Assembly: GCA_003009755.1 (NCBI GenBank)
Contig: PXUB01000042.1
Span: 730 to 64,729 of the forward strand
Direction of reading: 5' to 3'
Source: Thermoplasmatales archaeon SW_10_69_26
GTDB taxonomy: Archaea; Thermoplasmatota; SW-10-69-26
Length of the DNA stretch: 64,000 nucleotides
In this document: piece after piece, positions 1-64,000 of the stretch
Numbering within the stretch: position 1 is the first letter of the stretch
How the letters are laid out: each line of letters begins with the position of its first letter
Position numbers and translations under genes: made by a program
The notes under the pieces: generated by a model
What the model saw: only the letters and a program-made list of their open reading frames with translations
Told to the model about the DNA's origin: nothing
Database searches by the model: none

Positions 1-2
1 CG

Positions 3-92
3 CTGGACTACCAGACTCCAAGCGAAGTGTACCTGGCAGGGTTGATCACAGAGGAGGGCGTGTACAGGCTCGTCAACGAGGTCCCTGGATAG
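3..92 (+). CDS. C-terminal end of an integrase-core transposase (cut by window edge)
   Basis: The first 90 bases form an open frame of 29 codons ending in TAG, with the rest of the gene outside the window. The peptide contains LDYQTPSEVY, which matches the L-x-Y-x-T-P-x-E-V-Y signature at the extreme C-terminus of DDE (rve) transposases of IS3/IS481 type. The catalytic residues would lie upstream and cannot be seen. I see no obvious terminal inverted repeat between the stop codon and the next gene at 121. It could be the end of an intact insertion sequence or a remnant. Confidence 0.6.
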   Translation: MDYQTPSEVYLAGLITEEGVYRLVNEVPG

Positions 93-120
93 TACAGTGC
101 CAGCGGACGGCGTGCGGGGG

Positions 121-732
121 TCACCCAGGGTCAGGTGGCGAGGCCGGCCCCAGCTCCGCGTAGAAGACCCGGTGGCTGAACGTGACCTGGTAGCTGTTCG
201 AGCCGTCGGGTTCGGTCTCGAGATCCGGAGCCTCCGAGACCGGGCGACGCCCCGGGGCGTCCTCGAGGCTGACCTGGATCTCCCAGGTGCCCTGCCCCTC
301 CTCGCTGGCTGCCTGGTCGACCTGCTGGCGAGCCATCGAGCGGTTGACGGCCTCCACGACGTCGAGCTGGGGGACCGGGCGGAGCTCGAGGGCGGTCTCG
401 ATCGTCTCGTTGCGCGAGGTGTTCGTGATCGGGGTCCCGTTCGGCGGCCGGACCTCCATGCGGAACTCGTCCGGTTCGCCGACGTCGTCGGTCCAGTTCA
501 GGCGGACCGTGACCTCGGTGACGTTCGCGCGAGACAGCTCGAAGGTGTGGGTCCGGTTGCGGTCCTCCTCGAGCTCGCCCTCCTGGACCGTCGCGGGCCC
601 CTCCTCGAGGGACCACTCGACACCGTAGGCCAACGCCGTCGCGTCGGCATCCCCGCCGGTGAAGGCCAACACCGCGACCAAACCGGCCAGCAGCGCGAGC
701 GCGGCCGCGCCGAGCCAGACCCGACGGTCCAT
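121..732 (-). CDS. exported, membrane-anchored protein of unknown function
   Basis: This 203-residue protein has one N-terminal hydrophobic segment (about residues 6-25, LGAAALALLAGLVAVLAF) followed by a soluble acidic domain rich in N-x-S/T sequons (NRT, NVT, NWT, NGT, NTS, NET, NRS), as in archaeal cell-surface glycoproteins. It therefore probably sits outside the membrane on an N-terminal anchor or uncleaved signal. I recognise no family; the middle looks like a beta-rich jelly-roll or discoidin-like fold, but that is only an impression. It lies downstream of thiL on the same strand with about 48 bases between them and could be cotranscribed. Its function is unknown. Confidence 0.6.
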   Translation of the reverse strand: MDRRVWLGAAALALLAGLVAVLAFTGGDADATALAYGVEWSLEEGPATVQEGELEEDRNRTHTFELSRANVTEVTVRLNWTDDVGEPDEFRMEVRPPNGTPITNTSRNETIETALELRPVPQLDVVEAVNRSMARQQVDQAASEEGQGTWEIQVSLEDAPGRRPVSEAPDLETEPDGSNSYQVTFSHRVFYAELGPASPPDPG

Positions 733-780
733 CGTCGTCGTCGATGGGTAGGGGGCCCTTCAACCTTGACCCAGGGGCGG

Positions 781-1725
781 TCACTCGGTCGCGAACCGGT
801 GCTCGAAGCCGCGGCCCAGCTCGATCGTCTCGTCCTCGCGCACGAGATCGGCGCCGGCCCCCTCCTGGACGCGCCCCACGACGGCAGCCTCGAGGCCTCG
901 CTCGGCCAACGCCGACAGGAGGCCCTCGGTCTCGGAAGCGGCGACCGTCGCCGCCAACTCGTAGTCTCCACCGGTCGAAAGCGCGTGCGCGAGCCCGCTT
1001 TCGATTCCGCTCGCCCAGGCGTGCAGCGGCACCTGGTCGGCCTCGAGCTGCACGCTCACGTCGGAGGCGTCGGCGATCGCCGTCGCCGCGTCAGCCAGGC
1101 CATCCGACAGATCCATCGCGCACCGAGCCCCCGCCTCGCGGAGCACCTGACCGGCCTCCAGCCGCAGCTCGGGCACCAGCGGGTCGGCCTCGTCGGCGTC
1201 CCCGCCCTCCCGGATCCGGTCCAGGGCAGCGCCGGCGCCGCCCAGCGGACCGGTCACGATGACGGCATCGCCGGGCCGGGCTTCGGTGCGGATCATCGCC
1301 TCGCCCGAAGGACAGGTGCCCAGCGCGGTGACCGTCACCGTCAGCTCCTCGCGCGGCTTTGTGTCCCCGCCGAGGACCTCGCCGCCGGCCGTCTCGACGC
1401 GGGTCGCGATCGCCTCCCCCAACGCCACCACGGTGGCGCGGTCGAGATCGGTGGGGATCCCGTAGGCGGCCAACACGCCGACGAGGTCGGCGCCGGCCGA
1501 GGCGAGGTCGGCCAAGGCCGCGCCCGCCGCCAGCCGCCCGGCGCCCTCGGCCCCCACGCCCTCGGGGAAGTGCGTGGCCTGTGCGAACCCGTCGACCGTG
1601 GCGATCAGGTCCTCCGCGCCGAAAGGCACCACCGCGCAGTCGGAGACGAACCCCGTCTCGTTGCGCTGCGAGCGCAGCCCCGCCGTGAGCTGGTTGATCA
1701 GCGTGCGCTCGGCGTCCTCGGGCAC
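781..1725 (-). CDS. thiL: thiamine-monophosphate kinase
   Basis: ThiL phosphorylates thiamine monophosphate with ATP to give thiamine diphosphate, the last step of cofactor synthesis. The protein follows the AIR-synthase/PurM-like two-domain plan. The N-terminal part contains DCAVVPFGAEDLIATVDGF and the metal-binding GGDTKPREELTVTVTALG; the C-terminal part contains MDLSDGLADAATAIAD and LSTGGDYELAATV, both typical of ThiL. I chose GTG at 1725, two bases after the ferredoxin stop, giving 314 residues, the usual family length; a longer frame upstream only shadows the ferredoxin gene. Its tight spacing to the ferredoxin indicates an operon. Confidence in the family is high, in the start moderate. 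Confidence 0.9.
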   Translation of the reverse strand: MPEDAERTLINQLTAGLRSQRNETGFVSDCAVVPFGAEDLIATVDGFAQATHFPEGVGAEGAGRLAAGAALADLASAGADLVGVLAAYGIPTDLDRATVVALGEAIATRVETAGGEVLGGDTKPREELTVTVTALGTCPSGEAMIRTEARPGDAVIVTGPLGGAGAALDRIREGGDADEADPLVPELRLEAGQVLREAGARCAMDLSDGLADAATAIADASDVSVQLEADQVPLHAWASGIESGLAHALSTGGDYELAATVAASETEGLLSALAERGLEAAVVGRVQEGAGADLVREDETIELGRGFEHRFATE

Positions 1726-1727
1726 GG

Positions 1728-1925
1728 TCAGTCCTCGTCCTCGGTGGGCGGCCACGTCTGTGAGGTCAACGCCCCGGTCGGGCAGGCCTTCACGCACAGA
1801 TCGCACTCGATGCAGGCCTCCGTGATGTCGACGTCGCCGCGCCACAGCTCGACCGCGTCCACGGGGCACACGCCGACGCAGCCCCCGCAGTCGGTGCAAA
1901 GCTCACGGTGGAACTCCGGGATCAC
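1728..1925 (-). CDS. 2[4Fe-4S] ferredoxin
   Basis: This 65-residue protein has two classical cluster motifs, CTDCGGCVGVCP and CIECDLCVKACP, so it binds two [4Fe-4S] clusters and acts as a soluble low-potential electron carrier. The length is normal for a minimal bacterial-type ferredoxin with a short acidic tail. The start is GTG at 1925. A box A-like sequence centred near 1953 lies about 27 bases upstream, so the mRNA is probably leaderless. The stop is directly followed by the start of thiL, which suggests cotranscription, although no functional link between the two is known to me. Confidence 0.9.
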   Translation of the reverse strand: MIPEFHRELCTDCGGCVGVCPVDAVELWRGDVDITEACIECDLCVKACPTGALTSQTWPPTEDED

Positions 1926-1948
1926 GAGCAGGGGAATCCGGTTCCCGC

Positions 1949-1957
1949 GGTTAAGGG
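1949..1957 (-). promoter_or_regulatory. box A-like promoter element of the ferredoxin-thiL operon
   Basis: On the minus strand this reads CCCTTAACC and its centre lies about 27 bases upstream of the GTG at 1925, the spacing expected when transcription starts at the first base of the start codon. The same CTTAA core recurs upstream of other genes in this window. Confidence 0.5.
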
Positions 1958-1969
1958 TGTAGGGGTCTG

Positions 1970-3025
1970 CTATGGGTGATGGGCGAACGACGGGGCGGTG
2001 ACGTACTCGTAGAACAGCGGCGGCACGTGGTCTGCCGGCCCGAGACAGGCGCCGTCCCGGGCCTCGTTGTGATCGTCCTTCACGCAGATGTAGACCTCCG
2101 CGTCCTCGTGGACGTGGTCGTGATCCTGGTCGGCCAGGCGAAGGGACGTCGGCAACGGCTCACCTGGGTCCCGGTCGTCGGTGTCGAGGGTCCGGGTCTG
2201 CCAGGAGACCTCGGGCCCGAGACCCGCGCGGTCCTGTCCGTCGTAGGTGAGGTCGGCGTCGCGGACGTGGGCGCTCTCGACGAGGGTGTCTTGGTCGCGG
2301 TCGGGGCCGAAGGCTGCTCGTGTCGGGACCGGTTCCAGGTCGACCGGGCCAGCCGGCACGGCGTCGTCCCCGTCGTCGGGATCCACGTCCCGTTTGACTT
2401 GTCGGTGGGGCGGGTTGAAGTACGGCTCCCCGCCGCGGACGTGCAGGCAGACCTCGCTGGTCGCGATCTCCGCGTAGGCCGGATAGCCGTCGCCGTCCTC
2501 GTCCACCGGGCTGGCGATCCCGACCAGATTGAGCCCGCGACAGACGATCGAAGCCAGGGTTGGTGGACGATCCGGATCCTCGTCGCTCCCGTAAGGGGCC
2601 ACGTCGTAGGGAAGCGACAACGAGGGGCCGTCGGTCACGTTCGCCACCGCCCGTCCGGGATCAATGCGGACGAGGTCGAAGCTGGCGTCGGCCTCTACAG
2701 GTAGCCCGTCCCCGTCGCTGTCGGTGCCTCGGCGGACCTCGGTTGGGAGGAGCAAGCCGACGGGGCCCTCCGGCTCGTACTCGGTGAGGCTCTCGCATCC
2801 CCCGGCGTTCTCGAGGGCTCGGACCAGGTTCCGGCCCGCCTCGTTCGAGCAGATCCGCTCCTCGATCGCGTCCGGTACGTCGTCACCGTCGCTGTCTTCG
2901 CTTGCAGCCGAGGAGGCCCCGCCCAAGCCGATCGGGGTGAAGACAGCGACCGCCAAGATCCCGACGACAAGAGGACGGGAAGAGGCCGACATGGCGATGG
3001 GCCGAACCGTCGCCGAACGTTTCAT
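1970..3025 (-). CDS. exported acidic protein with calcium-loop-like DxDxDG repeats
   Basis: The 351-residue protein starts with a basic N-terminus and a hydrophobic signal segment (about residues 18-40). The mature part is strongly acidic and contains several aspartate loops of thrombospondin type 3/dockerin-like form: EDSDGDDVPDAIEE, TDSDGDGLP, VDEDGDGYPAYAE, DRDQDTLVES and DQDHDHVHEDAE. Such loops bind Ca2+ and often stiffen secreted archaeal proteins. Six or more cysteines could form disulfides outside the cell. No catalytic domain is visible. It is divergent from the lipoate ligase gene, with which it shares an intergenic promoter region. The structural role is inferred from the repeats only. 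Confidence 0.65.
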   Translation of the reverse strand: MKRSATVRPIAMSASSRPLVVGILAVAVFTPIGLGGASSAASEDSDGDDVPDAIEERICSNEAGRNLVRALENAGGCESLTEYEPEGPVGLLLPTEVRRGTDSDGDGLPVEADASFDLVRIDPGRAVANVTDGPSLSLPYDVAPYGSDEDPDRPPTLASIVCRGLNLVGIASPVDEDGDGYPAYAEIATSEVCLHVRGGEPYFNPPHRQVKRDVDPDDGDDAVPAGPVDLEPVPTRAAFGPDRDQDTLVESAHVRDADLTYDGQDRAGLGPEVSWQTRTLDTDDRDPGEPLPTSLRLADQDHDHVHEDAEVYICVKDDHNEARDGACLGPADHVPPLFYEYVTAPSFAHHP

Positions 3026-3080
3026 CGTTCCGACGGGGATCCGCGCAACGCTTTTCCCTCCGCTGGAGCTACCTCTGGGC

Positions 3081-3800
3081 GTGCACCTCGTCCGCGACCG
3101 TCACCGCCGTGGCCCAGACAACATGGCGATCGACGAGGCCCTGCTCGAGCGAGCCGAGCCGATCGTCCGCCTGTACGGCTGGGAGCCGGCCTGCGTCACG
3201 CTCGGCTACCCCCAGGACGAGGACACCGTGGACGAGCAAGCGCTGGCCGACCGCGGTCTGGACCTGGCCCGGCGCCCCACCGGCGGCGGCTCGATCCACC
3301 ACGACGCGACCGAGGTCACGTACGCCGTCGTCCTCCCCACCGACTGGGACGGGCTACCCGGCGACCTCTTCGAGGACTACCGCTACATGAGCCGCGGCGT
3401 GCTCGAGGCTCTCCAGGCGTTGGGCGTCGATGCTAGCTACCGACGCTCGCAGGGCGGCCGGCGTGACTTCTGCTACCTGCGCGAGGCCGGCGTCTCGATC
3501 GTCGACGGCGAGGGCCGCAAGCTGTCCGGGGGCGCCCAACGACGGACGAAGGACGCCGTGCTCCAGCACGGGACCGTGATCGTCGAACGCGACGTCGAGC
3601 TCTTGGCCGACGTCTACGACGAGACCGCCGACGCCATCGAAGCCGGTGTCGGATCGCTGGCGAGCCTGGGTGTCGACGTCGACCGGGGGAGGCTCGTCGA
3701 CGAGCTGCTGGCGGCGTTCGAGCGCACGCTCGCGCCTGCCGAGGTCACCGAGAGCGGGCCCACGGCGCTGGACGAGGGCCTCGCCCGCCCCTCGGCCTAA
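3081..3800 (+). CDS. lplA: lipoate-protein ligase A family protein
   Basis: Members of this BPL/LplA/LipB family activate lipoate (or octanoate) with ATP and transfer it to a lysine of lipoyl domains in 2-oxoacid dehydrogenase complexes or GcvH. Family marks are DNMAIDEALLE near the N-terminus, the RRPTGGGSIHH lipoate-binding motif and GRKLSGGAQRR with the lysine near the active site. I start it at GTG 3081: a T-rich box A-like stretch (about 3052-3055) lies 27 bases upstream, fitting a leaderless mRNA, and the protein (239 residues) then begins just before the conserved region. Bacterial LplA has an extra C-terminal domain that is absent here; many archaea supply it as a separate LplB, which I do not see nearby. 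Confidence 0.88.
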   Translation: MHLVRDRHRRGPDNMAIDEALLERAEPIVRLYGWEPACVTLGYPQDEDTVDEQALADRGLDLARRPTGGGSIHHDATEVTYAVVLPTDWDGLPGDLFEDYRYMSRGVLEALQALGVDASYRRSQGGRRDFCYLREAGVSIVDGEGRKLSGGAQRRTKDAVLQHGTVIVERDVELLADVYDETADAIEAGVGSLASLGVDVDRGRLVDELLAAFERTLAPAEVTESGPTALDEGLARPSA

Positions 3801-4063
3801 CCGTCGCGAGACCGTCGCTCGCCCACGACGAGCGCGCCCGCCAGCACAGCGGTCCCGCCGCCGACGCCGACGGCCGGCACACCGTTGGCTCCGTCCTCGC
3901 CGCCTCGCCGGCCACGAAGCTGCCCTCGGTCTCCGAGCTGGGTGGTGTTCCCGGCCCCGACATGGGCAGCTGGGCCGTGTGCACCGTCGACCGTCAGCGT
4001 GCCCTCGCGCAGCCGAAGGCGTGGAAGCCGTCGGGGCTGCCGCGATCGCCCAGGCTTGCATGG
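3797..4063 (-). pseudogene. possible remnant of an exported protein with a C-terminal membrane anchor
   Basis: The 312 bases between lplA and nth hold an 89-codon open frame on the minus strand without any ATG, GTG or TTG. Its product ends in VGVGGGTAVLAGALVVGERR, a glycine-rich hydrophobic helix followed by arginines, as in the C-terminal anchors of archaeal exported proteins; upstream are GNTTQ and EGTLTVDGAHG. The end overlaps the lplA stop codon. Without a start or signal peptide it looks like the 3' end of a broken gene, but it may be chance. Confidence 0.3.
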
Positions 4064-4112
4064 TCACCGAGCGGGCCTGGCGGTGCAAGAGCCTGGCGGC
4101 AGGCCTGGGAGG

Positions 4113-4781
4113 TCAGCCGTCTGCGCTGGCGGCCGTCCCGTCCTCGAGGAAGGGGTACCCGCTCGGGCACACGTCCAGCAGCCGGCAATCCGAGCACTTG
4201 GGGTTGCGGGCCGAGCACGTCTGCCGGCCGTGCTCGATGAACAGGTGCGTGATGCGCTTCCAGTCCTCCTCGGGCAGCAGCTCCATCAGCTCCCGTTCGA
4301 TCTTGTCCGGCGTCGATCCGTCGACGAGATCCAGCCGTTGGCTGATCCGCTGGACGTGGGTGTCCACGACGACACCCTCGACCTTGCCGAACCCGTGATG
4401 CAGGACGACGTTGGCGGTCTTGCGACCGACGCCTGGCAGGTCGGTGAGCGCGCTCATCGTCTGCGGGACCTCGCCGCCGTGCTCGTCGACGATGATCTGC
4501 GCCGAGCCGATCAAGCGCTCGGCCTTCTGCCGGTAGAACCCCGTCGAGTGCACCAGCTCCTCGACGTTCTCCTGGTCGGCCTCGGCCATGCTCTCGACCG
4601 TCGGGTAAGCCGCGAACAGGTCGGGCGTGACCTTGTTCACCATCTCGTCGGTGCACTGGGCGGAGAGGATCGTGGCCACGAGCAGCTGCCAGCGGTCCTC
4701 GTAGGTCAACGAGATGTCCCAGTCCGGGAACTCGTTCACAAGTTCCTCGCGGACGTGGCGGGCGCGCTCGGCTCGGTCCAC
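4113..4781 (-). CDS. nth: endonuclease III (DNA glycosylase/AP lyase)
   Basis: Nth removes oxidised pyrimidines and cleaves at the abasic site in base-excision repair. The helix-hairpin-helix LPGVGRKTANVVL carries the catalytic lysine, the downstream VDTHVQRIS carries the catalytic aspartate, and the C-terminus has the C-x6-C-x2-C-x5-C loop (CSARNPKCSDCRLLDVC) for a [4Fe-4S] cluster. GTG at 4781 is preferred because a box A-like TTTAA (4806-4810) lies about 27 bases upstream; a TTG at 4793 would add four residues. At 222 residues it has normal length. All catalytic residues are present, so it should be active. Confidence 0.93.
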   Translation of the reverse strand: MDRAERARHVREELVNEFPDWDISLTYEDRWQLLVATILSAQCTDEMVNKVTPDLFAAYPTVESMAEADQENVEELVHSTGFYRQKAERLIGSAQIIVDEHGGEVPQTMSALTDLPGVGRKTANVVLHHGFGKVEGVVVDTHVQRISQRLDLVDGSTPDKIERELMELLPEEDWKRITHLFIEHGRQTCSARNPKCSDCRLLDVCPSGYPFLEDGTAASADG

Positions 4782-4803
4782 CGAGCCAGGCAACCCCGTG
4801 AGC

Positions 4804-4813
4804 GGTTTAAGCG
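4804..4813 (-). promoter_or_regulatory. box A-like promoter element of nth
   Basis: On the minus strand the sequence is GCTTAAACCG; its centre is about 27 bases upstream of the GTG at 4781, which fits a leaderless transcript. Confidence 0.45.
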
Positions 4814-4911
4814 CTGTGGTCGGCCGAGCAGGCCCCCCGCGGCGGGAGCGCGCCCTCCCGCGCCGATACGGGCCCCAAGGCTATTTGCTGGTGGGTGGGC
4901 CTGCGGGGGCG

Positions 4912-5259
4912 ATGTCCGAGCTGGACACGCTGTTCGAGCAGCCGGCCGAGCTCGTCGACGCCGTCGGCGGCGAGGAGCTCGTCGTCGAGGCCTTCCGCGA
5001 GATGGTGAAGGACGAGCTCAAGCGCCACATCCGGGAGACGCTGGACGAGAACCCGGAGCTGCGGGACGAGGTCAAGGACGCCGTCGGCCGCTACTTCGAG
5101 GCCAAGGTCGCCCAGACGCTGGCCATGGTCGCGCTCGCCAAGGCCGGCACGAAGGTGTCGTTGGCGTCCCTGCCGGATCAGCTGCAAGGCCAGGTCGGCG
5201 AGGATATCGCCCAGACGCTGGAGAAGGATCTCGCGCGCGTTCTCGAAGAGAGCCTGTAG
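4912..5259 (+). CDS. small acidic helical protein of unknown function
   Basis: The 115-residue product starts MSELDTLFEQPAELVDAVGG and is predicted from its heptad-like leucine spacing to be almost entirely alpha-helical, with many glutamates and lysines and no cysteines, signal peptide or membrane segment. A mid-region KDELKRHIRETLDENPELRD could be amphipathic. I do not recognise the family. The gene stands alone between divergent nth and convergent topA. A longer in-frame start exists upstream but would run through the nth promoter region, so the ATG at 4912 is preferred. Confidence 0.6.
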   Translation: MSELDTLFEQPAELVDAVGGEELVVEAFREMVKDELKRHIRETLDENPELRDEVKDAVGRYFEAKVAQTLAMVALAKAGTKVSLASLPDQLQGQVGEDIAQTLEKDLARVLEESL

Positions 5260-5443
5260 GCTCCCGCTGGCCGGCAACCAAGCAGGGTTCGCGAGGGGGA
5301 GGCCTCCACCGGCCAGCCGGGCGCTCCCGTGAAGCGGCCGTCCTCTTCCTCGGGCTCCGTCGGGAACCTTCTCTTCCCCTTTCCTCGCCCCCCTGCCGGG
5401 GATCGCTGCCGCCAGGCCGAGAGCTCCGATCGCCCGGTCCCGG

Positions 5444-7642
5444 CTAGGGATCCTGAGGCAGGTCGATCTCGGTCGCCTCGTCGAAGTCCCCCTCGTCCAG
5501 CGCCGCCAGCTGGTCTCTCGTCTGCCGCCAGACCTTCTCCACGCGGGTGAGATCCTGGCGCTGGTAGCGCATCCGCGGGGGTTGGCCTTCGCCGCCCGCC
5601 AGCGGGAAAAGCCCCTCGTCGCAAAGCTCCTCGAAGAGCTCGTCCGGCAGGCGAGCCCCGCGCATGTACACGAAGAACCGGTGCACGTCGACGCCGCCGG
5701 CTTCGGCCTCGTGGATGCCCGACAGCTCGATGCGTGCCACGCGTTCGTCGAGCAGCTTGTCGATCCACTCGCTGGCCTTCGCCTTGGAGGAGCGGGCTTC
5801 GTCGGGCACGTCGATGCCGGTCTGCTCGGACAGGCGGTCGAGGTGCTCGAGCTGGGCCGGCGTCGGGTGGTCGCCCTCCAGCCAACCCTCGTCGAGCGTG
5901 CGCTGGTAGGGAGCCTCCAGCCAGTCGAACTCCTCCTCGAGGAACGCGTGGTAGCTGAGCTCGCCCTCGGCGATCGCGTCGAGGGCCTCCTCCATGCGGG
6001 CCGTGTACTCGTAGTCGATCACGCGCGAGTAGCTTTCGCGCAGGTAGTCGACCAGCCGACGGCCCTTGTCCGTGGGGCGAAGCGTGCCGCTTCGCTTGCG
6101 CACGTAGCCGGCGCCGTCGCCGCGGGACTTGATGCGTTCCAGCGTCTGCCCGTACGTCGACGGGCGACCGATGCCGCGCTCCTTGAGCTCGGACACCAGC
6201 CGCCCCTCCCGGTAGCGGGCCGGCGGGTAGGTCCGCCGCGGCTCGGGGTAGGCCCGCTCCAGCGCGAGCTCGTGACCGGTCTCGAGCTCCGGCACGTCGA
6301 CCTCCTCGTACCGGTACCCGGGCTCCATCGTGCTCGCCAGCGGATCCTCGAGGTGGTCGTCGTACAGCGTCAGGAAGCCGGGATCGGTCAGCTCGTGCCC
6401 GCGAGCCTCAGCCGCGTGGCCGGCCGCGTCCAGATCGAGGATCGTCGTGCGGTACACGGCGGCCTGCATCTGGCTGGCGAGGAACCGCCAGTAGATCAGC
6501 CGGTACAGCTCGAACAGCTCCGGGTCGAGATCGTCCTCGAGGTTCTCCGGCCAGACGTCGGGATCCTCGGGCTCGGTGGGGCGGATCGCCTCGTGGGCGT
6601 CCTGAGCGCCGGCGCCCTGGTTCCACCGCCGCCCGCTGTACAGCTCCTCGCCGAAGGCTTCGCGCTGGTCGAGGGCCGACTTGGCGCGGTTGAGGGCCTC
6701 CGGGGAGACACGCGTGGAGTCGGTGCGCATGTAGGTGATGAGCGCGCGCTCGGTGCCGTCGATCTCGACGCCCTCGTAGAGCCGCTGGGCGAGCTCCATC
6801 GTCTCCTCGGGGGAGAGGTTCAGCGGCTGCCCGTCGGCGGCGTTCTGCAGGGTGTCGGTCGTGAACGGCGGCGGCGGCACGAGCTCGTCCTCGGGGTCGA
6901 CCTCGCACCACTGGACCGTGAGGCTGCCGGCCTCCGCCAGCGCCTCGACCCGATCGGTGACCTCGTCCCACGCGTCCTCCTCGATCTCGCCGTCGAGGTC
7001 GGCCGTCAACGGTTGCGGTTCCTCGGCGTCCTCGGGCTCGTGGAGGACGCGAGCGTGCAGGGTCCAGTACTCGCGCGGCTCGAAGTCCTCGATCTCCTGC
7101 TCGCGGTCGACGACGAGCCCGACCGCCGGGCTCTGCACGCGGCCCACGCTGGGGGCCCGCGGGCCCTCGGGATCGTACTTCACCATGTCGGAGAGGATGA
7201 ACCCGATCAGACGGTCGAGCACGCTCCGGGCGCGTTGGGCCTCGACCAGGTCCTCGTCCACACCGCGGGGCTCCTCGAGGGCGTCCTGGATCGCCGAGTA
7301 CACGATCGCGTTGAACGTGATCCGGTGGATCTCGGCGTCCGACGGGACGGCGGTCTCGAGGATGTCGGCCGCGATCGCCTCCCCCTCGCGGTCGGGGTCC
7401 GGGGCGAGGTAGACCTCGTCGGCGCCCTGCAGCTCCTCGCGCAGACGCGCAACCTGGCTGTCGCCGCGCCGGCGGATCGGCTGCATCTCGTAGCTGAACC
7501 CGGCCTCCACGTCCACGCCCAACCGATCGTTGGGCAGATCGCGGATGTGGCCGCCGCAGGCGATGACCTCGTACTCCCCGCGGACCAGGCGGCGGATCGT
7601 GCGCGTCTTCGCGCCCGACTCCACGACGATGACCCGGCGCAT
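5444..7642 (-). CDS. topA: DNA topoisomerase I (type IA)
   Basis: The enzyme relaxes negative supercoils by passing a strand through a transient 5'-phosphotyrosine break. The N-terminal Toprim domain shows VVESGAKTRTI and DPDREGEAIAAD (metal-binding acidic residues); the active-site motif ALITYMRTDSTRVSPEA contains the catalytic tyrosine near residue 310; GIGRPSTYGQTLERI is another family block. There are no C-terminal zinc fingers, unlike Escherichia coli TopA, and the protein ends in an acidic tail (732 residues). Its ATG follows immediately on the stop codon of the 61-residue gene upstream (TAGATG), so the two are cotranscribed. Confidence 0.93.
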   Translation of the reverse strand: MRRVIVVESGAKTRTIRRLVRGEYEVIACGGHIRDLPNDRLGVDVEAGFSYEMQPIRRRGDSQVARLREELQGADEVYLAPDPDREGEAIAADILETAVPSDAEIHRITFNAIVYSAIQDALEEPRGVDEDLVEAQRARSVLDRLIGFILSDMVKYDPEGPRAPSVGRVQSPAVGLVVDREQEIEDFEPREYWTLHARVLHEPEDAEEPQPLTADLDGEIEEDAWDEVTDRVEALAEAGSLTVQWCEVDPEDELVPPPPFTTDTLQNAADGQPLNLSPEETMELAQRLYEGVEIDGTERALITYMRTDSTRVSPEALNRAKSALDQREAFGEELYSGRRWNQGAGAQDAHEAIRPTEPEDPDVWPENLEDDLDPELFELYRLIYWRFLASQMQAAVYRTTILDLDAAGHAAEARGHELTDPGFLTLYDDHLEDPLASTMEPGYRYEEVDVPELETGHELALERAYPEPRRTYPPARYREGRLVSELKERGIGRPSTYGQTLERIKSRGDGAGYVRKRSGTLRPTDKGRRLVDYLRESYSRVIDYEYTARMEEALDAIAEGELSYHAFLEEEFDWLEAPYQRTLDEGWLEGDHPTPAQLEHLDRLSEQTGIDVPDEARSSKAKASEWIDKLLDERVARIELSGIHEAEAGGVDVHRFFVYMRGARLPDELFEELCDEGLFPLAGGEGQPPRMRYQRQDLTRVEKVWRQTRDQLAALDEGDFDEATEIDLPQDP

Positions 7643-7828
7643 CTACTCCCCCTGGATCTCTTCCTCGGTCAACCGACCGAGCATCATCTTGCAGAGGTTC
7701 TTGTACCCGATGCGCCGGTTGCGGTCGACCAGGTCCACCAGGTCCTCGAAGGCCTGCGGGTGCTTCATCTCGAAGGCCTCGACCTCGTGCAGGGCGCGCA
7801 ACAGCTCCTCGTCCGACGCGGCAGGCAT
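7643..7828 (-). CDS. 61-residue protein of unknown function, cotranscribed with topA
   Basis: The product starts MPAASDEELLRALHEVEAFE and is acidic and probably helical, ending in LGRLTEEEIQGE. It has no cysteines or membrane segment. Its stop codon directly abuts the topA start, which supports translation coupling and argues that it is a real gene. I do not recognise a family; a role connected with topoisomerase I is possible only from position. Confidence 0.6.
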   Translation of the reverse strand: MPAASDEELLRALHEVEAFEMKHPQAFEDLVDLVDRNRRIGYKNLCKMMLGRLTEEEIQGE

Positions 7829-7878
7829 CGAACCCCCTCAGCGAGGAGGGGCGATAAAAGCACCGGCGTCCTGTCCCG

Positions 7879-8097
7879 TCACTCGTCCCCGTCGTCGGGT
7901 TCCTCGGACGCCTCCTCGAGCTGGGCCTGCAGCTCTTCGCGGATGCGCTTGGCGTCCTCGAGGCTGTCGGCCTCGATCACGAACGAGCCCTCGTAGCCGC
8001 ACTCCCGGCACTTGTGTCGCTGCCCGAGCGGGGTGAGGTGGTCGGCGTGCACCTCGTGGGACCCGCATCGGGGGCACAACCGGAGGCGAGGCTCCAT
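7879..8097 (-). CDS. small zinc-ribbon protein
   Basis: This 72-residue protein has two cysteine knuckles, CPRCGS and CRECGY, separated by about 22 residues, a typical zinc ribbon as in TFIIS-like or rubredoxin-like small archaeal proteins. The C-terminal part (ADSLEDAKRIREELQAQ) is helical and acidic. It is probably a nucleic-acid- or protein-binding adaptor, but no partner can be named. It lies in a same-strand run of small genes between the winged-helix regulator and topA. Confidence 0.75.
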   Translation of the reverse strand: MEPRLRLCPRCGSHEVHADHLTPLGQRHKCRECGYEGSFVIEADSLEDAKRIREELQAQLEEASEEPDDGDE

Positions 8098-8137
8098 GGG
8101 ATGGGAACGGAGGCCACCGCTTTCAGGTTGGCGGCAC

Positions 8138-8383
8138 TCAGGTGTACATCGCGTCGTCTTCGTCGTCGAACGTGTCCTCGCCGGCCTGCTCGAGGACGTC
8201 GATCTTCAGGACGAGATGCGTGGGCACCAGCCGCTTGCCGTCGTCGGTCTCCAGCACCATCGCGTCGACGCTCCCCATCGAGGTGATGCCCTGGAAGGTG
8301 GCCTCGACCTCGAAGTTGTCCTCCCGCGTGCGGACGCTGGTGACCCGGTAGCGGGATCCTTGCGTGAGGTTGAAGTCGCTCAT
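8138..8383 (-). CDS. 81-residue beta-rich protein of unknown function
   Basis: The sequence (starting MSDFNLTQGSRYRVTSVRTR) alternates short beta-like stretches and turns, with an acidic tail EDTFDDEDDAMYT. The pattern is reminiscent of small SH3- or Sm-like barrels, but I cannot assign it. It sits 9 bases after the regulator gene and 40 bases before the zinc-ribbon gene, so the three are probably one transcript. Confidence 0.6.
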   Translation of the reverse strand: MSDFNLTQGSRYRVTSVRTREDNFEVEATFQGITSMGSVDAMVLETDDGKRLVPTHLVLKIDVLEQAGEDTFDDEDDAMYT

Positions 8384-8392
8384 CGCGGGTCC

Positions 8393-8959
8393 CTAGGAGG
8401 GCCCAGCTTGGTTGGCGGCCGCCTCGGCCTTCGCCTCGGCTTCGGCCTCGACCTTCGTCTCCGGCGGGGACTTTCGATCGAAGGCGCCGTCGGTCTTCTG
8501 TCGCTCCTCCTCGGCCAGCTCCTGGAGGTGGTCCACCGTCTTGCGGTAGTTGTCCATCGCGACCTTGACGTGCGCCTCGACGAAGTTCCACGCTTTCGAG
8601 AGGTTCCCGTACCGGATCCGGTAGGCCTTCTTGGGCTGGCCCTCGCTGGAGTCCGGCCGCACGACCGACTCCTCGAGCAGGTCCAGCGCCTTCAGCTTGT
8701 TCAGGTGACGGTACACCGTCGGACGCGAGGTGTCCAGCACCGTGCAAAGCTCGTTGATCGTCCACGCTTTCTCCGGTCGCTTCAGGAAGCAGTTCACGAC
8801 GAGCCTGTAGGGTACCGAGTTGCGCACCGACTCGGTGTCCGTCTTCGGATCGTAGCCCTTCGGAAGGTAGCCGACCTGGTAGAGCAAGGTCGTGGCCACG
8901 GTCTCGAAGTCGTTCACCGGTGTCAGCGGTGTGTTGCTGACGACTTGGATCTCGAACAT
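8393..8959 (-). CDS. winged-helix transcriptional regulator
   Basis: The 188-residue protein contains a winged helix-turn-helix at about residues 55-110, with recognition-helix region LDTSRPTVYRHLNKL, of the ArsR/MarR-like broad class. The N-terminus (MFEIQVVSNTPLTPVNDFET) may form a dimer element, and a long helix (about 115-150) follows. The C-terminus is a low-complexity Glu/Ala/Lys tail (VEAEAEAKAEAAANQ). No ligand domain is recognisable. A box A-like CTTAA (near 8997) lies upstream. It leads the small-gene run toward topA and may regulate it or itself; that is inference. Confidence 0.78.
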   Translation of the reverse strand: MFEIQVVSNTPLTPVNDFETVATTLLYQVGYLPKGYDPKTDTESVRNSVPYRLVVNCFLKRPEKAWTINELCTVLDTSRPTVYRHLNKLKALDLLEESVVRPDSSEGQPKKAYRIRYGNLSKAWNFVEAHVKVAMDNYRKTVDHLQELAEEERQKTDGAFDRKSPPETKVEAEAEAKAEAAANQAGPS

Positions 8960-8993
8960 CCCATCCCTCGCCGTTCGTATCCCCGCAGTCCGT

Positions 8994-9001
8994 AGTTAAG
9001 C
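8994..9001 (-). promoter_or_regulatory. box A-like promoter element of the winged-helix regulator operon
   Basis: The minus strand reads GCTTAACT about 38 bases upstream of the ATG at 8959, leaving a short leader that contains GGCGAGGG just before the start. Confidence 0.35.
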
Positions 9002-9117
9002 GGTCCGGTTTCGTGATGGATACGTCGAGGCCGCCACCCGCCAACGGCACGCGCTCTACGTCACGACGCCGACCGTCGCCGACCCGCGTTTCCCGTGATC
9101 GACCGCTCTCGACGGCG

Positions 9118-9425
9118 GTGAAGCGCGCGACCGCGCTCCTGCTCGCGGTCGCTCTCGTGCTCCTGGCCGGCTGCCTCACCGGCCTGGACCCGGCCGACGA
9201 GCCGGCAACCGACGACGAGGCCACCGAGCCGGGTGGACGACCGAACCGGCGGTCCCCACGGCCCCCACCGAGGCCGCCACCGCGATCCTCGACGGCGAGC
9301 TGTCCGTGATCGGCGGCTTCGCAGACAGCGACGAGCGGACCGTGCTGCCCGGGATGTCCACCCCACGCCACGGGCTCGGCGTCGACGGCCCCCGGGGGCC
9401 GAGTGCTCGTCACGGCCCTGCTTAA
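9118..9425 (+). pseudogene. broken lipoprotein with a kelch-repeat remnant
   Basis: From GTG 9118 the frame encodes a signal peptide with lipobox (LLAVALVLLAGC) and an acidic linker ending at about ATDDEATEPG. The reading then has to change frame near 9230; in the new frame it continues WTTEPAVPTAPTEAA and ILDGELSVIGGF, which is the start of a kelch beta-propeller blade (compare LDGxLYVIGGF), and MSTPRHGLGVDG, the next blade's start. It then runs out at a TAA inside a copy of the dispersed repeat at 9417. A kelch lipoprotein would need several blades, so this is a frameshifted and truncated gene, probably cut by arrival of the repeat. Confidence 0.55.
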
Positions 9426-9435
9426 CCAGACAGCC
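9417..9435 (+). repeat. end fragment of the dispersed 168-bp repeat
   Basis: CCTGCTTAACCAGACAGCC is identical to the end of the long copies at 16254-16272 and, inverted, at 62281. Only this end is present here. It contains the CTTAACC box A-like motif facing the SDR gene at 9497. Confidence 0.7.
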
Positions 9436-9441
9436 GGGCCC

Positions 9442-9451
9442 GAACCTATAC
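9442..9451 (-). promoter_or_regulatory. putative CarH/LitR-type operator upstream of the SDR gene
   Basis: On the minus strand this reads GTATAGGTTC, one mismatch from the GTACAGGTTC found twice upstream of the B12-dependent regulator. It lies between the box A-like CTTAACC at 9421 and the SDR start at 9497. The regulator assignment is inference from motif sharing. Confidence 0.4.
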
Positions 9452-9496
9452 GAAAACTCAACAAGGGTGAGCCGCCTGCCGACCGCTGGTGACACG

Positions 9497-10405
9497 GTGC
9501 ACGTCGTCGTGACCGGCGGGACCGGGCTCATCGGCGCGCGCCTCACCCAGCAGCTCCGCGACCGGGGCGACGAGGTCACGATCGTGTCCCGCACACCTGG
9601 CGGGCCCGACACCCTCGTCTGGGACCCGCTCACACCAGGCTCGCTCGAACTTCCCACCGACACCGACGCCGTGATCCACCTCGCCGGCGCCCCGATCCAC
9701 GGCTGCCGGTGGACCGACGAGTACAAGCAGCAGATCCTCGAGAGCCGCGAGGAGGGCACCCGGACCGTCGTCGAAGCCATCCGCGACCACGGCGACGTCG
9801 ACCACCTCGTCTCCGCCAGCGCGGTCGGCTACTACGGCGACCGCGGCGACGCCCCGATCACCGAGACCACCGACCCCGCCGACGACTTCCTCGCCACCGT
9901 CTGCCGCCGCTGGGAAGACCAAGCACGGCGCCTCGCCGACGACGACGCCCTCGCCCACGACCCCGCCATCGCCCGCACCGGCGTCGTCCTCAGCTCCGAA
10001 GACGGGGCCCTCACCGAGATGCTGAACCCCTTCGGCCCGATCAAGCCCTTCCACTGGGGCCTAGGCGGCCGCCTGGGCGACGGCCAACAGTGGTTCCCCT
10101 GGATCCACATCGACGACGAGGTCGCCGCCCTGATCGACCTGCTGGACGAGCGCCGATCCGGAGCCTACAACCTGACCGCCCCCGAACCCGTCCGCAACGA
10201 ACGCTTGACGGACGCCCTCGGAGACGAGCTGGGCCGCCCGACCCCTTTCCCCATCCCCCGCTTCGCGATGCAGCTCCTCTACGGCGAGGCGGCTCAGCTC
10301 CTCTTCGCCTCCCAACGCGTCCTCCCCCGACGGTTGACGGACGACGGGTTCGGCTTCGAGCATCGGACGGTCGAGGAGGCGATCGCCGATCTCCTCCCCC
10401 GATGA
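9497..10405 (+). CDS. TIGR01777-family SDR epimerase-like protein
   Basis: The N-terminus HVVVTGGTGLIGARLTQQL is a Rossmann nucleotide-binding motif (GxxGxxG), followed by HLAGAPI, SASAVGYYGD (Ser and YxxxK-type region altered as in this subfamily) and WFPWIHIDDEV, all typical of the TIGR01777/YfcH group of short-chain dehydrogenases. GTG 9497 has GGTGA a few bases upstream; 302 residues is the family length. The substrate is unknown. Members of this family often occur beside B12-dependent LitR/CarH photoregulators and SRPBCC proteins, as here, which suggests a role in the light or oxidative-stress response. Confidence 0.85.
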   Translation: MHVVVTGGTGLIGARLTQQLRDRGDEVTIVSRTPGGPDTLVWDPLTPGSLELPTDTDAVIHLAGAPIHGCRWTDEYKQQILESREEGTRTVVEAIRDHGDVDHLVSASAVGYYGDRGDAPITETTDPADDFLATVCRRWEDQARRLADDDALAHDPAIARTGVVLSSEDGALTEMLNPFGPIKPFHWGLGGRLGDGQQWFPWIHIDDEVAALIDLLDERRSGAYNLTAPEPVRNERLTDALGDELGRPTPFPIPRFAMQLLYGEAAQLLFASQRVLPRRLTDDGFGFEHRTVEEAIADLLPR

Positions 10406-10895
10406 CCCACCCGCCAAGCCCACGATCCGATCCGCGGGCGAAGGCTACCTCCTCGAGCAGCGCCAGCTCCTCGACGAACCTCGCGAGAACGTCTTCGACT
10501 TCTTCGCCGACGCTCGCAATCTCGAAGCCATCACGCCCGACCGGCTGAGGTTCGAGGTCCGAGATGCCGAGGAACCGATCGCCGAGGGCAGCCGCATCCG
10601 CTACCGCCTGCGGCTGCGCGGCATCCCCCTCCGCTGGGTCTCCCGCATCGCCGCCTGGGACCCGCCCCGAGCCTTCGCCGACGTCCAGATGCAGGGCCCC
10701 TACCGCCGCTGGGAGCACGTCCACCTCTTCGTCGACCGCGGCGACCGAACGCTCGCCGTCGATCGCGTCCGCTACAACCTGCCCATCGGCCCCGCCGGCA
10801 GCCTCGCCCACCGCCTCTTCGTCGCCGACGACCTGCGATCGATCTTCGCGTACCGCGCCCGACGCCTCGCCGAACGCTTCGGGACGCTTCGCTGA
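10402..10895 (+). CDS. SRPBCC (cyclase/dehydrase-like) protein with unresolved start
   Basis: The frame ending at 10895 encodes a START/Bet v1-like ligand-binding protein: LLEQRQLLDEPRENVFDFFA, ARNLEAITPDRLRFEV, RYRLRLRGIPLRWVSRI and FVDRGDRTLAVDRVRY are characteristic of the SRPBCC group next to TIGR01777 SDRs. No ATG, GTG or TTG precedes the conserved N-terminus in this frame; ATG 10402, which overlaps the SDR stop (ATGA), would reach it after insertion of one base near 10420. Either the sequence lacks a base or an unusual start is used. Likely cotranscribed with the SDR. The ligand is unknown. Confidence 0.65.
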
Positions 10896-10903
10896 CGAGG
10901 CCC

Positions 10904-10915
10904 GTGTACAGGTTC
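10904..10915 (+). promoter_or_regulatory. putative operator, first copy (TGTACAGGTTC)
   Basis: GTGTACAGGTTC begins nine bases after the SRPBCC stop codon. The 11-base core TGTACAGGTTC recurs exactly at 10968-10978, 63 bases downstream. Both precede the MerR/B12 regulator gene, so autoregulation is likely. Confidence 0.5.
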
Positions 10916-10967
10916 GGCCTTCGTGGGCCACAGACGGGGCCCATACCGGTTGCAAGTTCGGTACCTT

Positions 10968-10978
10968 TGTACAGGTTC
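10968..10978 (+). promoter_or_regulatory. putative operator, second copy (TGTACAGGTTC)
   Basis: An exact second copy of the 11-base core lies 33 bases upstream of the regulator's ATG at 11011. The two direct copies 63 bases apart would lie on the same face of the helix if about six turns separate them, suitable for a tetrameric CarH-like repressor. Confidence 0.5.
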
Positions 10979-11010
10979 TCCCCCTCATTCACGAGGCCGA
11001 GCGTCCCACC

Positions 11011-11886
11011 ATGGCCGAGAACCCGTCCGGCGGTCCCGCCCTCTACCCGATCTCCACGGTCGCCGACCGCACCGGTCTCTCGGTCCCGACCCTCCGTCAA
11101 TGGGAGAACCGCTACGGGTTCCCTGACCCCCAGCGGACCGAGGGTGGCCATCGACGGTACACGGAGACCGACATCCAAGCCCTGCTCACCGTCTGCTCCT
11201 GGGTCGAGGATGGCGCCAGCCCCTCGGCCGCGATCGACCGGCTCAGCGAGGTCGCCGACGAGGGCGAGGCCGACCGCCGACGTCTGGCCGGCGAGCTCGC
11301 CGCCGCCCTGCTCGACCGCGACCGCGAACGCGCCGCCCGCGTGTACTCCCGCGGCCAAACCATGCACGCCCTCTCGCCCTTCCTCGAGGAGGTCGTCCGC
11401 CCCGCCCTCGACCGCGTCGGCGAGGCCTGGCGAAAGGACGCCGTCGACGTCGCCGACGAGCACTTCGCCACCGCGTTCATCGAGAGCCAGCTCCACTCCC
11501 TGCTGGCCTCCCACCCGAGCTCGTCCGATCCCGACGTCATCGTCACGACGCTTCCCGACGAACGCCACGAGCTGGGGGCCCTCAGCCTCGTGCTCGTCCT
11601 CCGCAGCCACGGGCTCGATGCCGCTTTCCTGGGGGCGGACACCCCACTGTCCGACCTCGCCGGGTTCGTGGACGACCAGGGCGTGGAGGCCGTGGCGATC
11701 TCCGCCCCTCGACGGGAGCCCGTGATGGCTCTCGAGGCGGGGGCCCTGGCTGGTATTGCGCCTGCCGTCTTCGTGGGCGGCGCCGCCGCCGAGGCCGACC
11801 CCGACCTGGTGGAGGATCGCGGCGCCATCCCGGTGGAGGCCGACCTCTCCGGGGTCGCCCGGCGCATCGCCCGCCGTCTGTTGTGA
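11011..11886 (+). CDS. MerR-type B12-dependent photoreceptor regulator (CarH/LitR family)
   Basis: Residues 11-75 form a MerR winged helix (LYPISTVADRTGLSVPTLRQ, then WENRYGFPDPQR and GGHRRYTETDI). A four-helix cap follows with the CarH signature W-x9-E-H (W140, E150, H151), then a Rossmann-type cobalamin domain with E-x-H-x-x-G (DERHELGALSL, H185 as lower axial ligand). In this family adenosylcobalamin holds a tetrameric repressor together on DNA in the dark and light breaks it, inducing carotenoid genes. The residue after the Trp is Arg here, where Thermus CarH, as I recall, has the His that forms the bis-His photoproduct, so the photochemistry may differ. Start ATG 11011, 291 residues. It sits between photoprotective genes it probably controls. 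Confidence 0.88.
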   Translation: MAENPSGGPALYPISTVADRTGLSVPTLRQWENRYGFPDPQRTEGGHRRYTETDIQALLTVCSWVEDGASPSAAIDRLSEVADEGEADRRRLAGELAAALLDRDRERAARVYSRGQTMHALSPFLEEVVRPALDRVGEAWRKDAVDVADEHFATAFIESQLHSLLASHPSSSDPDVIVTTLPDERHELGALSLVLVLRSHGLDAAFLGADTPLSDLAGFVDDQGVEAVAISAPRREPVMALEAGALAGIAPAVFVGGAAAEADPDLVEDRGAIPVEADLSGVARRIARRLL

Positions 11887-11962
11887 CGGCTGTCGATCGG
11901 CCTCGCTTCGTGGGGCGAGTGCCCGTCGGGCAAACCTCTTGACGGAGGAGGCGCTACGATAA

Positions 11963-11980
11963 CTGTACAGTACCTGTACG
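11963..11980 (+). promoter_or_regulatory. putative CarH/LitR operator upstream of crtB
   Basis: The sequence CTGTACAGTACCTGTACG holds TGTACAG and, inverted, GTACAGG. It lies just upstream of the phytoene synthase frame and downstream of a weak box A-like TACGATAA, a position where a bound repressor would block the promoter. Confidence 0.5.
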
Positions 11981-12939
11981 AGAGGTCGTCGACGATCAGT
12001 GCGAGCAACGAACGGGCTCGGCGGATCCACGAGCAGACCGGCCCCACCTTCTACCTCGCCACGCGGTTGTTGCCCGAACGGGCCCGTCAGGACACGCACG
12101 TCCTCTACGCCTTCTTCCGCAGCGCCGACGAGATCGTGGACGGGGACACCACGCCCTCGGCCGCCGATCAACGCGACCGCCTGGACCGCATGCGCCGCGT
12201 GGCCCGCGGTGACCGGACGGGCGAGGGCATCCCGGCCGCCTTCGCCGACGTCCGTCGCGACAACGGGATCCCGCCCGCAGACGTCGACCGCTTCATCGAA
12301 GCGATGCAGACCGACGTCGACCAAGAGCCCTTCGAGACGTTCGCCGAGCTGCGAACCTACATGGAGGGCTCGGCCGCCGCCGTCGGCCGCATGATGGCTC
12401 GCGTCCTCGGCGCCCCCGACGACGCCGAGGTGCTGCGACGAGCCTCCGCCCTCGGCGAGGCCTTCCAGCTGACGAACTTCGTCCGCGACGTCCGCGAGGA
12501 CCACCGACAGCTCGACCGGGTGTACCTGCCCCTCGAGACGCTGCGGAAGTTCGACGTCGCTCGCGGGGACCTCGAGGCCGAGAAGGCCAGCCGCGCCCTC
12601 CGGGCAGCGGTGGGCTACGAGCTGGACCGCGCCCTCGGGTTCTACCGCGAGGGCGTCACCGGCATCCAGCACCTACCGGCCGACTGCCGGTTCCCCGTCA
12701 CCCTCGCTGCGATCCTCTACGCCGACCACCACCGCTTGATGCGCGAGCAAGGCTTGGATGTCCTCGCCCAGCGCCCCACGCTCTCCCGCAGCCGCAAGCT
12801 GTGGCTGGCCGCCAAAGCTCGCGGCCTCCGCCCGCTCAGCGACGGCCCCGTGGACCTGTTCGAACGGGCCTCGGCCGTCGATCTGCCCGAGGACGACGAG
12901 CGCCTGCGCGTGACCGTCGTCGATCCCGCCCGTCATTGA
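11974..12939 (+). CDS. crtB: phytoene synthase, start unresolved
   Basis: CrtB condenses two geranylgeranyl diphosphates to phytoene, the first committed carotenoid step. Conserved blocks are TFYLATRLLPERAR, LYAFFRSADEIVDGD (first Asp-rich motif), EAFQLTNFVRDVREDHR (second Asp-rich motif, DVREDH) and RVYLPLE. The only canonical start in frame is TTG 12067, which would remove conserved sequence, so translation must begin upstream: CTG 11974 is given here, and GTG 11999 would fit after a one-base insertion. The 3' end overlaps the convergent cruF gene by seven bases. The operator at its 5' end links it to the photoregulator. Confidence 0.85.
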   Translation: MYERSSTISASNERARRIHEQTGPTFYLATRLLPERARQDTHVLYAFFRSADEIVDGDTTPSAADQRDRLDRMRRVARGDRTGEGIPAAFADVRRDNGIPPADVDRFIEAMQTDVDQEPFETFAELRTYMEGSAAAVGRMMARVLGAPDDAEVLRRASALGEAFQLTNFVRDVREDHRQLDRVYLPLETLRKFDVARGDLEAEKASRALRAAVGYELDRALGFYREGVTGIQHLPADCRFPVTLAAILYADHHRLMREQGLDVLAQRPTLSRSRKLWLAAKARGLRPLSDGPVDLFERASAVDLPEDDERLRVTVVDPARH

Positions 12940-13757
12940 CCACCGACCAGGCCCTGGGTCTGGAACCCCTCGGCCGTCAGCAGGGCGGCCCCCACGCCGA
13001 CGGCGATCGCGGCCGGCGCGAGGTTCCCGAACGCCAGGTTGATCGCCCCCCACAGGACGACGAAGCTCACCAGATCGTCCAGCAGGAACTCGCAACCGTC
13101 CACCCGCGCCCGCAACCGCTCACGGTCGATCGTGGCCTCGACGACCCCGACCGTGACCGCCGCCGACAGGACCCAGCCGGCCACGTTCGTCCAGGGGACC
13201 TCGTGGAAGAGGCCCGGGTCCGCGTACCGCCAGAACCCGAGGCTGACGGCCGCCGGATCGAGCACGAGATCCAACGTCACCACCAAGCCCACCGCGAGCC
13301 CGACGCGCGCCCATCGCCCGGGCAACTTGCCCGTCCGCAGGCTCGCCAGAAGGTAGGCGTCGAACACGAGGGGCAAGAACAGGATCGGCAACGCGATCGG
13401 CAAGCCGCCGACGGTCGGACCCAGCGACACCTCGTACGTGAAGGAGCCATAGGGCCACCCGGTGGCTAGGGCCAAGGCCTCGATCCCGTACGTGTAGGCG
13501 GTCAACGCGATCAGGCCCACGCCCAGCCGCCGCGTCGCCACGGGCGCCAGACCGACGATCAACGGGGACCGCATCACCGTCACCCCGACGAGGATGAGCC
13601 ACGGGTTGAACGACAGCCAGTCGAGCGAAGGCGGGATCCAGCCCCGCCCGCTCGCCAACAGCAACATCGCGCCGACGAGCGGGAACACGACGGCGATCGT
13701 GAACCGGTTGTCCCGCACCACGGCATCCAGCCGGTCCGTGAGCGAGGCCGCGCTCAC
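12933..13757 (-). CDS. cruF: carotenoid hydratase of the CruF family (bisanhydrobacterioruberin hydratase)
   Basis: CruF adds water to the terminal isopropenyl groups of bisanhydrobacterioruberin to give the C50 pigment bacterioruberin. The 274-residue protein has about seven membrane segments and family blocks GWPYGSFTYEVSLGPTVGGL, PILFLPLVFDAYLLASL and LDLVLDPAAVSLGFWRYADP. GTG 13757 overlaps the stop of lyeJ (GTGA), as is usual for translationally coupled genes. It is the last gene of the crtI-lyeJ-cruF operon and converges on crtB. Confidence 0.88.
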   Translation of the reverse strand: MSAASLTDRLDAVVRDNRFTIAVVFPLVGAMLLLASGRGWIPPSLDWLSFNPWLILVGVTVMRSPLIVGLAPVATRRLGVGLIALTAYTYGIEALALATGWPYGSFTYEVSLGPTVGGLPIALPILFLPLVFDAYLLASLRTGKLPGRWARVGLAVGLVVTLDLVLDPAAVSLGFWRYADPGLFHEVPWTNVAGWVLSAAVTVGVVEATIDRERLRARVDGCEFLLDDLVSFVVLWGAINLAFGNLAPAAIAVGVGAALLTAEGFQTQGLVGGQ

Positions 13758-14596
13758 AGCCACACCCCGGGCTCCCCCGTCGCGAGCAGGCCCCCGATCG
13801 TCAACGCGGCGCCCGCCGCGGCGTTGATCCACGGGTAGGCCCAGTAGGCACGCCCGAGCGGGACGCCGGAGATCTCGATCGCGACCAGCACCACGGGGTA
13901 GATGGCGAACACCGCGGCCGCCGGCACCGACGCGAGGCTCACCAAGCCGGCGGCCACGGCCCACATCCCCAGGCAGTAGCCGACCGTCCCCCGGCGGCCG
14001 AGCACGGTCGCGGTCGTCCGCACACCGGCCCGGCGATCGGGCTCGATGTCCGGGATCGCCGAGAACGTGTGCATCGCCATCGTCCACGCCCACGCGCCCC
14101 CCATCAGCCAGGCGTCGGGTTGGTGCCCGCTCACCGTCACGTAGGCCGCCGCGCCGGGAAGGACGTACAACCCGTTGGACGCCGAGTCGAGGAACGGACG
14201 CGCCTTGAACCGCACCGGCGGCGCGCTGTAAGCCACGGACAGGGCCCCGAACCCCAGCATCCACGGCCAAGCCCCTCGCGGAAGGGCCGCCGTCAGCGCC
14301 AACCCGGCCGCCAGCGCCGCCACGATGGACGCCCAGACGCCTCGTCCACCCTGCCAGCGAGCCTCCTTGTCGTCCTTCTTCGGGTTGACCTGGTCGATGT
14401 CCGCGTCGAAGCGGTCGTTCACCCCGTAGAGGAAGACGTTGGCCGGCAGCAGGCAGAACGCGAACAGGGCCCACGGGCGCCAGGCGGCCAGCTGGCCGAG
14501 GGAACCGACACCCCAGGCCACCCCCACGAGCACCGGCCCGGCCAGGTACAGCCAGAACCGGGGCCGCGAGAGGCGGACCAGGTAGGCCCCGCTCAT
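13754..14596 (-). CDS. lyeJ: UbiA-family prenyltransferase, lycopene elongase
   Basis: LyeJ adds two C5 units to lycopene (with 1,2-hydration in haloarchaea), producing the C50 skeleton of bacterioruberin. The protein (280 residues) has multiple membrane helices and the UbiA aspartate motifs NVFLYGVNDRFDADIDQVNP (N-D-x3-D-x3-D) and AIPDIEPDRRAGVRTTATVL (D-x3-D). The ATG overlaps the crtI stop (ATGA) and the stop overlaps the cruF start. The operon context between crtI and cruF makes the elongase role much more likely than quinone or heme prenylation. Confidence 0.88.
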   Translation of the reverse strand: MSGAYLVRLSRPRFWLYLAGPVLVGVAWGVGSLGQLAAWRPWALFAFCLLPANVFLYGVNDRFDADIDQVNPKKDDKEARWQGGRGVWASIVAALAAGLALTAALPRGAWPWMLGFGALSVAYSAPPVRFKARPFLDSASNGLYVLPGAAAYVTVSGHQPDAWLMGGAWAWTMAMHTFSAIPDIEPDRRAGVRTTATVLGRRGTVGYCLGMWAVAAGLVSLASVPAAAVFAIYPVVLVAIEISGVPLGRAYWAYPWINAAAGAALTIGGLLATGEPGVWL

Positions 14597-16071
14597 CGCT
14601 CGGCCATCGCCTCCGCGGTCAACAGCCCGCTGATCAGGCACATCGGGACGCCGATGCCGGGCGTCGTGTACTGCCCGACGAAGAACAAATCCTCCATCGC
14701 GCCGGAGACGCGGTCGGGCCGCAGCGTGGCCGTCTGATCCAACGTGTGGGCCAGGCCCAGCGCGGTCCCGTCGTAGGCGTTGTAGCGGGAGGCGAAATCG
14801 TCGACCGCGAACACGCGCTCGGTCACGATGCGATCGCGCACGTCCACGCCGGTGTGCTCGGCGAGATCGGCGAGCACCCGATCGCGGAACCGCTGGCGCA
14901 GCTTGGGCCCGTCGCGGAGACCGGCCGCCACCGGCACGAGCACGAACAGGTTGCTGGCGCCCGCCGGCGCGACCCCGTCGTCGGTCTGGGAGGGAGCGCA
15001 CACGTAGTAGGCCGGGTCCTCGGGCCAGGCGGCCTCCTCGAACAGGGCATCGAAGTGACCGCGCCAGTCCGTCGGCAACACCAACGAGTGGTGAGCCAGC
15101 GGATCGATCGACCCCTCGACGCCCAGGTACAGCAGGAACGCGCTGGGCGCCCACGTCCGCCCCTCCCAGTAGTCGGCCCCGTGCTGGCGGTGATCCTCCG
15201 AGAGCAGATCCTGCTCGACGTGCGCGTAGTCAGCGTTCGTGACGACGCGATCGGGCTCGCGGTCGCCCTCGGCCGTCCGCACCCGCGGCCTGGCGCCGGA
15301 TCGATCGATGCCCGTCACCGGCGTCCCGGTCGTGAGCGTGGCGCCTTGCTCGCGGGCCACCTCGGCGACCGCGTTCGCCACGGTCGCCATGCCGCCCTCG
15401 GGATACCAGACGCCCATGTTGTGGTCGACGTGGCCCATGAGGTTGTACAGGGCCGGCGTCCACTCGGGGTCCCCGCCGAGGAACACGAGCGTGTACTGCA
15501 TGATCTTCTGCAGCTTCGGGTGCTCGAAGTGGTCGGCCACGTGGTCGGCCAGGGAGCCGAACATCGGCAAGCCCCAGGCCTGGCGAGCCACGTCGAGGCT
15601 CAGGAAGTCCCGCAGCCGCCGGCGATCCTCGTAGACGAACTCCCTCATGCCCGTCTCGTAGGATTCCCGAGCCGTCGCCAGGTAGGCGTCCAGCGCCTCG
15701 CCGGCGCCCTCCTCGTAGCTTTCGAAGGTGCGCCTGGTCTCGGCGAGGTCCGGGGTGATCTCGACGCGGTCGCCGTCCTTGAAGAAGATCCGGTAGTGGG
15801 GATCCAACTGCGTGAGCTCGAAACGCTCCTCGGGGCTGGTCCCCATGTGCTCGAAGAACGTCTCGAAGACGTCTGGCATGAGGTACCAGGAGGGCCCCAT
15901 GTCGAAGCTGAACCCGTCCTGGACGAGCCGGCTGGCTCGACCGCCGACCTGGTCGTTCTTCTCGACCACCTCGACGTCGGCCCCGGCTCGGGCGGCGTAG
16001 GCCGCGGTCGCGAGACCGCCGAACCCTCCGCCGACCGGCCACGAGGTTCGCGCATCCGGTCCACCATCCAC
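14593..16071 (-). CDS. crtI: phytoene desaturase
   Basis: CrtI oxidises phytoene stepwise to lycopene with FAD. The N-terminus has the dinucleotide-binding region VGGGFGGLATAAYAARAGAD and EKNDQVGGRASRLV; MGPSWYLMPDVFE follows, and the C-terminus has the FAD-closing block FFVGQYTTPGIGVPMCLISG. GTG 16071 gives 492 residues but leaves the unusual N-terminus DGGPDARTSWPVGGGFGG; an ATG at about 16055 followed by MREL...VGGGFGG would fit better after a small indel, so the first 15 residues are uncertain. Leads the lyeJ-cruF operon and starts 34 bases from the dispersed repeat that probably supplies its promoter. Confidence 0.9.
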   Translation of the reverse strand: MDGGPDARTSWPVGGGFGGLATAAYAARAGADVEVVEKNDQVGGRASRLVQDGFSFDMGPSWYLMPDVFETFFEHMGTSPEERFELTQLDPHYRIFFKDGDRVEITPDLAETRRTFESYEEGAGEALDAYLATARESYETGMREFVYEDRRRLRDFLSLDVARQAWGLPMFGSLADHVADHFEHPKLQKIMQYTLVFLGGDPEWTPALYNLMGHVDHNMGVWYPEGGMATVANAVAEVAREQGATLTTGTPVTGIDRSGARPRVRTAEGDREPDRVVTNADYAHVEQDLLSEDHRQHGADYWEGRTWAPSAFLLYLGVEGSIDPLAHHSLVLPTDWRGHFDALFEEAAWPEDPAYYVCAPSQTDDGVAPAGASNLFVLVPVAAGLRDGPKLRQRFRDRVLADLAEHTGVDVRDRIVTERVFAVDDFASRYNAYDGTALGLAHTLDQTATLRPDRVSGAMEDLFFVGQYTTPGIGVPMCLISGLLTAEAMAER

Positions 16072-16104
16072 GAGGGTCCCAAAAACCCCTGCTCCGACTG
16101 TGGC

Positions 16105-16272
16105 CTCGCGTTGAAGGATAAGAAACCCGGGGGGGCCACCAAGTACGCGAAGGGACGCCAGGGCACAAGGGGGAGCAGCTGCCGTGACAACGCTGCCCGG
16201 CGGTGAGTCACAGGCCCTTCGTGGCCTTGGCGATCCTTCGTGTCCTTCGCGGCCCCTGCTTAACCAGACAGC
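16105..16272 (+). repeat. dispersed 168-bp repeat with box A-like ends (long copy 1)
   Basis: This stretch matches the inverse of 62281-62447 at roughly nine of ten positions. Inside are a hairpin, GTGAC-aa-CGCTGCC-C-GGCGGTG-a-GTCAC (16187-16214), and an outer pairing CGAAGGG/CCCTTCG. One end holds TTATCC on the minus strand facing crtI, the other CTTAACC facing the DedA gene, so it may act as a bidirectional promoter. It fills most of the crtI-DedA intergenic space and has no coding potential on its own. Confidence 0.8.
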
Positions 16273-16326
16273 CCGCCGTGGCCTTCCCGACAACCTCTTG
16301 ACGGACGGACCACACTTGCCAATTGG

Positions 16327-17355
16327 ATGGTGCTGGAGGCCCTCCCCGACGTGCTGCCCTACCTGCTTGAGTTCTTCGAGCAGTACGGGCTCGTCGCCAT
16401 GTTCGTCCTCCTCGTTCTCGACGGGGCCATGCTCATCCCCGTCTTGCCGGGCGAGGCCGTGATGATCATGGCCGTCACCCAGCACGCCAGCAACATCCGC
16501 GAGCTCGCCTTCATCACCGTGTTGGCGACACTGGCTGGCATCGTCGGGAGCCTCATCCTCTACACGATGGCTCGGGTCGGCGGCCGCCCGCTGATCGAGA
16601 ACCATCCCCGGCTGTTCATGATGGACCGACGGCGCCGAGAGAAGCTCGAGGAGGCCTTCGAGCGCCCGCTCGGGCAGAGCCTCGTGTGCCTGTTGCGCGT
16701 GATCCCGTTGACGCGCATCGTGGTGAACATCCCCGCCGGGCTGGCTCGCATGGGGGTGGGCCGGTTCGTCGTGCTGTCCTCGATCGGGATGGCGATCTTC
16801 CACAGCGGGTTCATGTGGCTGGCTTACGAGTCCCAACAGTCCGGCAGCGTCGTGGCCGAGCAAGCCACGGCCCTCCAAGAGACGTACGCCACGCCCGCCT
16901 GGCAGTACCTGCAAGCCAACGAGGTCGTCGCCATCGTCGGCGTGATCGCGTTCGGCGCCTGGTTGTCGTTCAAGTCCTCGCGCCGGATGATGAAGCATCC
17001 GCGCGGGGCGATCACCTCGATCCTCGGCTGGCTGACCGTTCGCGTGCTCGTGCTCGGCACCCTGACCCTCTGGGGCGCTCTCGTGTACGACCCCCAGCTG
17101 CTGTACGAGGTCGCGCTGGCCGGCGGCCTCGACGTCCCCGCCATCGCCCTCCAGGTCGGACTGCCGCCCGTTCGCCTGCTGGCCTACTTCGGCCTGATCA
17201 CCTGGACGCTGGGCATGGTGTTGTGGGGCCTGGAATCGGTCGCCCGCAGCCGCCGCGACGAGGCCGAGCGACGGCATGCCGAGGCCGAGGAGGCCGACGA
17301 GCTGCCCGACCCCGAGATCGAACCCGTCGGCGAGTACTCGAGCCCGCCGGGGTAG
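16327..17355 (+). CDS. DedA/VTT-domain membrane protein
   Basis: The 342-residue protein has an N-terminal DedA (SNARE-associated, VTT) domain: LLEFFEQYGLVAMFVLLVLDG, IPVLPGEAVMIMAV (the P-x-P-G-E re-entrant motif) and LLRVIPLTRIVVNIPAGLARM (R-x-x-P-x-x-R-x-x-x-x-x-x-A-G). DedA proteins act in lipid or proton-linked membrane homeostasis; some flip polyprenyl carriers. A C-terminal extension has three further membrane helices and an acidic cytoplasmic tail (AEAEEADELPDPEIEPVGE), which is longer than bacterial DedA (about 200 residues). Its promoter is probably the CTTAACC in the repeat upstream. Confidence 0.85.
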   Translation: MVLEALPDVLPYLLEFFEQYGLVAMFVLLVLDGAMLIPVLPGEAVMIMAVTQHASNIRELAFITVLATLAGIVGSLILYTMARVGGRPLIENHPRLFMMDRRRREKLEEAFERPLGQSLVCLLRVIPLTRIVVNIPAGLARMGVGRFVVLSSIGMAIFHSGFMWLAYESQQSGSVVAEQATALQETYATPAWQYLQANEVVAIVGVIAFGAWLSFKSSRRMMKHPRGAITSILGWLTVRVLVLGTLTLWGALVYDPQLLYEVALAGGLDVPAIALQVGLPPVRLLAYFGLITWTLGMVLWGLESVARSRRDEAERRHAEAEEADELPDPEIEPVGEYSSPPG

Positions 17356-17454
17356 GGGGACCAGGGGAAACGGCGCCTCGGTCTAACGACGCCTTTACGA
17401 GGCTCGGCAGGACTCGATCGCCGGGGCCCCGTGGCTCTGGGGAAATGGTGATCG

Positions 17455-17667
17455 ATGAGTCGAATCGCCCTGATTGCGCTAGCGTTGGGTATCGGACTGA
17501 TGGTCGCTCCGGGCGTCGCCCAATCCACGGGCCTTGGCAGCTCTGTCGCCGAGGACCTGGACCCTGTCGGCAACGCCGAGGCTCACTACGACAGTGAGTG
17601 CATCAAGGGGCCCTGCGTGTGCTACTTCGGTCCCGGCACACCCGGATACCACTGCCACGCCGGATAG
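17455..17667 (+). CDS. small exported cysteine-containing peptide
   Basis: The 70-residue product has a signal peptide (MSRIALIALALGIGLMVAPG, cleavage likely after VAQS or GVA) and a mature part of about 48 residues with four cysteines at the C-terminus (CIKGPCVCYFGPG ... YHCHAG), which could form two disulfides. GGTGA lies six bases upstream of ATG 17455. The start resembles that of the gene cut at the right window edge (MSRKAIAILVAVA). Its role is unknown. Confidence 0.55.
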   Translation: MSRIALIALALGIGLMVAPGVAQSTGLGSSVAEDLDPVGNAEAHYDSECIKGPCVCYFGPGTPGYHCHAG

Positions 17668-17688
17668 CCGGCCCCGACGTCCACGCCT

Positions 17689-17726
17689 AGGCCCTCGCGG
17701 GCCTTCCCTCTCGCTTCTCTTTCCTC
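17689..17726 (+). terminator. hairpin plus pyrimidine tract after the small exported peptide gene
   Basis: AGGCCC-tcgc-GGGCCT is followed by an uninterrupted C/T-rich run (17705-17726). The same arrangement follows the thermosome gene and the gene ending at 63785, so it is likely the local terminator type. Confidence 0.45.
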
Positions 17727-17884
17727 TGGTCCAGGACGTGGCCGAGGTGTACGACCGATGAGGTGCTCGGCCTCGACAGCGACCGTTACCGGGCCGCGTT
17801 CGTGTTCGACGAGCGATCGGAAGCTCAGGGCTTCGCTGATCAACATCTCCCCAGGTAACTCGCTCCCGCGACCCCCATGGCGGC

Positions 17885-18273
17885 CCGCGGGCTCGCGGTG
17901 AGAGCGCGACGACTGCATGGTCCTCGAACGGATACGGCTCGTCAGAGCCGCACGAATCACGAGGAGCAAGCCGTTCGCGGGGCTGCATTGGCACATCGGG
18001 GCGCTCGTCTCGTGGTACGACGGTTCCCGCGAGATGGTCGTTGCTCGGCGCCGACCGTCGAGCGAGTCCGGCCCCCTTTTTGGGCCGGACGACTTACGAG
18101 GAGCGGGCCGGCCGGGACGGGGACACTCGTTTCCGCCGTGGGACGGTGGTCTCGTGGTATGACGGCTCCCGTGAGAAGACCGGTGTCGATCGTCCGGTCT
18201 TCGAGCGAGTACGGCTCGTCAGAGCCGTACGAATTACGAGGAGCTAGCTGTTGGCGGGTTGTATTCGCACGGC
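17885..18273 (+). repeat. tandem degenerate tRNA-Val-like units carrying two-hairpin inserts
   Basis: Three units of about 113-142 bases precede the intact tRNA-Val gene. Unit 3 (18140-18273) begins GGGACGGTGGTCTCGTGGTA and unit 2 (17998-18139) begins GGGGCGCTCGTCTCGTGGTA, close to the tRNA 5' half (GGGGCGGTGGTCTAGTGGTA). Both then reach GGCTCCC/GGTTCCC, where the intact tRNA goes straight on with TTACGAGGAGC, but the units carry a roughly 62-base insert first. Each insert forms two hairpins: unit 3 AAGACCGG/CCGGTCTT (18176-18201) and GTACGGCTC/GAGCCGTAC (18209-18230); unit 2 GATGGTCG/CGACCGTC (18033-18059) and GTCCGGCCC/GGGCCGGAC (18066-18090). Unit 1 (to 17997) keeps CGGCTC/GAGCCG (17935-17950). 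Their T-arms and acceptor 3' strands are not tRNA-like, so they are not functional tRNAs. Confidence 0.7.
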
Positions 18274-18345
18274 GGGGCGGTGGTCTAGTGGTATGACGGC
18301 TCCCTTACGAGGAGCAAGCCGCAGGTTCAAATCCTGCCCGCCCCA
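18274..18345 (+). tRNA. tRNA-Val (anticodon UAC)
   Basis: The 72-base sequence folds as a full cloverleaf: acceptor GGGGCGG/CCGCCCC with discriminator A, D-loop with GGTCTAGTGGTA, anticodon stem GCTCC/GGAGC with loop CTTACGA (anticodon TAC), and T-arm GCAGG-TTCAAAT-CCTGC. No intron is present, unlike the related degenerate units directly upstream. CCA is not encoded. Confidence 0.95.
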
Positions 18346-18354
18346 TTCGTAGCA

Positions 18355-18471
18355 GGGCAGGATTTGAACTCTGGTTCAATCGCGAAGGGCCGGAGGCTAC
18401 GCGCGGTCCTTCGCGAGAGCCCGAACGCGCGTCGATAGGTGCAACGTTCGGGTGAAATCCTGCCCGCCCCA
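18355..18471 (+). ncRNA. structured RNA-like element B, copy next to tRNA-Val
   Basis: Ten bases after tRNA-Val begins an element closed by an 11-bp helix, GGGCAGGATTT (18355-18365) with AAATCCTGCCC (18455-18465). Inside are a short hairpin GAAC-tctg-GTTC (18366-18377), a 13-bp stem (18380-18392 with 18404-18416, one G-U) and an 8-bp stem CCCGAACG/CGTTCGGG (18420-18427/18445-18452): a four-way, cloverleaf-like fold. Its last bases AAATCCTGCCCGCCCCA repeat the 3' end of tRNA-Val. Two homologues follow tRNA-Gln with different stem sequences that still pair. Confidence 0.65.
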
Positions 18472-18833
18472 CTCGCCGCTGACTAAGCCGGCCCGTCTCC
18501 GTCCGCCACCGGGTCGCCTGCACGGGGTCTTGTCACCTCGGTGACAACGGAACTACTTTCGTCGTTCGCCATGGCGTTGAGGCAAGCGGTCGCGTCCGTC
18601 CCCCCAACACGTCCAACCCCCGTTCCTGCAACACCCCCGGACCGACTCCTGTGCTGTTCCTACCCCCGGGCGCGACCGCTTGTCCCCACCTTTCCCGTGA
18701 CCCAAGCTCCGACCAGCCGGCGGTGGGCCACCGCCGCTCGGAGGCGGCGGTCATGTGCCTGTCCGCCAAGCGGGAAGCTTAAGGGCGGAGGTCGGCTGTC
18801 CTCAACGCGCGGACCGCTTGCGTCCCGCAGACC
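18472..18833. other. intergenic stretch between the Val and Gln arrays; no gene recognised
   Basis: These 362 bases hold a hairpin TTGTCACC-tc-GGTGACAA (18530-18547), a 12-bp inverted repeat CAAGCGGTCGCG/CGCGACCGCTTG (18583-18594 and 18671-18682), four runs of five or six C between those arms (18600-18667; G-runs on the minus strand), a palindrome CGGCGGTGGGCCACCGCCG (about 18718-18736) and a palindromic CTTAAG (18778-18783) that could drive tRNA-Gln or a minus-strand RNA. I searched by eye for RNase P and SRP RNA core motifs and saw none. A 78-codon minus-strand frame lacks protein-like character. Confidence 0.4.
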
Positions 18834-18906
18834 AGCCCGGTGGTGTAGCGGCCAATCATTTCGGCCTTTGGAGCCGAATACGCAGGTTCGAATCCTGCCC
18901 GGGCTA
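18834..18906 (+). tRNA. tRNA-Gln (anticodon UUG)
   Basis: The 73-base cloverleaf has acceptor AGCCCGG/CCGGGCT with discriminator A, anticodon stem TCGGC/GCCGA with loop CTTTGGA (anticodon TTG), and T-arm GCAGG-TTCGAAT-CCTGC. CCA is not encoded. Its 3' end (GAATCCTGCCCGGGCTA) is repeated at 19231-19247 and 19567-19583 at the ends of two tandem structured units. Confidence 0.95.
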
Positions 18907-18907
18907 T

Positions 18908-19109
18908 GGGATCGAGGACCTGCTCCTCAGCCTCTCCCGTCGCCAGCGTCTCGCCAAGGCTGGCTGACGGTGTCGCGCTGCGTCGAAAGCCCGCAGGGGG
19001 ATTTCTTCCTCGCGCTCCTTGTCAGACAGCCTTGGCGCGGGCCCCGCCGGGCCCGCCCGGATGGGAGACGCTGGCTCGGTCCGAGGCATCGTCGCCGGTC
19101 CTCGGTCCC
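18908..19109 (+). ncRNA. structured RNA-like element A, copy 1
   Basis: Nested helices: P1 13 bp (18908-18920 with 19097-19109, one G-U), P2 10 bp CCAGCGTCTC/GAGACGCTGG (18943-18952/19065-19074), P3 16 positions with one mismatch GCCAAGGCTGGCTGAC/GTCAGACAGCCTTGGC (18953-18968/19021-19036), and P4 hairpin GCGGGCCC-cgcc-GGGCCCGC (19037-19056). The loop above P3 keeps TGTCGC and AAGCCCGCA in both copies. No known RNA family comes to mind. Confidence 0.6.
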
Positions 19110-19132
19110 TGCGGATACCGCTGGTCGTCAGC

Positions 19133-19247
19133 GGGCAGGATGAGAACCGCAGGTTCGATCGTGAGAGCCGGTGGAAGAGCGGGCGGTTCTCACGAGCGGC
19201 CGAACCGGCGTCCACTGCTCGGTTCGGCCAGAATCCTGCCCGGGCTA
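19133..19247 (+). ncRNA. structured RNA-like element B, Gln copy 1
   Basis: Closing helix GGGCAGGAT/ATCCTGCCC (19133-19141/19233-19241), hairpin GAACC-gca-GGTTC (19144-19156), 12-bp stem (19159-19170/19184-19195, one G-U) and 9-bp stem GGCCGAACC/GGTTCGGCC (19198-19206/19221-19229). It ends with the acceptor strand CCGGGCTA of tRNA-Gln. Confidence 0.65.
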
Positions 19248-19249
19248 TA

Positions 19250-19448
19250 CCGGTCGAGTCCTCGTTCCTCAGGTTCTCCCGTCGCGAGCACCTCGCCAGC
19301 CGCCGCTGACGGTGTCGCTCTGCTTCGGAAGCCCGCAAGGGGATTCCTGCATCGAGCTCCTTGCCAGCGACGGCTGGCGCGAGCTGAAGGCTCGCCCAAC
19401 GGGAGGTGCTTACTCGGTCCGAACACATCGTCACGAAGACTCGACCGG
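19250..19448 (+). ncRNA. structured RNA-like element A, copy 2
   Basis: Same architecture as copy 1 with different stem sequences: P1 16 positions with one mismatch (19250-19265/19433-19448), P2 AGCACCTC/GAGGTGCT (19287-19294/19403-19410), P3 14 positions with one mismatch (19295-19308/19365-19378), P4 GCGAGC-tgaag-GCTCGC (19379-19395). Confidence 0.6.
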
Positions 19449-19470
19449 TGCTCCAATCGCGGATCGTAGA

Positions 19471-19583
19471 GGGCAGGATGAGAACCTTGGTTTGATCCCG
19501 AGGCGCGGTGTCGACCGCACGCGTCTCGGGAGCGGCCGAACCGGCGTTCACTGCTCGGTTCGGCCAGAATCCTGCCCGGGCTA
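19471..19583 (+). ncRNA. structured RNA-like element B, Gln copy 2
   Basis: Closing helix GGGCAGGAT/ATCCTGCCC (19471-19479/19569-19577), hairpin GAACC-tt-GGTTT, 12-bp stem TCCCGAGGCGCG/CGCGTCTCGGGA (19496-19507/19520-19531) and GGCCGAACC/GGTTCGGCC (19534-19542/19557-19565). The middle stem differs almost completely from copy 1 but is fully paired. Confidence 0.65.
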
Positions 19584-19594
19584 TCCCTCCTACC

Positions 19595-20032
19595 TCACCA
19601 CACCTGGAACAGCAGGAAGTACACCGCGATCCCCATCACGATCGAGACGAGCCACATCGGGGCGACCTTGGTCGCCAACTGCCGGTGCTCGGTCCAGTGG
19701 CTGCGCATCGCGCGCAGGTACACGAAGGGGATGAGCACGATCGTGGCGACGGCCAACACCATGTGCGTGCCGAGGAAGGCGTAGTAGAAGGTGCTCGCCC
19801 AACCCGGTGCAGTGGGGTTCTGCGCGGCGAACGAGGTCGGGCCGTGGAGGAACATCCGGACGAGGTACAGCGCCAGGAACAGGCTGAACAGCGCTGTGGC
19901 TGCGATCATCAACTGCTTGTGCCGGTCCACGTTGCCTCGCCGGATCTCGTGGACGGCTCGCAGGATCAAGACCCCGACGACGGCCACGATGACCGTGTTC
20001 GCCGGCGGGATCGCGGCGATGAGGTCGACCAC
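19595..20032 (-). CDS. DUF420 family membrane protein
   Basis: DUF420 proteins are small multi-helix membrane proteins usually found with heme-copper oxidase or bc-complex genes, and thought to help oxidase assembly. The 145-residue product has four membrane helices with conserved histidines in AVHEIRRGNVDRHKQLMIAA, GTHMVLAVATIVLIPF and HWTEHRQLATKVAPMWL. GTG 20032 directly precedes the first helix; a longer frame upstream overlaps the promoter of the divergent gene. It supports an aerobic respiratory chain but its oxidase partner genes are not in this window. Confidence 0.8.
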   Translation of the reverse strand: MVDLIAAIPPANTVIVAVVGVLILRAVHEIRRGNVDRHKQLMIAATALFSLFLALYLVRMFLHGPTSFAAQNPTAPGWASTFYYAFLGTHMVLAVATIVLIPFVYLRAMRSHWTEHRQLATKVAPMWLVSIVMGIAVYFLLFQVW

Positions 20033-20096
20033 GGATCGACCAAGCGGCCATGGCACAAAACCCTTAGCCGGACGCCGCCTCGGGAGGTTCGTCCCC

Positions 20097-20969
20097 GTGC
20101 GTGTCAGCTGGGTCCTGCTCGTCGCGTTGACAGCGTGCCTCGTGCCGGCCGCTCCGGCCCTGGCCCAGACGACCGGTTCGGCCTCCGTGGACCTGTCGCT
20201 GCCGACGCTGGCGGCGCCCGTCTCCCCGGCCGAGCCGCAGAACTCCTCGGTCACCGTCCGCTACGAGTGGAACGATGGGATGGCCGAGGACAACGTGACC
20301 GTCGACCTCTCCCACGTCGACGGACCGCCTTGGCTGAACTCCTCGTTCTCGCCGAGCACCGTCGAGTTCGACCTCGGCAACCAGGCCTCCGGGGTCGAGA
20401 CGCGCATCGTGAACGTGACCCTGGACGTGGCCTCCGACGCGACCGCCTACACCGAGGCCGAGGCCACCTACCGGGCCGAAGCCGAAGCCAGCGGCACGCT
20501 GCCGGCCGCCGAGATCGAGGAGAGCCTCGCGTTCGAGTCCGGGTTCGCCGGCCAGCTCGTCGCCGCCCTTCCTGAAGGCAACGTCACCGCCTGGGGCGGC
20601 CTCCGCCAGGAGGTCCCGATCGACCTCGAGAACACCGCCAACGGCCCGATCGAGGTCGACGTCCGCGTCGACCGCATCCCCGCCGACGCCCGCGGCACGC
20701 CGCCGGACGCGATCGTCCTCGGCCACGAACCCGGCAACGAGTCGACGACCGCCACGATGGAGATCCGGGTTCCCTGGAGCCTCAGCGTCGAGGGCCCGGT
20801 CGAGCTCGCGCTCGACGCCGCCCACGAGACCGAAGGCACCGAGCTGGACGACCGCCGGCTGGCCTTCACCCTCGACGGCCGAAGCGCCGTCCCCGTGCCC
20901 GGCCCTGGTCCCTGGATCACCCTGCTCGCCGCCGCGTTCGCGCTCGCCGTCCGGGCCCGCTCGAGATGA
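20097..20969 (+). CDS. exported protein with PGF-CTERM-like C-terminal anchor
   Basis: The 290-residue protein has a signal peptide (VLLVALTACLVPAAPALAQ), an extracellular beta-rich middle with many N-x-S/T sequons (NSS, NVT), and a C-terminal tripartite signal: PVPGPGPW, hydrophobic ITLLAAAFALAV, and basic RARSR. This resembles the PGF-CTERM sorting signal processed by archaeosortase. The middle seems to contain two immunoglobulin-like or NEW3-like domains (DLENTANGPIEVDVRVDRIP). GTG 20097 follows CCC; the gene is divergent from DUF420. Surface role is inferred. Confidence 0.7.
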   Translation: MRVSWVLLVALTACLVPAAPALAQTTGSASVDLSLPTLAAPVSPAEPQNSSVTVRYEWNDGMAEDNVTVDLSHVDGPPWLNSSFSPSTVEFDLGNQASGVETRIVNVTLDVASDATAYTEAEATYRAEAEASGTLPAAEIEESLAFESGFAGQLVAALPEGNVTAWGGLRQEVPIDLENTANGPIEVDVRVDRIPADARGTPPDAIVLGHEPGNESTTATMEIRVPWSLSVEGPVELALDAAHETEGTELDDRRLAFTLDGRSAVPVPGPGPWITLLAAAFALAVRARSR

Positions 20970-21027
20970 ACCACTCGAAGAAAGGGAACCTCGCCCCTGG
21001 GTCACAACCGCGGCAGAACCCGACAAC

Positions 21028-21036
21028 CCTTATACC
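21028..21036 (+). promoter_or_regulatory. TATA-like element upstream of top6B
   Basis: CCTTATACC lies 112 bases before the GTG of top6B, implying a leader of about 85 bases. No other TATA-like sequence is closer. Confidence 0.35.
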
Positions 21037-21139
21037 ACCGGAAGGGCTACGACCGGCGGGATGGGATCGCGCACGGGGCCGATCGGCCGAGTTCCCCGAC
21101 TAGGGCCAGTGCGATCGATCACCCGTCGGTGGTGAGCGC

Positions 21140-23071
21140 GTGAGCATCGCGAACGAACTTGCAGACAAGCAACGAGACATCGCCGTCTCAGAGTTCTTCG
21201 AGCGGAACAAGCACATCCTCGGGTTCGACAACACGACCCGAGCCCTCATCACGAGCGTCAAGGAGGGCGTCGACAACGCTCTCGACGCCTGCGAGGAGGG
21301 CAACGTGCTGCCCGACATCCGCGTCGAGATCCACGAGGGCGACGACGACGAGTACACCCTCGTCATCGAGGACAACGGCCCCGGCGTCGTCAAGCGCCAG
21401 GTCCCCAAGGTGTTCGGCCGGCTGCTCTACGGATCGCAGTTCCACCGCATCCGGCAAAGCCGCGGCCAGCAGGGCATCGGCATCAGCGCCGTCGTCATGT
21501 ACGGCCAGCTCACCTCCGGCCAACCCGCCACCATCTGCACACGCGTGGGACCCGACCACCCCGCCTACGAGCTCGATCTCCGCCTCGACACGAAGGAGAA
21601 CGAGCCCGAGGTCGTCGACGAGGAGATCGTCGACTGGGACAAGGACTCCGGCACGCGGCTCGAGATCACGATGGAGGCCCGCTACGTCCGCGGCGCCCAG
21701 TCCGTGTACGAGTACCTGCGGACCACCAGCATCGTCAACCCGCACGCCGAGCTCACGCTCGTCGAGCCCGACGGGACGACGACGAAGTTCCCGCGCTCCA
21801 GCGAGCAGCTACCGCCCGAGACGGTCGAGATCAAGCCCCACCCGCTAGGCATCGAACTCGGCCAGCTGCAGGAAATGGCGAAGAACACCGAGGCCCGCAA
21901 GATCACCTCGTTCCTGCAGAACGACTTCTGCCGCGTCGGTCTGCAGACGGCCCGCAAGATCTGCGACAAGGCGGGCATCGGCGAGGACCGCAAACCCTCC
22001 TACCTGAAGACCGACGACTGCAAGGCTCTGATGTCGGCCTTCGAGGAGGTCCGCATCGTCTCGCCGCCGACCGACTGCCTGTCCCCGATCGGCGAGACCC
22101 TGATCCGCCGCGGCCTCCGCACGGAGTTCGAGGACGCCGACCTCGTCGCGACCGAGACCCGCTCGGCCGAGGTCTACGGCGGCCACCCGTTCCAGATCGA
22201 GGCCGCCATCGTCCACAACAGCGACAAGCTGCCGGACGACGAGCAGGTCGAGATCCTGCGCCACGCCAACCGCGTCCCGCTGCTGTACCAACGCGGCGGA
22301 TGCGTGTCCACGAAGGCGATCGAGGACATCGACTGGCGCCGCTACGATCTCGACCAGCGCGGCGGTCAAGGCATCCCGCACGGCTCGTGCGCGATCCTCG
22401 TCCACGTCGCCTCGACCAACGTCCCCTTCACCAGCGAGTCCAAGGACGCCGTCGCCGACATCCCCGAGATCCGCAAGGAGATCGAGCTCGCCGTGCGCGA
22501 GTGCGCTCGCGAGATGCGCTCGCAGATCCGCAAGGGCAAGAAGATGAAGCGCCTCCGGCAGAAGGAGGACATCATCCGCAAGATCGTGCCCGCGATGGCG
22601 GAGAAGAGCGCCCAGATCCTCGACAAGGACGTCCCCGACTACGAGAAGGCGATCGCGCGCATCATGAACGCCGTCATGGTCACGCCCACGATCGAGTACG
22701 AGCAGGGCGTTGGCCACGACATCACGATCGAGGTCCGCAACTACACCTCCCACGGCAAACGGATGCAGGTCATGGCCGAGCTCCCCGCCGAGGGCGACGT
22801 CGAGGACCCCGAACCCGACGCCGGCTACCGCGGCAACATGATCGTCTGGGACGAGGACAAGATCGACACCGGCGAAGCCCGTGAGTTCTCCTACCGCGTC
22901 CGCGGACTGGCCGAGGCCGACATCCAGAACGTCGACATCTTCCTCGACGGCATCGACGCCACGCTGATCGCCGGCGCCGAGGCCTGGGAGGGATCCGAGA
23001 TCGAGGAGACCGCCCCCGAGCCGCAGGAGATCGACGACGGTGACGAGGTCACCCAGGAGGTGCAGGTCTGA
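21140..23071 (+). CDS. top6B: DNA topoisomerase VI subunit B
   Basis: Subunit B of the archaeal type IIB topoisomerase binds ATP and closes the DNA gate to decatenate and relax DNA. The GHKL ATPase motifs are present: [11 protein letters not shown] (residues 41-51), DNGPGV (78-83) and GQQGIGIS (109-116). The helix-2-turn-helix and transducer domains follow ([18 protein letters not shown] region; switch lysine expected in [14 protein letters not shown] vicinity). 643 residues include an acidic C-terminal tail. GTG 21140 has GGTGAGC upstream. It overlaps the top6A start by one base (TGATG), the usual archaeal top6BA operon. Confidence 0.95.
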
Positions 23072-24183
23072 TGTCGACGAACGGAGCCAGGTTGGAAGAC
23101 GCCGACCGCGAGACCCTCGAGGCCCTGTACGAGCTCGCGCACAAGATCTACGACGATCTCGAGGACGGCGATGTCCCAGAGCTCAACCTCCCGGTACGGT
23201 CGAAGTCCAACATCGAGTTCGACGAGGAGCACGGCGTCTGGAAGTACGGGGACAGCCAGTCCACCCGGTCGGCGAAGAAGACCGACGGCGCCAAGATGCT
23301 GCTGCGGACGACGTACATGATCGACTTCATCCGCGAGATGCTGGAGACCGACAAGTCCAGCACCTTGCGAGAGATGTACTACATCAGCGAGGGCTGGGAC
23401 CTCGCCAAGTTCTCCGACCAATCCGAGTCCGACAAGCTGGCCGAGGACCTCGAGGTCATCACCGAGTACCTCCGCGAGGACTTCCAGCTCCGCCCCGAGG
23501 AGGACGGCGCCCGCATCCTCGGCGACGTCACCGTCGAGGAGGAGACCCGCACCGGCGACACGCGCGTCATCAACTGCCAAGACGACGTCGGCGACGCCGG
23601 GTACTCGGTGCCCTACAGCGTCGAGGAGGACAAGCTGCGGTTCGTCGACATCGACGCCGACTTCATCCTCGCCATCGAGACCGGCGGTATGTTCGACCGG
23701 CTCGTCGAGAACGGGTTCGACGAATCCCACAACGCGCTGCTGCTCCACCTCAAGGGCCAGCCCGCCCGGTCGACCCGGCGCCTGCTCAAGCGCCTGAACG
23801 AGGAGTACGGCCTGCCGACGTTCGTGTTCACGGACGCTGATCCCTGGTCCTACCGCATCTACGCCAGCGTGGCCTACGGTGCGATCAAGACCGCCCACAT
23901 CAGCGAGTACCTGGCCACGCCGGCCGCTCAGTACCTCGGCGTGACCCCCAGCGACATCGTGAACTACGACCTGCCCACCGACGACCTCTCCGAGCAGGAC
24001 GAACGCGCGCTCAACAGCGAGCTGTCCGATCCCCGCTTCGACGACGACCAGTGGCGGGGCGAGATCGAGTTCCAGCTCGAGCTCGGGAAGAAGTCCGAGC
24101 AGCAGGCACTCGCGAAGTACGGTCTCGACTTCGTGACCGACACCTACCTGCCCGAGAAGCTCTCCGAGATGGGCGTGATCTAG
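23071..24183 (+). CDS. top6A: DNA topoisomerase VI subunit A
   Basis: Subunit A, homologous to Spo11, makes the double-strand break through a tyrosine. The catalytic Tyr lies in [11 protein letters not shown] (103 or 104) within the 5Y-CAP domain, and the Toprim domain has [13 protein letters not shown] (E203) and [11 protein letters not shown] (D255, D257). The usual D-G-D-P-x-G is D-A-D-P-W-S here, a mild variation.  370 residues is normal length. It is translationally coupled to top6B. Confidence 0.95.
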
Positions 24184-24317
24184 GCTTCTCGCGCCGCCCC
24201 CAGGACCGAACGCCCGCCGCGGGCGGAACGAGTGGCCACGCTGACGGATGCTCCGGGGGCCCCCGCCTGCGACCCGAACCGATTTCACGGCCCGCGCCCA
24301 TACCCACGTCGGTCCCC

Positions 24318-24713
24318 GTGCATCGCCGCCTCGTGCTGACGGTCGTCCTGCTTCTGGCGGGCGTGGCCGCGCCCGTCGCGGCCGAGCAGGGCGCTCGCAG
24401 CTGCCAGGTCGACGTCGGCGCCCCCTTCCTCCTCCTCGACAGCGGCGAGCGCGCCTCCCAGCGGGTTACCGTCGGCGGGTGCCAACTGGTGCACGACCTG
24501 GACGAGGCTTCGGTCCTCACGGAGGCCGAGCCCGGCGACTGGCCCGTCACCCCGTTGTCGCAGGATTGCCGGATCCAAGTGGACGACGACGGCGACGGTA
24601 GCGGGCTCACGACGGTCGAGCGCGGCGACGAGGTCCGGCAAGGCGCGGACCTTTGGGCCAAGTGCGAAGCCGGCGACCGTCTCGACAACCGGATCGAGCT
24701 CGCACCGACCTAG
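24318..24713 (+). CDS. small exported cysteine-containing protein (paralogue 1)
   Basis: The 131-residue product from GTG 24318 has a signal peptide (VLTVVLLLAGVAAPVAAEQG) and a mature domain with four cysteines (RSCQV, GGCQL, QDCRI, AKCEAG). Its C-terminal part, CRIQVDDDGDG...KCEAGDRLDNRIEL, aligns with GCQIHADTDVD...FCEAGIVMADNRVSL of the next gene, so the two are tandem paralogues. Disulfide-stabilised extracellular protein; function unknown. Confidence 0.6.
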   Translation: MHRRLVLTVVLLLAGVAAPVAAEQGARSCQVDVGAPFLLLDSGERASQRVTVGGCQLVHDLDEASVLTEAEPGDWPVTPLSQDCRIQVDDDGDGSGLTTVERGDEVRQGADLWAKCEAGDRLDNRIELAPT

Positions 24714-24780
24714 TTGTTGTCACGGGCCGCTGTGAGGTTCGATTCACCTTACCGGGCCAGCCTGGACTCCAGGGAGCACC

Positions 24781-25176
24781 GTGGGAGGAACCGCGCGAAC
24801 CGTGATCGGAGGACTGTTGCTGGTGGGCCTCGTCGGCTTGGTCGCTCCAGCGGCGGCGGACCAGGGAACGTTCGGATGCACCGTGCTCGCCGGCACCGAA
24901 GGGGGAGCCCCCGCAGGCGGCCCGATCGGTGTGTCGTCGACCGGCACCGGGCCCGGCATGGGCGAGTGCGAGATGCACACCCTCGAGAAGCGCTCCAGGA
25001 CCACGCAGATCGACGTCCCCGACGGGTGCCAGATCCACGCCGACACCGACGTGGATCTGTTCGTCGAGGAACGGGTCGGCGAGGACGAGGTCTACACCTC
25101 CGGCACGTCGATGATCGCCTTCTGCGAGGCCGGCATCGTCATGGCCGACAACCGCGTCTCGTTGGTCGACATCTGA
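24781..25176 (+). CDS. small exported cysteine-containing protein (paralogue 2)
   Basis: Again 131 residues from GTG 24781, with signal peptide GGLLLVGLVGLVAPAAADQG and four cysteines (FGCTV, GECEM, DGCQI, AFCEAG) in the same order as in the gene just upstream. The shared pattern of final residues (CEAG ... DNR ... L) supports a tandem duplication. GGGAGCACC precedes the start. Function unknown; the equal lengths suggest a conserved fold. Confidence 0.6.
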   Translation: MGGTARTVIGGLLLVGLVGLVAPAAADQGTFGCTVLAGTEGGAPAGGPIGVSSTGTGPGMGECEMHTLEKRSRTTQIDVPDGCQIHADTDVDLFVEERVGEDEVYTSGTSMIAFCEAGIVMADNRVSLVDI

Positions 25177-25229
25177 CGGACAACCGCCGAGCAACAACGC
25201 TTTTCAACCTACAGGCGCCCACGATATAC

Positions 25230-26642
25230 ATGCGACTCCGGTGGATCACTGCGGTTTTGCTCATCACGGCCGGGCTCACCGGCTGCATCGGCAACCTGGT
25301 CGACGGTGACGCGGCCGAAACCGCGTCGACGGACACCGAGATCGACGCGATCGCGCCCAGCGAGGAACCGCTGTTCGCGAACCCGCAGACGGCTCCGCAC
25401 CCCGCCTTCGACTACCCCACGTTCACCACGCTGTCCGACGACGAGGACATGCCCGAGCTGTGGGAACCGATCGACCCTGCCAGCTTCGACACCAGCGACC
25501 TCGAGCTCAACCACACCGGCGAGGACCCCGGCGACGCCGAGTACGGCAGCGGGATCGCCATCTTCGGCTCCATGGTCATCGTGCCCGGTCGATCCACCGG
25601 CTCCAGCTGGGTGTTCGACATCTCCGACCCAGAGAACCCCGAGCTCGTCAGCGAGTTCGGCGCCCCCGGCCGCGACGTCGACACCCTCGCCTTCCCCGAC
25701 GGGCGCCTGTACGCCGTCTTCGCCACCGACAGCGGCGTCGTGCCCGTCTGGAACCTCACCAACCCCGAGGACCCGGCCAAGGCCGCCGAGCTCGAACCCG
25801 ACCGCGGCTCCCACAACGTCGGCGTCGTCCCCGGCACCCCGTTGGTCTACAACAGCGCCGGCGCCGGCGGCGGCGACACCGGCCGCGTCGGTGAAGGGAC
25901 CGAGGGCACCGCCATCTACGACTTCTCCGATCCGGAGAACCCCGAGCTCGCGCAGGACTTCGAGAACGGGTACAGCTGCCACGACATCTCGTTCAGCATC
26001 CGCGAAAGCATGGACGAGTACCGCGCCTACTGCGCCGGCTACGACGTGACGCAGATCTGGGACATCGCCGATCCCGCCGACCCCGAGGTCATCGTCGACA
26101 TCCCGGTCCACCACGGCATGCCCGACGTACCCGCCACGTCCGCGACGCCCGCGCGCTTCAGCCACCTGGCTCTGGCCAGCAACGACGGCGACACGCTGAT
26201 CGTCGGCGACGAGACCGGCGGCGGCGCCGCGCCCGCGTGCGATGCTCACACCAGCATGGGGCCCCAGACCGCTTCCGGCCCGGTCGGCAACCTGTACTTC
26301 TACGACATCAGCGACGAGACCGACCCGCAGTTCCAGTCGATGCTCAGCCCGGACAGCCCCGCGCTGATGACCGACGAGATCCAGGACGACCCGAACCGCG
26401 CCACCGGGTCCTGCACCGCCCACTTCGGTCGCATCATCCCCGCCGAGGACCGCAACGTCCTCGCCATCGGGTTCTACGCCCGCGGCGTCAATCTGGTCGA
26501 CTTCACCGACACCTCCAACCCGGAGATCGTCGACCAGTTCAACGAGAACACCAACACCTGGGACGTCTGGTTCTACAACGGCTACCTCGTGACCGGCGAC
26601 ACCCAGCGCGGCATGGACATCTTCACCCTCGACGGCGGGTAA
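25230..26642 (+). CDS. LVIVD-repeat (beta-propeller) lipoprotein
   Basis: The 470-residue protein has a lipobox (ITAVLLITAGLTGC) and a chain of LVIVD-type blades: WVFDISDPENPELVSEF, VWNLTNPEDPAKAAEL, IYDFSDPENPELAQDF, IWDIADPADPEVIVDI, FYDISDETDPQFQSM and LVDFTDTSNPEIVDQF. Such repeats build extracellular beta-propellers, often metal-containing or in choice-of-anchor proteins. Histidine-rich stretches (DIPVHHGMPDV, SCTAHFGRI, SCHDISF) could bind a metal at the propeller centre, as in selenium-binding/methanethiol-oxidase-like proteins; this is speculative. ATG 25230 lies 27 bases after TTTTC, so the mRNA is probably leaderless. Confidence 0.82.
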   Translation: MRLRWITAVLLITAGLTGCIGNLVDGDAAETASTDTEIDAIAPSEEPLFANPQTAPHPAFDYPTFTTLSDDEDMPELWEPIDPASFDTSDLELNHTGEDPGDAEYGSGIAIFGSMVIVPGRSTGSSWVFDISDPENPELVSEFGAPGRDVDTLAFPDGRLYAVFATDSGVVPVWNLTNPEDPAKAAELEPDRGSHNVGVVPGTPLVYNSAGAGGGDTGRVGEGTEGTAIYDFSDPENPELAQDFENGYSCHDISFSIRESMDEYRAYCAGYDVTQIWDIADPADPEVIVDIPVHHGMPDVPATSATPARFSHLALASNDGDTLIVGDETGGGAAPACDAHTSMGPQTASGPVGNLYFYDISDETDPQFQSMLSPDSPALMTDEIQDDPNRATGSCTAHFGRIIPAEDRNVLAIGFYARGVNLVDFTDTSNPEIVDQFNENTNTWDVWFYNGYLVTGDTQRGMDIFTLDGG

Positions 26643-26656
26643 CCCGTCGAGCTGAG

Positions 26657-26680
26657 CCGGCGGGGCCGAGGCCCTGCCGG
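26657..26680 (+). terminator. strong hairpin after the LVIVD lipoprotein gene
   Basis: CCGGCGGGGCC-gag-GGCCC-type arms (CCGGCgGGGCC/GGCCCtGCCGG) lie 15 bases after the stop codon. No T-rich tract follows, so its role as terminator is uncertain. The remaining sequence to 26878 shows nothing else. Confidence 0.3.
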
Positions 26681-26878
26681 ACGGTCCCAAGCCAGCGGTC
26701 CCCACAGCCTTCGACCCGAACGAGGGTCCTGGCGATCGTAGGCCCTGGCCTGTTCGATTGGGCTCGGCCCCGCTTTCCGGTGACAGAGAGAACGAAGGAG
26801 AGGGCGCCCGGCTGGGGCCTTTCCAGAACCCCTCAGGAAGGTTTCCGTCACACCCACCCAATGATCGTGCCAGGCTGG

Positions 26879-27031
26879 TCAGTGGACGGAGTCGTGATCG
26901 ACGGCGACGCGCTCGTCCTCGTCAGGACTCTCCAGCAGGACCGGCTGCCCCTCCTCGTCGCGGTCCACGACCTCGTACCCGCTGTTCACCATGCGGGACG
27001 CGGTCAGACGACCGACGCTGCGGTCAGCCAT
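26879..27031 (-). CDS. 50-residue acidic protein, possible small gene
   Basis: From ATG 27031 the frame reads MADRSVGRLTASRMVNSGYE followed by VVDRDEEGQPVLLESPDEDE and ends HDSVH. Composition is protein-like and acidic, in line with the proteome, and the region has no competing gene on the other strand. It could be a small DNA- or RNA-associated protein, but no motif is visible. It is divergent from the thermosome gene. Confidence 0.4.
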   Translation of the reverse strand: MADRSVGRLTASRMVNSGYEVVDRDEEGQPVLLESPDEDERVAVDHDSVH

Positions 27032-27206
27032 GCGACGCCTCCGGTTGCCCGATAACATCTCCCTGTTCATCAGACGATCGGTCGAGGGACTCGTTCACTT
27101 CGCCTAGCGTGTCCAGCGGCGAGTGGAGCCGATGAGGGGGTGTCGCCTCACCCCAGACATCGTTCGCCGTGCGGCTTGACCCCTGCGCAGCCCCGAAGGG
27201 AAAAGG

Positions 27207-27244
27207 TTTTTATAGAACTGCAAGGGCGGCAAAGACTTATATAG
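27207..27244 (+). promoter_or_regulatory. double TATA promoter of the thermosome gene
   Basis: Two clear A/T-rich boxes stand out of the GC-rich background: TTTTTATAG (27207-27215) and CTTATATAG (27236-27244). The second is about 31 bases before ATG 27271. Such strong, possibly doubled TATA boxes fit a highly expressed, heat-inducible chaperonin gene. Confidence 0.6.
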
Positions 27245-27270
27245 AAGCGGTGTTTTGGTTAGCGTAGACT

Positions 27271-28968
27271 ATGAGAGGAAAAGAGGGTCAACCGTTCATC
27301 GTGCTCGCCGAGGGCACGGATCGGAGCCAGGGCCAGAACGCCCAAAGCAACAACATCCAGGCTGCCCGAGCGATCAGCGACGCCGTTCGCTCCACGCTCG
27401 GTCCCCGCGGCATGGACAAGATGCTCGTCGACTCGATGGGCGACGTCGTCATCACGAACGATGGCGTCACCATCCTCAACGAGATCGACATCCAGCACCC
27501 CGCCGCGAAGATGATGGTCGAGGTCGCCAAGAGCCTCGAGCAAGAGGTCGGCGACGGCACGACCAGCAGCGTCGTGCTCGCCGGTGAGCTCCTCAACAAG
27601 TCCGAGGACCTGCTCAACGACGTCCACGCTACTCTGATCACCCGCGGTTTCAACCTGGCCGCCGAGCGCGCCCAGGAGATCCTCGACAACCTCACCACCG
27701 ACGTCGACGTCGATGACGACGAGCTTCTCGCGAAGGTCGCCCGCACGTCGATGGCCAGCAAGCTCTCCGGTGGCCACCTCGACACCTTGGCGCCCGTCAC
27801 CGTGGAAGCCATCCGCGCCGTCTCCCGTCAGCGCGACGGCAACGTCGTCGTCGAGAAGGACGACATCGGCTTCTCCAAGAAGACCGGCGGCAGCGTCGAG
27901 GACACCGAGGTCATCGACGGCCTCCTCCTCGACAAGGACCGCGTCCACTCCGGCATGCCCGAAACCGTCGAGGACGCCAACATCCTGCTGCTCAACAAGG
28001 CGATCGAGTTCGAGAAGACCGAGGTCGACTCCGAGATCCAGATCTCCGACCCCGACCAGCTCCAGGCGTTCCTCGACCAAGAGCAGGACGTCCTCGAAGA
28101 GATGGTCGACCAGATCGAGGCCTCCGGTGCCAACGTCGTCTTCTGCCAGAAGGGCATCGACGACGTTGCCCAGCACCTCCTGGCCCGCCGCGGCATCTTC
28201 GCCGTCCGCCGCGCCAAGAAGTCCGACATGCAGCGCCTCGAGAAGGCAACCGGCGCCCGCATCGTCAACAGCCTCGACGACCTCACCGAGGACGACCTCG
28301 GCACGGCCGGCCGCGTCGAAGAGCGCACCATCGGCGACGACACCTCCACGTTCGTCACCGGTGCCCCCGACGCCGAGGCCGTCAGCGTGCTGATCCGCGG
28401 CGGCACCGAGCACGTCGTCGACGAGGTCGAGCGCACGCTCGAAGACTCCATCGGTAGCGTGGCGGCCGCCCTCGAAGAGGGCAAGGTCGTCCCCGGCGCC
28501 GGTGCGACCGAGACCGAGGTCGCGCTGCGCCTCCGCGAGTACGCCAACACCGTTGGCGGTCGCGAGCAGCTCGCCATCGAGACGTTCGCCGACGCCATCG
28601 AGATCGTGCCCCGCACGCTCGCCGAGAACGCTGGCATGGACGCCATCCAGGTGCTCGTCGACCTCCGCAGCGAGCACGAGAACGGCAACAAGTCCACCGG
28701 CGTGCTCGTCGACGAGGGCGAGATCCGCGACGCCACCGCCGAGGGCGCCGTCGAGCCCCTCCGCGTCAAGACGCAGACGATCAAGTCGGCCGCCGAGGCC
28801 GCCACGATGGTCCTGCGCATCGACGACGTCATCGCCTCCAAGGGCGCCTTCGACGAGGACGCCGGCGGTCCGCCCGCTGGCGGCCCCGGCGGTCCCGGCG
28901 GCGGCCCGCCCGGCGGCGGCATGCCCGGCGGCATGCCCGGCGGGATGGGCGGACTTCCTGGGATGTGA
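27271..28968 (+). CDS. thsA: thermosome (group II chaperonin) subunit
   Basis: The archaeal Hsp60 relative folds proteins inside a double-ring cavity using ATP. Motifs: [46 protein letters not shown] (catalytic GDGTT), and near the C-terminus [14 protein letters not shown]. The 565-residue length is standard. The C-terminus is a Gly/Pro/Met tail ([20 protein letters not shown]) like other thermosomes and GroEL. The gene has its own strong promoter and a peculiar duplicated 3' region. No second subunit is in the window. Confidence 0.95.
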
Positions 28969-29190
28969 ATCGGGTCAAGAGACGTCCGCCCAGAGACCGG
29001 ATCTTGGATCCGGTCGAATCTGGAGACCCGGTGCCGTTGATCGGGTCTCCAGCCGGGCGGACTCCCCGGCATGTGAACACCGGGTCAAGCCCAACCGGAG
29101 TCCGCCCAGAGGACGAGCCCGCCAGGGCTCGTCCGAATCTGGAGGTCGACATCACCGCGCGACCTCCAGCCGCGGACTTCCTGACGTCAC
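28951..29190 (+). repeat. tandem duplication of the thermosome 3' end with hairpins that differ but still pair
   Basis: Unit 1 (28951-29058) starts with the last codons of the gene, GGACTTCCTGGGATGTGA (Gly-Leu-Pro-Gly-Met-stop). Unit 2 (29059-29173) starts GGACTCCCCGGCATGTGA, again Gly-Leu-Pro-Gly-Met-stop, and a third start is at 29174. Each unit has an outer helix (GTCCGCCC/GGGCGGAC 28984-28991/29055-29062; GAGTCCGC/GCGGACTT in unit 2) around two hairpins: unit 1 GACCGGATC-ttg-GATCCGGTC (28995-29015) and CTGGAGACCCG/CGGGTCTCCAG (29020-29030/29042-29052); unit 2 GGACGAGCCC-gcca-GGGCTCGTCC (29111-29134) and CTGGAGGTCG/CGACCTCCAG (29139-29148/29160-29169). Confidence 0.8.
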
Positions 29191-29198
29191 CGTAGGGC

Positions 29199-29245
29199 CG
29201 GCCCTCGGGCCGACCCCTTCCCTCTTCCTCCCTTTCTCTTCTCAC
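29199..29245 (+). terminator. hairpin plus pyrimidine tract after the thermosome repeats
   Basis: CGGCC-ctcg-GGCCG (29199-29212) is followed by a long C/T run (29213-29245) with only one or two other bases near its end. This is the likely end of the thermosome transcript. The bases from here to mutY hold nothing else recognisable. Confidence 0.5.
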
Positions 29246-29308
29246 GACCAGTCGCGGTGCTGTTCCGCCCGATGGCCTCTTTCGACGACCGCCGACGCCT
29301 TGCTCGGA

Positions 29309-30373
29309 CTACCCGTCGAGGAGCCCCAGCACGCGGTCGTCCAGCGCCGAGGTCGGCACGTCGACGTCGGCGGGATCGACCCACTGCCAGGCTTCGCCGG
29401 TGACGACCTCCTCGCGCGGTTCGGCGGCCAGCGCCCGGACCTGCCACCGCTTGTGCGAGAACGTGTGCTCGACCCGCCCGATCGGCTCGGTCTCGTCCAC
29501 CTCCACCGCGAAGGGCAGATCCGGGGCGAGCGTGGCCGGCGGTGTGTCGCCGTGCTCGATCACCGGGGGGCCCCACAACCCGCCGAGCAGGCCATCGGGG
29601 TCGCGGCGGTGCACCAGGACCTGCCCGTTCCGCGCGAGGATCAGCGCCGTGACGGCGTGCGTGGACAGGTCCGGTGTCGATCGGTCGATGCCCAGCTCGT
29701 CGACCCGGGCCCCCTGGTAGGCCGTGCACACGGGGCTCAGCGGGCAAACCTCGCAGGCGGGGTCGACGGGCGTGCAGACGAGCGAGCCCAGCTCCATCAG
29801 CGCCTCGTTCAGGCGACCGGCTCGGCCCCGCTCGAACACCGGTCCCAGCCGCGTGCGGACCTCGCGTTTCAGCTTGTCGCTGGTAACCTCGCCCTCGATG
29901 CCCTCGACTCGGGCGCCCACGCGCGCCATGTTGCCGTCGACGGCGGGGGCCGGTTTGTCGAAGGCCATCGAGGCGATCGCGGCGGCCGTGTAGGGGCCCA
30001 CGCCGGGCAGCTGTTCCAGCTGGGATAGCCGGCGAGGCACCTCGCCGCCGTGCTCGTCCCTGATCTTGCGCGCCGTGCGCAACAGCCAGCGCGCCCGGTT
30101 GTAGTAGCCCAGGCCCTGCCAGGCGTCCAGCACCTCCTCCTCGCTGGCCTCGGCCAGGTCCTCGACGCCAGGCCAGCGCTCCAGCCAGCGCTCGTAGTAG
30201 GGAAGCGCGGTGCTCATCCGCGTCTGCTGCAGCATGATCTCGCGGACGAGCAACGCGTAGGGATCCTCGTCCTCGCTGCCCCGCCACGGCAGCTCGCGGC
30301 GATGCTCGGCGAACCAACCCAGCAGCCGCTCGTGCAGGCGGTCCAGCGCCTCGGGGTCCGAGGGTAGGCCCAC
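29309..30373 (-). CDS. mutY: A/G-specific adenine DNA glycosylase
   Basis: MutY removes adenine mispaired with 8-oxoguanine. The catalytic domain shows LPWRGSEDEDPYALLVREIM, MLQQTRMSTALPYYERWL, the helix-hairpin-helix LPGVGPYTAAAIASMAF with the adjacent catalytic Asp in AVDGNMARV, and the iron-sulfur loop C-x6-C-x2-C-x5-C (CTPVDPACEVCPLSPVC). A C-terminal NUDIX-like domain (HAVTALILARNGQVLVHRRD; RVEHTFSHKRWQVRAL) recognises 8-oxoG. GTG 30373 lies about 27 bases from a box A-like CTTAGG, preferred over TTG 30385. 354 residues. Confidence 0.93.
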   Translation of the reverse strand: MGLPSDPEALDRLHERLLGWFAEHRRELPWRGSEDEDPYALLVREIMLQQTRMSTALPYYERWLERWPGVEDLAEASEEEVLDAWQGLGYYNRARWLLRTARKIRDEHGGEVPRRLSQLEQLPGVGPYTAAAIASMAFDKPAPAVDGNMARVGARVEGIEGEVTSDKLKREVRTRLGPVFERGRAGRLNEALMELGSLVCTPVDPACEVCPLSPVCTAYQGARVDELGIDRSTPDLSTHAVTALILARNGQVLVHRRDPDGLLGGLWGPPVIEHGDTPPATLAPDLPFAVEVDETEPIGRVEHTFSHKRWQVRALAAEPREEVVTGEAWQWVDPADVDVPTSALDDRVLGLLDG

Positions 30374-30428
30374 GCGTCCCGGCAACCTCGCGGCCCACCT
30401 AAGCCTTCCGTCGACGCCGGCAGGGGGG

Positions 30429-30869
30429 TCAGCGGGTCACGAGCTCGATGCCTACCCGAGCGAGGGTCGGGCCCGGGTGCACGCCGGCCCCGTCCAGCAC
30501 GTCCAAGGCGTCGCGGCTGAGGTAGCACTCCTCGGCCTCGGCCGCCTGGGCTGTCTCGGCCAGCGTCGTTTCGAGCGGGGGCTCGAGGACGTGGGTCTGG
30601 ATGCGCTCGGCGGGGTCGCCGGCGGGCTCGAAGACGCCGGCCACCTCCTCCGCGTTGCGAGCCGCGATCTCGACGGCGTGCTCGCGGGCTCGCTGGGCCA
30701 GGACCTCGGCGACCGCGGTCAACGCCTCTCCGAGGTCGTCCGCGAGGGCGGAGCCCAGCAGGCGCGGCTCGGTCGGGACGAGGATCGCCAGGGGATCGAA
30801 GTGATCGCGCAGCGCCTCCTCGAGCACGCCGGGACAGCCGCGGGTCCCAAGATAGCAGACGGACCGCAT
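30429..30869 (-). CDS. 146-residue protein of unknown function
   Basis: From ATG 30869 the product begins MRSVCYLGTRGCPGVLEEAL and continues with a helical, alanine-rich middle and a C-terminal beta-like stretch (GPTLARVGIELV). The order of a beta-strand, helix and strand could suggest a small Rossmann-like fold, but I recognise no family. Starts at 30896 or 30944 are also open. Divergent from the CBS-domain gene; shares its intergenic region. Confidence 0.55.
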   Translation of the reverse strand: MRSVCYLGTRGCPGVLEEALRDHFDPLAILVPTEPRLLGSALADDLGEALTAVAEVLAQRAREHAVEIAARNAEEVAGVFEPAGDPAERIQTHVLEPPLETTLAETAQAAEAEECYLSRDALDVLDGAGVHPGPTLARVGIELVTR

Positions 30870-30944
30870 CGTCGCGACCAACCGGCCGCGATGCATCAAG
30901 GTGCCGGGTGCCCGGCTGGGGCGCCCTCTCGCAGGCAGGGACAT

Positions 30945-30955
30945 TCATATATGGA
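30945..30955 (+). promoter_or_regulatory. TATA element of the CBS-antiporter operon
   Basis: TCATATATGG-like sequence about 25 bases upstream of ATG 30975. This spacing implies a leaderless mRNA and excludes the in-frame ATG inside the TATA box itself. Confidence 0.55.
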
Positions 30956-30974
30956 AGGGGGCTTGCCGCCGTCG

Positions 30975-31430
30975 ATGGCCCTTCGCGTCCGGGACGTGAT
31001 GACGTCCGATCCGAGCACGGTCACGCCCGACACGCTGTTGACCGCCGTGGCCGACGAGATCATCGAGGAACGCTACAGCGGCGTCCCCGTCGTCGACGAG
31101 GACGACGAGCTCGTCGGCATCGTCGAGGTCGGCGACCTGTTGCCCCACCCCGAACAGGTGCCGTTCAGCCAGGTCGACGTGCTCGAGTTCCAGGGCGAAT
31201 GGGTCGACGAGGAGCACCTCGAGAACTACTACGAGCTGCTGCAGGAGCTCCGCGTCGAGGCGGTCATGCGGACCGATCCGGTGACCGCCGAGCGAGGAGC
31301 CCCGCTAGGCAAGGTGATCCGCCGGCTGCTGGAGGAGGACGCCCGACGGATCGTCGTCCTCGACGAGGGTGAGGTCATCGGTGTCGTGACCCGGACCGAT
31401 CTCCTCAAGTCCTTCGTCGGGTGGCCCTGA
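30975..31430 (+). CDS. two-CBS-domain protein
   Basis: The 151-residue protein consists of a Bateman pair: VRDVMTSDPSTVTPDTLLTA ... GVPVVDEDDELVGIVEVGDL and VEAVMRTDPVTAERGAPLGK ... RRIVVLDEGEVIGVVTRTDL. Such modules bind AMP, ATP or similar nucleotides and sense energy state. Its stop overlaps the ATG of the Na+/H+ antiporter (TGATG), so it is probably a regulatory partner of that transporter, a plausible but unproven link. Confidence 0.85.
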   Translation: MALRVRDVMTSDPSTVTPDTLLTAVADEIIEERYSGVPVVDEDDELVGIVEVGDLLPHPEQVPFSQVDVLEFQGEWVDEEHLENYYELLQELRVEAVMRTDPVTAERGAPLGKVIRRLLEEDARRIVVLDEGEVIGVVTRTDLLKSFVGWP

Positions 31431-32647
31431 TGGCTGCAAGCGAGTTCGTCCAACCGCTGATCCACCTGTTCTTCCTGCTGCTGGCCGCGAAGATGACCGG
31501 CTGGTTGTTCCAGAAGGCCAAGCAGCCCGGCGTGATCGGGGAGGTCGTCGCCGGCGTCATCGTCGGACCAGCCCTGCTCGGGCTCGTCCCGGACACGCAC
31601 TTGATGAAGTTCGTCGCCGAGCTGGGAGCGATCTTCTTGCTGTTCCTCGTCGGCATCGAGACCCGGCTCGAGGACATCCTCGGCGTCGGCAAGGAGGCCT
31701 TCGCCGTCGGCGCCCTCGGCGTCATCGTCCCCTTCGGTGCCGGGTGGGCGATCAGCCTCTACGTCGGCTACAGCCAGGTCACCTCGCTGTTCGTCGGGAC
31801 CGCGCTCGTGGCCACGAGCGTCGGCATCACCGCCCGCGTGCTGCAGGAGCTGCAGGTCCTCTCCAAGCCCTACTCCCGCATCATCCTGGGCGCAGCCGTC
31901 ATCGACGACGTGCTGGGCCTGATCGTGCTCGCGATCGTGTCCGGCGTCGCCTCGACGGGCTCGTTCGTCGTGGGCGAGGTCGCCAAGCTCGTCGTCCTCT
32001 CGATCGTGTTCGTCGGCGGCGCCGCGGCGTTCGTGCCGGTCATGGGCAAGCTGGACATGGACTGGCTGCCCTTCGACAAGCCGATGGAGTTCGCGATCGT
32101 GTTCGGCGTCGGCATGGCCGCCTTGTCGGCCGTGATCGGGCTGGCCCCGATCGTGGGCGCCTTCTTCGCCGGGATGCTGGTGGCCGAGTTCGAGGCCCAG
32201 GACGATAGCTACGACATCGAGAGCCCGATCCAGGGCACCGGCGCCCTGTTGACCCCGATCTTCTTCGCCGTGATCGGGCTCCGGTTGGACTTGGCCGTGC
32301 TCTTCGAGACCGAGGTGCTCGTCCTCGGCGGGATCTTGACCGTCGTGGCCACGATCGGCAAGCTCCTCGGCGGGCTCGGCGCGCTCTCCCAGGGGACCCG
32401 CGAGGCGTCGATCGTCGGCATGGGCATGGTGCCTCGCGGCGAGGTCGGCCTGATCGTCGCCGCGATCGGCCTGTCGGCCGGCGCGGTCCAGGGAACCCAG
32501 TACGCGGTCGTGTTGTTCGTCGTCATCGCCACCACGATCCTGGCCCCGATCGCGATGCGCCCGATGATCCGCTGGGCCGAGGAAGCCGACGACGTCGACG
32601 AACCGCCCTCCGGTGCGACGCCGGACCTGCCCGACGTCAACTCGTGA
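31430..32647 (+). CDS. Na+/H+ antiporter (CPA2 family)
   Basis: The protein (405 residues) has about twelve membrane helices with CPA2 hallmarks: QPGVIGEVVAGVIVGPALLG, ELGAIFLLFLVGIETRLED, ALVATSVGITARVLQEL and the ion-binding aspartate pair in GAAVIDDVLGLIVLAI. The C-terminal MVPRGEVGLIVAAIGLSAG is also typical. DD in helix 5 suggests electrogenic Na+/H+ exchange as in NapA. The C-terminus is short and cytoplasmic without a TrkA domain; the cotranscribed CBS protein may take over regulation. The 3' end overlaps the convergent metallo-hydrolase gene by 11 bases. Confidence 0.9.
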   Translation: MAASEFVQPLIHLFFLLLAAKMTGWLFQKAKQPGVIGEVVAGVIVGPALLGLVPDTHLMKFVAELGAIFLLFLVGIETRLEDILGVGKEAFAVGALGVIVPFGAGWAISLYVGYSQVTSLFVGTALVATSVGITARVLQELQVLSKPYSRIILGAAVIDDVLGLIVLAIVSGVASTGSFVVGEVAKLVVLSIVFVGGAAAFVPVMGKLDMDWLPFDKPMEFAIVFGVGMAALSAVIGLAPIVGAFFAGMLVAEFEAQDDSYDIESPIQGTGALLTPIFFAVIGLRLDLAVLFETEVLVLGGILTVVATIGKLLGGLGALSQGTREASIVGMGMVPRGEVGLIVAAIGLSAGAVQGTQYAVVLFVVIATTILAPIAMRPMIRWAEEADDVDEPPSGATPDLPDVNS

Positions 32648-33449
32648 GGGACGAAGGCAGCCGTAGCAGCTCTCGCACGAGGTTCGTCTTGGAGAACTCG
32701 CCGCCGGTGAACCAGCGCATGAACCCCTCCCAGCCGAACATCTCTCGCCGGATCGACGTCAACGAACCGCCGGCTGCCCGCAGCTCGTGAGCCTCGCGTG
32801 CACGCTCCGCGTACCAGTCCAGGGCGTCCGTCAACGCCGCTTCGGGGTCACTGGCGATCGAGCCGTGCCCCGGTAACAGCCGTCCGGCCTCGCGTTCGCG
32901 GAGCCGACGCAGGGACGCCAGCTCGGTCTCCAGATCCTCGTCGAAGCGGAGGTTGTCCCGGGTCCCGAGGTAGGCATCGCCGGTGAAAAGCCAGCCGCGC
33001 TCGCGGTGGTGGAGGGCCAGGTGGTGGCGGCTGTGACCCGGTGTCGGCACGGTCTCGAAGGTGCCGGCGGGCGTGGTGACCTCGCTCTCGAGGGGGCAGG
33101 CGTCGACCGGCTTAGCCTCCCCCCAGCTCTGGCGGCGGTACCCCGGCAACGAGGGCGGATCCGCGAGCACCTCAAGGGTGGGCTCGGGGGCGAACACCCG
33201 CGCGCCCTGGTCGGCCAAGGCGGCCGCCAGGCCGACGTGGTCCTCGTGGGCGTGCGTCAGCAGGACGTCGGTGATCTCCGTCTCGAGCACGTTCAGAACG
33301 TCGTCGACCCGGTTGGGAGGGCCGGCGTCGACCAGCACCGTGCCCACGCGGTAGAAGTGCGAGGTGACGGGCGCGAAGCCGACGACGCGACGTCCGGCGG
33401 TGATCCGGTCGACGTCGCCGCGCTCCTCGCGGCGCAGGATGGAACTCAC
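32637..33449 (-). CDS. metallo-beta-lactamase fold hydrolase
   Basis: The 270-residue protein has the MBL metal motif LLTHAHEDHVGLAA (H-x-H-x-D-H), PTPGHSRHHLALHH (third His), FTGDAYLG (Asp) and LLPGHGS (last His). The C-terminal helical region (WYAERAREAHELRAAGGSLT and WFTGGEFSKTNLVRELLR) resembles the winged-helix-like tail of lactamase-B2 proteins. The substrate is unknown: hydrolysis of thioesters, lactones or similar. It is a monocistronic gene convergent with the antiporter. Confidence 0.82.
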   Translation of the reverse strand: MSSILRREERGDVDRITAGRRVVGFAPVTSHFYRVGTVLVDAGPPNRVDDVLNVLETEITDVLLTHAHEDHVGLAAALADQGARVFAPEPTLEVLADPPSLPGYRRQSWGEAKPVDACPLESEVTTPAGTFETVPTPGHSRHHLALHHRERGWLFTGDAYLGTRDNLRFDEDLETELASLRRLREREAGRLLPGHGSIASDPEAALTDALDWYAERAREAHELRAAGGSLTSIRREMFGWEGFMRWFTGGEFSKTNLVRELLRLPSSLTS

Positions 33450-33538
33450 GGATCCCCAGCCGTCGGCCAGCTGAAAGCTTTGCCCCGGTGAGGCGTGCGA
33501 GCCAAGGTTTTTGCCTCCCGTCGCCGCTCGCGGCGACG

Positions 33539-34171
33539 ATGCCGGCCTCCGAGCTCGATCTCAAGCAGCTCAAGCTGGGTCCGATGGACAACTTCCAGTA
33601 CGTGTTCGGTCACCGCGACAGCAGTGAGCGCGCCATCGTCGACCCCGGGTTCGAGCCGGCGAAGATGCTCGAAGCCGCGAGGGAGGGCGGCCGCGAGGTC
33701 TCCCACATCCTGCTCACCCACGGCCACCGCGACCACGTCGCGTCCCTGGCCGAGGTCCGCAAGGAGACCGACGCCCAGCTCGTCGCGTATCCCTCGTCGA
33801 CGATGGGTCCCGACATCGACGCCGAGGACGGGGCCACGTTCGAGGTTGCCGGTGTCGAGGTCACCTCCCACCACACCCCCGGGCACGCGCCCGACCACGT
33901 CGTCTTCGTCGTGGACGACCAGGCCCTGATCAGCGGTGACGCGCTGTTCGTCGGCGACTGCGGACGCGTGGATCTTCCAGGCTCGGACATCGAGGCGATG
34001 TGGGAGACGCTGATGGAAACGGTCCCCTCCCTGGACCCCCACCTCGAGGTCTACCCCGGCCACGACTACGGGCCCGAACCCCACCGCTCGCTGGCGACCG
34101 AGCTCGAGGAGAACTTCACGCTCGAGAAGCGGGGGCTCGACGAGTTCCGCGAGTTCATGGGTGTGGAGTGA
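33539..34171 (+). CDS. glyoxalase II / persulfide dioxygenase-like metallohydrolase
   Basis: The 210-residue MBL protein has MDNFQYVFGHRDSSERAIVD, LLTHGHRDHVASLAEV (T-H-x-H-x-D-H), HHTPGHAPDHVVF, GDALFVGDCGRVDLPGSD and YPGHDYGPE. The G-D-x-L-F-x-G-x-x-G-R-x-D block is that of hydroxyacylglutathione hydrolases and ETHE1-type enzymes. Archaea usually lack glutathione, so the thiol partner may be another low-molecular-weight thiol, or it may be a persulfide dioxygenase; sequence alone does not decide. ATG 33539 was chosen as the first residue of the conserved N-terminus. Confidence 0.82.
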   Translation: MPASELDLKQLKLGPMDNFQYVFGHRDSSERAIVDPGFEPAKMLEAAREGGREVSHILLTHGHRDHVASLAEVRKETDAQLVAYPSSTMGPDIDAEDGATFEVAGVEVTSHHTPGHAPDHVVFVVDDQALISGDALFVGDCGRVDLPGSDIEAMWETLMETVPSLDPHLEVYPGHDYGPEPHRSLATELEENFTLEKRGLDEFREFMGVE

Positions 34172-34173
34172 GG

Positions 34174-34467
34174 TCAGGCCCATCCGAGCCAGAGCTTGGC
34201 GAGCAGGCCGATGCCGAGCGCCCAGGTGAAGTTCGCGAGCGTGCCGAGGACGTAGTACGATTCGTGCTTTTCGTCCACGTCCTTCCGGATGAGGTTCTTC
34301 GCCGCGAACACGAGAGCCAGCGCGGTGAAGGCATCCACGACCACGAAGCTCAGGACGAGGACGTCCTCGAGCTTGCCGATGACGAAGCCCGGGCCCTCGG
34401 CACCGTCGGGTGTGTCTTGTCCGGCCTCTTTGAGGAGGAAATTCACCCACTTCCCGCTCAGTGTCAA
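34174..34467 (-). CDS. membrane protein similar to the C-terminal part of DUF3307 proteins, probably truncated
   Basis: The 97-residue frame from TTG 34467 has two membrane helices and the pattern GPGFVIGKLEDVLVLSFVVV ... ALVFAAKNLIRK ... YYVLGTLANFTWALGIGLL. It matches the C-terminal half of proteins that carry an N-terminal DUF3307 domain (G-x-x-I-G-x-L-E ... A-A-K-x-x-x-R ... Y-x-x-G-T). Upstream in the same frame DPLLV-stop-PLTYLVV looks like the end of the missing DUF3307 part interrupted by TAG, so the gene seems 5'-truncated. It follows a SatD homologue, its usual partner. Confidence 0.55.
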   Translation of the reverse strand: MTLSGKWVNFLLKEAGQDTPDGAEGPGFVIGKLEDVLVLSFVVVDAFTALALVFAAKNLIRKDVDEKHESYYVLGTLANFTWALGIGLLAKLWLGWA

Positions 34468-34527
34468 GACGACGAGGTACGTGAGTGGCTAGACGAGCAA
34501 CGGATCGTGCACGTATCCAGCGGGGGA

Positions 34528-35178
34528 TCAACCATCCTCGGATCCTCCGAGCTCTCGAGCGAGGGCGTCCTCGATCAGTCGGCGGGTGCCGGTCACGTAT
34601 CGGGCCCGTACCGCCTTCAGGCTCTCCGAGATCGTCGGCTGCGTTACGTCGAAACGGTCGGCGACCTCCTCTTGGGAGCCGAGCTCCTGGTAGGCCTGGT
34701 AGACCTCGAGCCGGTGAGGCGTCCACTCGAGGAGATGGAAGTAGAGCAAGTTGACGAGCCGTTCGACCGATCCGTCGATCCGCCTTCCGTTGTGGAGGAC
34801 CCGGACGAGCGCACCCTCGCGATCCATCGTCTCGAGGGCCTCGGAAGCGTCGTGGATGGGTGGTCCGTCGAACCGCTGGAGGCTCCTCTCGTCCTCGGGT
34901 GGTACGATGTCTAGGGTGCCTCGCACGAGGGCGAACCTGGCGGGATGGGGATGGATCCCCGTCCAGAGCCTCCAGAGGATGGAACCGACGGGCGCGGACG
35001 GCGACAGGATACCTCCGAACTCGTCGATCCCTCGCAGGGTGGCGAACCTCGCAACCTGGTCGTCTCCATGCTGCTCGTTCGCCTCTCTGAGGGTCGATCG
35101 AACGTTCTCGCCGACCTGGTCCCGGCCGGGTTTCGACCGGGACCTCTTCAAGTCCGCGAGGAGTACGAGCGCGTCCAC
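34528..35178 (-). CDS. SatD-family protein with C-terminal helix-turn-helix
   Basis: The N-terminal 65 residues (MDALVLLADLKRSRSKPGRD; GIDEFGGIL) resemble SatD, where D-x-x-x-S-R and G-D-E-F blocks occur. The C-terminal part has an HTH (QEEVADRFDVTQPTISESLK). SatD proteins, named after a Streptococcus acid-tolerance locus, occur with DUF3307 membrane proteins and are of unknown biochemical function; the HTH points to a DNA-binding regulator. A perfect palindrome over its TATA region suggests autoregulation. The downstream DUF3307 partner appears damaged. Confidence 0.7.
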   Translation of the reverse strand: MDALVLLADLKRSRSKPGRDQVGENVRSTLREANEQHGDDQVARFATLRGIDEFGGILSPSAPVGSILWRLWTGIHPHPARFALVRGTLDIVPPEDERSLQRFDGPPIHDASEALETMDREGALVRVLHNGRRIDGSVERLVNLLYFHLLEWTPHRLEVYQAYQELGSQEEVADRFDVTQPTISESLKAVRARYVTGTRRLIEDALARELGGSEDG

Positions 35179-35200
35179 GTGGGTGGAACTAGGTCATCCG

Positions 35201-35222
35201 CCCTATATCCTGGCATATAGGG
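35201..35222 (-). promoter_or_regulatory. palindromic operator over the satD TATA box
   Basis: CCCTATAT-cctggc-ATATAGGG is a perfect 8-bp inverted repeat 23-44 bases upstream of the satD start, so it covers the box A position. A dimeric HTH protein bound here would block TBP. A weaker repeat, CTATA...TATAG, lies at about 35291-35306 in the same A/T-rich patch. Confidence 0.6.
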
Positions 35223-35356
35223 TTGATAGCCTAGCCCCGCCGGGACCCCGACGCCGCACCGTCGAGGGAAGATAGGGATGAAAGCCTATATTACTTGGTA
35301 TAGCATGGGTAGCCTATCCTCCTCCCCTTGCTGGCGCCTCGCCACCCTCGGCCCGG

Positions 35357-37204
35357 CTAGCCGGCGAGGTGGAACCCGTGGCCGTGGGCGTGGTCGAGCG
35401 CCGGCGAGTCCCCGTCGGCGAGGCCGACGGCGTCCACGATGTCGCCGGGCCCGACGGCCGTCGGGTCGGCCGGGTCCACGGCGACGACGAGGCCGGTCAT
35501 GCCGAGCGCGTAGTGGAATTCGCAGTAGTACGGGTACACGCCGGGCTCGTCGAACGTGTGCCGGTAGGTGTCGCCCACGCCGGTGAGGAGGCCGTCGAAC
35601 GAGTCGGGATCCCCGGCGTTGTTCTGGCAGGCCTCCGAGGTGGCGCCGGTGCAAAGCGCCTGGCTGGACGTGACCGTGTGTGGGATCGCCCCGCCGGTCC
35701 AGGCCAGGCTGGTGCCGGTGGGGACGACGATCGCCTGCGGCAGGAAGGACTGGCCGACGGCGGCGACCGGGGCTGCCGTGTCGTCGCCCACGGGGCTGGG
35801 GGACAGCGCGCCGGCGAGTTGGCCGGCGACGGGCGAGGCGGCCACGCGCAGGATCTGGCCGGCGTCGGCCACGTACATGGCGCCGTCGGGCCCGAACTGG
35901 ACGTCGGTCGGCAGCGCCAGGCCCTCGAGGAAGGCGTGGATGTCGGTGACCTCGCCCTGGTCGTCGAGGGCGACCTCGGTCACCTTGTGCGCCGTGTTGT
36001 GGCGGCTGGGGTGCTCGAGGCTCTCGACGATCGTGTTCTGGGCCTGGAAGAAGGCGCACTCGCCGACGAACACGCTGCTCGTGCGTTCCTCGGGGAACGT
36101 GAAGTCGGGGTGGCCCGGCTCGGCCTGCTTGGGGAAGTCGAGCCCCGTGGCGCAGACGTGGTAGCCAAGCAGGGCCTCGGCCGGCGGGCGGTCGGCGCAC
36201 GGGAAGTCCGGGTTCGGGGACCCGATCCACTGTTCCTTGCCGAGGTCGGTGATCTGGCCGGGCTCGCCCTGGCTAATGCAGAACGGGTAGCCGTGGTGGG
36301 CATCCTCGCGGATGCGTTCGAGCGTGTCCTGGCTGTTCGGGTTGTCGGCGCCGTTCGTCCCCGTGTAGGCGGTGCCCGCGAACGGGAGCTGTTGGGGAGC
36401 CCACGTGATGCCGAAGATGTTGCGGAAGCCGTGGGCGAAGACGTCGACCTTGTCCGCGAAGTCCTGGTTGCGGGGGTGGTCGACGACGTCCTCGTCGGCG
36501 ATCAGGTCGCCGTCGGTCTCCTGCCAGTGGAGCACGGCCGGGCCCTCGTCCGCCAGCCGGGCGGTGTCGACGCTCAGGAAGGCGCCGGTGTAGGGGAAGA
36601 CGTCCGTGTGACCGGTGCCGGTCCCGTTGCCGCTGTCGTTGGGGTTGCCCACGGGCAGGTACAGGCGGTCGTCCGGGCCGAAGCGGATGTGGTTGATGTG
36701 GTGCTGCCCGTTGGGGACGCCGTCGACGATCACCTGGCGGTCGCCGGTGGTCGGATCCACCTCGTACACGACGCCGAGGGGCCGCTGGGCGACGGCATCG
36801 TCGTAGCTGTCGGCGACGTACATCGAGCCCTCGTCGTCGAAGGCCAGCCCCAGCGGCTGGTTGAACCCGTCCGCGACCACAGTCCGGTCGACGGCGGCGG
36901 GCCCCAGCGGGGTCCAGGCCAGGTCGACGTGGACGATCTGGCCGTTCAGGTTGGCGTAGTAGAGGTCCTTCGTCGGGGGATCGGTGTCGGGGAGCTGGTC
37001 GAGCGCGTCGGGGCCCGCGTGGAACGTGATCACGGTCGGGGCCTGCGCGTCCGCCAGCACTTGCGTCACGAAGCCCTCGGCCGCGCGCGGCACCTCAGCC
37101 GAGTCGTGGGACGCCGGATGCGCGGGCGCCTCGTCCACCGGCGTCGAGCCGTGGTCGCCAGCCGCCACGGCTGCCGGACCGGCCAGCAGGCCGACGACGG
37201 CCAC
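35357..37204 (-). CDS. exported sugar-dehydrogenase-like propeller fused to a cupredoxin domain
   Basis: After a signal-like hydrophobic N-terminus the protein has a GSDH/sorbosone-dehydrogenase six-blade propeller: NQPLGLAFDDEGSMYVADSY, GQHHINHIRFGPDDRLYLPV, HGFRNIFGITWAPQ and LPTDVQFGPDGAMYVAD. Residues about 475-590 are a type-1 copper domain with ligands IPHTVTS (His), YPYYCEFHYALGMTG (Cys, His, Met). The fusion suggests PQQ- or other cofactor-dependent oxidation passing electrons straight to copper and then to a respiratory cupredoxin. GTG 37204 removes the basic start of the signal; ATG at about 37263 with AGGA upstream fits after one inserted base. 615 residues as given. Confidence 0.82.
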   Translation of the reverse strand: MAVVGLLAGPAAVAAGDHGSTPVDEAPAHPASHDSAEVPRAAEGFVTQVLADAQAPTVITFHAGPDALDQLPDTDPPTKDLYYANLNGQIVHVDLAWTPLGPAAVDRTVVADGFNQPLGLAFDDEGSMYVADSYDDAVAQRPLGVVYEVDPTTGDRQVIVDGVPNGQHHINHIRFGPDDRLYLPVGNPNDSGNGTGTGHTDVFPYTGAFLSVDTARLADEGPAVLHWQETDGDLIADEDVVDHPRNQDFADKVDVFAHGFRNIFGITWAPQQLPFAGTAYTGTNGADNPNSQDTLERIREDAHHGYPFCISQGEPGQITDLGKEQWIGSPNPDFPCADRPPAEALLGYHVCATGLDFPKQAEPGHPDFTFPEERTSSVFVGECAFFQAQNTIVESLEHPSRHNTAHKVTEVALDDQGEVTDIHAFLEGLALPTDVQFGPDGAMYVADAGQILRVAASPVAGQLAGALSPSPVGDDTAAPVAAVGQSFLPQAIVVPTGTSLAWTGGAIPHTVTSSQALCTGATSEACQNNAGDPDSFDGLLTGVGDTYRHTFDEPGVYPYYCEFHYALGMTGLVVAVDPADPTAVGPGDIVDAVGLADGDSPALDHAHGHGFHLAG

Positions 37205-37341
37205 GAAGAGCGCGGCTCGCCGGAGCGTTCGAGCGTCTCGCCAACCGGTCGCATCGCGGGTTCCTATTCCAACGCCTCCCTCGAACTTCCATCACGCCCG
37301 AGAGCTAAAAACCTTCGTCAAACGGTCGGTTGAAACGACGC

Positions 37342-37761
37342 TCAGAACGGGCCCTTCTGCTCGGGTTCGCCGTCGTCGGCGCGCACGAACTCGTAGCGGA
37401 GCGGCACCTCGTGCCGGCTGCCGGTCGCGTACGGGCAATCGGGGCACTCAGTCCCGACCACGGTGCGGCCGCCCTCGAGCGTCATGTTCTCCACCTGGTC
37501 CAGGCGGCTGCCGCACACCGGGCACGCCTCGCGGGCCGGCTCGCCGGTCGTTCCCGTGCGGACGCGGACCTCGGCCAACCCGTGCTCGACCGCGAGCCGT
37601 CGGATACGCCGATCGCTGGCCCGTGCCTCAGGCTCCGCCTCGTGCAGGACCCGGCGGACGTTGGCGCCCAGCTCGGCTTGGCTGTCGACGATCGGCTGAC
37701 GACGGAGAGCCTCCTCGATCGCCGCGAGCAACTGCTCGTCGCCAGCGACGGTGTAGCCCAC
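37342..37761 (-). CDS. 139-residue protein with C-terminal zinc ribbon
   Basis: The N-terminal half is helical (MGYTVAGDEQLLAAIEEALR ... ANVRRVLHEAEPEARASDRR) and the C-terminal half has a zinc ribbon CPVCGSRL ... CPDCPYATGSRHEVPLRYEF. GTG 37761 is chosen since GGCTTAAACC lies about 27 bases upstream, implying a leaderless mRNA; a longer frame would overlap that promoter. The pairing of a small winged-helix-like N-terminus with a zinc ribbon suggests a nucleic-acid-binding protein. No family name is certain. Confidence 0.7.
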   Translation of the reverse strand: MGYTVAGDEQLLAAIEEALRRQPIVDSQAELGANVRRVLHEAEPEARASDRRIRRLAVEHGLAEVRVRTGTTGEPAREACPVCGSRLDQVENMTLEGGRTVVGTECPDCPYATGSRHEVPLRYEFVRADDGEPEQKGPF

Positions 37762-37783
37762 GCCGACCTCGATGGCGTTCGCG

Positions 37784-37793
37784 GGTTTAAGCC
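37784..37793 (-). promoter_or_regulatory. box A-like promoter element of the zinc-ribbon gene
   Basis: Minus-strand GGCTTAAACC, centred about 27 bases before GTG 37761. It is one of the clearest examples of the CTTAA-type promoter with leaderless start in this window. Confidence 0.55.
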
Positions 37794-37856
37794 TCCCGAG
37801 ATGCGTCGCCGCTCGCCGGCACACGCCTCATAAGGACCTCCTCCCTATGGTCCCGC

Positions 37857-38411
37857 GTGCCGTCGTTCGTCGTCCACGGCCTGATCCCGCTGCTGCTGAT
37901 CCTGGCGCTGCGGCTGGCGCCGCCCAAGGTGGCGTTGGCGACGCTGCCGTTCACCTGGCTGCCCGATCTGGACTTCTGGCTGGGGATCCATCGAGCGACG
38001 ACGAGCAACGTGTTCATCCTGCTGCCGACGCTGTACCTGTGGTGGCGCTGGCGGGAAGCCGAGCCCCAGCGGGCCCAGTACGCCGGCATCGCGACCCTCT
38101 ACCTCGCCAGCCACCTCATCATGGACATGTTCGCCGGCGGCATCGTGCCCTTCTGGCCCTTGTGGGACTACACCGTCTTCTGGCACTTCCTCATCCGCAT
38201 CAACACCCAGACCGGCGAGCGCGACGTCACCAACGACCCCGGCACGCACGAGGGTGCTCCGCAGGTCGTCGAGTGGTTCACCTGGTTGTCGCCGGTCGAG
38301 GCCGCGATGCTGGCGGTGACCGCCGTCGCCGTCGTCGGCACGCTCGGTTGGCGATGGTACCGGCAGGGCGGCCAGCTGCCCGGCTTCCTGGCGTCCGAGG
38401 ACGAGGGGTAG
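37857..38411 (+). CDS. YdjM-like membrane-bound metal-dependent hydrolase family protein
   Basis: The 184-residue protein has four to five membrane helices and the family's metal-ligand pattern: MPSFVVHGLIPLLLILAL (His), LPFTWLPDLDFWLGIHRATT (D-x-D ... H-R) and ASHLIMDMFAGGIVPFWPLW (H-x-x-x-D). Bacterial homologues (YdjM/DUF457) are LexA-regulated inner membrane proteins of unknown substrate. GTG 37857 opens the frame. No operon partners. Confidence 0.78.
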   Translation: MPSFVVHGLIPLLLILALRLAPPKVALATLPFTWLPDLDFWLGIHRATTSNVFILLPTLYLWWRWREAEPQRAQYAGIATLYLASHLIMDMFAGGIVPFWPLWDYTVFWHFLIRINTQTGERDVTNDPGTHEGAPQVVEWFTWLSPVEAAMLAVTAVAVVGTLGWRWYRQGGQLPGFLASEDEG

Positions 38412-38492
38412 CGCCTCTCGCGTGTCACTTCGACTTCGTGACAGGGCGGGTGTGAAAGTCACCTGCCCCGACAGGCCTCGTGAGATGTTGCC

Positions 38493-39713
38493 ATGTCACG
38501 AGTTGTTGCTATCGTTCTCGCTGCCTGCACGATCACCCTGGCCGTCCCAGTCACGGGTGCCAGTACCGAATGCTCCACACCCCTAACCGACGACTGCCCC
38601 TCGGAGACCGCGGACGTCGACGCGCCTGCCGAGACCGAGGCCGAACAGGCCGCTGTCGGACCCAAGGTCGTCGTCACCGAGGAGCGATGGGAGAACCAGG
38701 ACCGGCGTCTCGAGCGTCAGGTCGTCGTCGCCGACGGCGGCCGCCTCGTGATCGAGGACTCGGTGATCGACATCCACTTCGACCAGACGTGCTCCGTCCG
38801 GATCAACGGCGAAGGCTGCATCGGCCACATCTCCGTCCAAGAGGACGGTGAACTCGTCGTCCGCAACTCGACGTTCACCTCCACGAACGAACCGCTCTTC
38901 GAGCGGGGCACCATCGTCGCCGAGGGCGGCAAGATCTCGATCACGGACTCGAAGTTGACCCAGTTCCGCGGGGTCAAGGCCCAGTACGAGGGCGAGCTGG
39001 TCTTCCGGTCGAACACCGTCACCGGGATGCTCGGAGGGGTCAGCATCATCCGCGGCGCCTCCAGCTCGATCGTCGACAACCACTTCTCCAACCAATCGTT
39101 CGCCGTAGGGGTCCAGGACTCCTCGCCCGAGATCCGGAACAACACGTTCGAGGACATCTCCGCGATCGCGCTTCGCATCCAGCAATCCATCGTCGGGGAC
39201 AAGGCCTTCACGACCGATCCGCTCGTCGTCGACAACGTCTTCGTGGACGTCGGGCAAGGCATCTTCACGGATTCCGGTGCGGGCTTCTCGATCGCTCACA
39301 ACCGGTTCGAGGACGCCCGCTTCCACGCGATCCACATCCGCGTCCCCACGTTCGACGGCCACCGCACGATGCTCGACCAGAGCCCACCGGTGGTCACCGA
39401 CAACGTCTTCGAGGACAACCACCGAGAGGTCCGAATCTTCACAAAAGAACGAGATAGGACCGCCGTCACCTCCACGTTCGAGATGACCGGGAACCTCATC
39501 CAGGGCACGATCTGCAACCACATCCAGGCCGAGGACCACCCGAACGCGACGCTCGTGGTCGAGGCCAACGACAACTGGTGGGACGGCGGAGATGGCCCCC
39601 GCGACCCGCTGCCCAACGACGACGATTGCGAGGCGCTGGACGGGTCGGCGACCTTCGAGATCGACTCGATCCTGAGAGCACCCCCGCTCGACGCCGGGCC
39701 CCGGATCGAGTGA
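38493..39713 (+). CDS. exported right-handed parallel beta-helix protein
   Basis: The 406-residue protein has a signal peptide (VVAIVLAACTITLAVPVTGA) and then about ten coils of a parallel beta-helix, seen as repeats such as LVIEDSVIDIHF, LVVRNSTFTSTNE, ISITDSKLTQFRG, SIVDNHFSNQSFAV, PEIRNNTFEDISA, LVVDNVFVDVGQ, FSIAHNRFEDAR and VVTDNVFEDNHRE. This is the NosD/pectate-lyase-like fold with asparagine ladders, common in surface-attached or polysaccharide-acting proteins. No catalytic residues can be named, and there is no C-terminal anchor, so it is probably secreted. Confidence 0.75.
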   Translation: MSRVVAIVLAACTITLAVPVTGASTECSTPLTDDCPSETADVDAPAETEAEQAAVGPKVVVTEERWENQDRRLERQVVVADGGRLVIEDSVIDIHFDQTCSVRINGEGCIGHISVQEDGELVVRNSTFTSTNEPLFERGTIVAEGGKISITDSKLTQFRGVKAQYEGELVFRSNTVTGMLGGVSIIRGASSSIVDNHFSNQSFAVGVQDSSPEIRNNTFEDISAIALRIQQSIVGDKAFTTDPLVVDNVFVDVGQGIFTDSGAGFSIAHNRFEDARFHAIHIRVPTFDGHRTMLDQSPPVVTDNVFEDNHREVRIFTKERDRTAVTSTFEMTGNLIQGTICNHIQAEDHPNATLVVEANDNWWDGGDGPRDPLPNDDDCEALDGSATFEIDSILRAPPLDAGPRIE

Positions 39714-39779
39714 CGCCACGGTCTGGCCGGGCTCGAGAGGATCGAATGCTGGCGGCTTGAGGTTTGGTGGCGCCGACCG

Positions 39780-40337
39780 TCAGTTGGCGGCTGGCGCAGC
39801 CTCGGCCAGCCCGTCCTCGAAGACCCAGTAGAAGTGCTCGAGGAAGTCGTGCAGCGGGCGGCCCTCCTCCCATCGCAGCACGTAGGTGTCCGAGGCCGTC
39901 GTTGGCAGCTCGGGCACGCGGTCGGCCAGCATCTCCATCTTGCGAGTCAGATCACCCGTCGGGACCGTGAACAGCCGCCAGGGATCCTTCTCGTTGTGGC
40001 CCTTCAACCGGAACGCGTACAGGGCTAGGGTACCGGCCTTGCGCGCGCTCTCGGTCAACGCTTCGGCCTGCTCCTGCAGCTTGCCGCTGGATTCGGAGAA
40101 GTGCACCGTATCGCGGTTGGCGGCCTTGACCTCCACCATGAACGCGAACCCGTTGCGCATCACGATCAGATCGCCATCGCCCAGTGACCCGGCCGCGCGG
40201 ACGACCTGGAACGGCTCGCGCTTCGGTTGACGGTAAGCGAGCACGATGTCGTTCGAACCGGTGCGCGTCATCTTGTCGACGGTCGACTCGTCGCCCGTCA
40301 GGACGCCCTTCAACTCGCGCTCGTAAGCGTGACCCAT
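39780..40337 (-). CDS. hjc: Holliday junction resolvase
   Basis: Hjc cuts four-way junctions during archaeal recombination. The restriction-endonuclease-like core has an N-terminal glutamate (MGHAYERELK), RAAGSLGDGDLIVMRNG with the metal-binding Asp, and FMVEVKAANRD (E-x-K). The usual basic DNA-contact region follows. ATG 40337 begins at the conserved motif; 185 residues is longer than the typical 120-140, the extra being C-terminal (about 135-185). Divergent from oapA. Confidence 0.85.
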   Translation of the reverse strand: MGHAYERELKGVLTGDESTVDKMTRTGSNDIVLAYRQPKREPFQVVRAAGSLGDGDLIVMRNGFAFMVEVKAANRDTVHFSESSGKLQEQAEALTESARKAGTLALYAFRLKGHNEKDPWRLFTVPTGDLTRKMEMLADRVPELPTTASDTYVLRWEEGRPLHDFLEHFYWVFEDGLAEAAPAAN

Positions 40338-40485
40338 CCCGACTCTACCAGCAGGAGAGGGAGGTATGGTTGTATCGGTTCGCGTCGACGCATCGATACC
40401 CAGCCTCTGTGCCCCCTCCGTGTCTCCGGGGCTCTGTGACCTTCCCCCCTCTCCCCCCCACCCCGCCAAGCTGGAATCGACAACG

Positions 40486-40494
40486 ACTTAAGCG
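40486..40494 (+). promoter_or_regulatory. box A-like element upstream of oapABC
   Basis: GACTTAAGC lies 66-74 bases before the oapA ATG. Between them are a hairpin CCCCGG-ctct-CCGGGG (about 40528-40543) and a Shine-Dalgarno AGGAGGG just before the start, so this operon, unlike many here, has a leader. Confidence 0.45.
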
Positions 40495-40559
40495 GGGCGC
40501 CCGCTCGAAGGCGTGGATGCACTCCCCGGCTCTCCGGGGTACCCGCTAGGAGGGATGAC

Positions 40560-41210
40560 ATGGCCATCGGTCAAAAGCTCAAGCAGAACGCACCAGGAGA
40601 GATCTTCTCCTGGATCAGCCAGGTTTTCGGGAAGGAACAGGCCAAGATCGGGATCTATGGCCCGCCCAACGCAGGCAAGACGACGCTCGCCAACCGCATC
40701 GTGCGGGACTGGGCGGGGGACGTCATGGGGGCGGCCAGCGAGGTCCCGCACGAGACGCGGCGTGCCCGCCGCAAGGCGAACATCCAGATGAGCCAGGACG
40801 GCAAGGGCCTGACCCTGGACATCGTGGACACGCCCGGCATCGCGACGAAGATCGATTTCAACGATTTCGTCGAAGAGCACGAGATGGAGGAGAACGACGC
40901 CAAGGACCGGGCCAAGGAGGCCACCGAGGGCGTCGTCGAAGCGATCCGATGGCTGGACGACGTCGACGGCATCATCCTAGTGATGGACGCCACGACGGAC
41001 CCGTTCAACCAGGTCAACGTCACGATCCTCGGCAACCTCGAGGCTCGCCGCCTCCCGGTCGTGATCGCGGCCAACAAGATCGACCTCCCCGAGTCCTCCC
41101 CAGCCACGCTCAAGAACGCCTTCCCGCAACACCCGGTGGTCCCGATCAGCGCGATCTCCGGCTACAACATCGACCAACTGTACGAGACGATGGTCGAGAA
41201 CTTCTCCTAG
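40560..41210 (+). CDS. oapA: OapA-like GTP-binding protein
   Basis: The 216-residue Era/TrmE-like GTPase shows G1 GPPNAGKT, G3 DTPG, G4 NKID and G5 SAIS. The helix-rich insert after G3 (EEHEMEENDAKDRAKEATEG) is typical of the archaeal group found as the first gene of the origin-associated oapABC set in haloarchaea. AGGAGGG precedes the ATG. The function is not established; linkage with two archaeal-only small proteins suggests a chromosome or RNA-related role. Confidence 0.82.
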   Translation: MAIGQKLKQNAPGEIFSWISQVFGKEQAKIGIYGPPNAGKTTLANRIVRDWAGDVMGAASEVPHETRRARRKANIQMSQDGKGLTLDIVDTPGIATKIDFNDFVEEHEMEENDAKDRAKEATEGVVEAIRWLDDVDGIILVMDATTDPFNQVNVTILGNLEARRLPVVIAANKIDLPESSPATLKNAFPQHPVVPISAISGYNIDQLYETMVENFS

Positions 41211-41218
41211 GTGGTTCG

Positions 41219-41620
41219 ATGTCCGAGAACGGCGTCAAGATCAACCTGGTCTCGAAGAGCATGCTCGATGAGATGTCCCTCCAGGAGAAGATCCAGTTCA
41301 TCCTGACCGAGGTCAAGCAGGACGTCATCCTCGTCCTCGAGGAGGGCCTGGAGCCCGACGAGGAGGCCAAGCTCATCGAATCCACGATGTTCGAGATCGA
41401 CCCCGAGTCCTTCGTCGGTATCGAGATGGAGAGCCAGCGCGAGATGGAGGCCGACTCGATCATCGGCAAGCTGTTCCAGCGCACCCCCTACGGCTCCCGC
41501 GCCTCGATGACCGTCGTCGGACCCGCCGACAAGCTCCGCACCGTGTACAAGGATGGCAACTCCATCGAGGCCATGGTGCTCGAGAAGCAGACGGCGGAGG
41601 CCAACGGGGCCGCCGCCTGA
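41219..41620 (+). CDS. oapB: OapB-like protein (DUF2073)
   Basis: The 133-residue protein matches the archaeal DUF2073 family: VKINLVSKSMLDEMSLQEKI, PDEEAKLIESTMFEIDPESF and GIEMESQREMEADSIIGKLF. It starts 8 bases after oapA (start ATG 41219) and is followed by oapC 9 bases further on, an order conserved in many euryarchaea. No signal, membrane segment or cysteines. Biochemical function unknown. Confidence 0.85.
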   Translation: MSENGVKINLVSKSMLDEMSLQEKIQFILTEVKQDVILVLEEGLEPDEEAKLIESTMFEIDPESFVGIEMESQREMEADSIIGKLFQRTPYGSRASMTVVGPADKLRTVYKDGNSIEAMVLEKQTAEANGAAA

Positions 41621-41629
41621 GGGGAAAGG

Positions 41630-42334
41630 ATGCCGCACCAGTGCCTGAACTGCGGGGATGCATTCGAGGAAGGCTCCACCGACCTCCTCGAGGGGTGTCC
41701 CTCCTGCGAGGGGACCCGGTTCTTCTACACCGAGGAACCGCTCGAAGAGGACGAGCGCGAGGAGCTTCAGGAGGACACCGACGACGACGTCGAGTCGATG
41801 CTCCAGGACATCGTCGACGAGGAGGATCAGCCCGATCTCGCCGAGGATATCTGGAGTCGCGAAGCCTGGGAGCAGTGGATCCGAGACAAGGCCAGCTCCA
41901 AGGCCGACGCCGACGACACCGACGTCTCCTTCGAGGAGATCGCCGACGCCGTCAAGCAACGCGACGAGGGCCCCAGCACGGCCCCCGAAGCCGGTCCGCC
42001 CGGCGGCGAACCGGACACGCACGGCTTCGAGACGGCCGACCCCGAGGCGTCCTCAAAGGAAGCCGACCCGGTGCAGGTCGAGCTCGGCGACGTGCAGGAG
42101 ACGACGCCGCCGACCGGCGAGGCCGAGGACCCGCCCGAGCAGGAAGCCGCGCGGGAGGCCCTGCAGCCGGCGCCCCAGCCCGGCGACGACGGGCGCCCCT
42201 CCACGCTGAACATCAACGACCCGGGCGAGTACGAGATCGACGTCCGGCGCCTGCTCGAGGACAGCCCGGTCATCGTGGAACGCGACGGCTCCTACGTGAT
42301 CCACCTGCCGAGCGTGTTCGACCGCGAGCAGTAG
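41630..42334 (+). CDS. oapC: OapC-like zinc-ribbon protein (DUF2072)
   Basis: The N-terminus has a zinc ribbon CLNCGDAFEEGS ... GCPSCEGTRFFY. A conserved C-terminal block (GEYEIDVRRLLEDSPVIVER and DGSYVIHLPSVF) is characteristic of DUF2072. The middle (about residues 70-190) is a long acidic, proline-rich low-complexity linker, an expansion common in salt-adapted proteomes. GGAAAGG precedes the ATG. Third gene of the oapABC set. Confidence 0.85.
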   Translation: MPHQCLNCGDAFEEGSTDLLEGCPSCEGTRFFYTEEPLEEDEREELQEDTDDDVESMLQDIVDEEDQPDLAEDIWSREAWEQWIRDKASSKADADDTDVSFEEIADAVKQRDEGPSTAPEAGPPGGEPDTHGFETADPEASSKEADPVQVELGDVQETTPPTGEAEDPPEQEAAREALQPAPQPGDDGRPSTLNINDPGEYEIDVRRLLEDSPVIVERDGSYVIHLPSVFDREQ

Positions 42335-42341
42335 CCGACGG

Positions 42342-42548
42342 CTACCACCGCGTCACGAGGATCGTATCCTCGTCGCCGACCGGCGTCAGGTCGCCCTCCA
42401 GCCGCTGTGCATCCACGCCGTCGACGAACACCCGCAGCTCGTCGTCCTCGAGATCACCGAACTCGTCGAGGGCCTCGCCGAGCGTGCGGGCCTCCACGTC
42501 GGTCGGATCAACCCCGAGCTCGCTGCCGAAAACGATCCGAACCATCAT
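42342..42548 (-). CDS. ubiquitin-like beta-grasp protein lacking a C-terminal Gly-Gly
   Basis: The 68-residue protein (starting MMVRIVFGSELGVDPTDVEA) has the length and strand pattern of MoaD/ThiS/SAMP beta-grasp proteins, ending DEDTILVTRW where these would read ...xGG. Without the diglycine it cannot be adenylated by an E1, so it may be a regulatory or structural relative. A box A-like GTTTATGG lies about 26 bases upstream. It is the next gene on the strand after the CysO-E1-rhodanese fusion, which may be more than chance. Confidence 0.6.
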   Translation of the reverse strand: MMVRIVFGSELGVDPTDVEARTLGEALDEFGDLEDDELRVFVDGVDAQRLEGDLTPVGDEDTILVTRW

Positions 42549-42702
42549 CCCCTCTAGGCTGGCCAGGGGCCATAAACGTCCGTCCGGACGCTCGCGCTGG
42601 GATCGAGGCCTCTTGCTCGAGGGCCGACCCTCGACGGAGCCGGGGGAACCGCTGGACCCTGGACGTAGCGGCTCCGAGGCCGTCGACGAGCGCCCTCGCG
42701 CG

Positions 42703-44070
42703 TCAGTAGGCTTGCTTGTCGGTCGCGATCTGTTGAACCCAGGCGTCCGTGCCGCCTTGCAGGTTGAAGGCGTTGAGCCCCACCGAACGCAAGAGCTCGG
42801 TCGCCTTCGCCGACCGGCCACCGGACTTGCAGTACACGACGACGTCCTTCTCGGCCGGCAGCTGGGACACCTCGTCCGGCAGATCGTCGAGCGGGATGTG
42901 CTCGCTGCCGTCGATCTTGACGATGTCGCGCTCCCAGTCCTCGCGAACGTCGAGCACGTGCAGCCCCTCCTCGCCGAGGCGGTCGGCCAGCTGTTGGACG
43001 GTGAGCTCGGCGCTCTCGTCCTCCTCTTGGGTGATCCCGCAGAACGCCTGGTAGTCGACGAGCTCGGTGACCTCGGGATCGTCGCCGCACACCGGGCACT
43101 CGGGGTCGGCGTTGATGTCGACCTCGTCGAAGGATCCCTCCATCGCGTTGTAGAGCACCAACCGGCCGGTCAGGGGCTCGCCCTCGTCGAGCAACAGCTT
43201 GACGGCTTCTGTGGCTTGCAGCACGCCCAACGTGCCCGGCAGGACACCCAGGACGCCGCCTTCGGCGCAGTTGGGGACCAGGCCCGGCGGAGGCGGCTCG
43301 GGGTACAGGCATCGATAACAGGGTCCTTCGTCGGCCCAGAAGACGCTGGCCTGCCCCTCGAAGCGGAAGATCGACGCGTGCACGTTGGGTTTGTCGAGGA
43401 GCACGCAGGCGTCGTTGGTCAGGTAGCGCGTGGGGAAGTTGTCGGTCCCGTCGAGTACGACGTCGTAGTCTTCGAGGATCGCCAGCGCGTTGTCGTTGGT
43501 CAACCGCGTGTCGTAGGTCTCGATCTCGATGTGCGGGTTCAGCCCCTCGAGCCGTTCCTTGGCGACCTCGACCTTCTTGCGGCCCTCGTCCTCGTAGTCG
43601 TAGAGGATCTGTCGGTGGAGGTTGCTGGCGTTGACGACGTCTGGATCGACGATCCCGATCCGACCGACCCCGGCCGCAGCCAAGTACAAGAGCGTGGGCG
43701 CACCCAGGCCGCCGGCACCGACCACGATCGCCGAGGAGCTTTTGAGCTCCTGCTGACCCTCCCGCCCGACCTGGGGCAGGATGAGGTGGCGCCCGTAGAA
43801 GCGCAGCTCCTCTTGGGACAGGTTCGGCAGGTGGTTAGGGTTGGTCGGGTCGCCGCCGGCGACGGCGGGGAGGACGAGCACCTCGTCGTCCTCGTCGAGC
43901 CCCGTGTCGGGACCCTCGAGCTCCCGCACGTTCGTCCCGTTCTTGAAGAAGTTGACGAACCGGTTGAGGTCCCCGTCGTCGTCCACGAGGTGCTTCTCGA
44001 GGCCGGGGTAGGCTTCGGCGTTGTCGTCCGTCTCCGAACGGAGGGGGGCAGGGATCTTGACCGTGACCAT
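42703..44070 (-). CDS. CysO-like sulfur carrier fused to a ThiF/MoeB E1 and a rhodanese
   Basis: Residues 1-73 resemble CysO, a beta-grasp sulfur carrier (MVTVKIPAPLR, RFVNFFKNGTNVREL, VLVLPAVAGG), with Gly-Gly at 72-73, followed by linker and an E1 adenylyltransferase (GAGGLGAPTLLYLAAAG, SNLHRQ, VLDGTDNFPTRY; zinc cysteines CYRC and CPVC at about 251, 254, 325, 328) and a rhodanese domain with active Cys in YCKSGGRSAKA (about 414). The three parts would carry, adenylate and sulfurate the C-terminal glycine. The carrier lacks roughly 15 residues where CysO has its first helix. Leaderless promoter near 44093. The GG is internal, so cleavage is needed before use. Confidence 0.88.
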   Translation of the reverse strand: MVTVKIPAPLRSETDDNAEAYPGLEKHLVDDDGDLNRFVNFFKNGTNVRELEGPDTGLDEDDEVLVLPAVAGGDPTNPNHLPNLSQEELRFYGRHLILPQVGREGQQELKSSSAIVVGAGGLGAPTLLYLAAAGVGRIGIVDPDVVNASNLHRQILYDYEDEGRKKVEVAKERLEGLNPHIEIETYDTRLTNDNALAILEDYDVVLDGTDNFPTRYLTNDACVLLDKPNVHASIFRFEGQASVFWADEGPCYRCLYPEPPPPGLVPNCAEGGVLGVLPGTLGVLQATEAVKLLLDEGEPLTGRLVLYNAMEGSFDEVDINADPECPVCGDDPEVTELVDYQAFCGITQEEDESAELTVQQLADRLGEEGLHVLDVREDWERDIVKIDGSEHIPLDDLPDEVSQLPAEKDVVVYCKSGGRSAKATELLRSVGLNAFNLQGGTDAWVQQIATDKQAY

Positions 44071-44123
44071 CGCGTAGCGATGGCGAGGTCGTGTTATTCA
44101 AAGTTGGGCTGAAGGCAAGACCC

Positions 44124-44537
44124 TCAGGCCTCCAGGTCCACGCGCACGGGGACCTCGTCGAACCCCTCGCCGTTCCACACGCCTCCGAGGAACCGCAACG
44201 GAGCCAGCGAAGCCAACAGGTACGTCTTACCGGCCCAGCTTCCCCGTCCGACGTCGGTCTCCGAGAAGGCGGCATAGCCCCGCGGGTGGGAGTGGTAGAA
44301 GCCGACGATCTCGACCGCCGACCCGTCGGTCCGCTCCACAGCCTCGTACAACAGCTCGGGATCGATCTCGTACTCGGTGCGCGGGTTCTCGTGCACGTTC
44401 TCGGACCGCAGGGCCTCGGTCGCCTGCTCCTCGTTGGGCCCGATCAAGATCCCGCAGCACTCGTGGGGGGCCGCCTCGAGCCCGTGCTCGAACACCTCGT
44501 GGGCCACGCGCGGGGCCAGCTCGAGGACCTTGGTCAC
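44124..44537 (-). CDS. JAMM/MPN+ metallopeptidase (Mec-like)
   Basis: The 137-residue protein is a minimal MPN+ domain with the JAMM signature: catalytic Glu in HECCGILIGP and H-x-H-x7-S-x2-D in GFYHSHPRGYAAFSETD. In Mycobacterium, Mec cleaves cysteine from the CysO-cysteine adduct. Here it lies between cysM (GTGA overlap) and the CysO fusion, matching that pathway, and it may also free the carrier's internal Gly-Gly. GTG 44537. Confidence 0.88.
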   Translation of the reverse strand: MTKVLELAPRVAHEVFEHGLEAAPHECCGILIGPNEEQATEALRSENVHENPRTEYEIDPELLYEAVERTDGSAVEIVGFYHSHPRGYAAFSETDVGRGSWAGKTYLLASLAPLRFLGGVWNGEGFDEVPVRVDLEA

Positions 44538-45469
44538 GACGAGCCCTCCTGGTCGATCGTCTCGCGGACCCGGTCGGCGTACAGCGTCGAGCGGTAGCGG
44601 TCGAACCCGTCGGGCAGGATCGTCGCCACCCTCGCATCTGGGGTCTCTTGGGCGATGGATCGGATGCCGGCCAGGGCTGCGCCGGCCGAGGGGCCCAGCG
44701 CCAGTCCCAGCTCGGTGAGGAACTCGGCGCCGGCCTGCCAGGCGTCCTCGGTGTCGACGACGCGCACCTCGTCGATCACCGACCGATCGAGGATGGCGGG
44801 CGTCTTGTTCGTCTCCAGGTGCTTCCAGCCCTCCATGCCGTGCAGGGGGCCGGCCGGTTGCAGACCGACGATCTCGATCTCGGGCACGGCCTTGCGCAGG
44901 TGGCGGGCCGTGCCGGTGATCGTGCCGCCGGTCCCGATCCCGGCCACGAAGTGCGTCAGCTGATCGGCCTGGTCGACGATCTCGGGCCCGGTCGTCTGCT
45001 CGTGGGCCCGCGGGTTGGCCGGGTTCGCGTACTGGTCGACGTAGACGACCTCCTCGCCCCGGCGCTGGGCGTGGTCGGTGCAGCGCTCGATCGCGCCGTC
45101 CTGGCCCTCGCCGGGCGGCGTCAAGGTGACCTCGGCCCCGTAGAGGGCGAACAGCCGTTTGCGCTCGTCGCTGGCGTTCTCCGGCATGAACAGGTGCACG
45201 TCGAACCCGAGCGCGCGCCCGAGCACGGCGTACGCGATGCCGGTGTTGCCGCTGGTGGCGTCCACGAGCGTGCCACCGGCCGACAGCTCGTCCCAGGCGT
45301 CCCGCACCATGGCCAGCGCCGGCCGATCCTTGACCGAGCCGCCCGGGTTGCGCGCCTCGAGCTTGCCGAACGCCCGAGCCCTGGAACCCAACAGCTGGGA
45401 GAGGTCGACGAGGGGCGTGTCGCCGATCAGCCGGACCAGCGAGGCATCGTCGGGGAAGCCTGGGGCCAC
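44534..45469 (-). CDS. cysM: PLP-dependent cysteine synthase (CysM/CysK family)
   Basis: The enzyme replaces the leaving group of O-phospho- or O-acetylserine with a sulfur nucleophile. Features: ARNPGGSVKDRPALAMV (PLP lysine), ATSGNTGIAYAV, GIGTGGTITGTARHL and GPSAGAALAG. Mycobacterial CysM uses thiocarboxylated CysO; the adjacent Mec and CysO fusion suggest the same donor here. The substrate, O-phosphoserine or O-acetylserine, cannot be told by eye. 311 residues from GTG 45469; leads the operon. Confidence 0.9.
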   Translation of the reverse strand: MAPGFPDDASLVRLIGDTPLVDLSQLLGSRARAFGKLEARNPGGSVKDRPALAMVRDAWDELSAGGTLVDATSGNTGIAYAVLGRALGFDVHLFMPENASDERKRLFALYGAEVTLTPPGEGQDGAIERCTDHAQRRGEEVVYVDQYANPANPRAHEQTTGPEIVDQADQLTHFVAGIGTGGTITGTARHLRKAVPEIEIVGLQPAGPLHGMEGWKHLETNKTPAILDRSVIDEVRVVDTEDAWQAGAEFLTELGLALGPSAGAALAGIRSIAQETPDARVATILPDGFDRYRSTLYADRVRETIDQEGSS

Positions 45470-45585
45470 ACGCCCAGGGACCGGCAGGCCGCACGTCAGG
45501 GTTTCGGTCGCGGTAACCCGGTGAGGCCGGACGCTGAAACACGTTCACCGCAACGTTCAACCGGACGCCGGACCGATGGCCCCTC

Positions 45586-47256
45586 GTGGAGCGAGGCTGG
45601 GTTTCGGCCGTGCTCGCCGCGGCCCTGTTGGCCCTCACGCCGCCCGCGGGAGCCCAGACCCAGCCGGAGGCGGACCTGGACGCCGTGCGGATCGGCGCGC
45701 CTGTCTCCCCGGTCGAGGGCGTCGAGGTCGCCGTGAACGCGAGCGTCTCGTGCGAGGGCTGGGGGGAGGCCGGCGAGCGGACCCTCGCGGTCTTCGCCAC
45801 GGACTCCCCGGGGCCCGAGCAACGCCTCCGCGTCGAGCCGCGCGTCATCGAGCTGGAAGCCGGGCCCGACGAGTGCCGATCCGGCCAGCAACTGAACGCG
45901 TCGACGACGCTGACCGTGAGGCCCACGCGCGAGGCACACGCCGGCGTCGGAGTCGCCACGGACATCCAGATGCGATTGGAGGAGCGCACCGACGGCGAGG
46001 TCGTGCGCGAACACGGCCCCTGGTCGACGCCGGTCGCCTACGTGACCGGGCTGTGGGCGGAGGTCGAGGTCCAGCCGATCGACGATCGCATCCATCTCGG
46101 CTGGGACGAGCAACGCCACACGGAGCTCCGCCTGGCGGTCGAAGCCAACGGGGCCGTGGAGCGCGGCATCGAGGCTACCTCCCCGGAGGGCCTGGCCGTC
46201 AGGGTGGTCACGCCCGATCGAGGGATCGAGCCCGGGACCTCGCGGAAAGCCACGCTCAGCCTCGACGACGCGCGATCGGCGCCCGCGGGCGAGCGCACCT
46301 CGAACGTCTCCGTCCGGGTCGACGTCCGCGCCGACGGGATGAGCCATGGGTCTGCCCCGACCGCGACGGCGACGACCTCGTTCACCGTCGCCCAAGAGGG
46401 CTGGGAGGAGACCGGGCAGGCGGCCGGTTGGGGGCTCGTCGTGGTCGCCGGCCTCGGCTTCGCCGGGCTCGTCTACCGCCAGCGTCGCCGAGCGAAAGGG
46501 TCTCCGGCGGTTCCACCAGGCCCGAGCGAGCAGGACACGCGTGTGGCCGGCCAGGCCCCCCAGCAACGCCGGACTCTCGTCACCTGGCTGACGGTGCTCG
46601 GGCTCGTGGCGATCGTCTGGGGCACCGCCGAGGGGGCATGGCTCGTCGCCGCCGGCGTGCTCGCCTGGCTCGTCGCTGCATGGCTGGCCGGCGACGGTCG
46701 CCTTCCCGCCCTGATAAGGGACGGCTTGTCCGCCGTCGATCCCGACCGGGCCGGTGCCGCCGCGATCGCCCTCGCGCTGGCTGCCCTCGGGCTCCTCGTC
46801 GTCCACGAGGCGTTCGTGGCGCTGGTCGCGTTCCTGCTCGTCGCCGGCGCGTGGTCGTCGAGCCGCAGGGACCTGCCGGACTGGGTAAGCCAAGCGGTGC
46901 TCGCGGTCGGCGGCTTCGCCGTGCTCGTCCCCCTCCTAGCGCAGGAGCTCACGCTCGGCGTGCTGGGCGCCCTCGCCCGCGTGCCGGTCAACGGGCCGGC
47001 AGCCGTCGGTCTCGGCCTCGGCGGCCCGTTCCTCGTGGCGTTCGCGGTCCTGGCGGCGCGCTGCCGGGGCTGGCGACGAGCCGCGGCTCTGTCGGGGTTC
47101 GCGTTCGTGCTCGTCCAGGTGCCCGCGCCCGGGTTGCTCCTGGATCAGCGCCTCGATCTCGGGGCCGCCATCGTGGCAGGCGAGGTGGTCGTCTTGACCG
47201 GGCTGCTCGCCGCCGCCCTGCCGGGCCTTCACGCGTTGCTCGCCGAGCGGGACTAG
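45586..47256 (+). CDS. large membrane protein with exported N-terminal domain
   Basis: From GTG 45586 the 556-residue protein has a signal peptide (VSAVLAAALLALTPPAGAQT), an extracellular beta-rich region of about 230 residues with cysteines and sequons (NAS, NVS), one helix near residue 280 (AAGWGLVVVAGLGFAGLVYR) and then a C-terminal membrane domain of seven or eight helices. The first part resembles the exported middle of the gene at 20097 in style (PVSPVEG, PVSPAEP). I recognise no family. The 3' end overlaps convergent paaA by 4 bases. Confidence 0.65.
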   Translation: MERGWVSAVLAAALLALTPPAGAQTQPEADLDAVRIGAPVSPVEGVEVAVNASVSCEGWGEAGERTLAVFATDSPGPEQRLRVEPRVIELEAGPDECRSGQQLNASTTLTVRPTREAHAGVGVATDIQMRLEERTDGEVVREHGPWSTPVAYVTGLWAEVEVQPIDDRIHLGWDEQRHTELRLAVEANGAVERGIEATSPEGLAVRVVTPDRGIEPGTSRKATLSLDDARSAPAGERTSNVSVRVDVRADGMSHGSAPTATATTSFTVAQEGWEETGQAAGWGLVVVAGLGFAGLVYRQRRRAKGSPAVPPGPSEQDTRVAGQAPQQRRTLVTWLTVLGLVAIVWGTAEGAWLVAAGVLAWLVAAWLAGDGRLPALIRDGLSAVDPDRAGAAAIALALAALGLLVVHEAFVALVAFLLVAGAWSSSRRDLPDWVSQAVLAVGGFAVLVPLLAQELTLGVLGALARVPVNGPAAVGLGLGGPFLVAFAVLAARCRGWRRAAALSGFAFVLVQVPAPGLLLDQRLDLGAAIVAGEVVVLTGLLAAALPGLHALLAERD

Positions 47257-48167
47257 GCCGTCGCCTTGGCTGCGAACCCGTTTTGACCGCTGCGCAGGAT
47301 CTCGACGTACTCCTCGATGTGCGGGCCGCGGTTCTTGAACCGCTGGATGACCTCGTCCCAGTCGGGGTCGTAGCCGATGTACCATCCGCCGCGCTCGTCC
47401 TCGTCGGCGTGGGCGTCGACCTCGAGACCCAGGTCCTCGAGCTTCGGGATGACCTGGTCGTACCACTCGTACCGCATCTCGTCGTTCGTCATCGAGCGCA
47501 GGCCGAAGTCGATGATGTCCTGCACGTGCGTGGACTGGCGGTTCTCGGGCCCGAACCACTCGACGCCGTGGGGCCACATGCGGTCGACGGCGTCCTGCAG
47601 CATCTGCTTGGTCTTCTCGTTCCCGTTGGCCAGGCGCTTCATCCAGACGTCGCCGTGGCGTTGGTGGAACCGCTCCTCGACGTCGACCTTCTTCAGCGCT
47701 CGCCGCCAGGGACCATAGGAGCAGTGCTCGCTGATGTCGCCCAGCTGCACGGCGCCGGCCCGGTCGAAGAGGGCGTTGGCGACGGCCAGCTCGGCCCAGT
47801 TGTGGAGCCGGTAGTCGAAGAAGTGCATGTTCTTGTACTCGTGGGGCTCCCGCTCGTACACGAGCTCGTGCTTGTCCTCGCCCAGATCCTCGAGCAGCCG
47901 GTACATGATGTTGGCGTGCCCGGCCTCGTCCTGGACGATGGCCGAGGCCGAGATCCGCGTGTCCAGCGTGGGCGCCGTGTTGGCGACCGGCTGGTAGCAC
48001 AGGACGGACATGAGCTCGGTGTCGGCCTGGACCAGCATGAGCCGTTTCAGCGACTCGAGGTAGCCGGGGCTCATCTCCTCGACGGACTCGATCGTCTCCC
48101 CGTTGGCGACGGCGGTCTTGACCTCCTCGTCGCTGCGCTGGGGCTTGGGCGGCTCCTCGGCCATCAT
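47253..48167 (-). CDS. paaA: PaaA-like phenylacetyl-CoA 1,2-epoxidase catalytic subunit
   Basis: PaaA is the di-iron subunit of the multicomponent monooxygenase that converts phenylacetyl-CoA to its ring-1,2-epoxide. The 304-residue sequence has the ferritin-like iron ligands ADTELMSVL, QDEAGHANIMY (E-x-x-H) and DVEERFHQRHGDVW, plus the conserved C-terminal part HVQDIIDFGLRSMTNDEMR. Structural subunit PaaC and the small PaaB are not adjacent, although a PaaD-like protein and a ferredoxin lie within 2 kb. It may act on another aromatic or CoA ester. Confidence 0.88.
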   Translation of the reverse strand: MMAEEPPKPQRSDEEVKTAVANGETIESVEEMSPGYLESLKRLMLVQADTELMSVLCYQPVANTAPTLDTRISASAIVQDEAGHANIMYRLLEDLGEDKHELVYEREPHEYKNMHFFDYRLHNWAELAVANALFDRAGAVQLGDISEHCSYGPWRRALKKVDVEERFHQRHGDVWMKRLANGNEKTKQMLQDAVDRMWPHGVEWFGPENRQSTHVQDIIDFGLRSMTNDEMRYEWYDQVIPKLEDLGLEVDAHADEDERGGWYIGYDPDWDEVIQRFKNRGPHIEEYVEILRSGQNGFAAKATA

Positions 48168-48202
48168 GAGACTATTGCACGTCCCAGAGAAAAGGGTTGT
48201 CG

Positions 48203-48649
48203 TCAACGGCCGCCGGTGTCGGGGAGCCGAGAGGCGCGTGCTTCCTCGATGAGGTCCTCGATGCTGGGCTTGGCCGCCTGCTCGTCCCCCGATCGGGTCG
48301 CCTCGGGGGGACCCTCGCGGTCGGCGGGCCGTCTGTCCGCCGCGACGGGCTCGGCGGTCAGCTCGAGCCTGCGCGCGAGCAGACCTGTGCCCAGCCCGGG
48401 CCCGCGTTGCACCTCGAACCCGAGCACGCGCTGGTGGCAGATCGTCCAACAGAACCGCTGCAAGGGCAACCGCACCAGCTCGCCGCTGTCCTCGTAGGTC
48501 GGCCCCTCGCGGTCGAGGGGGTCGGCGTCGCTGGCGGTCCCGCCGAGGTCGATCTCGCAGGTCCCCATCGTCAACCAGTCCAGCGACCGCACCTGGCCAG
48601 AGAAGAACAGACCCCCCCATGTGGCAGCGATCTCGACGGGGGCACTCAC
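48203..48649 (-). CDS. 148-residue protein of unknown function next to paaA
   Basis: From GTG 48649 (MSAPVEIAATWGGLFFSGQV) the N-terminal 100 residues look like a beta-rich domain with two cysteines (GTCEIDL, FCWTICH), and the C-terminal third is an acidic low-complexity tail (ADREGPPEATRSGDEQAAKP). I do not recognise a family. It is upstream of paaA on the same strand with 35 bases between, so it may belong to the same operon. Function unknown. Confidence 0.5.
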   Translation of the reverse strand: MSAPVEIAATWGGLFFSGQVRSLDWLTMGTCEIDLGGTASDADPLDREGPTYEDSGELVRLPLQRFCWTICHQRVLGFEVQRGPGLGTGLLARRLELTAEPVAADRRPADREGPPEATRSGDEQAAKPSIEDLIEEARASRLPDTGGR

Positions 48650-48803
48650 GCCGGCCAGGCCCTCACGCGGGCGCACGAGCCGGTGTCCACCGCGCGGTGG
48701 GCCGTGAGACTTCGCGTTGGGGACCGTTGGTCCTGTTCGCCTCCGACCCGAGGCCACGAGGCGACGGTGAGGCTTATGAACACCGGTCGGCTTGGCCTGC
48801 CCG

Positions 48804-49082
48804 ATGCCCGAGCGACACGAGGTCCGTTTCGAGAACGAGGACCTCACGATCGAGGTCGCCGAGGACGAGTACGTCCTGTCGAAGGCCGAGGAGGCCGGCC
48901 TCGACCTCCCCTACTCGTGCCGGATGGGCACCTGCTCGGTGTGCGCCGCCCGCGTCGAGGGCGATGTCGACCAGAGCGAGGGCATGATCCTCACCGAGGG
49001 CGAGAAGGAGGACGGCTACGTGCTGCTGTGCATCGCCGAGCCGCGCAGCGAGCTGTCGGTCGACACCGACGACGTGCCCTGA
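48804..49082 (+). CDS. plant-type [2Fe-2S] ferredoxin
   Basis: The 92-residue protein has CRMGTCSVC followed by LLCIAEP, the C-x4-C-x2-C ... C pattern of [2Fe-2S] ferredoxins (halophilic type), with strongly acidic surface. A box A-like CTTATGAA (about 48771-48778) is 27 bases before ATG 48804, implying a leaderless mRNA. It may serve as electron donor for the neighbouring di-iron oxygenase, although no dedicated reductase is adjacent. Confidence 0.9.
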   Translation: MPERHEVRFENEDLTIEVAEDEYVLSKAEEAGLDLPYSCRMGTCSVCAARVEGDVDQSEGMILTEGEKEDGYVLLCIAEPRSELSVDTDDVP

Positions 49083-49089
49083 GGGCCAC

Positions 49090-49368
49090 TCAGCCGACGA
49101 CGCCAGTCGCGGCGACCAGGTAGACGACGTCGAACACGGCGCCGATCGTCCATCCCCAGCGCTGGCGCGACCTGATGCCGACCGCGCCCACGATCATCAT
49201 CGCGCCCGCTGTCAGAGAGAACCCACGCCCGAGGGCAGCCCCGGCCTCGGTGGGCGCGAACATCGCGACCAGCCCGACCAGCCCCTGAAGGAAGGCGAAA
49301 AGGTTCGTGACGAGCAACCGCGGCTCGTCGCTCTCCTCCGCCGTGGTCCCGTGCGTCTTCGTCGCCAT
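49090..49368 (-). CDS. small membrane protein with three helices
   Basis: From ATG 49368 the 92-residue product has a charged N-terminus (MATKTHGTTAEESDEPR) and three hydrophobic segments (LFAFLQGLVGLVAMF, FSLTAGAMMIVGAVGI, IGAVFDVVYLVAATGVVG). No motif gives a function. It is convergent with the ferredoxin gene (8 bases apart). Confidence 0.55.
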   Translation of the reverse strand: MATKTHGTTAEESDEPRLLVTNLFAFLQGLVGLVAMFAPTEAGAALGRGFSLTAGAMMIVGAVGIRSRQRWGWTIGAVFDVVYLVAATGVVG

Positions 49369-49427
49369 CGCTGGCGGATGCGCAACCGGGCCCTTCAAGC
49401 CCCGTCTTCCTCGCTGGGTCCGACCGC

Positions 49428-49748
49428 TCACACCGTGACGCCGGCGGTCCGCAGGACGTCGCGGGCCTCCTCGCTCATGCGGTCGGTCGTCCAGGGCGGA
49501 TCCCAGACGGTGTTGATCGTGACGCTGCCGACGCCGTCGACGGCCGCCACCGCTTCGCGCACGTCGTGTTTGAGGAAGTCCATCGCCGGGCACCCCATCG
49601 CGGTGAACGTCATGTCGATCTCGACCTGGGCCGGCTCGGCCTCGGAGACCTCGATCGCGTAAATCAGGCCCATGTCGACGATCGACACCGGCAGCTCGGG
49701 GTCGTCCACCTGCTTGAGGGCGTCCCGCACGGTCGACTCGTCGACCAC
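49428..49748 (-). CDS. MIP18/DUF59 family protein (PaaD/SufT-like)
   Basis: The 106-residue protein shows VRDALKQVDDPELPVSIVDM, GLIYAIEV, MTFTAMGCPAMDFLKHDVRE (active-type Cys) and TVWDPPWTTDRMSEEARD. DUF59 proteins help build or deliver Fe-S clusters or iron; PaaD has this domain, and the W-x-P-P-W block is typical. Near paaA it may mature the di-iron centre, or act generally as SufT. Confidence 0.85.
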   Translation of the reverse strand: MVDESTVRDALKQVDDPELPVSIVDMGLIYAIEVSEAEPAQVEIDMTFTAMGCPAMDFLKHDVREAVAAVDGVGSVTINTVWDPPWTTDRMSEEARDVLRTAGVTV

Positions 49749-49809
49749 ACGTATGCAGACGCGGACCCCATAGAAGGGGCTTTCGCCGGTTCCCCTACGC
49801 GGCCGAGCC

Positions 49810-50415
49810 TCAGCCCTCGTCCCCGTCGTCGAGCTTCGACAGGAAGTACCGGTGAACCCGGGGATCTGGGCTGAGCTCCGGGTGGAAGCTCAACGCGAGC
49901 ACGCTGCCCTGCTCGACGCCGACGATCGATCCATCGTCCAGGCGGGCCCACGGCTCGGCTCGGCCCCACGTGTCGGCGAAGGCGGGAGCGCGGATGAACA
50001 CCGCCGGGAACGGCTCCCCACCCAGTGCAGGGCAGGCGAGCTCGGTCTCGAAGCTCTCGCGCTGCCGCCCGAACGCGTTGCGTTCGATCGAGGCATCCAG
50101 TGCGCCCAACAGCTCGGTGTCGGTGGTCTCGACCTCCTCGTCGCCCTCGCTGGCGAGCAGGATGGCGCCCGCGCAGGTCGCCATCGTCGGCGCTCCCTCC
50201 GCGATGCGCCGAGCCAACGGCTCCCGCAGGTCCCCGGCGTCGAGCAGCTTCTCGATCGTCGTCGATTCGCCGCCGGGCAACACGAACCCGTCCACGTCCG
50301 CCAGCTGCTCGCGGCGACGGACCTGCACGACCTCACCATCGCTCACGAGACGATCGAGCACGCGCTCGTGCTCCTCGAAGGCACCTTGCACGGCCAGGAC
50401 GCCGATCCGGACCAC
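49810..50415 (-). CDS. pdxT: glutaminase subunit of PLP synthase
   Basis: PdxT releases ammonia from glutamine for PdxS, which makes pyridoxal 5'-phosphate. Class-I glutaminase residues: GFVLPGGESTTIEKL, the nucleophile in MATCAGAILLAS, and ALSFHPELSPDPRVHRYFL with His and Glu. FIRAPAF is the pocket strand. 201 residues, normal. pdxS is not within the window. Confidence 0.93.
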   Translation of the reverse strand: MVRIGVLAVQGAFEEHERVLDRLVSDGEVVQVRRREQLADVDGFVLPGGESTTIEKLLDAGDLREPLARRIAEGAPTMATCAGAILLASEGDEEVETTDTELLGALDASIERNAFGRQRESFETELACPALGGEPFPAVFIRAPAFADTWGRAEPWARLDDGSIVGVEQGSVLALSFHPELSPDPRVHRYFLSKLDDGDEG

Positions 50416-50535
50416 GCCCCTGCACCCCGAGAGGCCGGGAAAAGCCTTGCGCGGGCTCCCCCTAGGCCGGTCTTACCCCACGCCGGTGACAGACACGGTT
50501 TGACAAGCCACCAAGCGGACTTACCCCTTGGCGCC

Positions 50536-51129
50536 ATGCGTAGGCTCTTCATCCTGTTCCTCGCCCTCGGGTTGATCGCCGGCGTGCCCACAGCGGCCGC
50601 CGACGGACTGACCTCCGATTGCGAGACCTTCCGCGCCGCCTCGATCCCCATCCTGCATCCGGCGTTGAACGCCGGCACCGTGCAGTTGTGCGACGAGGAC
50701 GACGATGGCGCCTTCGACACCGTCGCCTTCGAGACCCGGTACGTCCAGACCGAGGGCGTCGTCTCCGTGACCGACGAGGACAAGCAACGCCGCGACGGGC
50801 AAGACCGCGACACGAGGGCGCGGACGCTGATCGAGCCCAGCGTGCCCGGCGAGGCCGTCCTCTATCAGGACGTCCAAGCCAGCGACGACGGCAACGACGC
50901 CCAGTTCGACCGGACCGAGGCCGAGGGCGGCGTCAACACGCACCTGGGCGGACCCGGCTATTTCCTGTCCGCCAGCGACGACAACGGCAACGGTGTCCCG
51001 CAAAGCTACACCGTCCTCGTCTGCCCGGCGATCGCTTGCGTGGGACCCTCCGACGTCCCCCAGATCCCCGGCCGCATCGACCTGCCCGACACGATCGTCG
51101 ACCTGCCGGTCGTCGGGTACGTCCCCTGA
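50536..51129 (+). CDS. exported protein of unknown function
   Basis: The 197-residue product has a signal peptide (LFILFLALGLIAGVPTAAAD) and a mature part with cysteines at SDCETF, VQLCDEDD and VLVCPAIACVGPSDV, plus acidic loops (DEDDDGAFD, DDGNDAQFD, DDNGNGVPQ) that look calcium-binding. Similar loops and cysteines occur in the gene at 1970-3025. It is probably cell-surface or secreted; function unknown. Confidence 0.6.
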   Translation: MRRLFILFLALGLIAGVPTAAADGLTSDCETFRAASIPILHPALNAGTVQLCDEDDDGAFDTVAFETRYVQTEGVVSVTDEDKQRRDGQDRDTRARTLIEPSVPGEAVLYQDVQASDDGNDAQFDRTEAEGGVNTHLGGPGYFLSASDDNGNGVPQSYTVLVCPAIACVGPSDVPQIPGRIDLPDTIVDLPVVGYVP

Positions 51130-51173
51130 TCGCCCGGGACACGTTCAAGGGGCCGTCCGGCGTTCGGGCCGCC

Positions 51174-51764
51174 ATGACCGTGACGCCGTCGCAGATGCTG
51201 CCGCTCGGCACACGCGCCCCCGACTTCTCGCTGCCCGACGAGAACCCGCTCACCGACGAGGGCACCGTGACGTTGAAGCACCACAGCGACCGGCCCGCGG
51301 TCCTCGTGGCCTTCCTCTGCAACCACTGTCCCTACGTCAAGCACATCGTCGACACCTTCGCCGAGAAGGCTAAAGAATACCAAGACCGAGGCGTGGGCGT
51401 GGTCGCCATCTCCAGCAACGATCCCGAGGAGTACCCCGACGACGCTCCCGACCAGATGGCCGACCTCGCCGAAGGGAAGGGCTTCACCTTCCCCTACTGC
51501 TTCGACGAGACCCAGGAGGTCGCCCAAGCCTACCGGGCCGCCTGCACCCCCGACTTCTTCCTCTTCGACGGGGATCTCGAGCTGTTCTACCGCGGCCAGT
51601 TCGACGGCAGCCGACCCGGCAACGACGAGCCCGTCACCGGCGAGGATCTGACCGAGGCCGTCGATCGTGTCCTCGCCGGCGAGGACCGACCCGAGGACCA
51701 GACCCCCAGCCAGGGCTGCAACATCAAGTGGAGATCCGGGAACGAGCCCGAGTACTTCGCCTAA
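51174..51764 (+). CDS. thioredoxin-fold protein of the AhpC/TSA-like group
   Basis: The 196-residue protein starts MTVTPSQMLPLGTRAPDFSL, then has FLCNHCPYVKHIVDTFAEKA (C-x-x-C), VVAISSNDPEEYPDDAPDQM and ACTPDFFLFDGDLELFYRGQ. This is the peroxiredoxin-like family with C-N-H-C-P-Y-V-K at the active site, widespread in bacteria and haloarchaea. It probably reduces peroxides or disulfides. The C-terminal SQGCNIKWR is also conserved in the family. Confidence 0.87.
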   Translation: MTVTPSQMLPLGTRAPDFSLPDENPLTDEGTVTLKHHSDRPAVLVAFLCNHCPYVKHIVDTFAEKAKEYQDRGVGVVAISSNDPEEYPDDAPDQMADLAEGKGFTFPYCFDETQEVAQAYRAACTPDFFLFDGDLELFYRGQFDGSRPGNDEPVTGEDLTEAVDRVLAGEDRPEDQTPSQGCNIKWRSGNEPEYFA

Positions 51765-51823
51765 CGGCTCGTTCCGGACCCCTCACCGGGCTTCAAAGGC
51801 CAACGGCTCGTCACCCAAACCAG

Positions 51824-52691
51824 ATGCTGAGGGCCAGGGACGTCTCGAAGGCCTACCGGGGGGTCGAGGTCGTCGACGACGTCGACATCCACCTCGAACC
51901 GGGCCGCATCGTCGGGCTCGTGGGCGCCAACGGGGTCCAAGACGACCACGATCAAGATGCTGGCCGGGCTCGTCGAGCCGACCAGCGGCTCCGTCGAGCT
52001 CGAAGGCCAAGCCACCGTGACGCCCTGGGCACGAGGGCGCATCGGGCTGCTCACGGAGGCCTCGGCCCTCTACGAAGAGCACACCCCACGCGGGTACCTG
52101 GCCTTCTTCGCCGATCTCTACGACGTTCCCGACGACGTGGCCCGCCAACGCAGCGACCGCGTCCTCGATCGCCTGAGCCTGTCCGCGGAGGCCCGCAGCC
52201 AGCGCATCGGCACGATGAGCAAGGGCATGCGGCGCAAGGTCGCCCTCGCCCGCACCCTGCTCCACGACCCGCCGGTCCTGTTGCTCGACGAGCCGACCAG
52301 CGGCCTGGACCCCGTCACCGCGCGCGAGCTCGAGGACTTCGTCCGGGAGCTGCGCGACGACGACAAAGCCGTGCTGCTCAGCGCCCACGATCTGGCCCAG
52401 GTCGAAGCCCTGTGCGACGAGGTGCTCGTCATGCACGAGGGCCGGGTCCAGCTGCGCGGCTCCGTGCCCGAGCTGCGCGAGGCGGCCGGCGCCAAGCGCT
52501 ACACGATCCGCGCCACGAGCCCGTTCGGTGGCAGCTCGGCCCGCGGGGGCGCCCACGAGGCCACCGTCGAGGCCTGGCCCAAGGTCGAGGACGCCATCGA
52601 CGAGGTGCGCGCCGACGGAGGCGAGGTGCTCGAGGTCGAGTCCGCGCTGCCCGGGCTCGACCAGGTGCTGCGGAACCTCGCGGAGGCCTGA
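51824..52691 (+). pseudogene. ABC transporter ATPase with a frameshift in the Walker A motif
   Basis: From ATG 51824 the frame runs MLRARDVSKAYRGVEVVDDV ... GRIVGLVGANG, then the P-loop is broken: seven bases (51932-51938) stand where six or nine would keep the frame, and KTTTIKMLAGLVEPTSG continues in another frame. The rest is well preserved: TMSKGMRRKVALARTLLHDP (signature), LLLDEPTSGLDPVTA (Walker B) and VLLSAHDLAQVEALC. As written it cannot make an active ATPase. The permease after it is also broken. Confidence 0.75.
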
Positions 52692-52695
52692 AGCG

Positions 52696-54011
52696 TTGGC
52701 GGACGCGCTGGACGTCGCCCGGCAGGAGATCGCCCGCTACCAGCGCCTCACCGACCGACGCCTCCTCGTCGCGATCGTCGTCCTCGGCGCGCTTGTCGGC
52801 GGCATCTGGCCCGTCGCCCAGGATCGCGGGGTCCACCCCGACCAGGGGTTGTACGCGGTCTAAACCGAGGAGGGCTCGCCCGTGGCCGCCGTCGTCGACA
52901 GCGATCCCTCCCTGGTGCACGCCGGCGAGGATCGAGCCCCGGACGTCATCGTCTCCGGGAACCGCATCGTCTGGAGCCCGGACAGCGACCGATCGGAGGC
53001 CGCCGCCGACCGGCTCGAGACCGCCGCCCAGGTCTATAGGGACGAGGCCATGCTCGACGAGGAGGATCAGGCCGCGGCCTTCCCCCCCCGGCGCCGTCGG
53101 GGTCGCCCCCGAGATGAAGGTCGCCTACACCGGCAACGGCACCTTCGACGAGACCCTGCAGGCCAGCGGCCACCTCGCACCGGTCGAGATGGACACCGAC
53201 GAGGCCTTCCAGGCGTTCCGCGATGGCCGGGTCTCCGGCGTCGTCCACGAGCACGATCCCGGGCCCGATCCCCCACGCGTCGTCTCGGCCACGGTACCGG
53301 AAGGCGAGATCGTCTCCTCGTTGCTCGTCACCGAGCTGAAAACCTCGCTCGAGGACTACGAGCGCCAGCTGCGCGAGGACAACGCCGACCGCCTGGAGCA
53401 CCCGATCATCACGTACGCCGAGTCCGAGGCCCAGCCCAACGTCGCGTTCACGTTCGCCTACAGCGTCCTGATCCCGCTCCTCGTCGCGACGCCCGTCTTC
53501 GGCGGGAGCGATCACCGCCGACTCGCTCAGCGACGAGATCAACGAGAACACGCTCCCGCTGCTGCAGGCCAGCCCGCTCACCAGCACCGAGATCGTGCTC
53601 GGCAAGCTCGCCGCGCCCGTGCTGCTCGTGCCCGCGCAGGTGGCCGCCTGGGTCCTGCTGTTGCCGGTCAACGGGCTGCCGGTCGCCCGGCTGGACGTCG
53701 TCCTCCTGACGGCGACCGTGCTGGGCGCCCTGCTGTCCGGGTGCGGCACGCTCGTGGCCGCCTTCACCCAGCGCGAGGGCCCCACGCAGGCCGTCTACAC
53801 GGTGCTCGTGCTCGGCTTGGGGTTGGCCAGCCTGCTGGCGCCCCAGGACCCGGCCAACCTGATCGCGCGCGCCAGCGTCGGCACGCTCTCGGCGGCCAGC
53901 TGGGTCACGGTTGGGGCCTACGCGGCCCTGGCGGCTGTCGTCCTCGCTGGCGCTGTGCTCGTGGTGCGGTCCCGGCTCCGGGCCGACCAGCTTCGACCCG
54001 GAGCCGGATGA
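52696..54011 (+). pseudogene. ABC-2 type permease with an in-frame stop and two frameshifts
   Basis: Starting TTG 52696 the frame reads ADALDVARQEIARYQ, a first helix (LLVAIVVLGALVGGIWPVA), then TAA at 52861-52863. It resumes in frame (TEEGSPVAAVVDSDPSLVHA), shifts at a run of C near 53088, continues MKVAYTGNGTFDETLQASGH, and shifts again near 53502 before ADSLSDEINENTLPLLQASP (the ABC-2 E-x-G-T-like block) and six helices to 54011. The layout is that of NatB-like exporters. Either the operon has decayed or the sequence has several indels. Confidence 0.75.
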
Positions 54012-54024
54012 GGACGGGCCTCGG

Positions 54025-56277
54025 TCACCAGCGCTGCCGTCGCAGAGCGGTCAACGCGGCCGCCAGGGCCGAGAGGACCGCCAGGATGCCGAAGCCCGGG
54101 ACCGGCATCGGCCCGTCGTCGGCGTCGGTGCTCGCGGCGTCGAGCTCCTCGCCGTCGGCGCTGTTCTCGCCGGTGATCGGGCTCGGGTCCGTCGTGTTCT
54201 CGCGCGGGCTCCGGTCGACCGACATCTGCCAGTCGAGCGCGTTGCGGACGATCTGGTTGCCCGTGTACGTCGTAGCGTAGTCGGCGAGCCCGTAGGGATG
54301 GTAGTACGCCTCGCTGGGGTTGGGCAAAAGCGCCCCCACGAAGCTGATCTCGCCCTCGCCCTTCGTGACCTGGCCGAGGTTGACCTGATCCTCGTCGAGC
54401 TGGCCGACGGTCTCGCCGTCGGCGTCCTCGAGGTCCGAGCGGTCGACGAACCACGCCGGGGCGTTCTCGCCCTCCTCGAAGCCCAGCGGCATCGGCTCGA
54501 ACGTCTGCCGGGCGAGGCCGCGCACGCCGTCGGCGAGCTCGTGGTCGCGGTCCACGAAGTTCGTGTGACCGGCGTAGACGCTCGCCTCGTCGATCGCGCT
54601 CTCGGCGACGACGCCCAAGGGCGCCAGCAGGCGGAGCGCGCTGTCGGTCAACAGCAGGTTGCCGCCGTCCTCGACGAAAGTCTCGAGCGCGGCGACGGCG
54701 TCCTCGTTGCCGAGGATGCGTTCGGCCGCGCTGCCCGGGACGACGAGGTTGTCGACCCGGTCGAGGGAGCCGAAAGCCTCGGGGGCCAGCGGTTGAGCCG
54801 GGTTCGCCTCGCCGTCGTCGACGAGGTAGGGTTGCCGATCCTCGAAGTAGGCGTTGGGGGTGGCGTTGTAGCCGTCGTTCTCCCAGTCCCAGTTGTCGTC
54901 GGCGTCGTTGATCGACGCCCACCCGGTCAGCTCGTCGTTGTCCTCGCTCGTCGCGAGGTCCTCGGTCGGGACGTAGGCCGTCTCGGTGCCGTTGGTCTCG
55001 ATCTCGACATGGAACGTCTCGGCGGCGACGTCCATGAACGAGCCGACGATCGTGCGCGTCGTCTCGATGTGGTAGGCGTTCATCCGCTGCGAGACGCCGG
55101 GGTAGTAGTTGTCGAACGTGATATGGTTGTAGGCGAACTCGAAGTCGACGCCGGGCGCGTCGAGGCCGTCGTTCTGGGCGAAGAAGTCGCTGGAGAACCC
55201 GGAGTCGACGTACCCGATCGTGTCCCACACGGTGCCCCAGTCGTTGAACTCGCCGCCCCAGGCGCCGGCCTCGGGCGCGGCGTTCCACTCGGCGAAGCTC
55301 GGGTTGGCGTTCAGCCGCTGCTTGATGAGTTCGGCGAGCGCGGTCGTGACCTTGACCTCGGCCGGCTCCATCTGCGCGGCGGGCAGCATCGTCAACACGA
55401 AGTTGCCCTCACGCAGGCAGACCTCGCCCTCGCCGGCGACGTTGGGCGGGTTCACGCACTGCACCTCGCGGCTGGAGTCGATCAACGCGTTGGCCGGGTA
55501 GAGCATGCCGTGCAGGTCGCTGGCGAGGTGGATGTCCGTGAAGTTCGTCGTCAGCCACGTCCAGAACGCCCGCGTCTCCGGCTCCTTGAGCGCGGCGTGC
55601 GAGAGCTCGGTCGTGTTGCCGCGGCTCCAGCCGGTCGTCGGGGCCTGGCGGTTGAGGTCGGTCCCGTTGCCGTTGCCGCGAACGTAGTTCTGCGTCTCGA
55701 CGCCGGCGACGGAGAGGTACTCGGCGTCGTTTTGCCGGTACTCCGCCTGCTCGTGAGTCCAACCGTCGGGGTTGGGGAATAGGAAGATCAACCGCGTGTA
55801 GTCCAGCATGGCGAGCCGGTCCTCGGTCGCCACGCCGGTGTCCGTCTCGTCGTTGGTGGCCTTGGCGAAGTCCTCGATGACGCGGAGACCCCCCTCGCGG
55901 CCACCCTTCTCGTTGCCGTGGATCGAGAGCATGAACAGGACGTTCAGCTTCTCGTCCTCGGGCACGGTCGACGCCTCGTTCGTGACCGTGACGGCGAACG
56001 TCGGGAACGTGTCGTGACCGCCGGCTGCGTTGTCCCAGCCGTAGGATGGCCCGATCTCGTGGTAGGTCACGAGGTCGGGGTTCTCCTCCTCGAGGGTCTC
56101 GAGCCCGTCGAGCGCGTCCTCCAGGGACGCGAAGTCGTTCGTCTCCATCGCCTCCGGGAACAGCCGTCCCGTGACCGTGCGGGCCTCCTCCCCGAACAGG
56201 CCGGGGGTCGGGAGGGCCGAGGCCATCGGCGTCGTGATCATCACCGCCGCCAGCAGGATCGCTCCAACCCGTCGCAT
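54025..56277 (-). CDS. exported M14 zinc carboxypeptidase-like protein with PGF-CTERM
   Basis: The 750-residue protein has a signal peptide (AILLAAVMITTPMASA), an M14 domain with zinc ligands in MLSIHGNEKGGREG (H-x-x-E) and SDLHGML (His), plus PNPDGWTHEQ and GTDLNRQAP typical of the family, and a later glutamate expected in the HIETTRTIVGSF region. A glutamine-amidotransferase-like domain (ALETFVEDGGNLLLTDSALR) follows, then the anchor PVPGFGILAVLSALAAALTA with RRQRW. Acidic, with sequons. It probably trims peptides at the cell surface. Confidence 0.9.
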   Translation of the reverse strand: MRRVGAILLAAVMITTPMASALPTPGLFGEEARTVTGRLFPEAMETNDFASLEDALDGLETLEEENPDLVTYHEIGPSYGWDNAAGGHDTFPTFAVTVTNEASTVPEDEKLNVLFMLSIHGNEKGGREGGLRVIEDFAKATNDETDTGVATEDRLAMLDYTRLIFLFPNPDGWTHEQAEYRQNDAEYLSVAGVETQNYVRGNGNGTDLNRQAPTTGWSRGNTTELSHAALKEPETRAFWTWLTTNFTDIHLASDLHGMLYPANALIDSSREVQCVNPPNVAGEGEVCLREGNFVLTMLPAAQMEPAEVKVTTALAELIKQRLNANPSFAEWNAAPEAGAWGGEFNDWGTVWDTIGYVDSGFSSDFFAQNDGLDAPGVDFEFAYNHITFDNYYPGVSQRMNAYHIETTRTIVGSFMDVAAETFHVEIETNGTETAYVPTEDLATSEDNDELTGWASINDADDNWDWENDGYNATPNAYFEDRQPYLVDDGEANPAQPLAPEAFGSLDRVDNLVVPGSAAERILGNEDAVAALETFVEDGGNLLLTDSALRLLAPLGVVAESAIDEASVYAGHTNFVDRDHELADGVRGLARQTFEPMPLGFEEGENAPAWFVDRSDLEDADGETVGQLDEDQVNLGQVTKGEGEISFVGALLPNPSEAYYHPYGLADYATTYTGNQIVRNALDWQMSVDRSPRENTTDPSPITGENSADGEELDAASTDADDGPMPVPGFGILAVLSALAAALTALRRQRW

Positions 56278-56394
56278 GCTCGCTCGCTACTCACCCTCCG
56301 GCTACTTAGGCGTTGTTGGTGAACGGACGGGCGCTTCACCCAGCCGTCCCCTCAGGCCGCAAACGTCGTAGGCCAGGTCCGACTAGGCCGACCG

Positions 56395-57105
56395 ATGCCC
56401 TTCGACACGAAGCAGGCCGCACGCGAGCGCGTCTGGTCCACGCTCGAGGACGAGGGCCTGGCCCGGTTCCCCTTCCCGCCCCAGGGACGGATCCCGAACT
56501 TCGCCGGAGCCCAGGATGCCGCCGCCCGGCTCGTCGACCAGCCGCTTTTGCGCGAGGCCGACCGCGTCAAGGTCAACCCCGACGCGCCCCAACGCTTCGT
56601 GCGCCAGGCCCTGCTCGAGGCCGGCACCAGGGTGTTCGTCCCGACCCCGCGCCTGCGGGGTGGGTTCAAGCGCTTGGACCCCGACGCGATCGCGGCCGAG
56701 GACCTGGCGGACGCAGCCAAGCTCTCGCAGATGGACGCCCACGCCGAACCGGTCGACCTCGACGAGCTGCCCGCCATGGACGCGATCGTCGCCGGCAGCG
56801 TCGCCGTCACCCGCGAGGGCCGCCGCGCGGGCAAGGGCGAGGGCTACACCGACCTCGAGTACGCGATCTTGCGCGAGCTCGGCCACCCGGACACGCCCGT
56901 CGCCACCACCGTCCACCCGGTCCAGATCGTCGACGGCCTACCGCGCGACGACACCGACGTCCCGCTGTCGCTCGTCGTCAGCCCCGAGGAGGCGATCCGT
57001 GTCGACGAGACGCCGCCCGCGCCGGAGGGCATCGATTGGACGAAGCTCGACGAGGACCGCATCGAGGAGATGCCCGTGCTCGCTGAGATGCGCCAGCGGT
57101 CGTGA
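56395..57105 (+). CDS. 5-formyltetrahydrofolate cyclo-ligase family protein
   Basis: The family converts 5-formyl-THF to methenyl-THF with ATP. The 236-residue protein shows QAARERVWSTLEDEGLARFP, FVPTPRLRGGFKRLD and the ATP-binding RRAGKGEGYTDLEYAILREL. Archaeal and plant members with this G-K-G-x-G-Y-x-D block can instead act in thiamine or one-carbon repair, so the exact substrate is open. ATG 56395; monocistronic. Confidence 0.85.
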   Translation: MPFDTKQAARERVWSTLEDEGLARFPFPPQGRIPNFAGAQDAAARLVDQPLLREADRVKVNPDAPQRFVRQALLEAGTRVFVPTPRLRGGFKRLDPDAIAAEDLADAAKLSQMDAHAEPVDLDELPAMDAIVAGSVAVTREGRRAGKGEGYTDLEYAILRELGHPDTPVATTVHPVQIVDGLPRDDTDVPLSLVVSPEEAIRVDETPPAPEGIDWTKLDEDRIEEMPVLAEMRQRS

Positions 57106-57231
57106 CGGGCGCAAAGCTAAGTCTGGCGAGCGGCGGTCCAGTGAGAAGGGACAAAGGGAAGGCCCAGGTCGATCCGAGGATCGACGTGGGCTAGGCGTCC
57201 TCGCGGACGCAGCCGGGGAAGGCGAGACCGG

Positions 57232-57356
57232 TCAGTAGGGGCTGTCGAGGCGCTCGACGTCGGTGGCGCGGAGGCCTCGGTCGCCCTCTTCGATCTCGAA
57301 CTCGAACTCGTCCCCTTCTTGGGGCTCACCGCCTTCGATGTCGTCCATGTGGAAGA
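57232..57356 (-). pseudogene. 5'-truncated cold-shock protein gene (copy 4)
   Basis: The frame contains only the C-terminal two thirds: FFHMDDIEGGEPQEGDEFEF, then EIEEGDRGLRATDVERL and ends DSPY. No start codon or RNP1 (K-G-Y-G-F) half precedes it. Its 100 bases 57259-57358 are identical to 57682-57781. Confidence 0.7.
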
Positions 57357-57358
57357 AT
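57259..57358. repeat. 100-bp perfect direct repeat, copy 1
   Basis: Identical to 57682-57781 over 100 bases, covering the 3' halves of two broken cold-shock genes. The identity, including silent sites, points to very recent duplication or gene conversion. Confidence 0.8.
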
Positions 57359-57385
57359 CGTGTGGGGTAGGACGATCGCTACAGG

Positions 57386-57604
57386 CTAGGTGCCTCCGCC
57401 ACCGCCGGTCTCGATCCGGTCCAGCTGTTTGGCCCGCAACCCGCGGGGGCCCTCCTCGATCTCGAACGCGAACTCCTCGCCCTGCTGGGGCTCGGGGCCG
57501 TCGATGTCCTCCAGGTGGGAGAAGGGATCATCGTCGGCGTCGGTCGTCTCGAGGAAGCCGTATCCTTTCCGGTCGTGGAAGAACGTGGCCTTCCCGCTCG
57601 GCAT
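57386..57604 (-). CDS. cold-shock-domain protein (copy 3, intact)
   Basis: The 72-residue protein has RNP1 KGYGFLE and an RNP2 variant DPFSHLEDI (the usual phenylalanines of V-F-F-H partly replaced), so single-stranded RNA/DNA binding is likely but weaker. It starts MPSGKATFFHDR from ATG 57604, with acidic middle and a Gly tail (ETGGGGGT). Cold-shock proteins melt RNA structure at low temperature and are rare in archaea except in mesophilic or halophilic lineages. Confidence 0.85.
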   Translation of the reverse strand: MPSGKATFFHDRKGYGFLETTDADDDPFSHLEDIDGPEPQQGEEFAFEIEEGPRGLRAKQLDRIETGGGGGT

Positions 57605-57648
57605 GGTGGGGCTCCGTTGGAGCAACGATCGCCCGCCGTCAGGCGACC

Positions 57649-57818
57649 TCAGAAGCCTCCGCCGCTGTCGAGGCGGCTGATGTCGGTGGCGCGGAGGCCT
57701 CGGTCGCCCTCTTCGATCTCGAACTCGAACTCGTCCCCTTCTTGGGGCTCACCGCCTTCGATGTCGTCCATGTGGAAGAATTCCGGTCGTGGAAGAACGT
57801 GACTTTCCCGCTCGGCAT
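57649..57818 (-). pseudogene. cold-shock protein gene with internal deletion (copy 2)
   Basis: From ATG 57818 it reads MPSGKVTFFHDR, then jumps to FFHMDDIEGGEPQEGDEFEF in another frame, ending SRLDSGGGF. About 15 codons including RNP1 are gone, and the junction shifts frame. Its 3' part is the second copy of the 100-bp perfect repeat. Confidence 0.75.
57682..57781. repeat. 100-bp perfect direct repeat, copy 2
   Basis: Second copy of the repeat at 57259-57358. The left and right edges are sharp; the right edge is exactly the deletion junction of copy 2. Confidence 0.8.
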
Positions 57819-57864
57819 TGTCGAACCTCGCTGTGTTTGTCTCGGTATCGGAGATCGGTGAGGC

Positions 57865-58083
57865 TTAGAAGCCTCCGCCGCCACCGCTGTCGGTGCGGGT
57901 GAGGTCGGTGGCGCGGAGACCGCGCTCTCCCTCTTCGATCTCGAACTCGAACTCTTCGCCCTCTTGGGGCTCAGGGCCGTCGATGTCGTCCATGTGGAAG
58001 AAGACGTCGTCGTCGGCCTCGGGGGTTTCGATGAAACCGTACCCCTTCCTATCGTGGAAGAAGGCTACCTTACCGCTAGCCAT
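57865..58083 (-). CDS. cold-shock-domain protein (copy 1, intact)
   Basis: The 72-residue protein has canonical RNP1 KGYGFIE and RNP2 DVFFHMDDI, so it should bind single-stranded nucleic acids as an RNA chaperone. ATG 58083 (MASGKVAFFHDR) is preferred over 58092 because a box A-like CTTATCAAATA lies about 27 bases upstream. It heads the array of four copies on the same strand. Confidence 0.9.
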   Translation of the reverse strand: MASGKVAFFHDRKGYGFIETPEADDDVFFHMDDIDGPEPQEGEEFEFEIEEGERGLRATDLTRTDSGGGGGF

Positions 58084-58147
58084 CAAACCCATTCAAGAAC
58101 GCCTATTTGATAAGCTTTTCCCTCCTGGTCGGGGGGCCTCGGCGGTT

Positions 58148-58585
58148 TCAGGCCCGTTCGAGCGCCGAATCGACGTCCTCACGCCGAACCTCCAGCGTCG
58201 CTTCGACGCGACCGTCCCGGACGAGGACGGGGACCTCCTGCAACCATCGATCCCGCAGGCGCTCGTCCTCGGTCACGTCGACCTCCCACAAGGCGAAGCC
58301 GAGCTCGGCCTGGGCATCGCGCAGGATCGCCCGAGCCTCGTCGCAGTGCGCGCACTCGTCGCGCACGACGAGCAGCAACGTCTCCCGACCGGGATCCTCC
58401 TCCACTCGCAGACTGAACGCCAGAGCCGTCAACAGACCCCCAGCGAGGATCAGGCCGGCGCCCAGCCGCCGCGATCCCCGGGCCAGGCGCTCGAGGCCCA
58501 GCCCGAGGACGGCGGTGGCGATCGCCAGCAGGACGCCCGTCGCCTCCGTGAACCGGCGAGCGGGCAGCTCGAACATCGGCCTCAC
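58148..58585 (-). CDS. membrane-anchored glutaredoxin-like protein
   Basis: The 145-residue protein has two N-terminal helices (TGVLLAIATAVLGLGLE and AGLILAGGLLTALAF) and a C-terminal thioredoxin-like domain with LLLVVRDECAHCDEAR (C-x-x-C) and WLQEVPVLVRDGRV (cis-Pro), as in the DUF836/glutaredoxin-like group. GTG 58585 overlaps the stop of the cytochrome b C-terminal gene (GTGA). Last gene of the bc operon; may help cofactor or disulfide handling there. Confidence 0.78.
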   Translation of the reverse strand: MRPMFELPARRFTEATGVLLAIATAVLGLGLERLARGSRRLGAGLILAGGLLTALAFSLRVEEDPGRETLLLVVRDECAHCDEARAILRDAQAELGFALWEVDVTEDERLRDRWLQEVPVLVRDGRVEATLEVRREDVDSALERA

Positions 58586-59403
58586 CGCACGCGGTAGTAG
58601 TTGCGGTTCAGCTTGAAGACACGGTCGCCCTCGTCCATCATGCGCTCACGCCACGTCTTGATGCCGACGTACGTGAGCACCGCCAAGGTCAGCGGTAACA
58701 GCACCGTCATCCAGCTCAAAAGATCCCACTGCAAGAACTGGAAGAAGGGACCGATCAGGTCCTGGCCGAACTTGGTGGCCGTGACGGGCCAGCGGTTGTA
58801 GATCACGTTGTTGATCGAGTAGACGCTGGCCATCGTCAGGACGCCGAGCGCGAACACGCCCACGGAGGTCGTGAACGGCTGCTCCTGTGGGCGTTGGGCC
58901 TTCCCCCGATCCAGGAACGGGATCAGGAACAGCGGGATCAGCAACGGTGTGTGGAGCCCGATCAGACCCATCAGCTTGGCGTTCATCGGCCCGATGATCG
59001 GGAGCTGCACGATGGCGGTGCTGGGGCCCATGTCCCAGGGGGTCCACCACTGGCGGTCCCAGACGTGCCACCACTCGCCGACCCAGGCGCCCTCGGGGCC
59101 GTTCAACAGCTGGAAGTCGTTGCCCAGCTTGAGGAGCCCGTAGGACCACAGGAGGTACCAGTCCGGCAGGATGACCTCGGGTTGGCCGGCCGGATTGGCC
59201 GGTCCCTCGAGGAAGTAGGGCATGAACGCGGCCAGGTACAGCAGGGCCGCGGTGAAGAAGCAGACGATGACGATGTTGCGCACCATCTCGTGGGGCCAGA
59301 AGGGGAAGCCCTCGACCGGGCGCAGGGATTTCTCATCCCGGCGCTGGTTGTCCATGCGTTCGGCCTCCTCCACGTACTCCTGGGTGAGGGCCTTCAGGCT
59401 CAC
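58582..59403 (-). CDS. cytochrome b C-terminal subunit (subunit IV-like)
   Basis: The 273-residue protein has four membrane helices and the Qo-site loop PDWYLLWSYGLLKL, the P-[DE]-W-Y motif. It corresponds to the C-terminal half of cytochrome b, separate from the heme-binding half, as in b6f-like complexes. It lies between the N-terminal cytochrome b subunit and the glutaredoxin-like gene in one operon. Confidence 0.92.
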   Translation of the reverse strand: MSLKALTQEYVEEAERMDNQRRDEKSLRPVEGFPFWPHEMVRNIVIVCFFTAALLYLAAFMPYFLEGPANPAGQPEVILPDWYLLWSYGLLKLGNDFQLLNGPEGAWVGEWWHVWDRQWWTPWDMGPSTAIVQLPIIGPMNAKLMGLIGLHTPLLIPLFLIPFLDRGKAQRPQEQPFTTSVGVFALGVLTMASVYSINNVIYNRWPVTATKFGQDLIGPFFQFLQWDLLSWMTVLLPLTLAVLTYVGIKTWRERMMDEGDRVFKLNRNYYRVR

Positions 59404-59466
59404 TGCGGACCCCTCCCCGTCGTCGGATGCCGTGTGAACGGTGTGGGCGTGGTCATCGTCGTCTCC

Positions 59467-60270
59467 TCAGTGCGGCTCCGCGATGCCTTGCCACCAGACG
59501 ATGGCGACGTGAGCGATCGAGGCGCCGAACGTCAAAAGCGGTAGCAGGATGACGTGCAAGACGTACATCCGCGTCACGGTCTCCTGTCCGAGCTCGACGC
59601 CCCCGAACAGCAGCCCGGCCAGCCACTTGCCGAGGATCGGTGTCGACAACGACATCTCCAACCCGATCCGGCCGGCCCAGAACGACAGCTGGCTCCAGGG
59701 CAGGATGTAGCCGGTGTAACCGAGCCCGAGCGTGAGCAGGAACAGGACGACGCCGAGCAGCCAGTTCAGCTCGCGCGGTTTCTTGTACGCCTGCGTGAAG
59801 TAGACGCGGGCCATGTGCAGCACGACCGCGGACACCATGACCATCGCGCTCCAGAAGTGGACGGCGCGGATCATGAAGCCCAGCGGCATCTCGGTCATGA
59901 TCAAGGCGACCGACTGCCAGGCTTGCGTCGCCTCGCCGACGCCCTCCATCATGACCGAGGACGTCGACGGGATGTAGTAGAACGTGAGCAGGATGCCGGA
60001 GATCGTGGCGAAGATGAACGCCAGGAACACGATCGAGCCCAGCGCGTACAGCGGGTACCAGTACCAGATGACGCGCAGGTTGTACTTCTCCGTGTGCGTG
60101 CGCGGGAGCTCGAAGTTCAGCTGATGGTAGAAGTGCTGGATGCTGTCCGCGTAGTTGCGGATGCGGTAGCGCTCGTCGAGCCAGGCGAAGGCCGCCAGCA
60201 GGAGCTTGGCGATTGGGCCGGGCTCGGTGAAGTCGTCGTCACGGCGAGCTTCGACGCCGTCCGGACTCAA
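59467..60270 (-). CDS. cytochrome b N-terminal subunit (heme-binding)
   Basis: The 267-residue protein has four helices with heme-ligand histidines in helix B (VHFWSAMVMVSAVVLH, H-x13-H) and helix D (HVILLPLLTFGASIAH, H-x14-H). The x13/x14 spacing and the separate C-terminal gene are b6f-like. GYTGYILPW and the loop after it form the Qo/Qi frame. TTG 60270 starts two bases before the Rieske stop. Together with Rieske and cupredoxin it forms a quinol-oxidising complex. Confidence 0.93.
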   Translation of the reverse strand: MSPDGVEARRDDDFTEPGPIAKLLLAAFAWLDERYRIRNYADSIQHFYHQLNFELPRTHTEKYNLRVIWYWYPLYALGSIVFLAFIFATISGILLTFYYIPSTSSVMMEGVGEATQAWQSVALIMTEMPLGFMIRAVHFWSAMVMVSAVVLHMARVYFTQAYKKPRELNWLLGVVLFLLTLGLGYTGYILPWSQLSFWAGRIGLEMSLSTPILGKWLAGLLFGGVELGQETVTRMYVLHVILLPLLTFGASIAHVAIVWWQGIAEPH

Positions 60271-60272
60271 GG

Positions 60273-61142
60273 CTAGTGCCCACCTCCGCCCTCGCCGCCT
60301 CCGCCCCCGCCGCCGCCACCGGGACCGGCGTCGGGGTACTCGAAGATCGTGCGGTTGTACGTCTCGATCTGGAACGGATCGTAGCGGGACAGGTGGCAGG
60401 TGCAGAAGATCGTGTCGCCGTAACCGGACGAGATCGCCAGCTCGGCGGTGTGGAAGTCCGGCACGCAGCAGAAGTGCGTGCAGAACGAGCAGCAGGCCAT
60501 GAAGATGTCATCCGGGTCGTCCGGATGCTCGGGGAACCAGCCCTCGCGGATCTCGTCCGCGATCGGCGTGGGGACCGTCGACATGAACCCCAGCTCCTCC
60601 TTCGGGGCTCGAACGATGATGCCGCTGATCTTGCTCTCGGGCTCGACGCCCTCCGAGCGCCATCGGAACGCGGCGCCCGATCCGGGGTAGCCCTCCCACT
60701 GCTCGTCGGGCGTGTCCTTCGGGAAGTCGCTGTAGTGGACCTCCTCGTCGATGTGCTCGGTGAACCAGGCGTCGAAGCCCTTGGCGACCTTCTCCTCGCT
60801 GACGTCGTAGCGGAGGACGTTGTCGGACTCGAAGCCCTGGAACGTCCCGGGCGCGCGCTCGTGAGAGCAATACTTGTACCACTTGAGCTGGTCCTCGGCG
60901 GCGTCGGGCCGGCCGCGGAGGATCCCGTCGTCGGTGATCTCCAGCGGGATCAACGGCAGGCCGTAGGGCGCCGGCGAGCCGGGGAGGACGCGCATGCCAG
61001 GGTACGAGATGTTGACGATCTCGACGCCGACGTCGGACACGGGTTGCAGCATGCCGAACCCGGCGGCGGTCACGGCACCGCCTGCCCCGACACCGGCACA
61101 GGCTTTCACGAAGCTCCTCCGATCGAATCCGTCTCCTGGCAT
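60273..61142 (-). CDS. Rieske [2Fe-2S] protein with glycine-rich tail
   Basis: The Rieske subunit takes electrons from quinol to the terminal carrier. A Tat-type anchor (DRRSFVKACAG) is followed by the domain with FCTHFCC and CTCHLSRYDP, the C-x-H-x2-C and C-x2-H pair. An extended insert precedes the cluster (about 289 residues in total), and the C-terminus is a run of glycines (PGGGGGGGGGEGGGGH). ATG 61142. Second pair lacks the common C-P-C-H-G-S wording (C-T-C-H-L-S), which may tune redox potential. Confidence 0.92.
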   Translation of the reverse strand: MPGDGFDRRSFVKACAGVGAGGAVTAAGFGMLQPVSDVGVEIVNISYPGMRVLPGSPAPYGLPLIPLEITDDGILRGRPDAAEDQLKWYKYCSHERAPGTFQGFESDNVLRYDVSEEKVAKGFDAWFTEHIDEEVHYSDFPKDTPDEQWEGYPGSGAAFRWRSEGVEPESKISGIIVRAPKEELGFMSTVPTPIADEIREGWFPEHPDDPDDIFMACCSFCTHFCCVPDFHTAELAISSGYGDTIFCTCHLSRYDPFQIETYNRTIFEYPDAGPGGGGGGGGGEGGGGH

Positions 61143-61147
61143 GGTTC

Positions 61148-61435
61148 TCACAGCAGGTCTTCCCACTTCTCCTTCCGCTGCTTCACGACGATGATGTCGT
61201 CGAGGTAGAAGCGGCGGTAGAGGGCGAGGATGACGCCCAGCACGAGGAACGCGCTAGCGAGCCAGAACGTGAGGATCTGTTGAGCGTTGGGCGAGTTCCA
61301 GCCGAGCACGACGCCGGCCGAGAACAGGCCCACGAACGCGAGCTCCACGATCGTCAGCAACACGATGGCGACAGCCACGCCAAGCGGGGCCTCGGCCGGT
61401 TCGTGTCGGACGACGTCGCCGGGCTCTCTCGCCAC
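61148..61435 (-). CDS. small two-helix membrane protein of the bc operon
   Basis: The 95-residue protein has two helices (GVAVAIVLLTIVELAFVGLF and LTFWLASAFLVLGVILALYR) and a basic C-terminus (VVKQRKEKWEDLL). It lies 5 bases before the Rieske gene and 9 after the cupredoxin gene, so it is surely cotranscribed and is probably an accessory subunit. No family name recognised. Confidence 0.75.
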   Translation of the reverse strand: MAREPGDVVRHEPAEAPLGVAVAIVLLTIVELAFVGLFSAGVVLGWNSPNAQQILTFWLASAFLVLGVILALYRRFYLDDIIVVKQRKEKWEDLL

Positions 61436-61444
61436 TCGAACACC

Positions 61445-62224
61445 TCACAAGATCAGGTAGATGCCGAGCCCGATCAGAGCCACCGCGATCAGGACTTGCG
61501 CCACGCGGCCGGGCGAGGGCAGGATGGGCTCCACCATCTCGCGCTCGTCGCCTTCCGCGGCGCCTGCGGCCACCGTGATCGTCTCGGGGCCACCGGCGCG
61601 ATGATCGGTCACGTTCTTGGACTCGCCGTAGCGGAGGAAGAAGAACGTGGCGAACAGGACGATGAAGATGATGACGAAGGAGATGACACCGACCCAGTAG
61701 GCGAGGTAGTCGACACCGAAGTCCTCGATGCCGCCCTCCTCGCCGCCACCGGTCGCGCCGACGGCGAGCGTGCCCTCCATGCCTTGGGACTGGTGACCGG
61801 GAACCGAGCAGATGTAGCCGACCTCGCCCTCGTAATCCTCGCCGAACGTGACGGTGAGGTTGTACTCCTCACCGGGGTCGAGCAGCGGCGTCTTGACCGC
61901 CTCGCCGTTGCCGTCTTCGCGCTGCCGGACGTCCTCCTCGGCGTGTTCGAAGTCTTGGCTGAGGAACGCGAAGTCGTGGGCGACCCCCCCGACGTTGACG
62001 ACGTGGAAGGTCACCTCGGTGTTGGGGCCGACCGTCATCTCTTCGGGATGGGTCGCGAACGGATCGTCCTGGCCCGGACCCAAGCGAACCTCGATCGTGG
62101 CTTCCGTGGGGCCGGTGAGCTCGTCCTCGGCGGCGTCGCCCTCCTGAGCGGCGACGAGGCCGGAGGCCAACGCGAAACCCGCGATCACGGCGACCAGGAG
62201 GGCGCATCGGGCTCGGGTTCCCAT
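61445..62224 (-). CDS. membrane-anchored halocyanin-like cupredoxin
   Basis: The 259-residue protein has a signal peptide (VAVIAGFALASGLVAAQ), a type-1 copper domain (ligands in GGVAHDFAFLS, YICSVPGHQSQGMEG), one helix (VGVISFVIIFIVLFATFFFL) and a final helix (VAQVLIAVALIGLGIYLI). It resembles halocyanin and may take electrons from the Rieske/cytochrome b complex to an oxidase. First gene of the operon; its promoter may come from the dispersed repeat 57 bases upstream. Confidence 0.88.
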   Translation of the reverse strand: MGTRARCALLVAVIAGFALASGLVAAQEGDAAEDELTGPTEATIEVRLGPGQDDPFATHPEEMTVGPNTEVTFHVVNVGGVAHDFAFLSQDFEHAEEDVRQREDGNGEAVKTPLLDPGEEYNLTVTFGEDYEGEVGYICSVPGHQSQGMEGTLAVGATGGGEEGGIEDFGVDYLAYWVGVISFVIIFIVLFATFFFLRYGESKNVTDHRAGGPETITVAAGAAEGDEREMVEPILPSPGRVAQVLIAVALIGLGIYLIL

Positions 62225-62280
62225 GATGACGTCTCGCCGAAGCGAGTCGACCTATTAGACTTTTGCTTAGCCGACCCCCG

Positions 62281-62447
62281 GCTGTCTGGTTAAGCAGGGG
62301 CCGCGAAGGACACGAAGGATCGCCATGGCCACGAAGGGCCTGTGACTCGCCGCCGGGCGGCGTTGTCACGGCAGCTGCTCTCCTTTGTGCCCTAGCGTCC
62401 CTTCGCGTGCTTGGTGGTCCCCCCGTTTGTTATCCTTACAGCGCGAG
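62281..62447 (-). repeat. dispersed 168-bp repeat with box A-like ends (long copy 2, inverted)
   Basis: The reverse complement matches 16105-16272 at about nine of ten positions. The hairpin GTGAC-aa-CGCCGCC-C-GGCGGCG-a-GTCAC is preserved with Watson-Crick pairs where copy 1 has G-U. CTTAACC points at the cupredoxin gene (minus strand), TTATCC at the exported protein at 62583 (plus strand). It again lies between divergent genes. Confidence 0.8.
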
Positions 62448-62582
62448 CCGACCCCACCCTCGGGAGGGTCTCCCTGTGCCGGATCGCCAACCCGTTCCGG
62501 CGACGCCGCGGGGGCTGTGGCTCCCCGTGACCCCGAAAACCTAAAGACCTCATCTGCGGGTCGTGCATGTGGAGGCGAGCCA

Positions 62583-63785
62583 GTGAACCGAACCTCGACC
62601 GCGATCCTCGTCGCCGTCGCGATGCTTTCGATGTCTGTTCCCGGGCAGGTGTCCGCGCACGAGAGCACGGCGGCGGACCTCAACGAGCTTGCTTACGACA
62701 ACGTCTGGCAGATCCTCGGTCCCGGAGGAGAGACCGACGATCCGACCGTCAACGAAGGCCTCAGCACGCTGGGGCTCGACGCCGAGGAGCGCGGCGGCGA
62801 GGCTCCCGACGACAACGAAGCCAGCTGCACGCACCACGACGACGGGATCATCGACGGTCAGGCTCCCGGCGACAACGTCTGCACCGACGACGACGGCGAC
62901 AGCGAACCGGACGACGACGTCCAGAACCTGAAGTTCTTCCAGTGCCAGGGAGCGAAGAGCTTCGCCAACCCCACCGAGCAAGCCGATCTCGAGTTCGAGG
63001 CTCCCTTCCCGGTGAACCACAACGACCTCGAGAACGGCATCTTCGAGGCGACCGGCAGCTTCTTCGTCCCCGTCGGGTTCAGTGGCGAGAACGCGAGCGA
63101 TGTCTCTGAGGTCCACTTCGGCTTCGCGCACACGTTCGCCTGGCCCGCCTCCTCCTCGCTGTGCCAGCCCCCGTTCCCGCTGTCCGGCGCCTACTACGAG
63201 TTCTACCGCGGCGACACGACGCCCGAGGACGGGTTCGAGATCCCGGTCAACACGCTGCTCGTCCCCGACGCCCCCTACGGCGCCGTGCTCCGCGCCCTCG
63301 ACGAGACCGGCAACACGCTCGGCGTGGCCTTCGTCTACGCGAACGTCAACAACTACCTCAACGACGCCAACTTCCGGCCGAACACGCCGAGCACATGCGA
63401 TAGCGATAACCCCGGCAACGCCGGCACCGACCTGTGCCCCTACCACGACACGACGCCGCCGCGCGCGACCGTCTACAAGTCCTTCGAGATGCCCGACGAC
63501 GTCTTCCCGCGCGGTGAGAACGCGGACGACGAATGCACCGAAGGTGTCGCCCTCGAGTACGGCGAGCCGGTGGAGACGTTCGAGGTGACCCGACCCAACG
63601 GGAACTCGGTCAGCTTCGACACCTACGACCCCGCCAACCGCGACGTCGACTCGACGCCCCTGGTGACCACGGCGAGAGACGACTGGGGTCCCGGCTTGTG
63701 CATCCTGAGCCCGCCCGGCGAGTTCACCGTGAAGGCGTGGGACCAGTCCGGCAACATCGGGGCGCAAACGATCATCACGACGTAG
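62583..63785 (+). CDS. exported acidic protein of unknown function
   Basis: The 400-residue protein from GTG 62583 (GGAGG seven bases upstream) has a signal peptide (TAILVAVAMLSMSVPGQVSA), Asp-rich loops (CTDDDGDSEPDDDVQ) and six or more cysteines (ASCTHHDDG, NVCTDD, QCQGAK, SSLCQPPFP, STCDSDN, DLCPYHD). It looks like a disulfide- and calcium-stabilised surface protein. Its signal peptide resembles that of the gene starting at 63963, so the two may be paralogues. No family recognised. Confidence 0.65.
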   Translation: MNRTSTAILVAVAMLSMSVPGQVSAHESTAADLNELAYDNVWQILGPGGETDDPTVNEGLSTLGLDAEERGGEAPDDNEASCTHHDDGIIDGQAPGDNVCTDDDGDSEPDDDVQNLKFFQCQGAKSFANPTEQADLEFEAPFPVNHNDLENGIFEATGSFFVPVGFSGENASDVSEVHFGFAHTFAWPASSSLCQPPFPLSGAYYEFYRGDTTPEDGFEIPVNTLLVPDAPYGAVLRALDETGNTLGVAFVYANVNNYLNDANFRPNTPSTCDSDNPGNAGTDLCPYHDTTPPRATVYKSFEMPDDVFPRGENADDECTEGVALEYGEPVETFEVTRPNGNSVSFDTYDPANRDVDSTPLVTTARDDWGPGLCILSPPGEFTVKAWDQSGNIGAQTIITT

Positions 63786-63803
63786 TCCCGAGGCCACCAC
63801 CAT

Positions 63804-63850
63804 GGCCGCGCTCCGCGCGGCCTCCCCTCCCGTCTCTTCTCTGCTGTCTT
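63804..63850 (+). terminator. hairpin plus pyrimidine tract after the exported protein
   Basis: GGCCGCG-ctccg-CGCGGCC (63804-63822) is followed by a C/T-rich run to about 63850, the same type as after the genes ending at 17667 and 28968. Confidence 0.5.
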
Positions 63851-63962
63851 CCACCGCCCAGCGGAGCTATGCCACCCTGCACGTTCTGTGCCCCAGGTCC
63901 GTTGTCCCCCATCACTCAAGTAGGACGAGACGCCTCGGTAGACCGAGGCAAGGAGGCAGTCG

Positions 63963-64000
63963 ATGAGTCGCAAAGCTATCGCTATCCTCGTCGCCGTCGC
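63963..64000 (+). CDS. start of an exported protein (cut by window edge)
   Basis: ATG 63963 after GGAGG (63951-63955) opens MSRKAIAILVAVA, a typical signal-peptide start, and runs off the window end. The first residues resemble those of the exported proteins starting at 17455 and 62583. Nothing else can be said. Confidence 0.55.
   Translation, partial: MSRKAIAILVAV

Follow-up and report, generated by a model that had tools for sequence, protein, structure and literature searches.

The window analysed here, a stretch of 64,000 nucleotides, corresponds to positions 730-64729 of contig C42 of the source genome G000, an assembly of 2.8 Mb in 49 contigs with 95% completeness. It contains two intact tRNA genes, tRNA-Val(tac) and tRNA-Gln(ttg), and a search of the window against Rfam matched no family beyond the tRNAs. 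The preliminary description of both genes as flanked by tRNA-derived repeats was confirmed, on a larger scale than first described, and is extended here by the inverted T-arm copy closing the unit, the genome-wide scale, the cases at protein genes and a precedent in E. coli. The features of the locus, in window coordinates, are as follows.

~17893-17997, forward strand: truncated upstream unit A0, with hairpin TACGGCTC-GTCA-GAGCCGCA and anticodon 3' strand TCACGAGGAGC
17998-18139, forward strand: upstream unit A1, with a copy of tRNA-Val 1-31 (17998-18028), hairpins at ~18036-18056 and ~18066-18090 and TTACGAGGAGC at 18094-18104, ending in a leader
18140-18273, forward strand: upstream unit A2, with a copy of tRNA-Val 1-31 (18140-18170), hairpins at 18175-18202 and 18209-18230 and TTACGAGGAGC at 18234-18244, ending in a leader
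18274-18345, forward strand: tRNA-Val(tac) (ARAGORN; Rfam RF00005, 71.2 bits)
18355-18471, forward strand: downstream unit of tRNA-Val (element B), with the inverted T arm from 18355, a hairpin at 18380-18416 and the one following it, and the direct copy of the gene's own 3' end at 18455-18471
18834-18906, forward strand: tRNA-Gln(ttg) (ARAGORN; Rfam RF00005, 61.6 bits)
18907-19132, forward strand: structured spacer of Gln unit 1, with a hairpin repeat (18912-19042) present elsewhere in the genome
19133-19247, forward strand: tRNA-Gln downstream unit 1 (element B), 3'-end copy at 19231-19247
19248-19470, forward strand: structured spacer of Gln unit 2, with the second copy of the hairpin repeat (19254-19384)
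19471-19583, forward strand: tRNA-Gln downstream unit 2 (element B), 3'-end copy at 19567-19583

A downstream unit, about 110 nt in length, consists of an inverted copy of the tRNA T arm, a T-arm hairpin, two hairpins of free sequence and a direct copy of the tRNA end, in that order. The unit starts with the inverted T stem/acceptor 3' strand, the short hairpin reads GAACC..GGTTC, hairpin 1 and hairpin 2 are linked by GA or GC, and the direct copy extends from about T-loop position 59 to the last tRNA base; in many archaeal units, the T-loop TC is replaced by GA at the junction. Each of the three downstream units in the window terminates with an exact 17-nt copy of the 3' end of its own tRNA. 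The tRNA-Val gene is followed by a 9-nt trailer and one unit of 117 nt, and tRNA-Gln by two units of 113-115 nt, each preceded by a structured spacer of about 225 nt. Two full upstream units (element A) and a truncated third precede tRNA-Val, the full pattern comprising a copy of tRNA positions 1-31, two hairpins and the 3' anticodon strand TTACGAGGAGC, which corresponds to a split in the anticodon loop. Archaeal tRNA introns were rejected as an explanation, the real tRNAs being intact and the split copies lying outside them.

The hairpin repeats of the two spacers form a third repeat family of about 100 nt (..GACGGTGTCGC..; window 18912-19042 and 19254-19384), with relatives at C43:7548, C1:63171, C45:37744, C7:44075, C48:19920 and C9:20372, several of them away from any detected tRNA. 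Elsewhere in the window, frames resembling a carotenoid cluster (phytoene desaturase-like and prenyltransferase-like, 12933-17277) and topoisomerase VI were recognised by eye. The topoisomerase VI-like frames, together with a transcription factor B gene, mark the source genome as archaeal.

All 41 tRNA loci of the source genome were included in the copy counts. Within 700 nt downstream, 17/41 tRNAs have a direct copy of their own 3' end, compared with 0/41 in a control using another tRNA's end; the copies are therefore not a product of chance. Inverted copies are present at 15/41 loci and own 5' copies upstream at 6/41, and nearly all units are without ORFs. A covariance model of the downstream units, R1, scores the tRNA-Val unit at 83.2 bits, this unit being built into the model. 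R1 has 19 matches in the genome at E<=1e-8, including the units from which it was built, with E-values that are rough and partly circular for those units; 17 of the 19 lie within 1.5 kb behind a tRNA on the tRNA strand, a zone expected to hold 3.3%, its share of the genome.

At the looser threshold of E<=1e-3, 20 of 47 R1 matches lie far from tRNAs, and hairpin modules without gene-end copies are present elsewhere in the genome. Both observations, along with integrase elements at the same tRNAs, are consistent with passive scars, whereby tRNA-targeting elements integrate and leave, and the tRNA ends are colonised by REP-like hairpin repeats that unequal recombination amplifies. This origin is judged quite improbable, given the position of 17/19 best matches behind tRNAs on the tRNA strand, the fixed order of inverted T arm, hairpins and gene end in genomes as distant as E. 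coli, Paenibacillus and Woesearchaeota, and the lack of a Y1 transposase in G000, G010 and G024. REP/RAYT palindromes and fungal double-hairpin elements are short paired hairpins in many copies, but are without the gene-end copies and inverted core of the units. Mobilisation of the RAYT/REP type was rejected, as no Y1 (TnpA-REP) transposase (PF01797) was found in these three genomes or in G001.

Covariation was assessed on 14 downstream units of the source genome, covering two hairpins and 20 pairs. Paired cells amounted to 97.4%, compared with 74.4% in shuffles and 31-47% in slid controls. Double changes were observed in 63 cells vs 18.5 in shuffles, of which 0/500 reached 63, and involved 14 pairs vs 8.9, bearing out the earlier claim that the helices stay paired while their sequence changes. 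Behind the unit-bearing tRNAs of seven genomes, hairpin mismatches read on the tRNA-sense strand comprised 25 G.T vs 7 A.C (p 0.002; 21 and 5 in the first version of the count), and flanks without units gave 17 and 9 (p 0.17). These strand-biased mismatches, few in number, point to one folded strand, either RNA or single-stranded DNA. The preliminary description had attributed the pattern to RNA structure or palindrome templating; conserved structure with compensatory change stands, whereas symmetric palindrome templating is disfavoured because of the excess of G.T over A.C.

Template switching is known to generate copies in direct-inverted-direct order, and this order is observed in the units. 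Replication template switching at quasi-palindromes might then have made the triplets and equalised the hairpin arms without any function. Already weakened, this explanation appears extremely improbable: the copies stop at gene ends and not randomly, the layout is kept across domains, the mismatches are strand-biased and not symmetric, and the change of T-loop TC to GA recurs at the junction in many units and in E. coli.

The covariance-model search of archaeal genomes, proposed as a check in the preliminary description, found units with this layout in further genera of the phylum, namely G021 (tRNA-Pro, tRNA-Met), G010 (tRNA-Val) and G024. Direct own-end copies occur at 14/40 tRNAs in G021, 11/28 in G024 and 5/20 in G010, and the other-tRNA control gave none. 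The genomes are draft MAGs, and counts for G010, G024, G071, G075, G389 and G390 cover part of their tRNAs. G001, from the source genome's own family, has direct copies at 1/29 tRNAs only, with integrases present. In one woesearchaeal genome, 12/37 tRNAs carry direct own-end copies, and R1 also matches Woesearchaeota, Clostridia (22 bits) and Aenigmatarchaeota. A strict motif, which misses most units, matched in three genomes only among 389 of the phylum. A T-arm motif scan of the genomes of 84,980 species returned 73 stretches, about 45 of which are estimated to arise by chance; stretches directly behind tRNAs with the full layout readable occur in Woesearchaeota, Aenigmatarchaeota, Nanoarchaeia, Paenibacillus, Clostridia and a deltaproteobacterium. 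A Paenibacillus genome in which many tRNAs are clustered showed no excess of direct copies (12/42 vs 13/42 in the control) and had inverted plus direct copies at one tRNA vs 0 in the control, so units are few in that bacterium. The viral collection IMG/VR showed no motif enrichment, and viral carriers were rejected because none of its 9 pattern matches has a tRNA in front; no similar phage records were found.

A weak RtT match (27.1 bits, cut-off 45) within one of the clostridial units pointed to E. coli K-12 tyrTV. The earlier statement that no described RNA family has this layout proved wrong, as the rtT repeats of E. coli K-12 tyrT/tyrV (rttR, tpr; Rfam RtT RF00391) share it and likewise form tandem units behind a tRNA. 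The tyrTV locus contains four units, each with an inverted T arm GGGGAAGGRTGAGAA, GGTTCGA or GGTTCGG, hairpins, and GAGTAATCC or GAATAATCC just before the exact tRNA-Tyr end. Compared side by side, the rtT order of inverted T arm (GGGGAAGGATGAGAA), GGTTCGA, hairpins and GAGTA with the exact tRNA 3' end is the archaeal order of inverted T arm, GGTTC, hairpins and end copy. The closing stem and hairpins of rtT fold as in the archaeal units, the T-loop dinucleotide becomes GA in the inverted copy of both, and where rtT repeats the 3'-terminal ~19 nt of its tRNA in tandem, the own-end copies of the source genome measure 16-19 nt. In contrast, rtT is known at tRNA-Tyr only, whereas the archaeal units occur at many tRNAs, at 5' ends and at protein genes. 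Rfam RtT (gathering 45 bits) had no match in the window at gathering and none in the related loci L029 and L093-L096 at E<=1, and R1 had none in the tyrTV locus (L356) at E<=1. By score, the archaeal units fall outside Rfam RtT, and their kinship with rtT is architectural. The rtT repeats have so far been regarded as a local peculiarity of a single tRNA operon and, to our knowledge, have been unexplained since their description; rttR is known as a processed trailer RNA whose 3' end is tRNA-like. The open-licence PMC literature yielded nothing matching the archaeal units.

The units could accordingly be structured RNA within the tRNA transcript. The inverted copy would have two possible partners, the 3' strand of the real tRNA and the distal copy, and would give either a switch or a processed trailer RNA that ends like a tRNA. 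Their sense orientation behind the tRNA, the covariation of the hairpins, the excess of G.T over A.C on the sense strand and the annotation of E. coli rttR as a small RNA all favour such a role, as does tRNA-Asn, whose proximal, inverted and distal copies share one T-stem change between G024 and G071. We nevertheless hold an RNA role to be unlikely, though a serious candidate, since the same architecture lies behind the protein genes described below, mirrored units occur at tRNA 5' ends, the distribution is patchy among related genomes, with none at some tRNAs and several at others, and whole units are present or absent between congeners. Should the units be RNA, a large class of RNA has gone unrecognised in tRNA trailers.

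The two protein genes bearing the unit architecture at their 3' ends in the source genome encode transcription factor B (TFB, PF00382) and an M48 peptidase (PF01435). The distal TFB copy spans 50 nt and is 98% identical, with one synonymous base difference; the stop codon is TAG in the proximal and TAA in the distal copy, and similarity ends at the stop. This is the pattern expected of an element that supplies the end of the gene itself. The TFB and M48 units led to the rejection of a tRNA-only bistable RNA as the whole explanation, and they argue against a purely tRNA-based RNA role; the suggested cloverleaf decoys are unsupported. Presence and absence were resolved at tRNA-Gln of G024, which has one extra unit relative to its congener G075. 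The flank past the distal copy of the first G024 unit equals the flank directly behind G075 tRNA-Gln with a score of 32, whereas the proximal flanks score 10 and the random-flank 99% level is 12; therefore, one whole unit is precisely present or absent. The earlier proposal of a tRNA-anchored mobile RNA-only element is supported in part by this difference, the tandem units and the protein-gene 3' ends; "RNA-only" is unsupported. Deletion between direct repeats by homologous recombination could also produce the presence/absence.

Tyrosine-recombinase elements that target tRNA genes use the T loop/3' end or the 5' half, the gene being restored by a carried copy (PMC8371274). A comparable pattern is found in the units, with boundaries in the T loop or anticodon loop and at gene ends, a synonymous TFB copy and an empty site. 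Tyrosine-recombinase elements were located within the arrays of the source genome, sharing the target ends of the units, at tRNA-Gly (~4.4 kb), tRNA-Glu (~8.4 kb) and tRNA-Phe (~13.4 kb), with units at or next to the far end; the units differ in their length of ~110 nt, their lack of coding content, their structure and their inverted core. The tRNA-Gly element encodes a tyrosine recombinase, an HTH-methylase and a BamHI-like endonuclease (PF02923) at 1412-5122 of L242 (G000 C2:32000-41000), with a unit at its right end and 97-nt repeats that are 96% identical. Its gene-bearing part is flanked by a 16-nt inverted-T-arm repeat (GCCAGGCCGGGATTTG / GCCCGGCCGGGATTTG; L242:1347-1362 and 5491-5506, 15/16 identical), as if the integrase had used the inverted T arm of the unit, and not the tRNA, as its site. 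At tRNA-Glu and tRNA-Phe, units lie at or beyond the distal tRNA copies and may belong to earlier arrays that were displaced. In G024 and G021, integrase elements have attR ends free of units, so the link between integrases and units is not general, and it may be only the tRNA sites that integrase elements and units have in common. Casposon-type target duplication was rejected, as no terminal inverted repeats were seen by eye at the element ends and the duplication stops at gene ends.

The favoured explanation, to which we assign about an even chance, is that the units are recombining DNA modules that lack ORFs, are anchored at gene ends and contain a folded site, in the architectural class of E. 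coli rtT. It draws on direct observations of the layout, covariation, own-gene specificity, recurrence in two domains, protein-gene targets, one empty site and integrase elements in the arrays. The near absence of units from G001, which has integrases, and the lack of motif enrichment in the viral collection count against it, and the G.T bias also fits RNA. Beside a folded site, each unit would carry a substitute for the end of its target gene, which in a tRNA runs from the T loop to the last base. Pairing of the inverted T arm with the direct copy would let the tRNA-sense strand form a four-way junction, its arms being the target-derived stem, the T-arm hairpin and the two free hairpins. Inverted core and direct copy would thereby rebuild a double-stranded T-arm-like site, with two hairpins protruding at the crossover point. 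On entry at the T loop or gene end, the carried copy would restore the gene and the original gene end would be pushed downstream, so that tandem arrays build up. A unit with the wrong end would break the gene on entry, which would explain why the gene-end copy is exact while the hairpins drift. We infer that a recombinase of the tyrosine-integrase type moves the units, probably reading a folded single strand in much the way attC is read by the integron integrase, and that transfer of units from one genome to another takes place at the same gene. The attC sites and cassette arrays of integrons likewise keep structure as sequence drifts, form tandem arrays at an anchor and possibly fold strand-specifically. 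However, the units adopt a four-way fold where attC is single-hairpin and nearly all are without ORFs; IntI and attI are not known for the units, the recombinase search covering generic PF00589 only.

A broader proposition, tentative and somewhat doubtful, is a cross-domain class of minimal, mostly gene-less cassettes that a recombinase would recognise through a folded single strand, with specificity from the carried gene-end copy and rtT as the best-known member. Were this class real, the arrays at tRNA ends would constitute a system that resembles integrons without being derived from them. Should the units prove to be folded recombination sites, the ends of tRNA genes would harbour a cassette system that collects mobile and defence genes, one array holding the BamHI-like restriction system. 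With this architecture seen in archaea, DPANN and several phyla of bacteria, the rtT oddity becomes a general, testable phenomenon; in one genome, about 40% of tRNA genes and two protein genes are followed by it. No locus of the source genome is richer than tRNA-Ser(tga) (C1:123698-123781; L047:2199-2283), which is preceded by three units and followed by a copy in which tRNA positions 35-71 are duplicated as well. Tandem hairpin unit clusters (..GCGAGCATC..GATGCTCGC..) were also observed at L253:11259-11740, behind a protein gene, and at L246 ~3050-3760.
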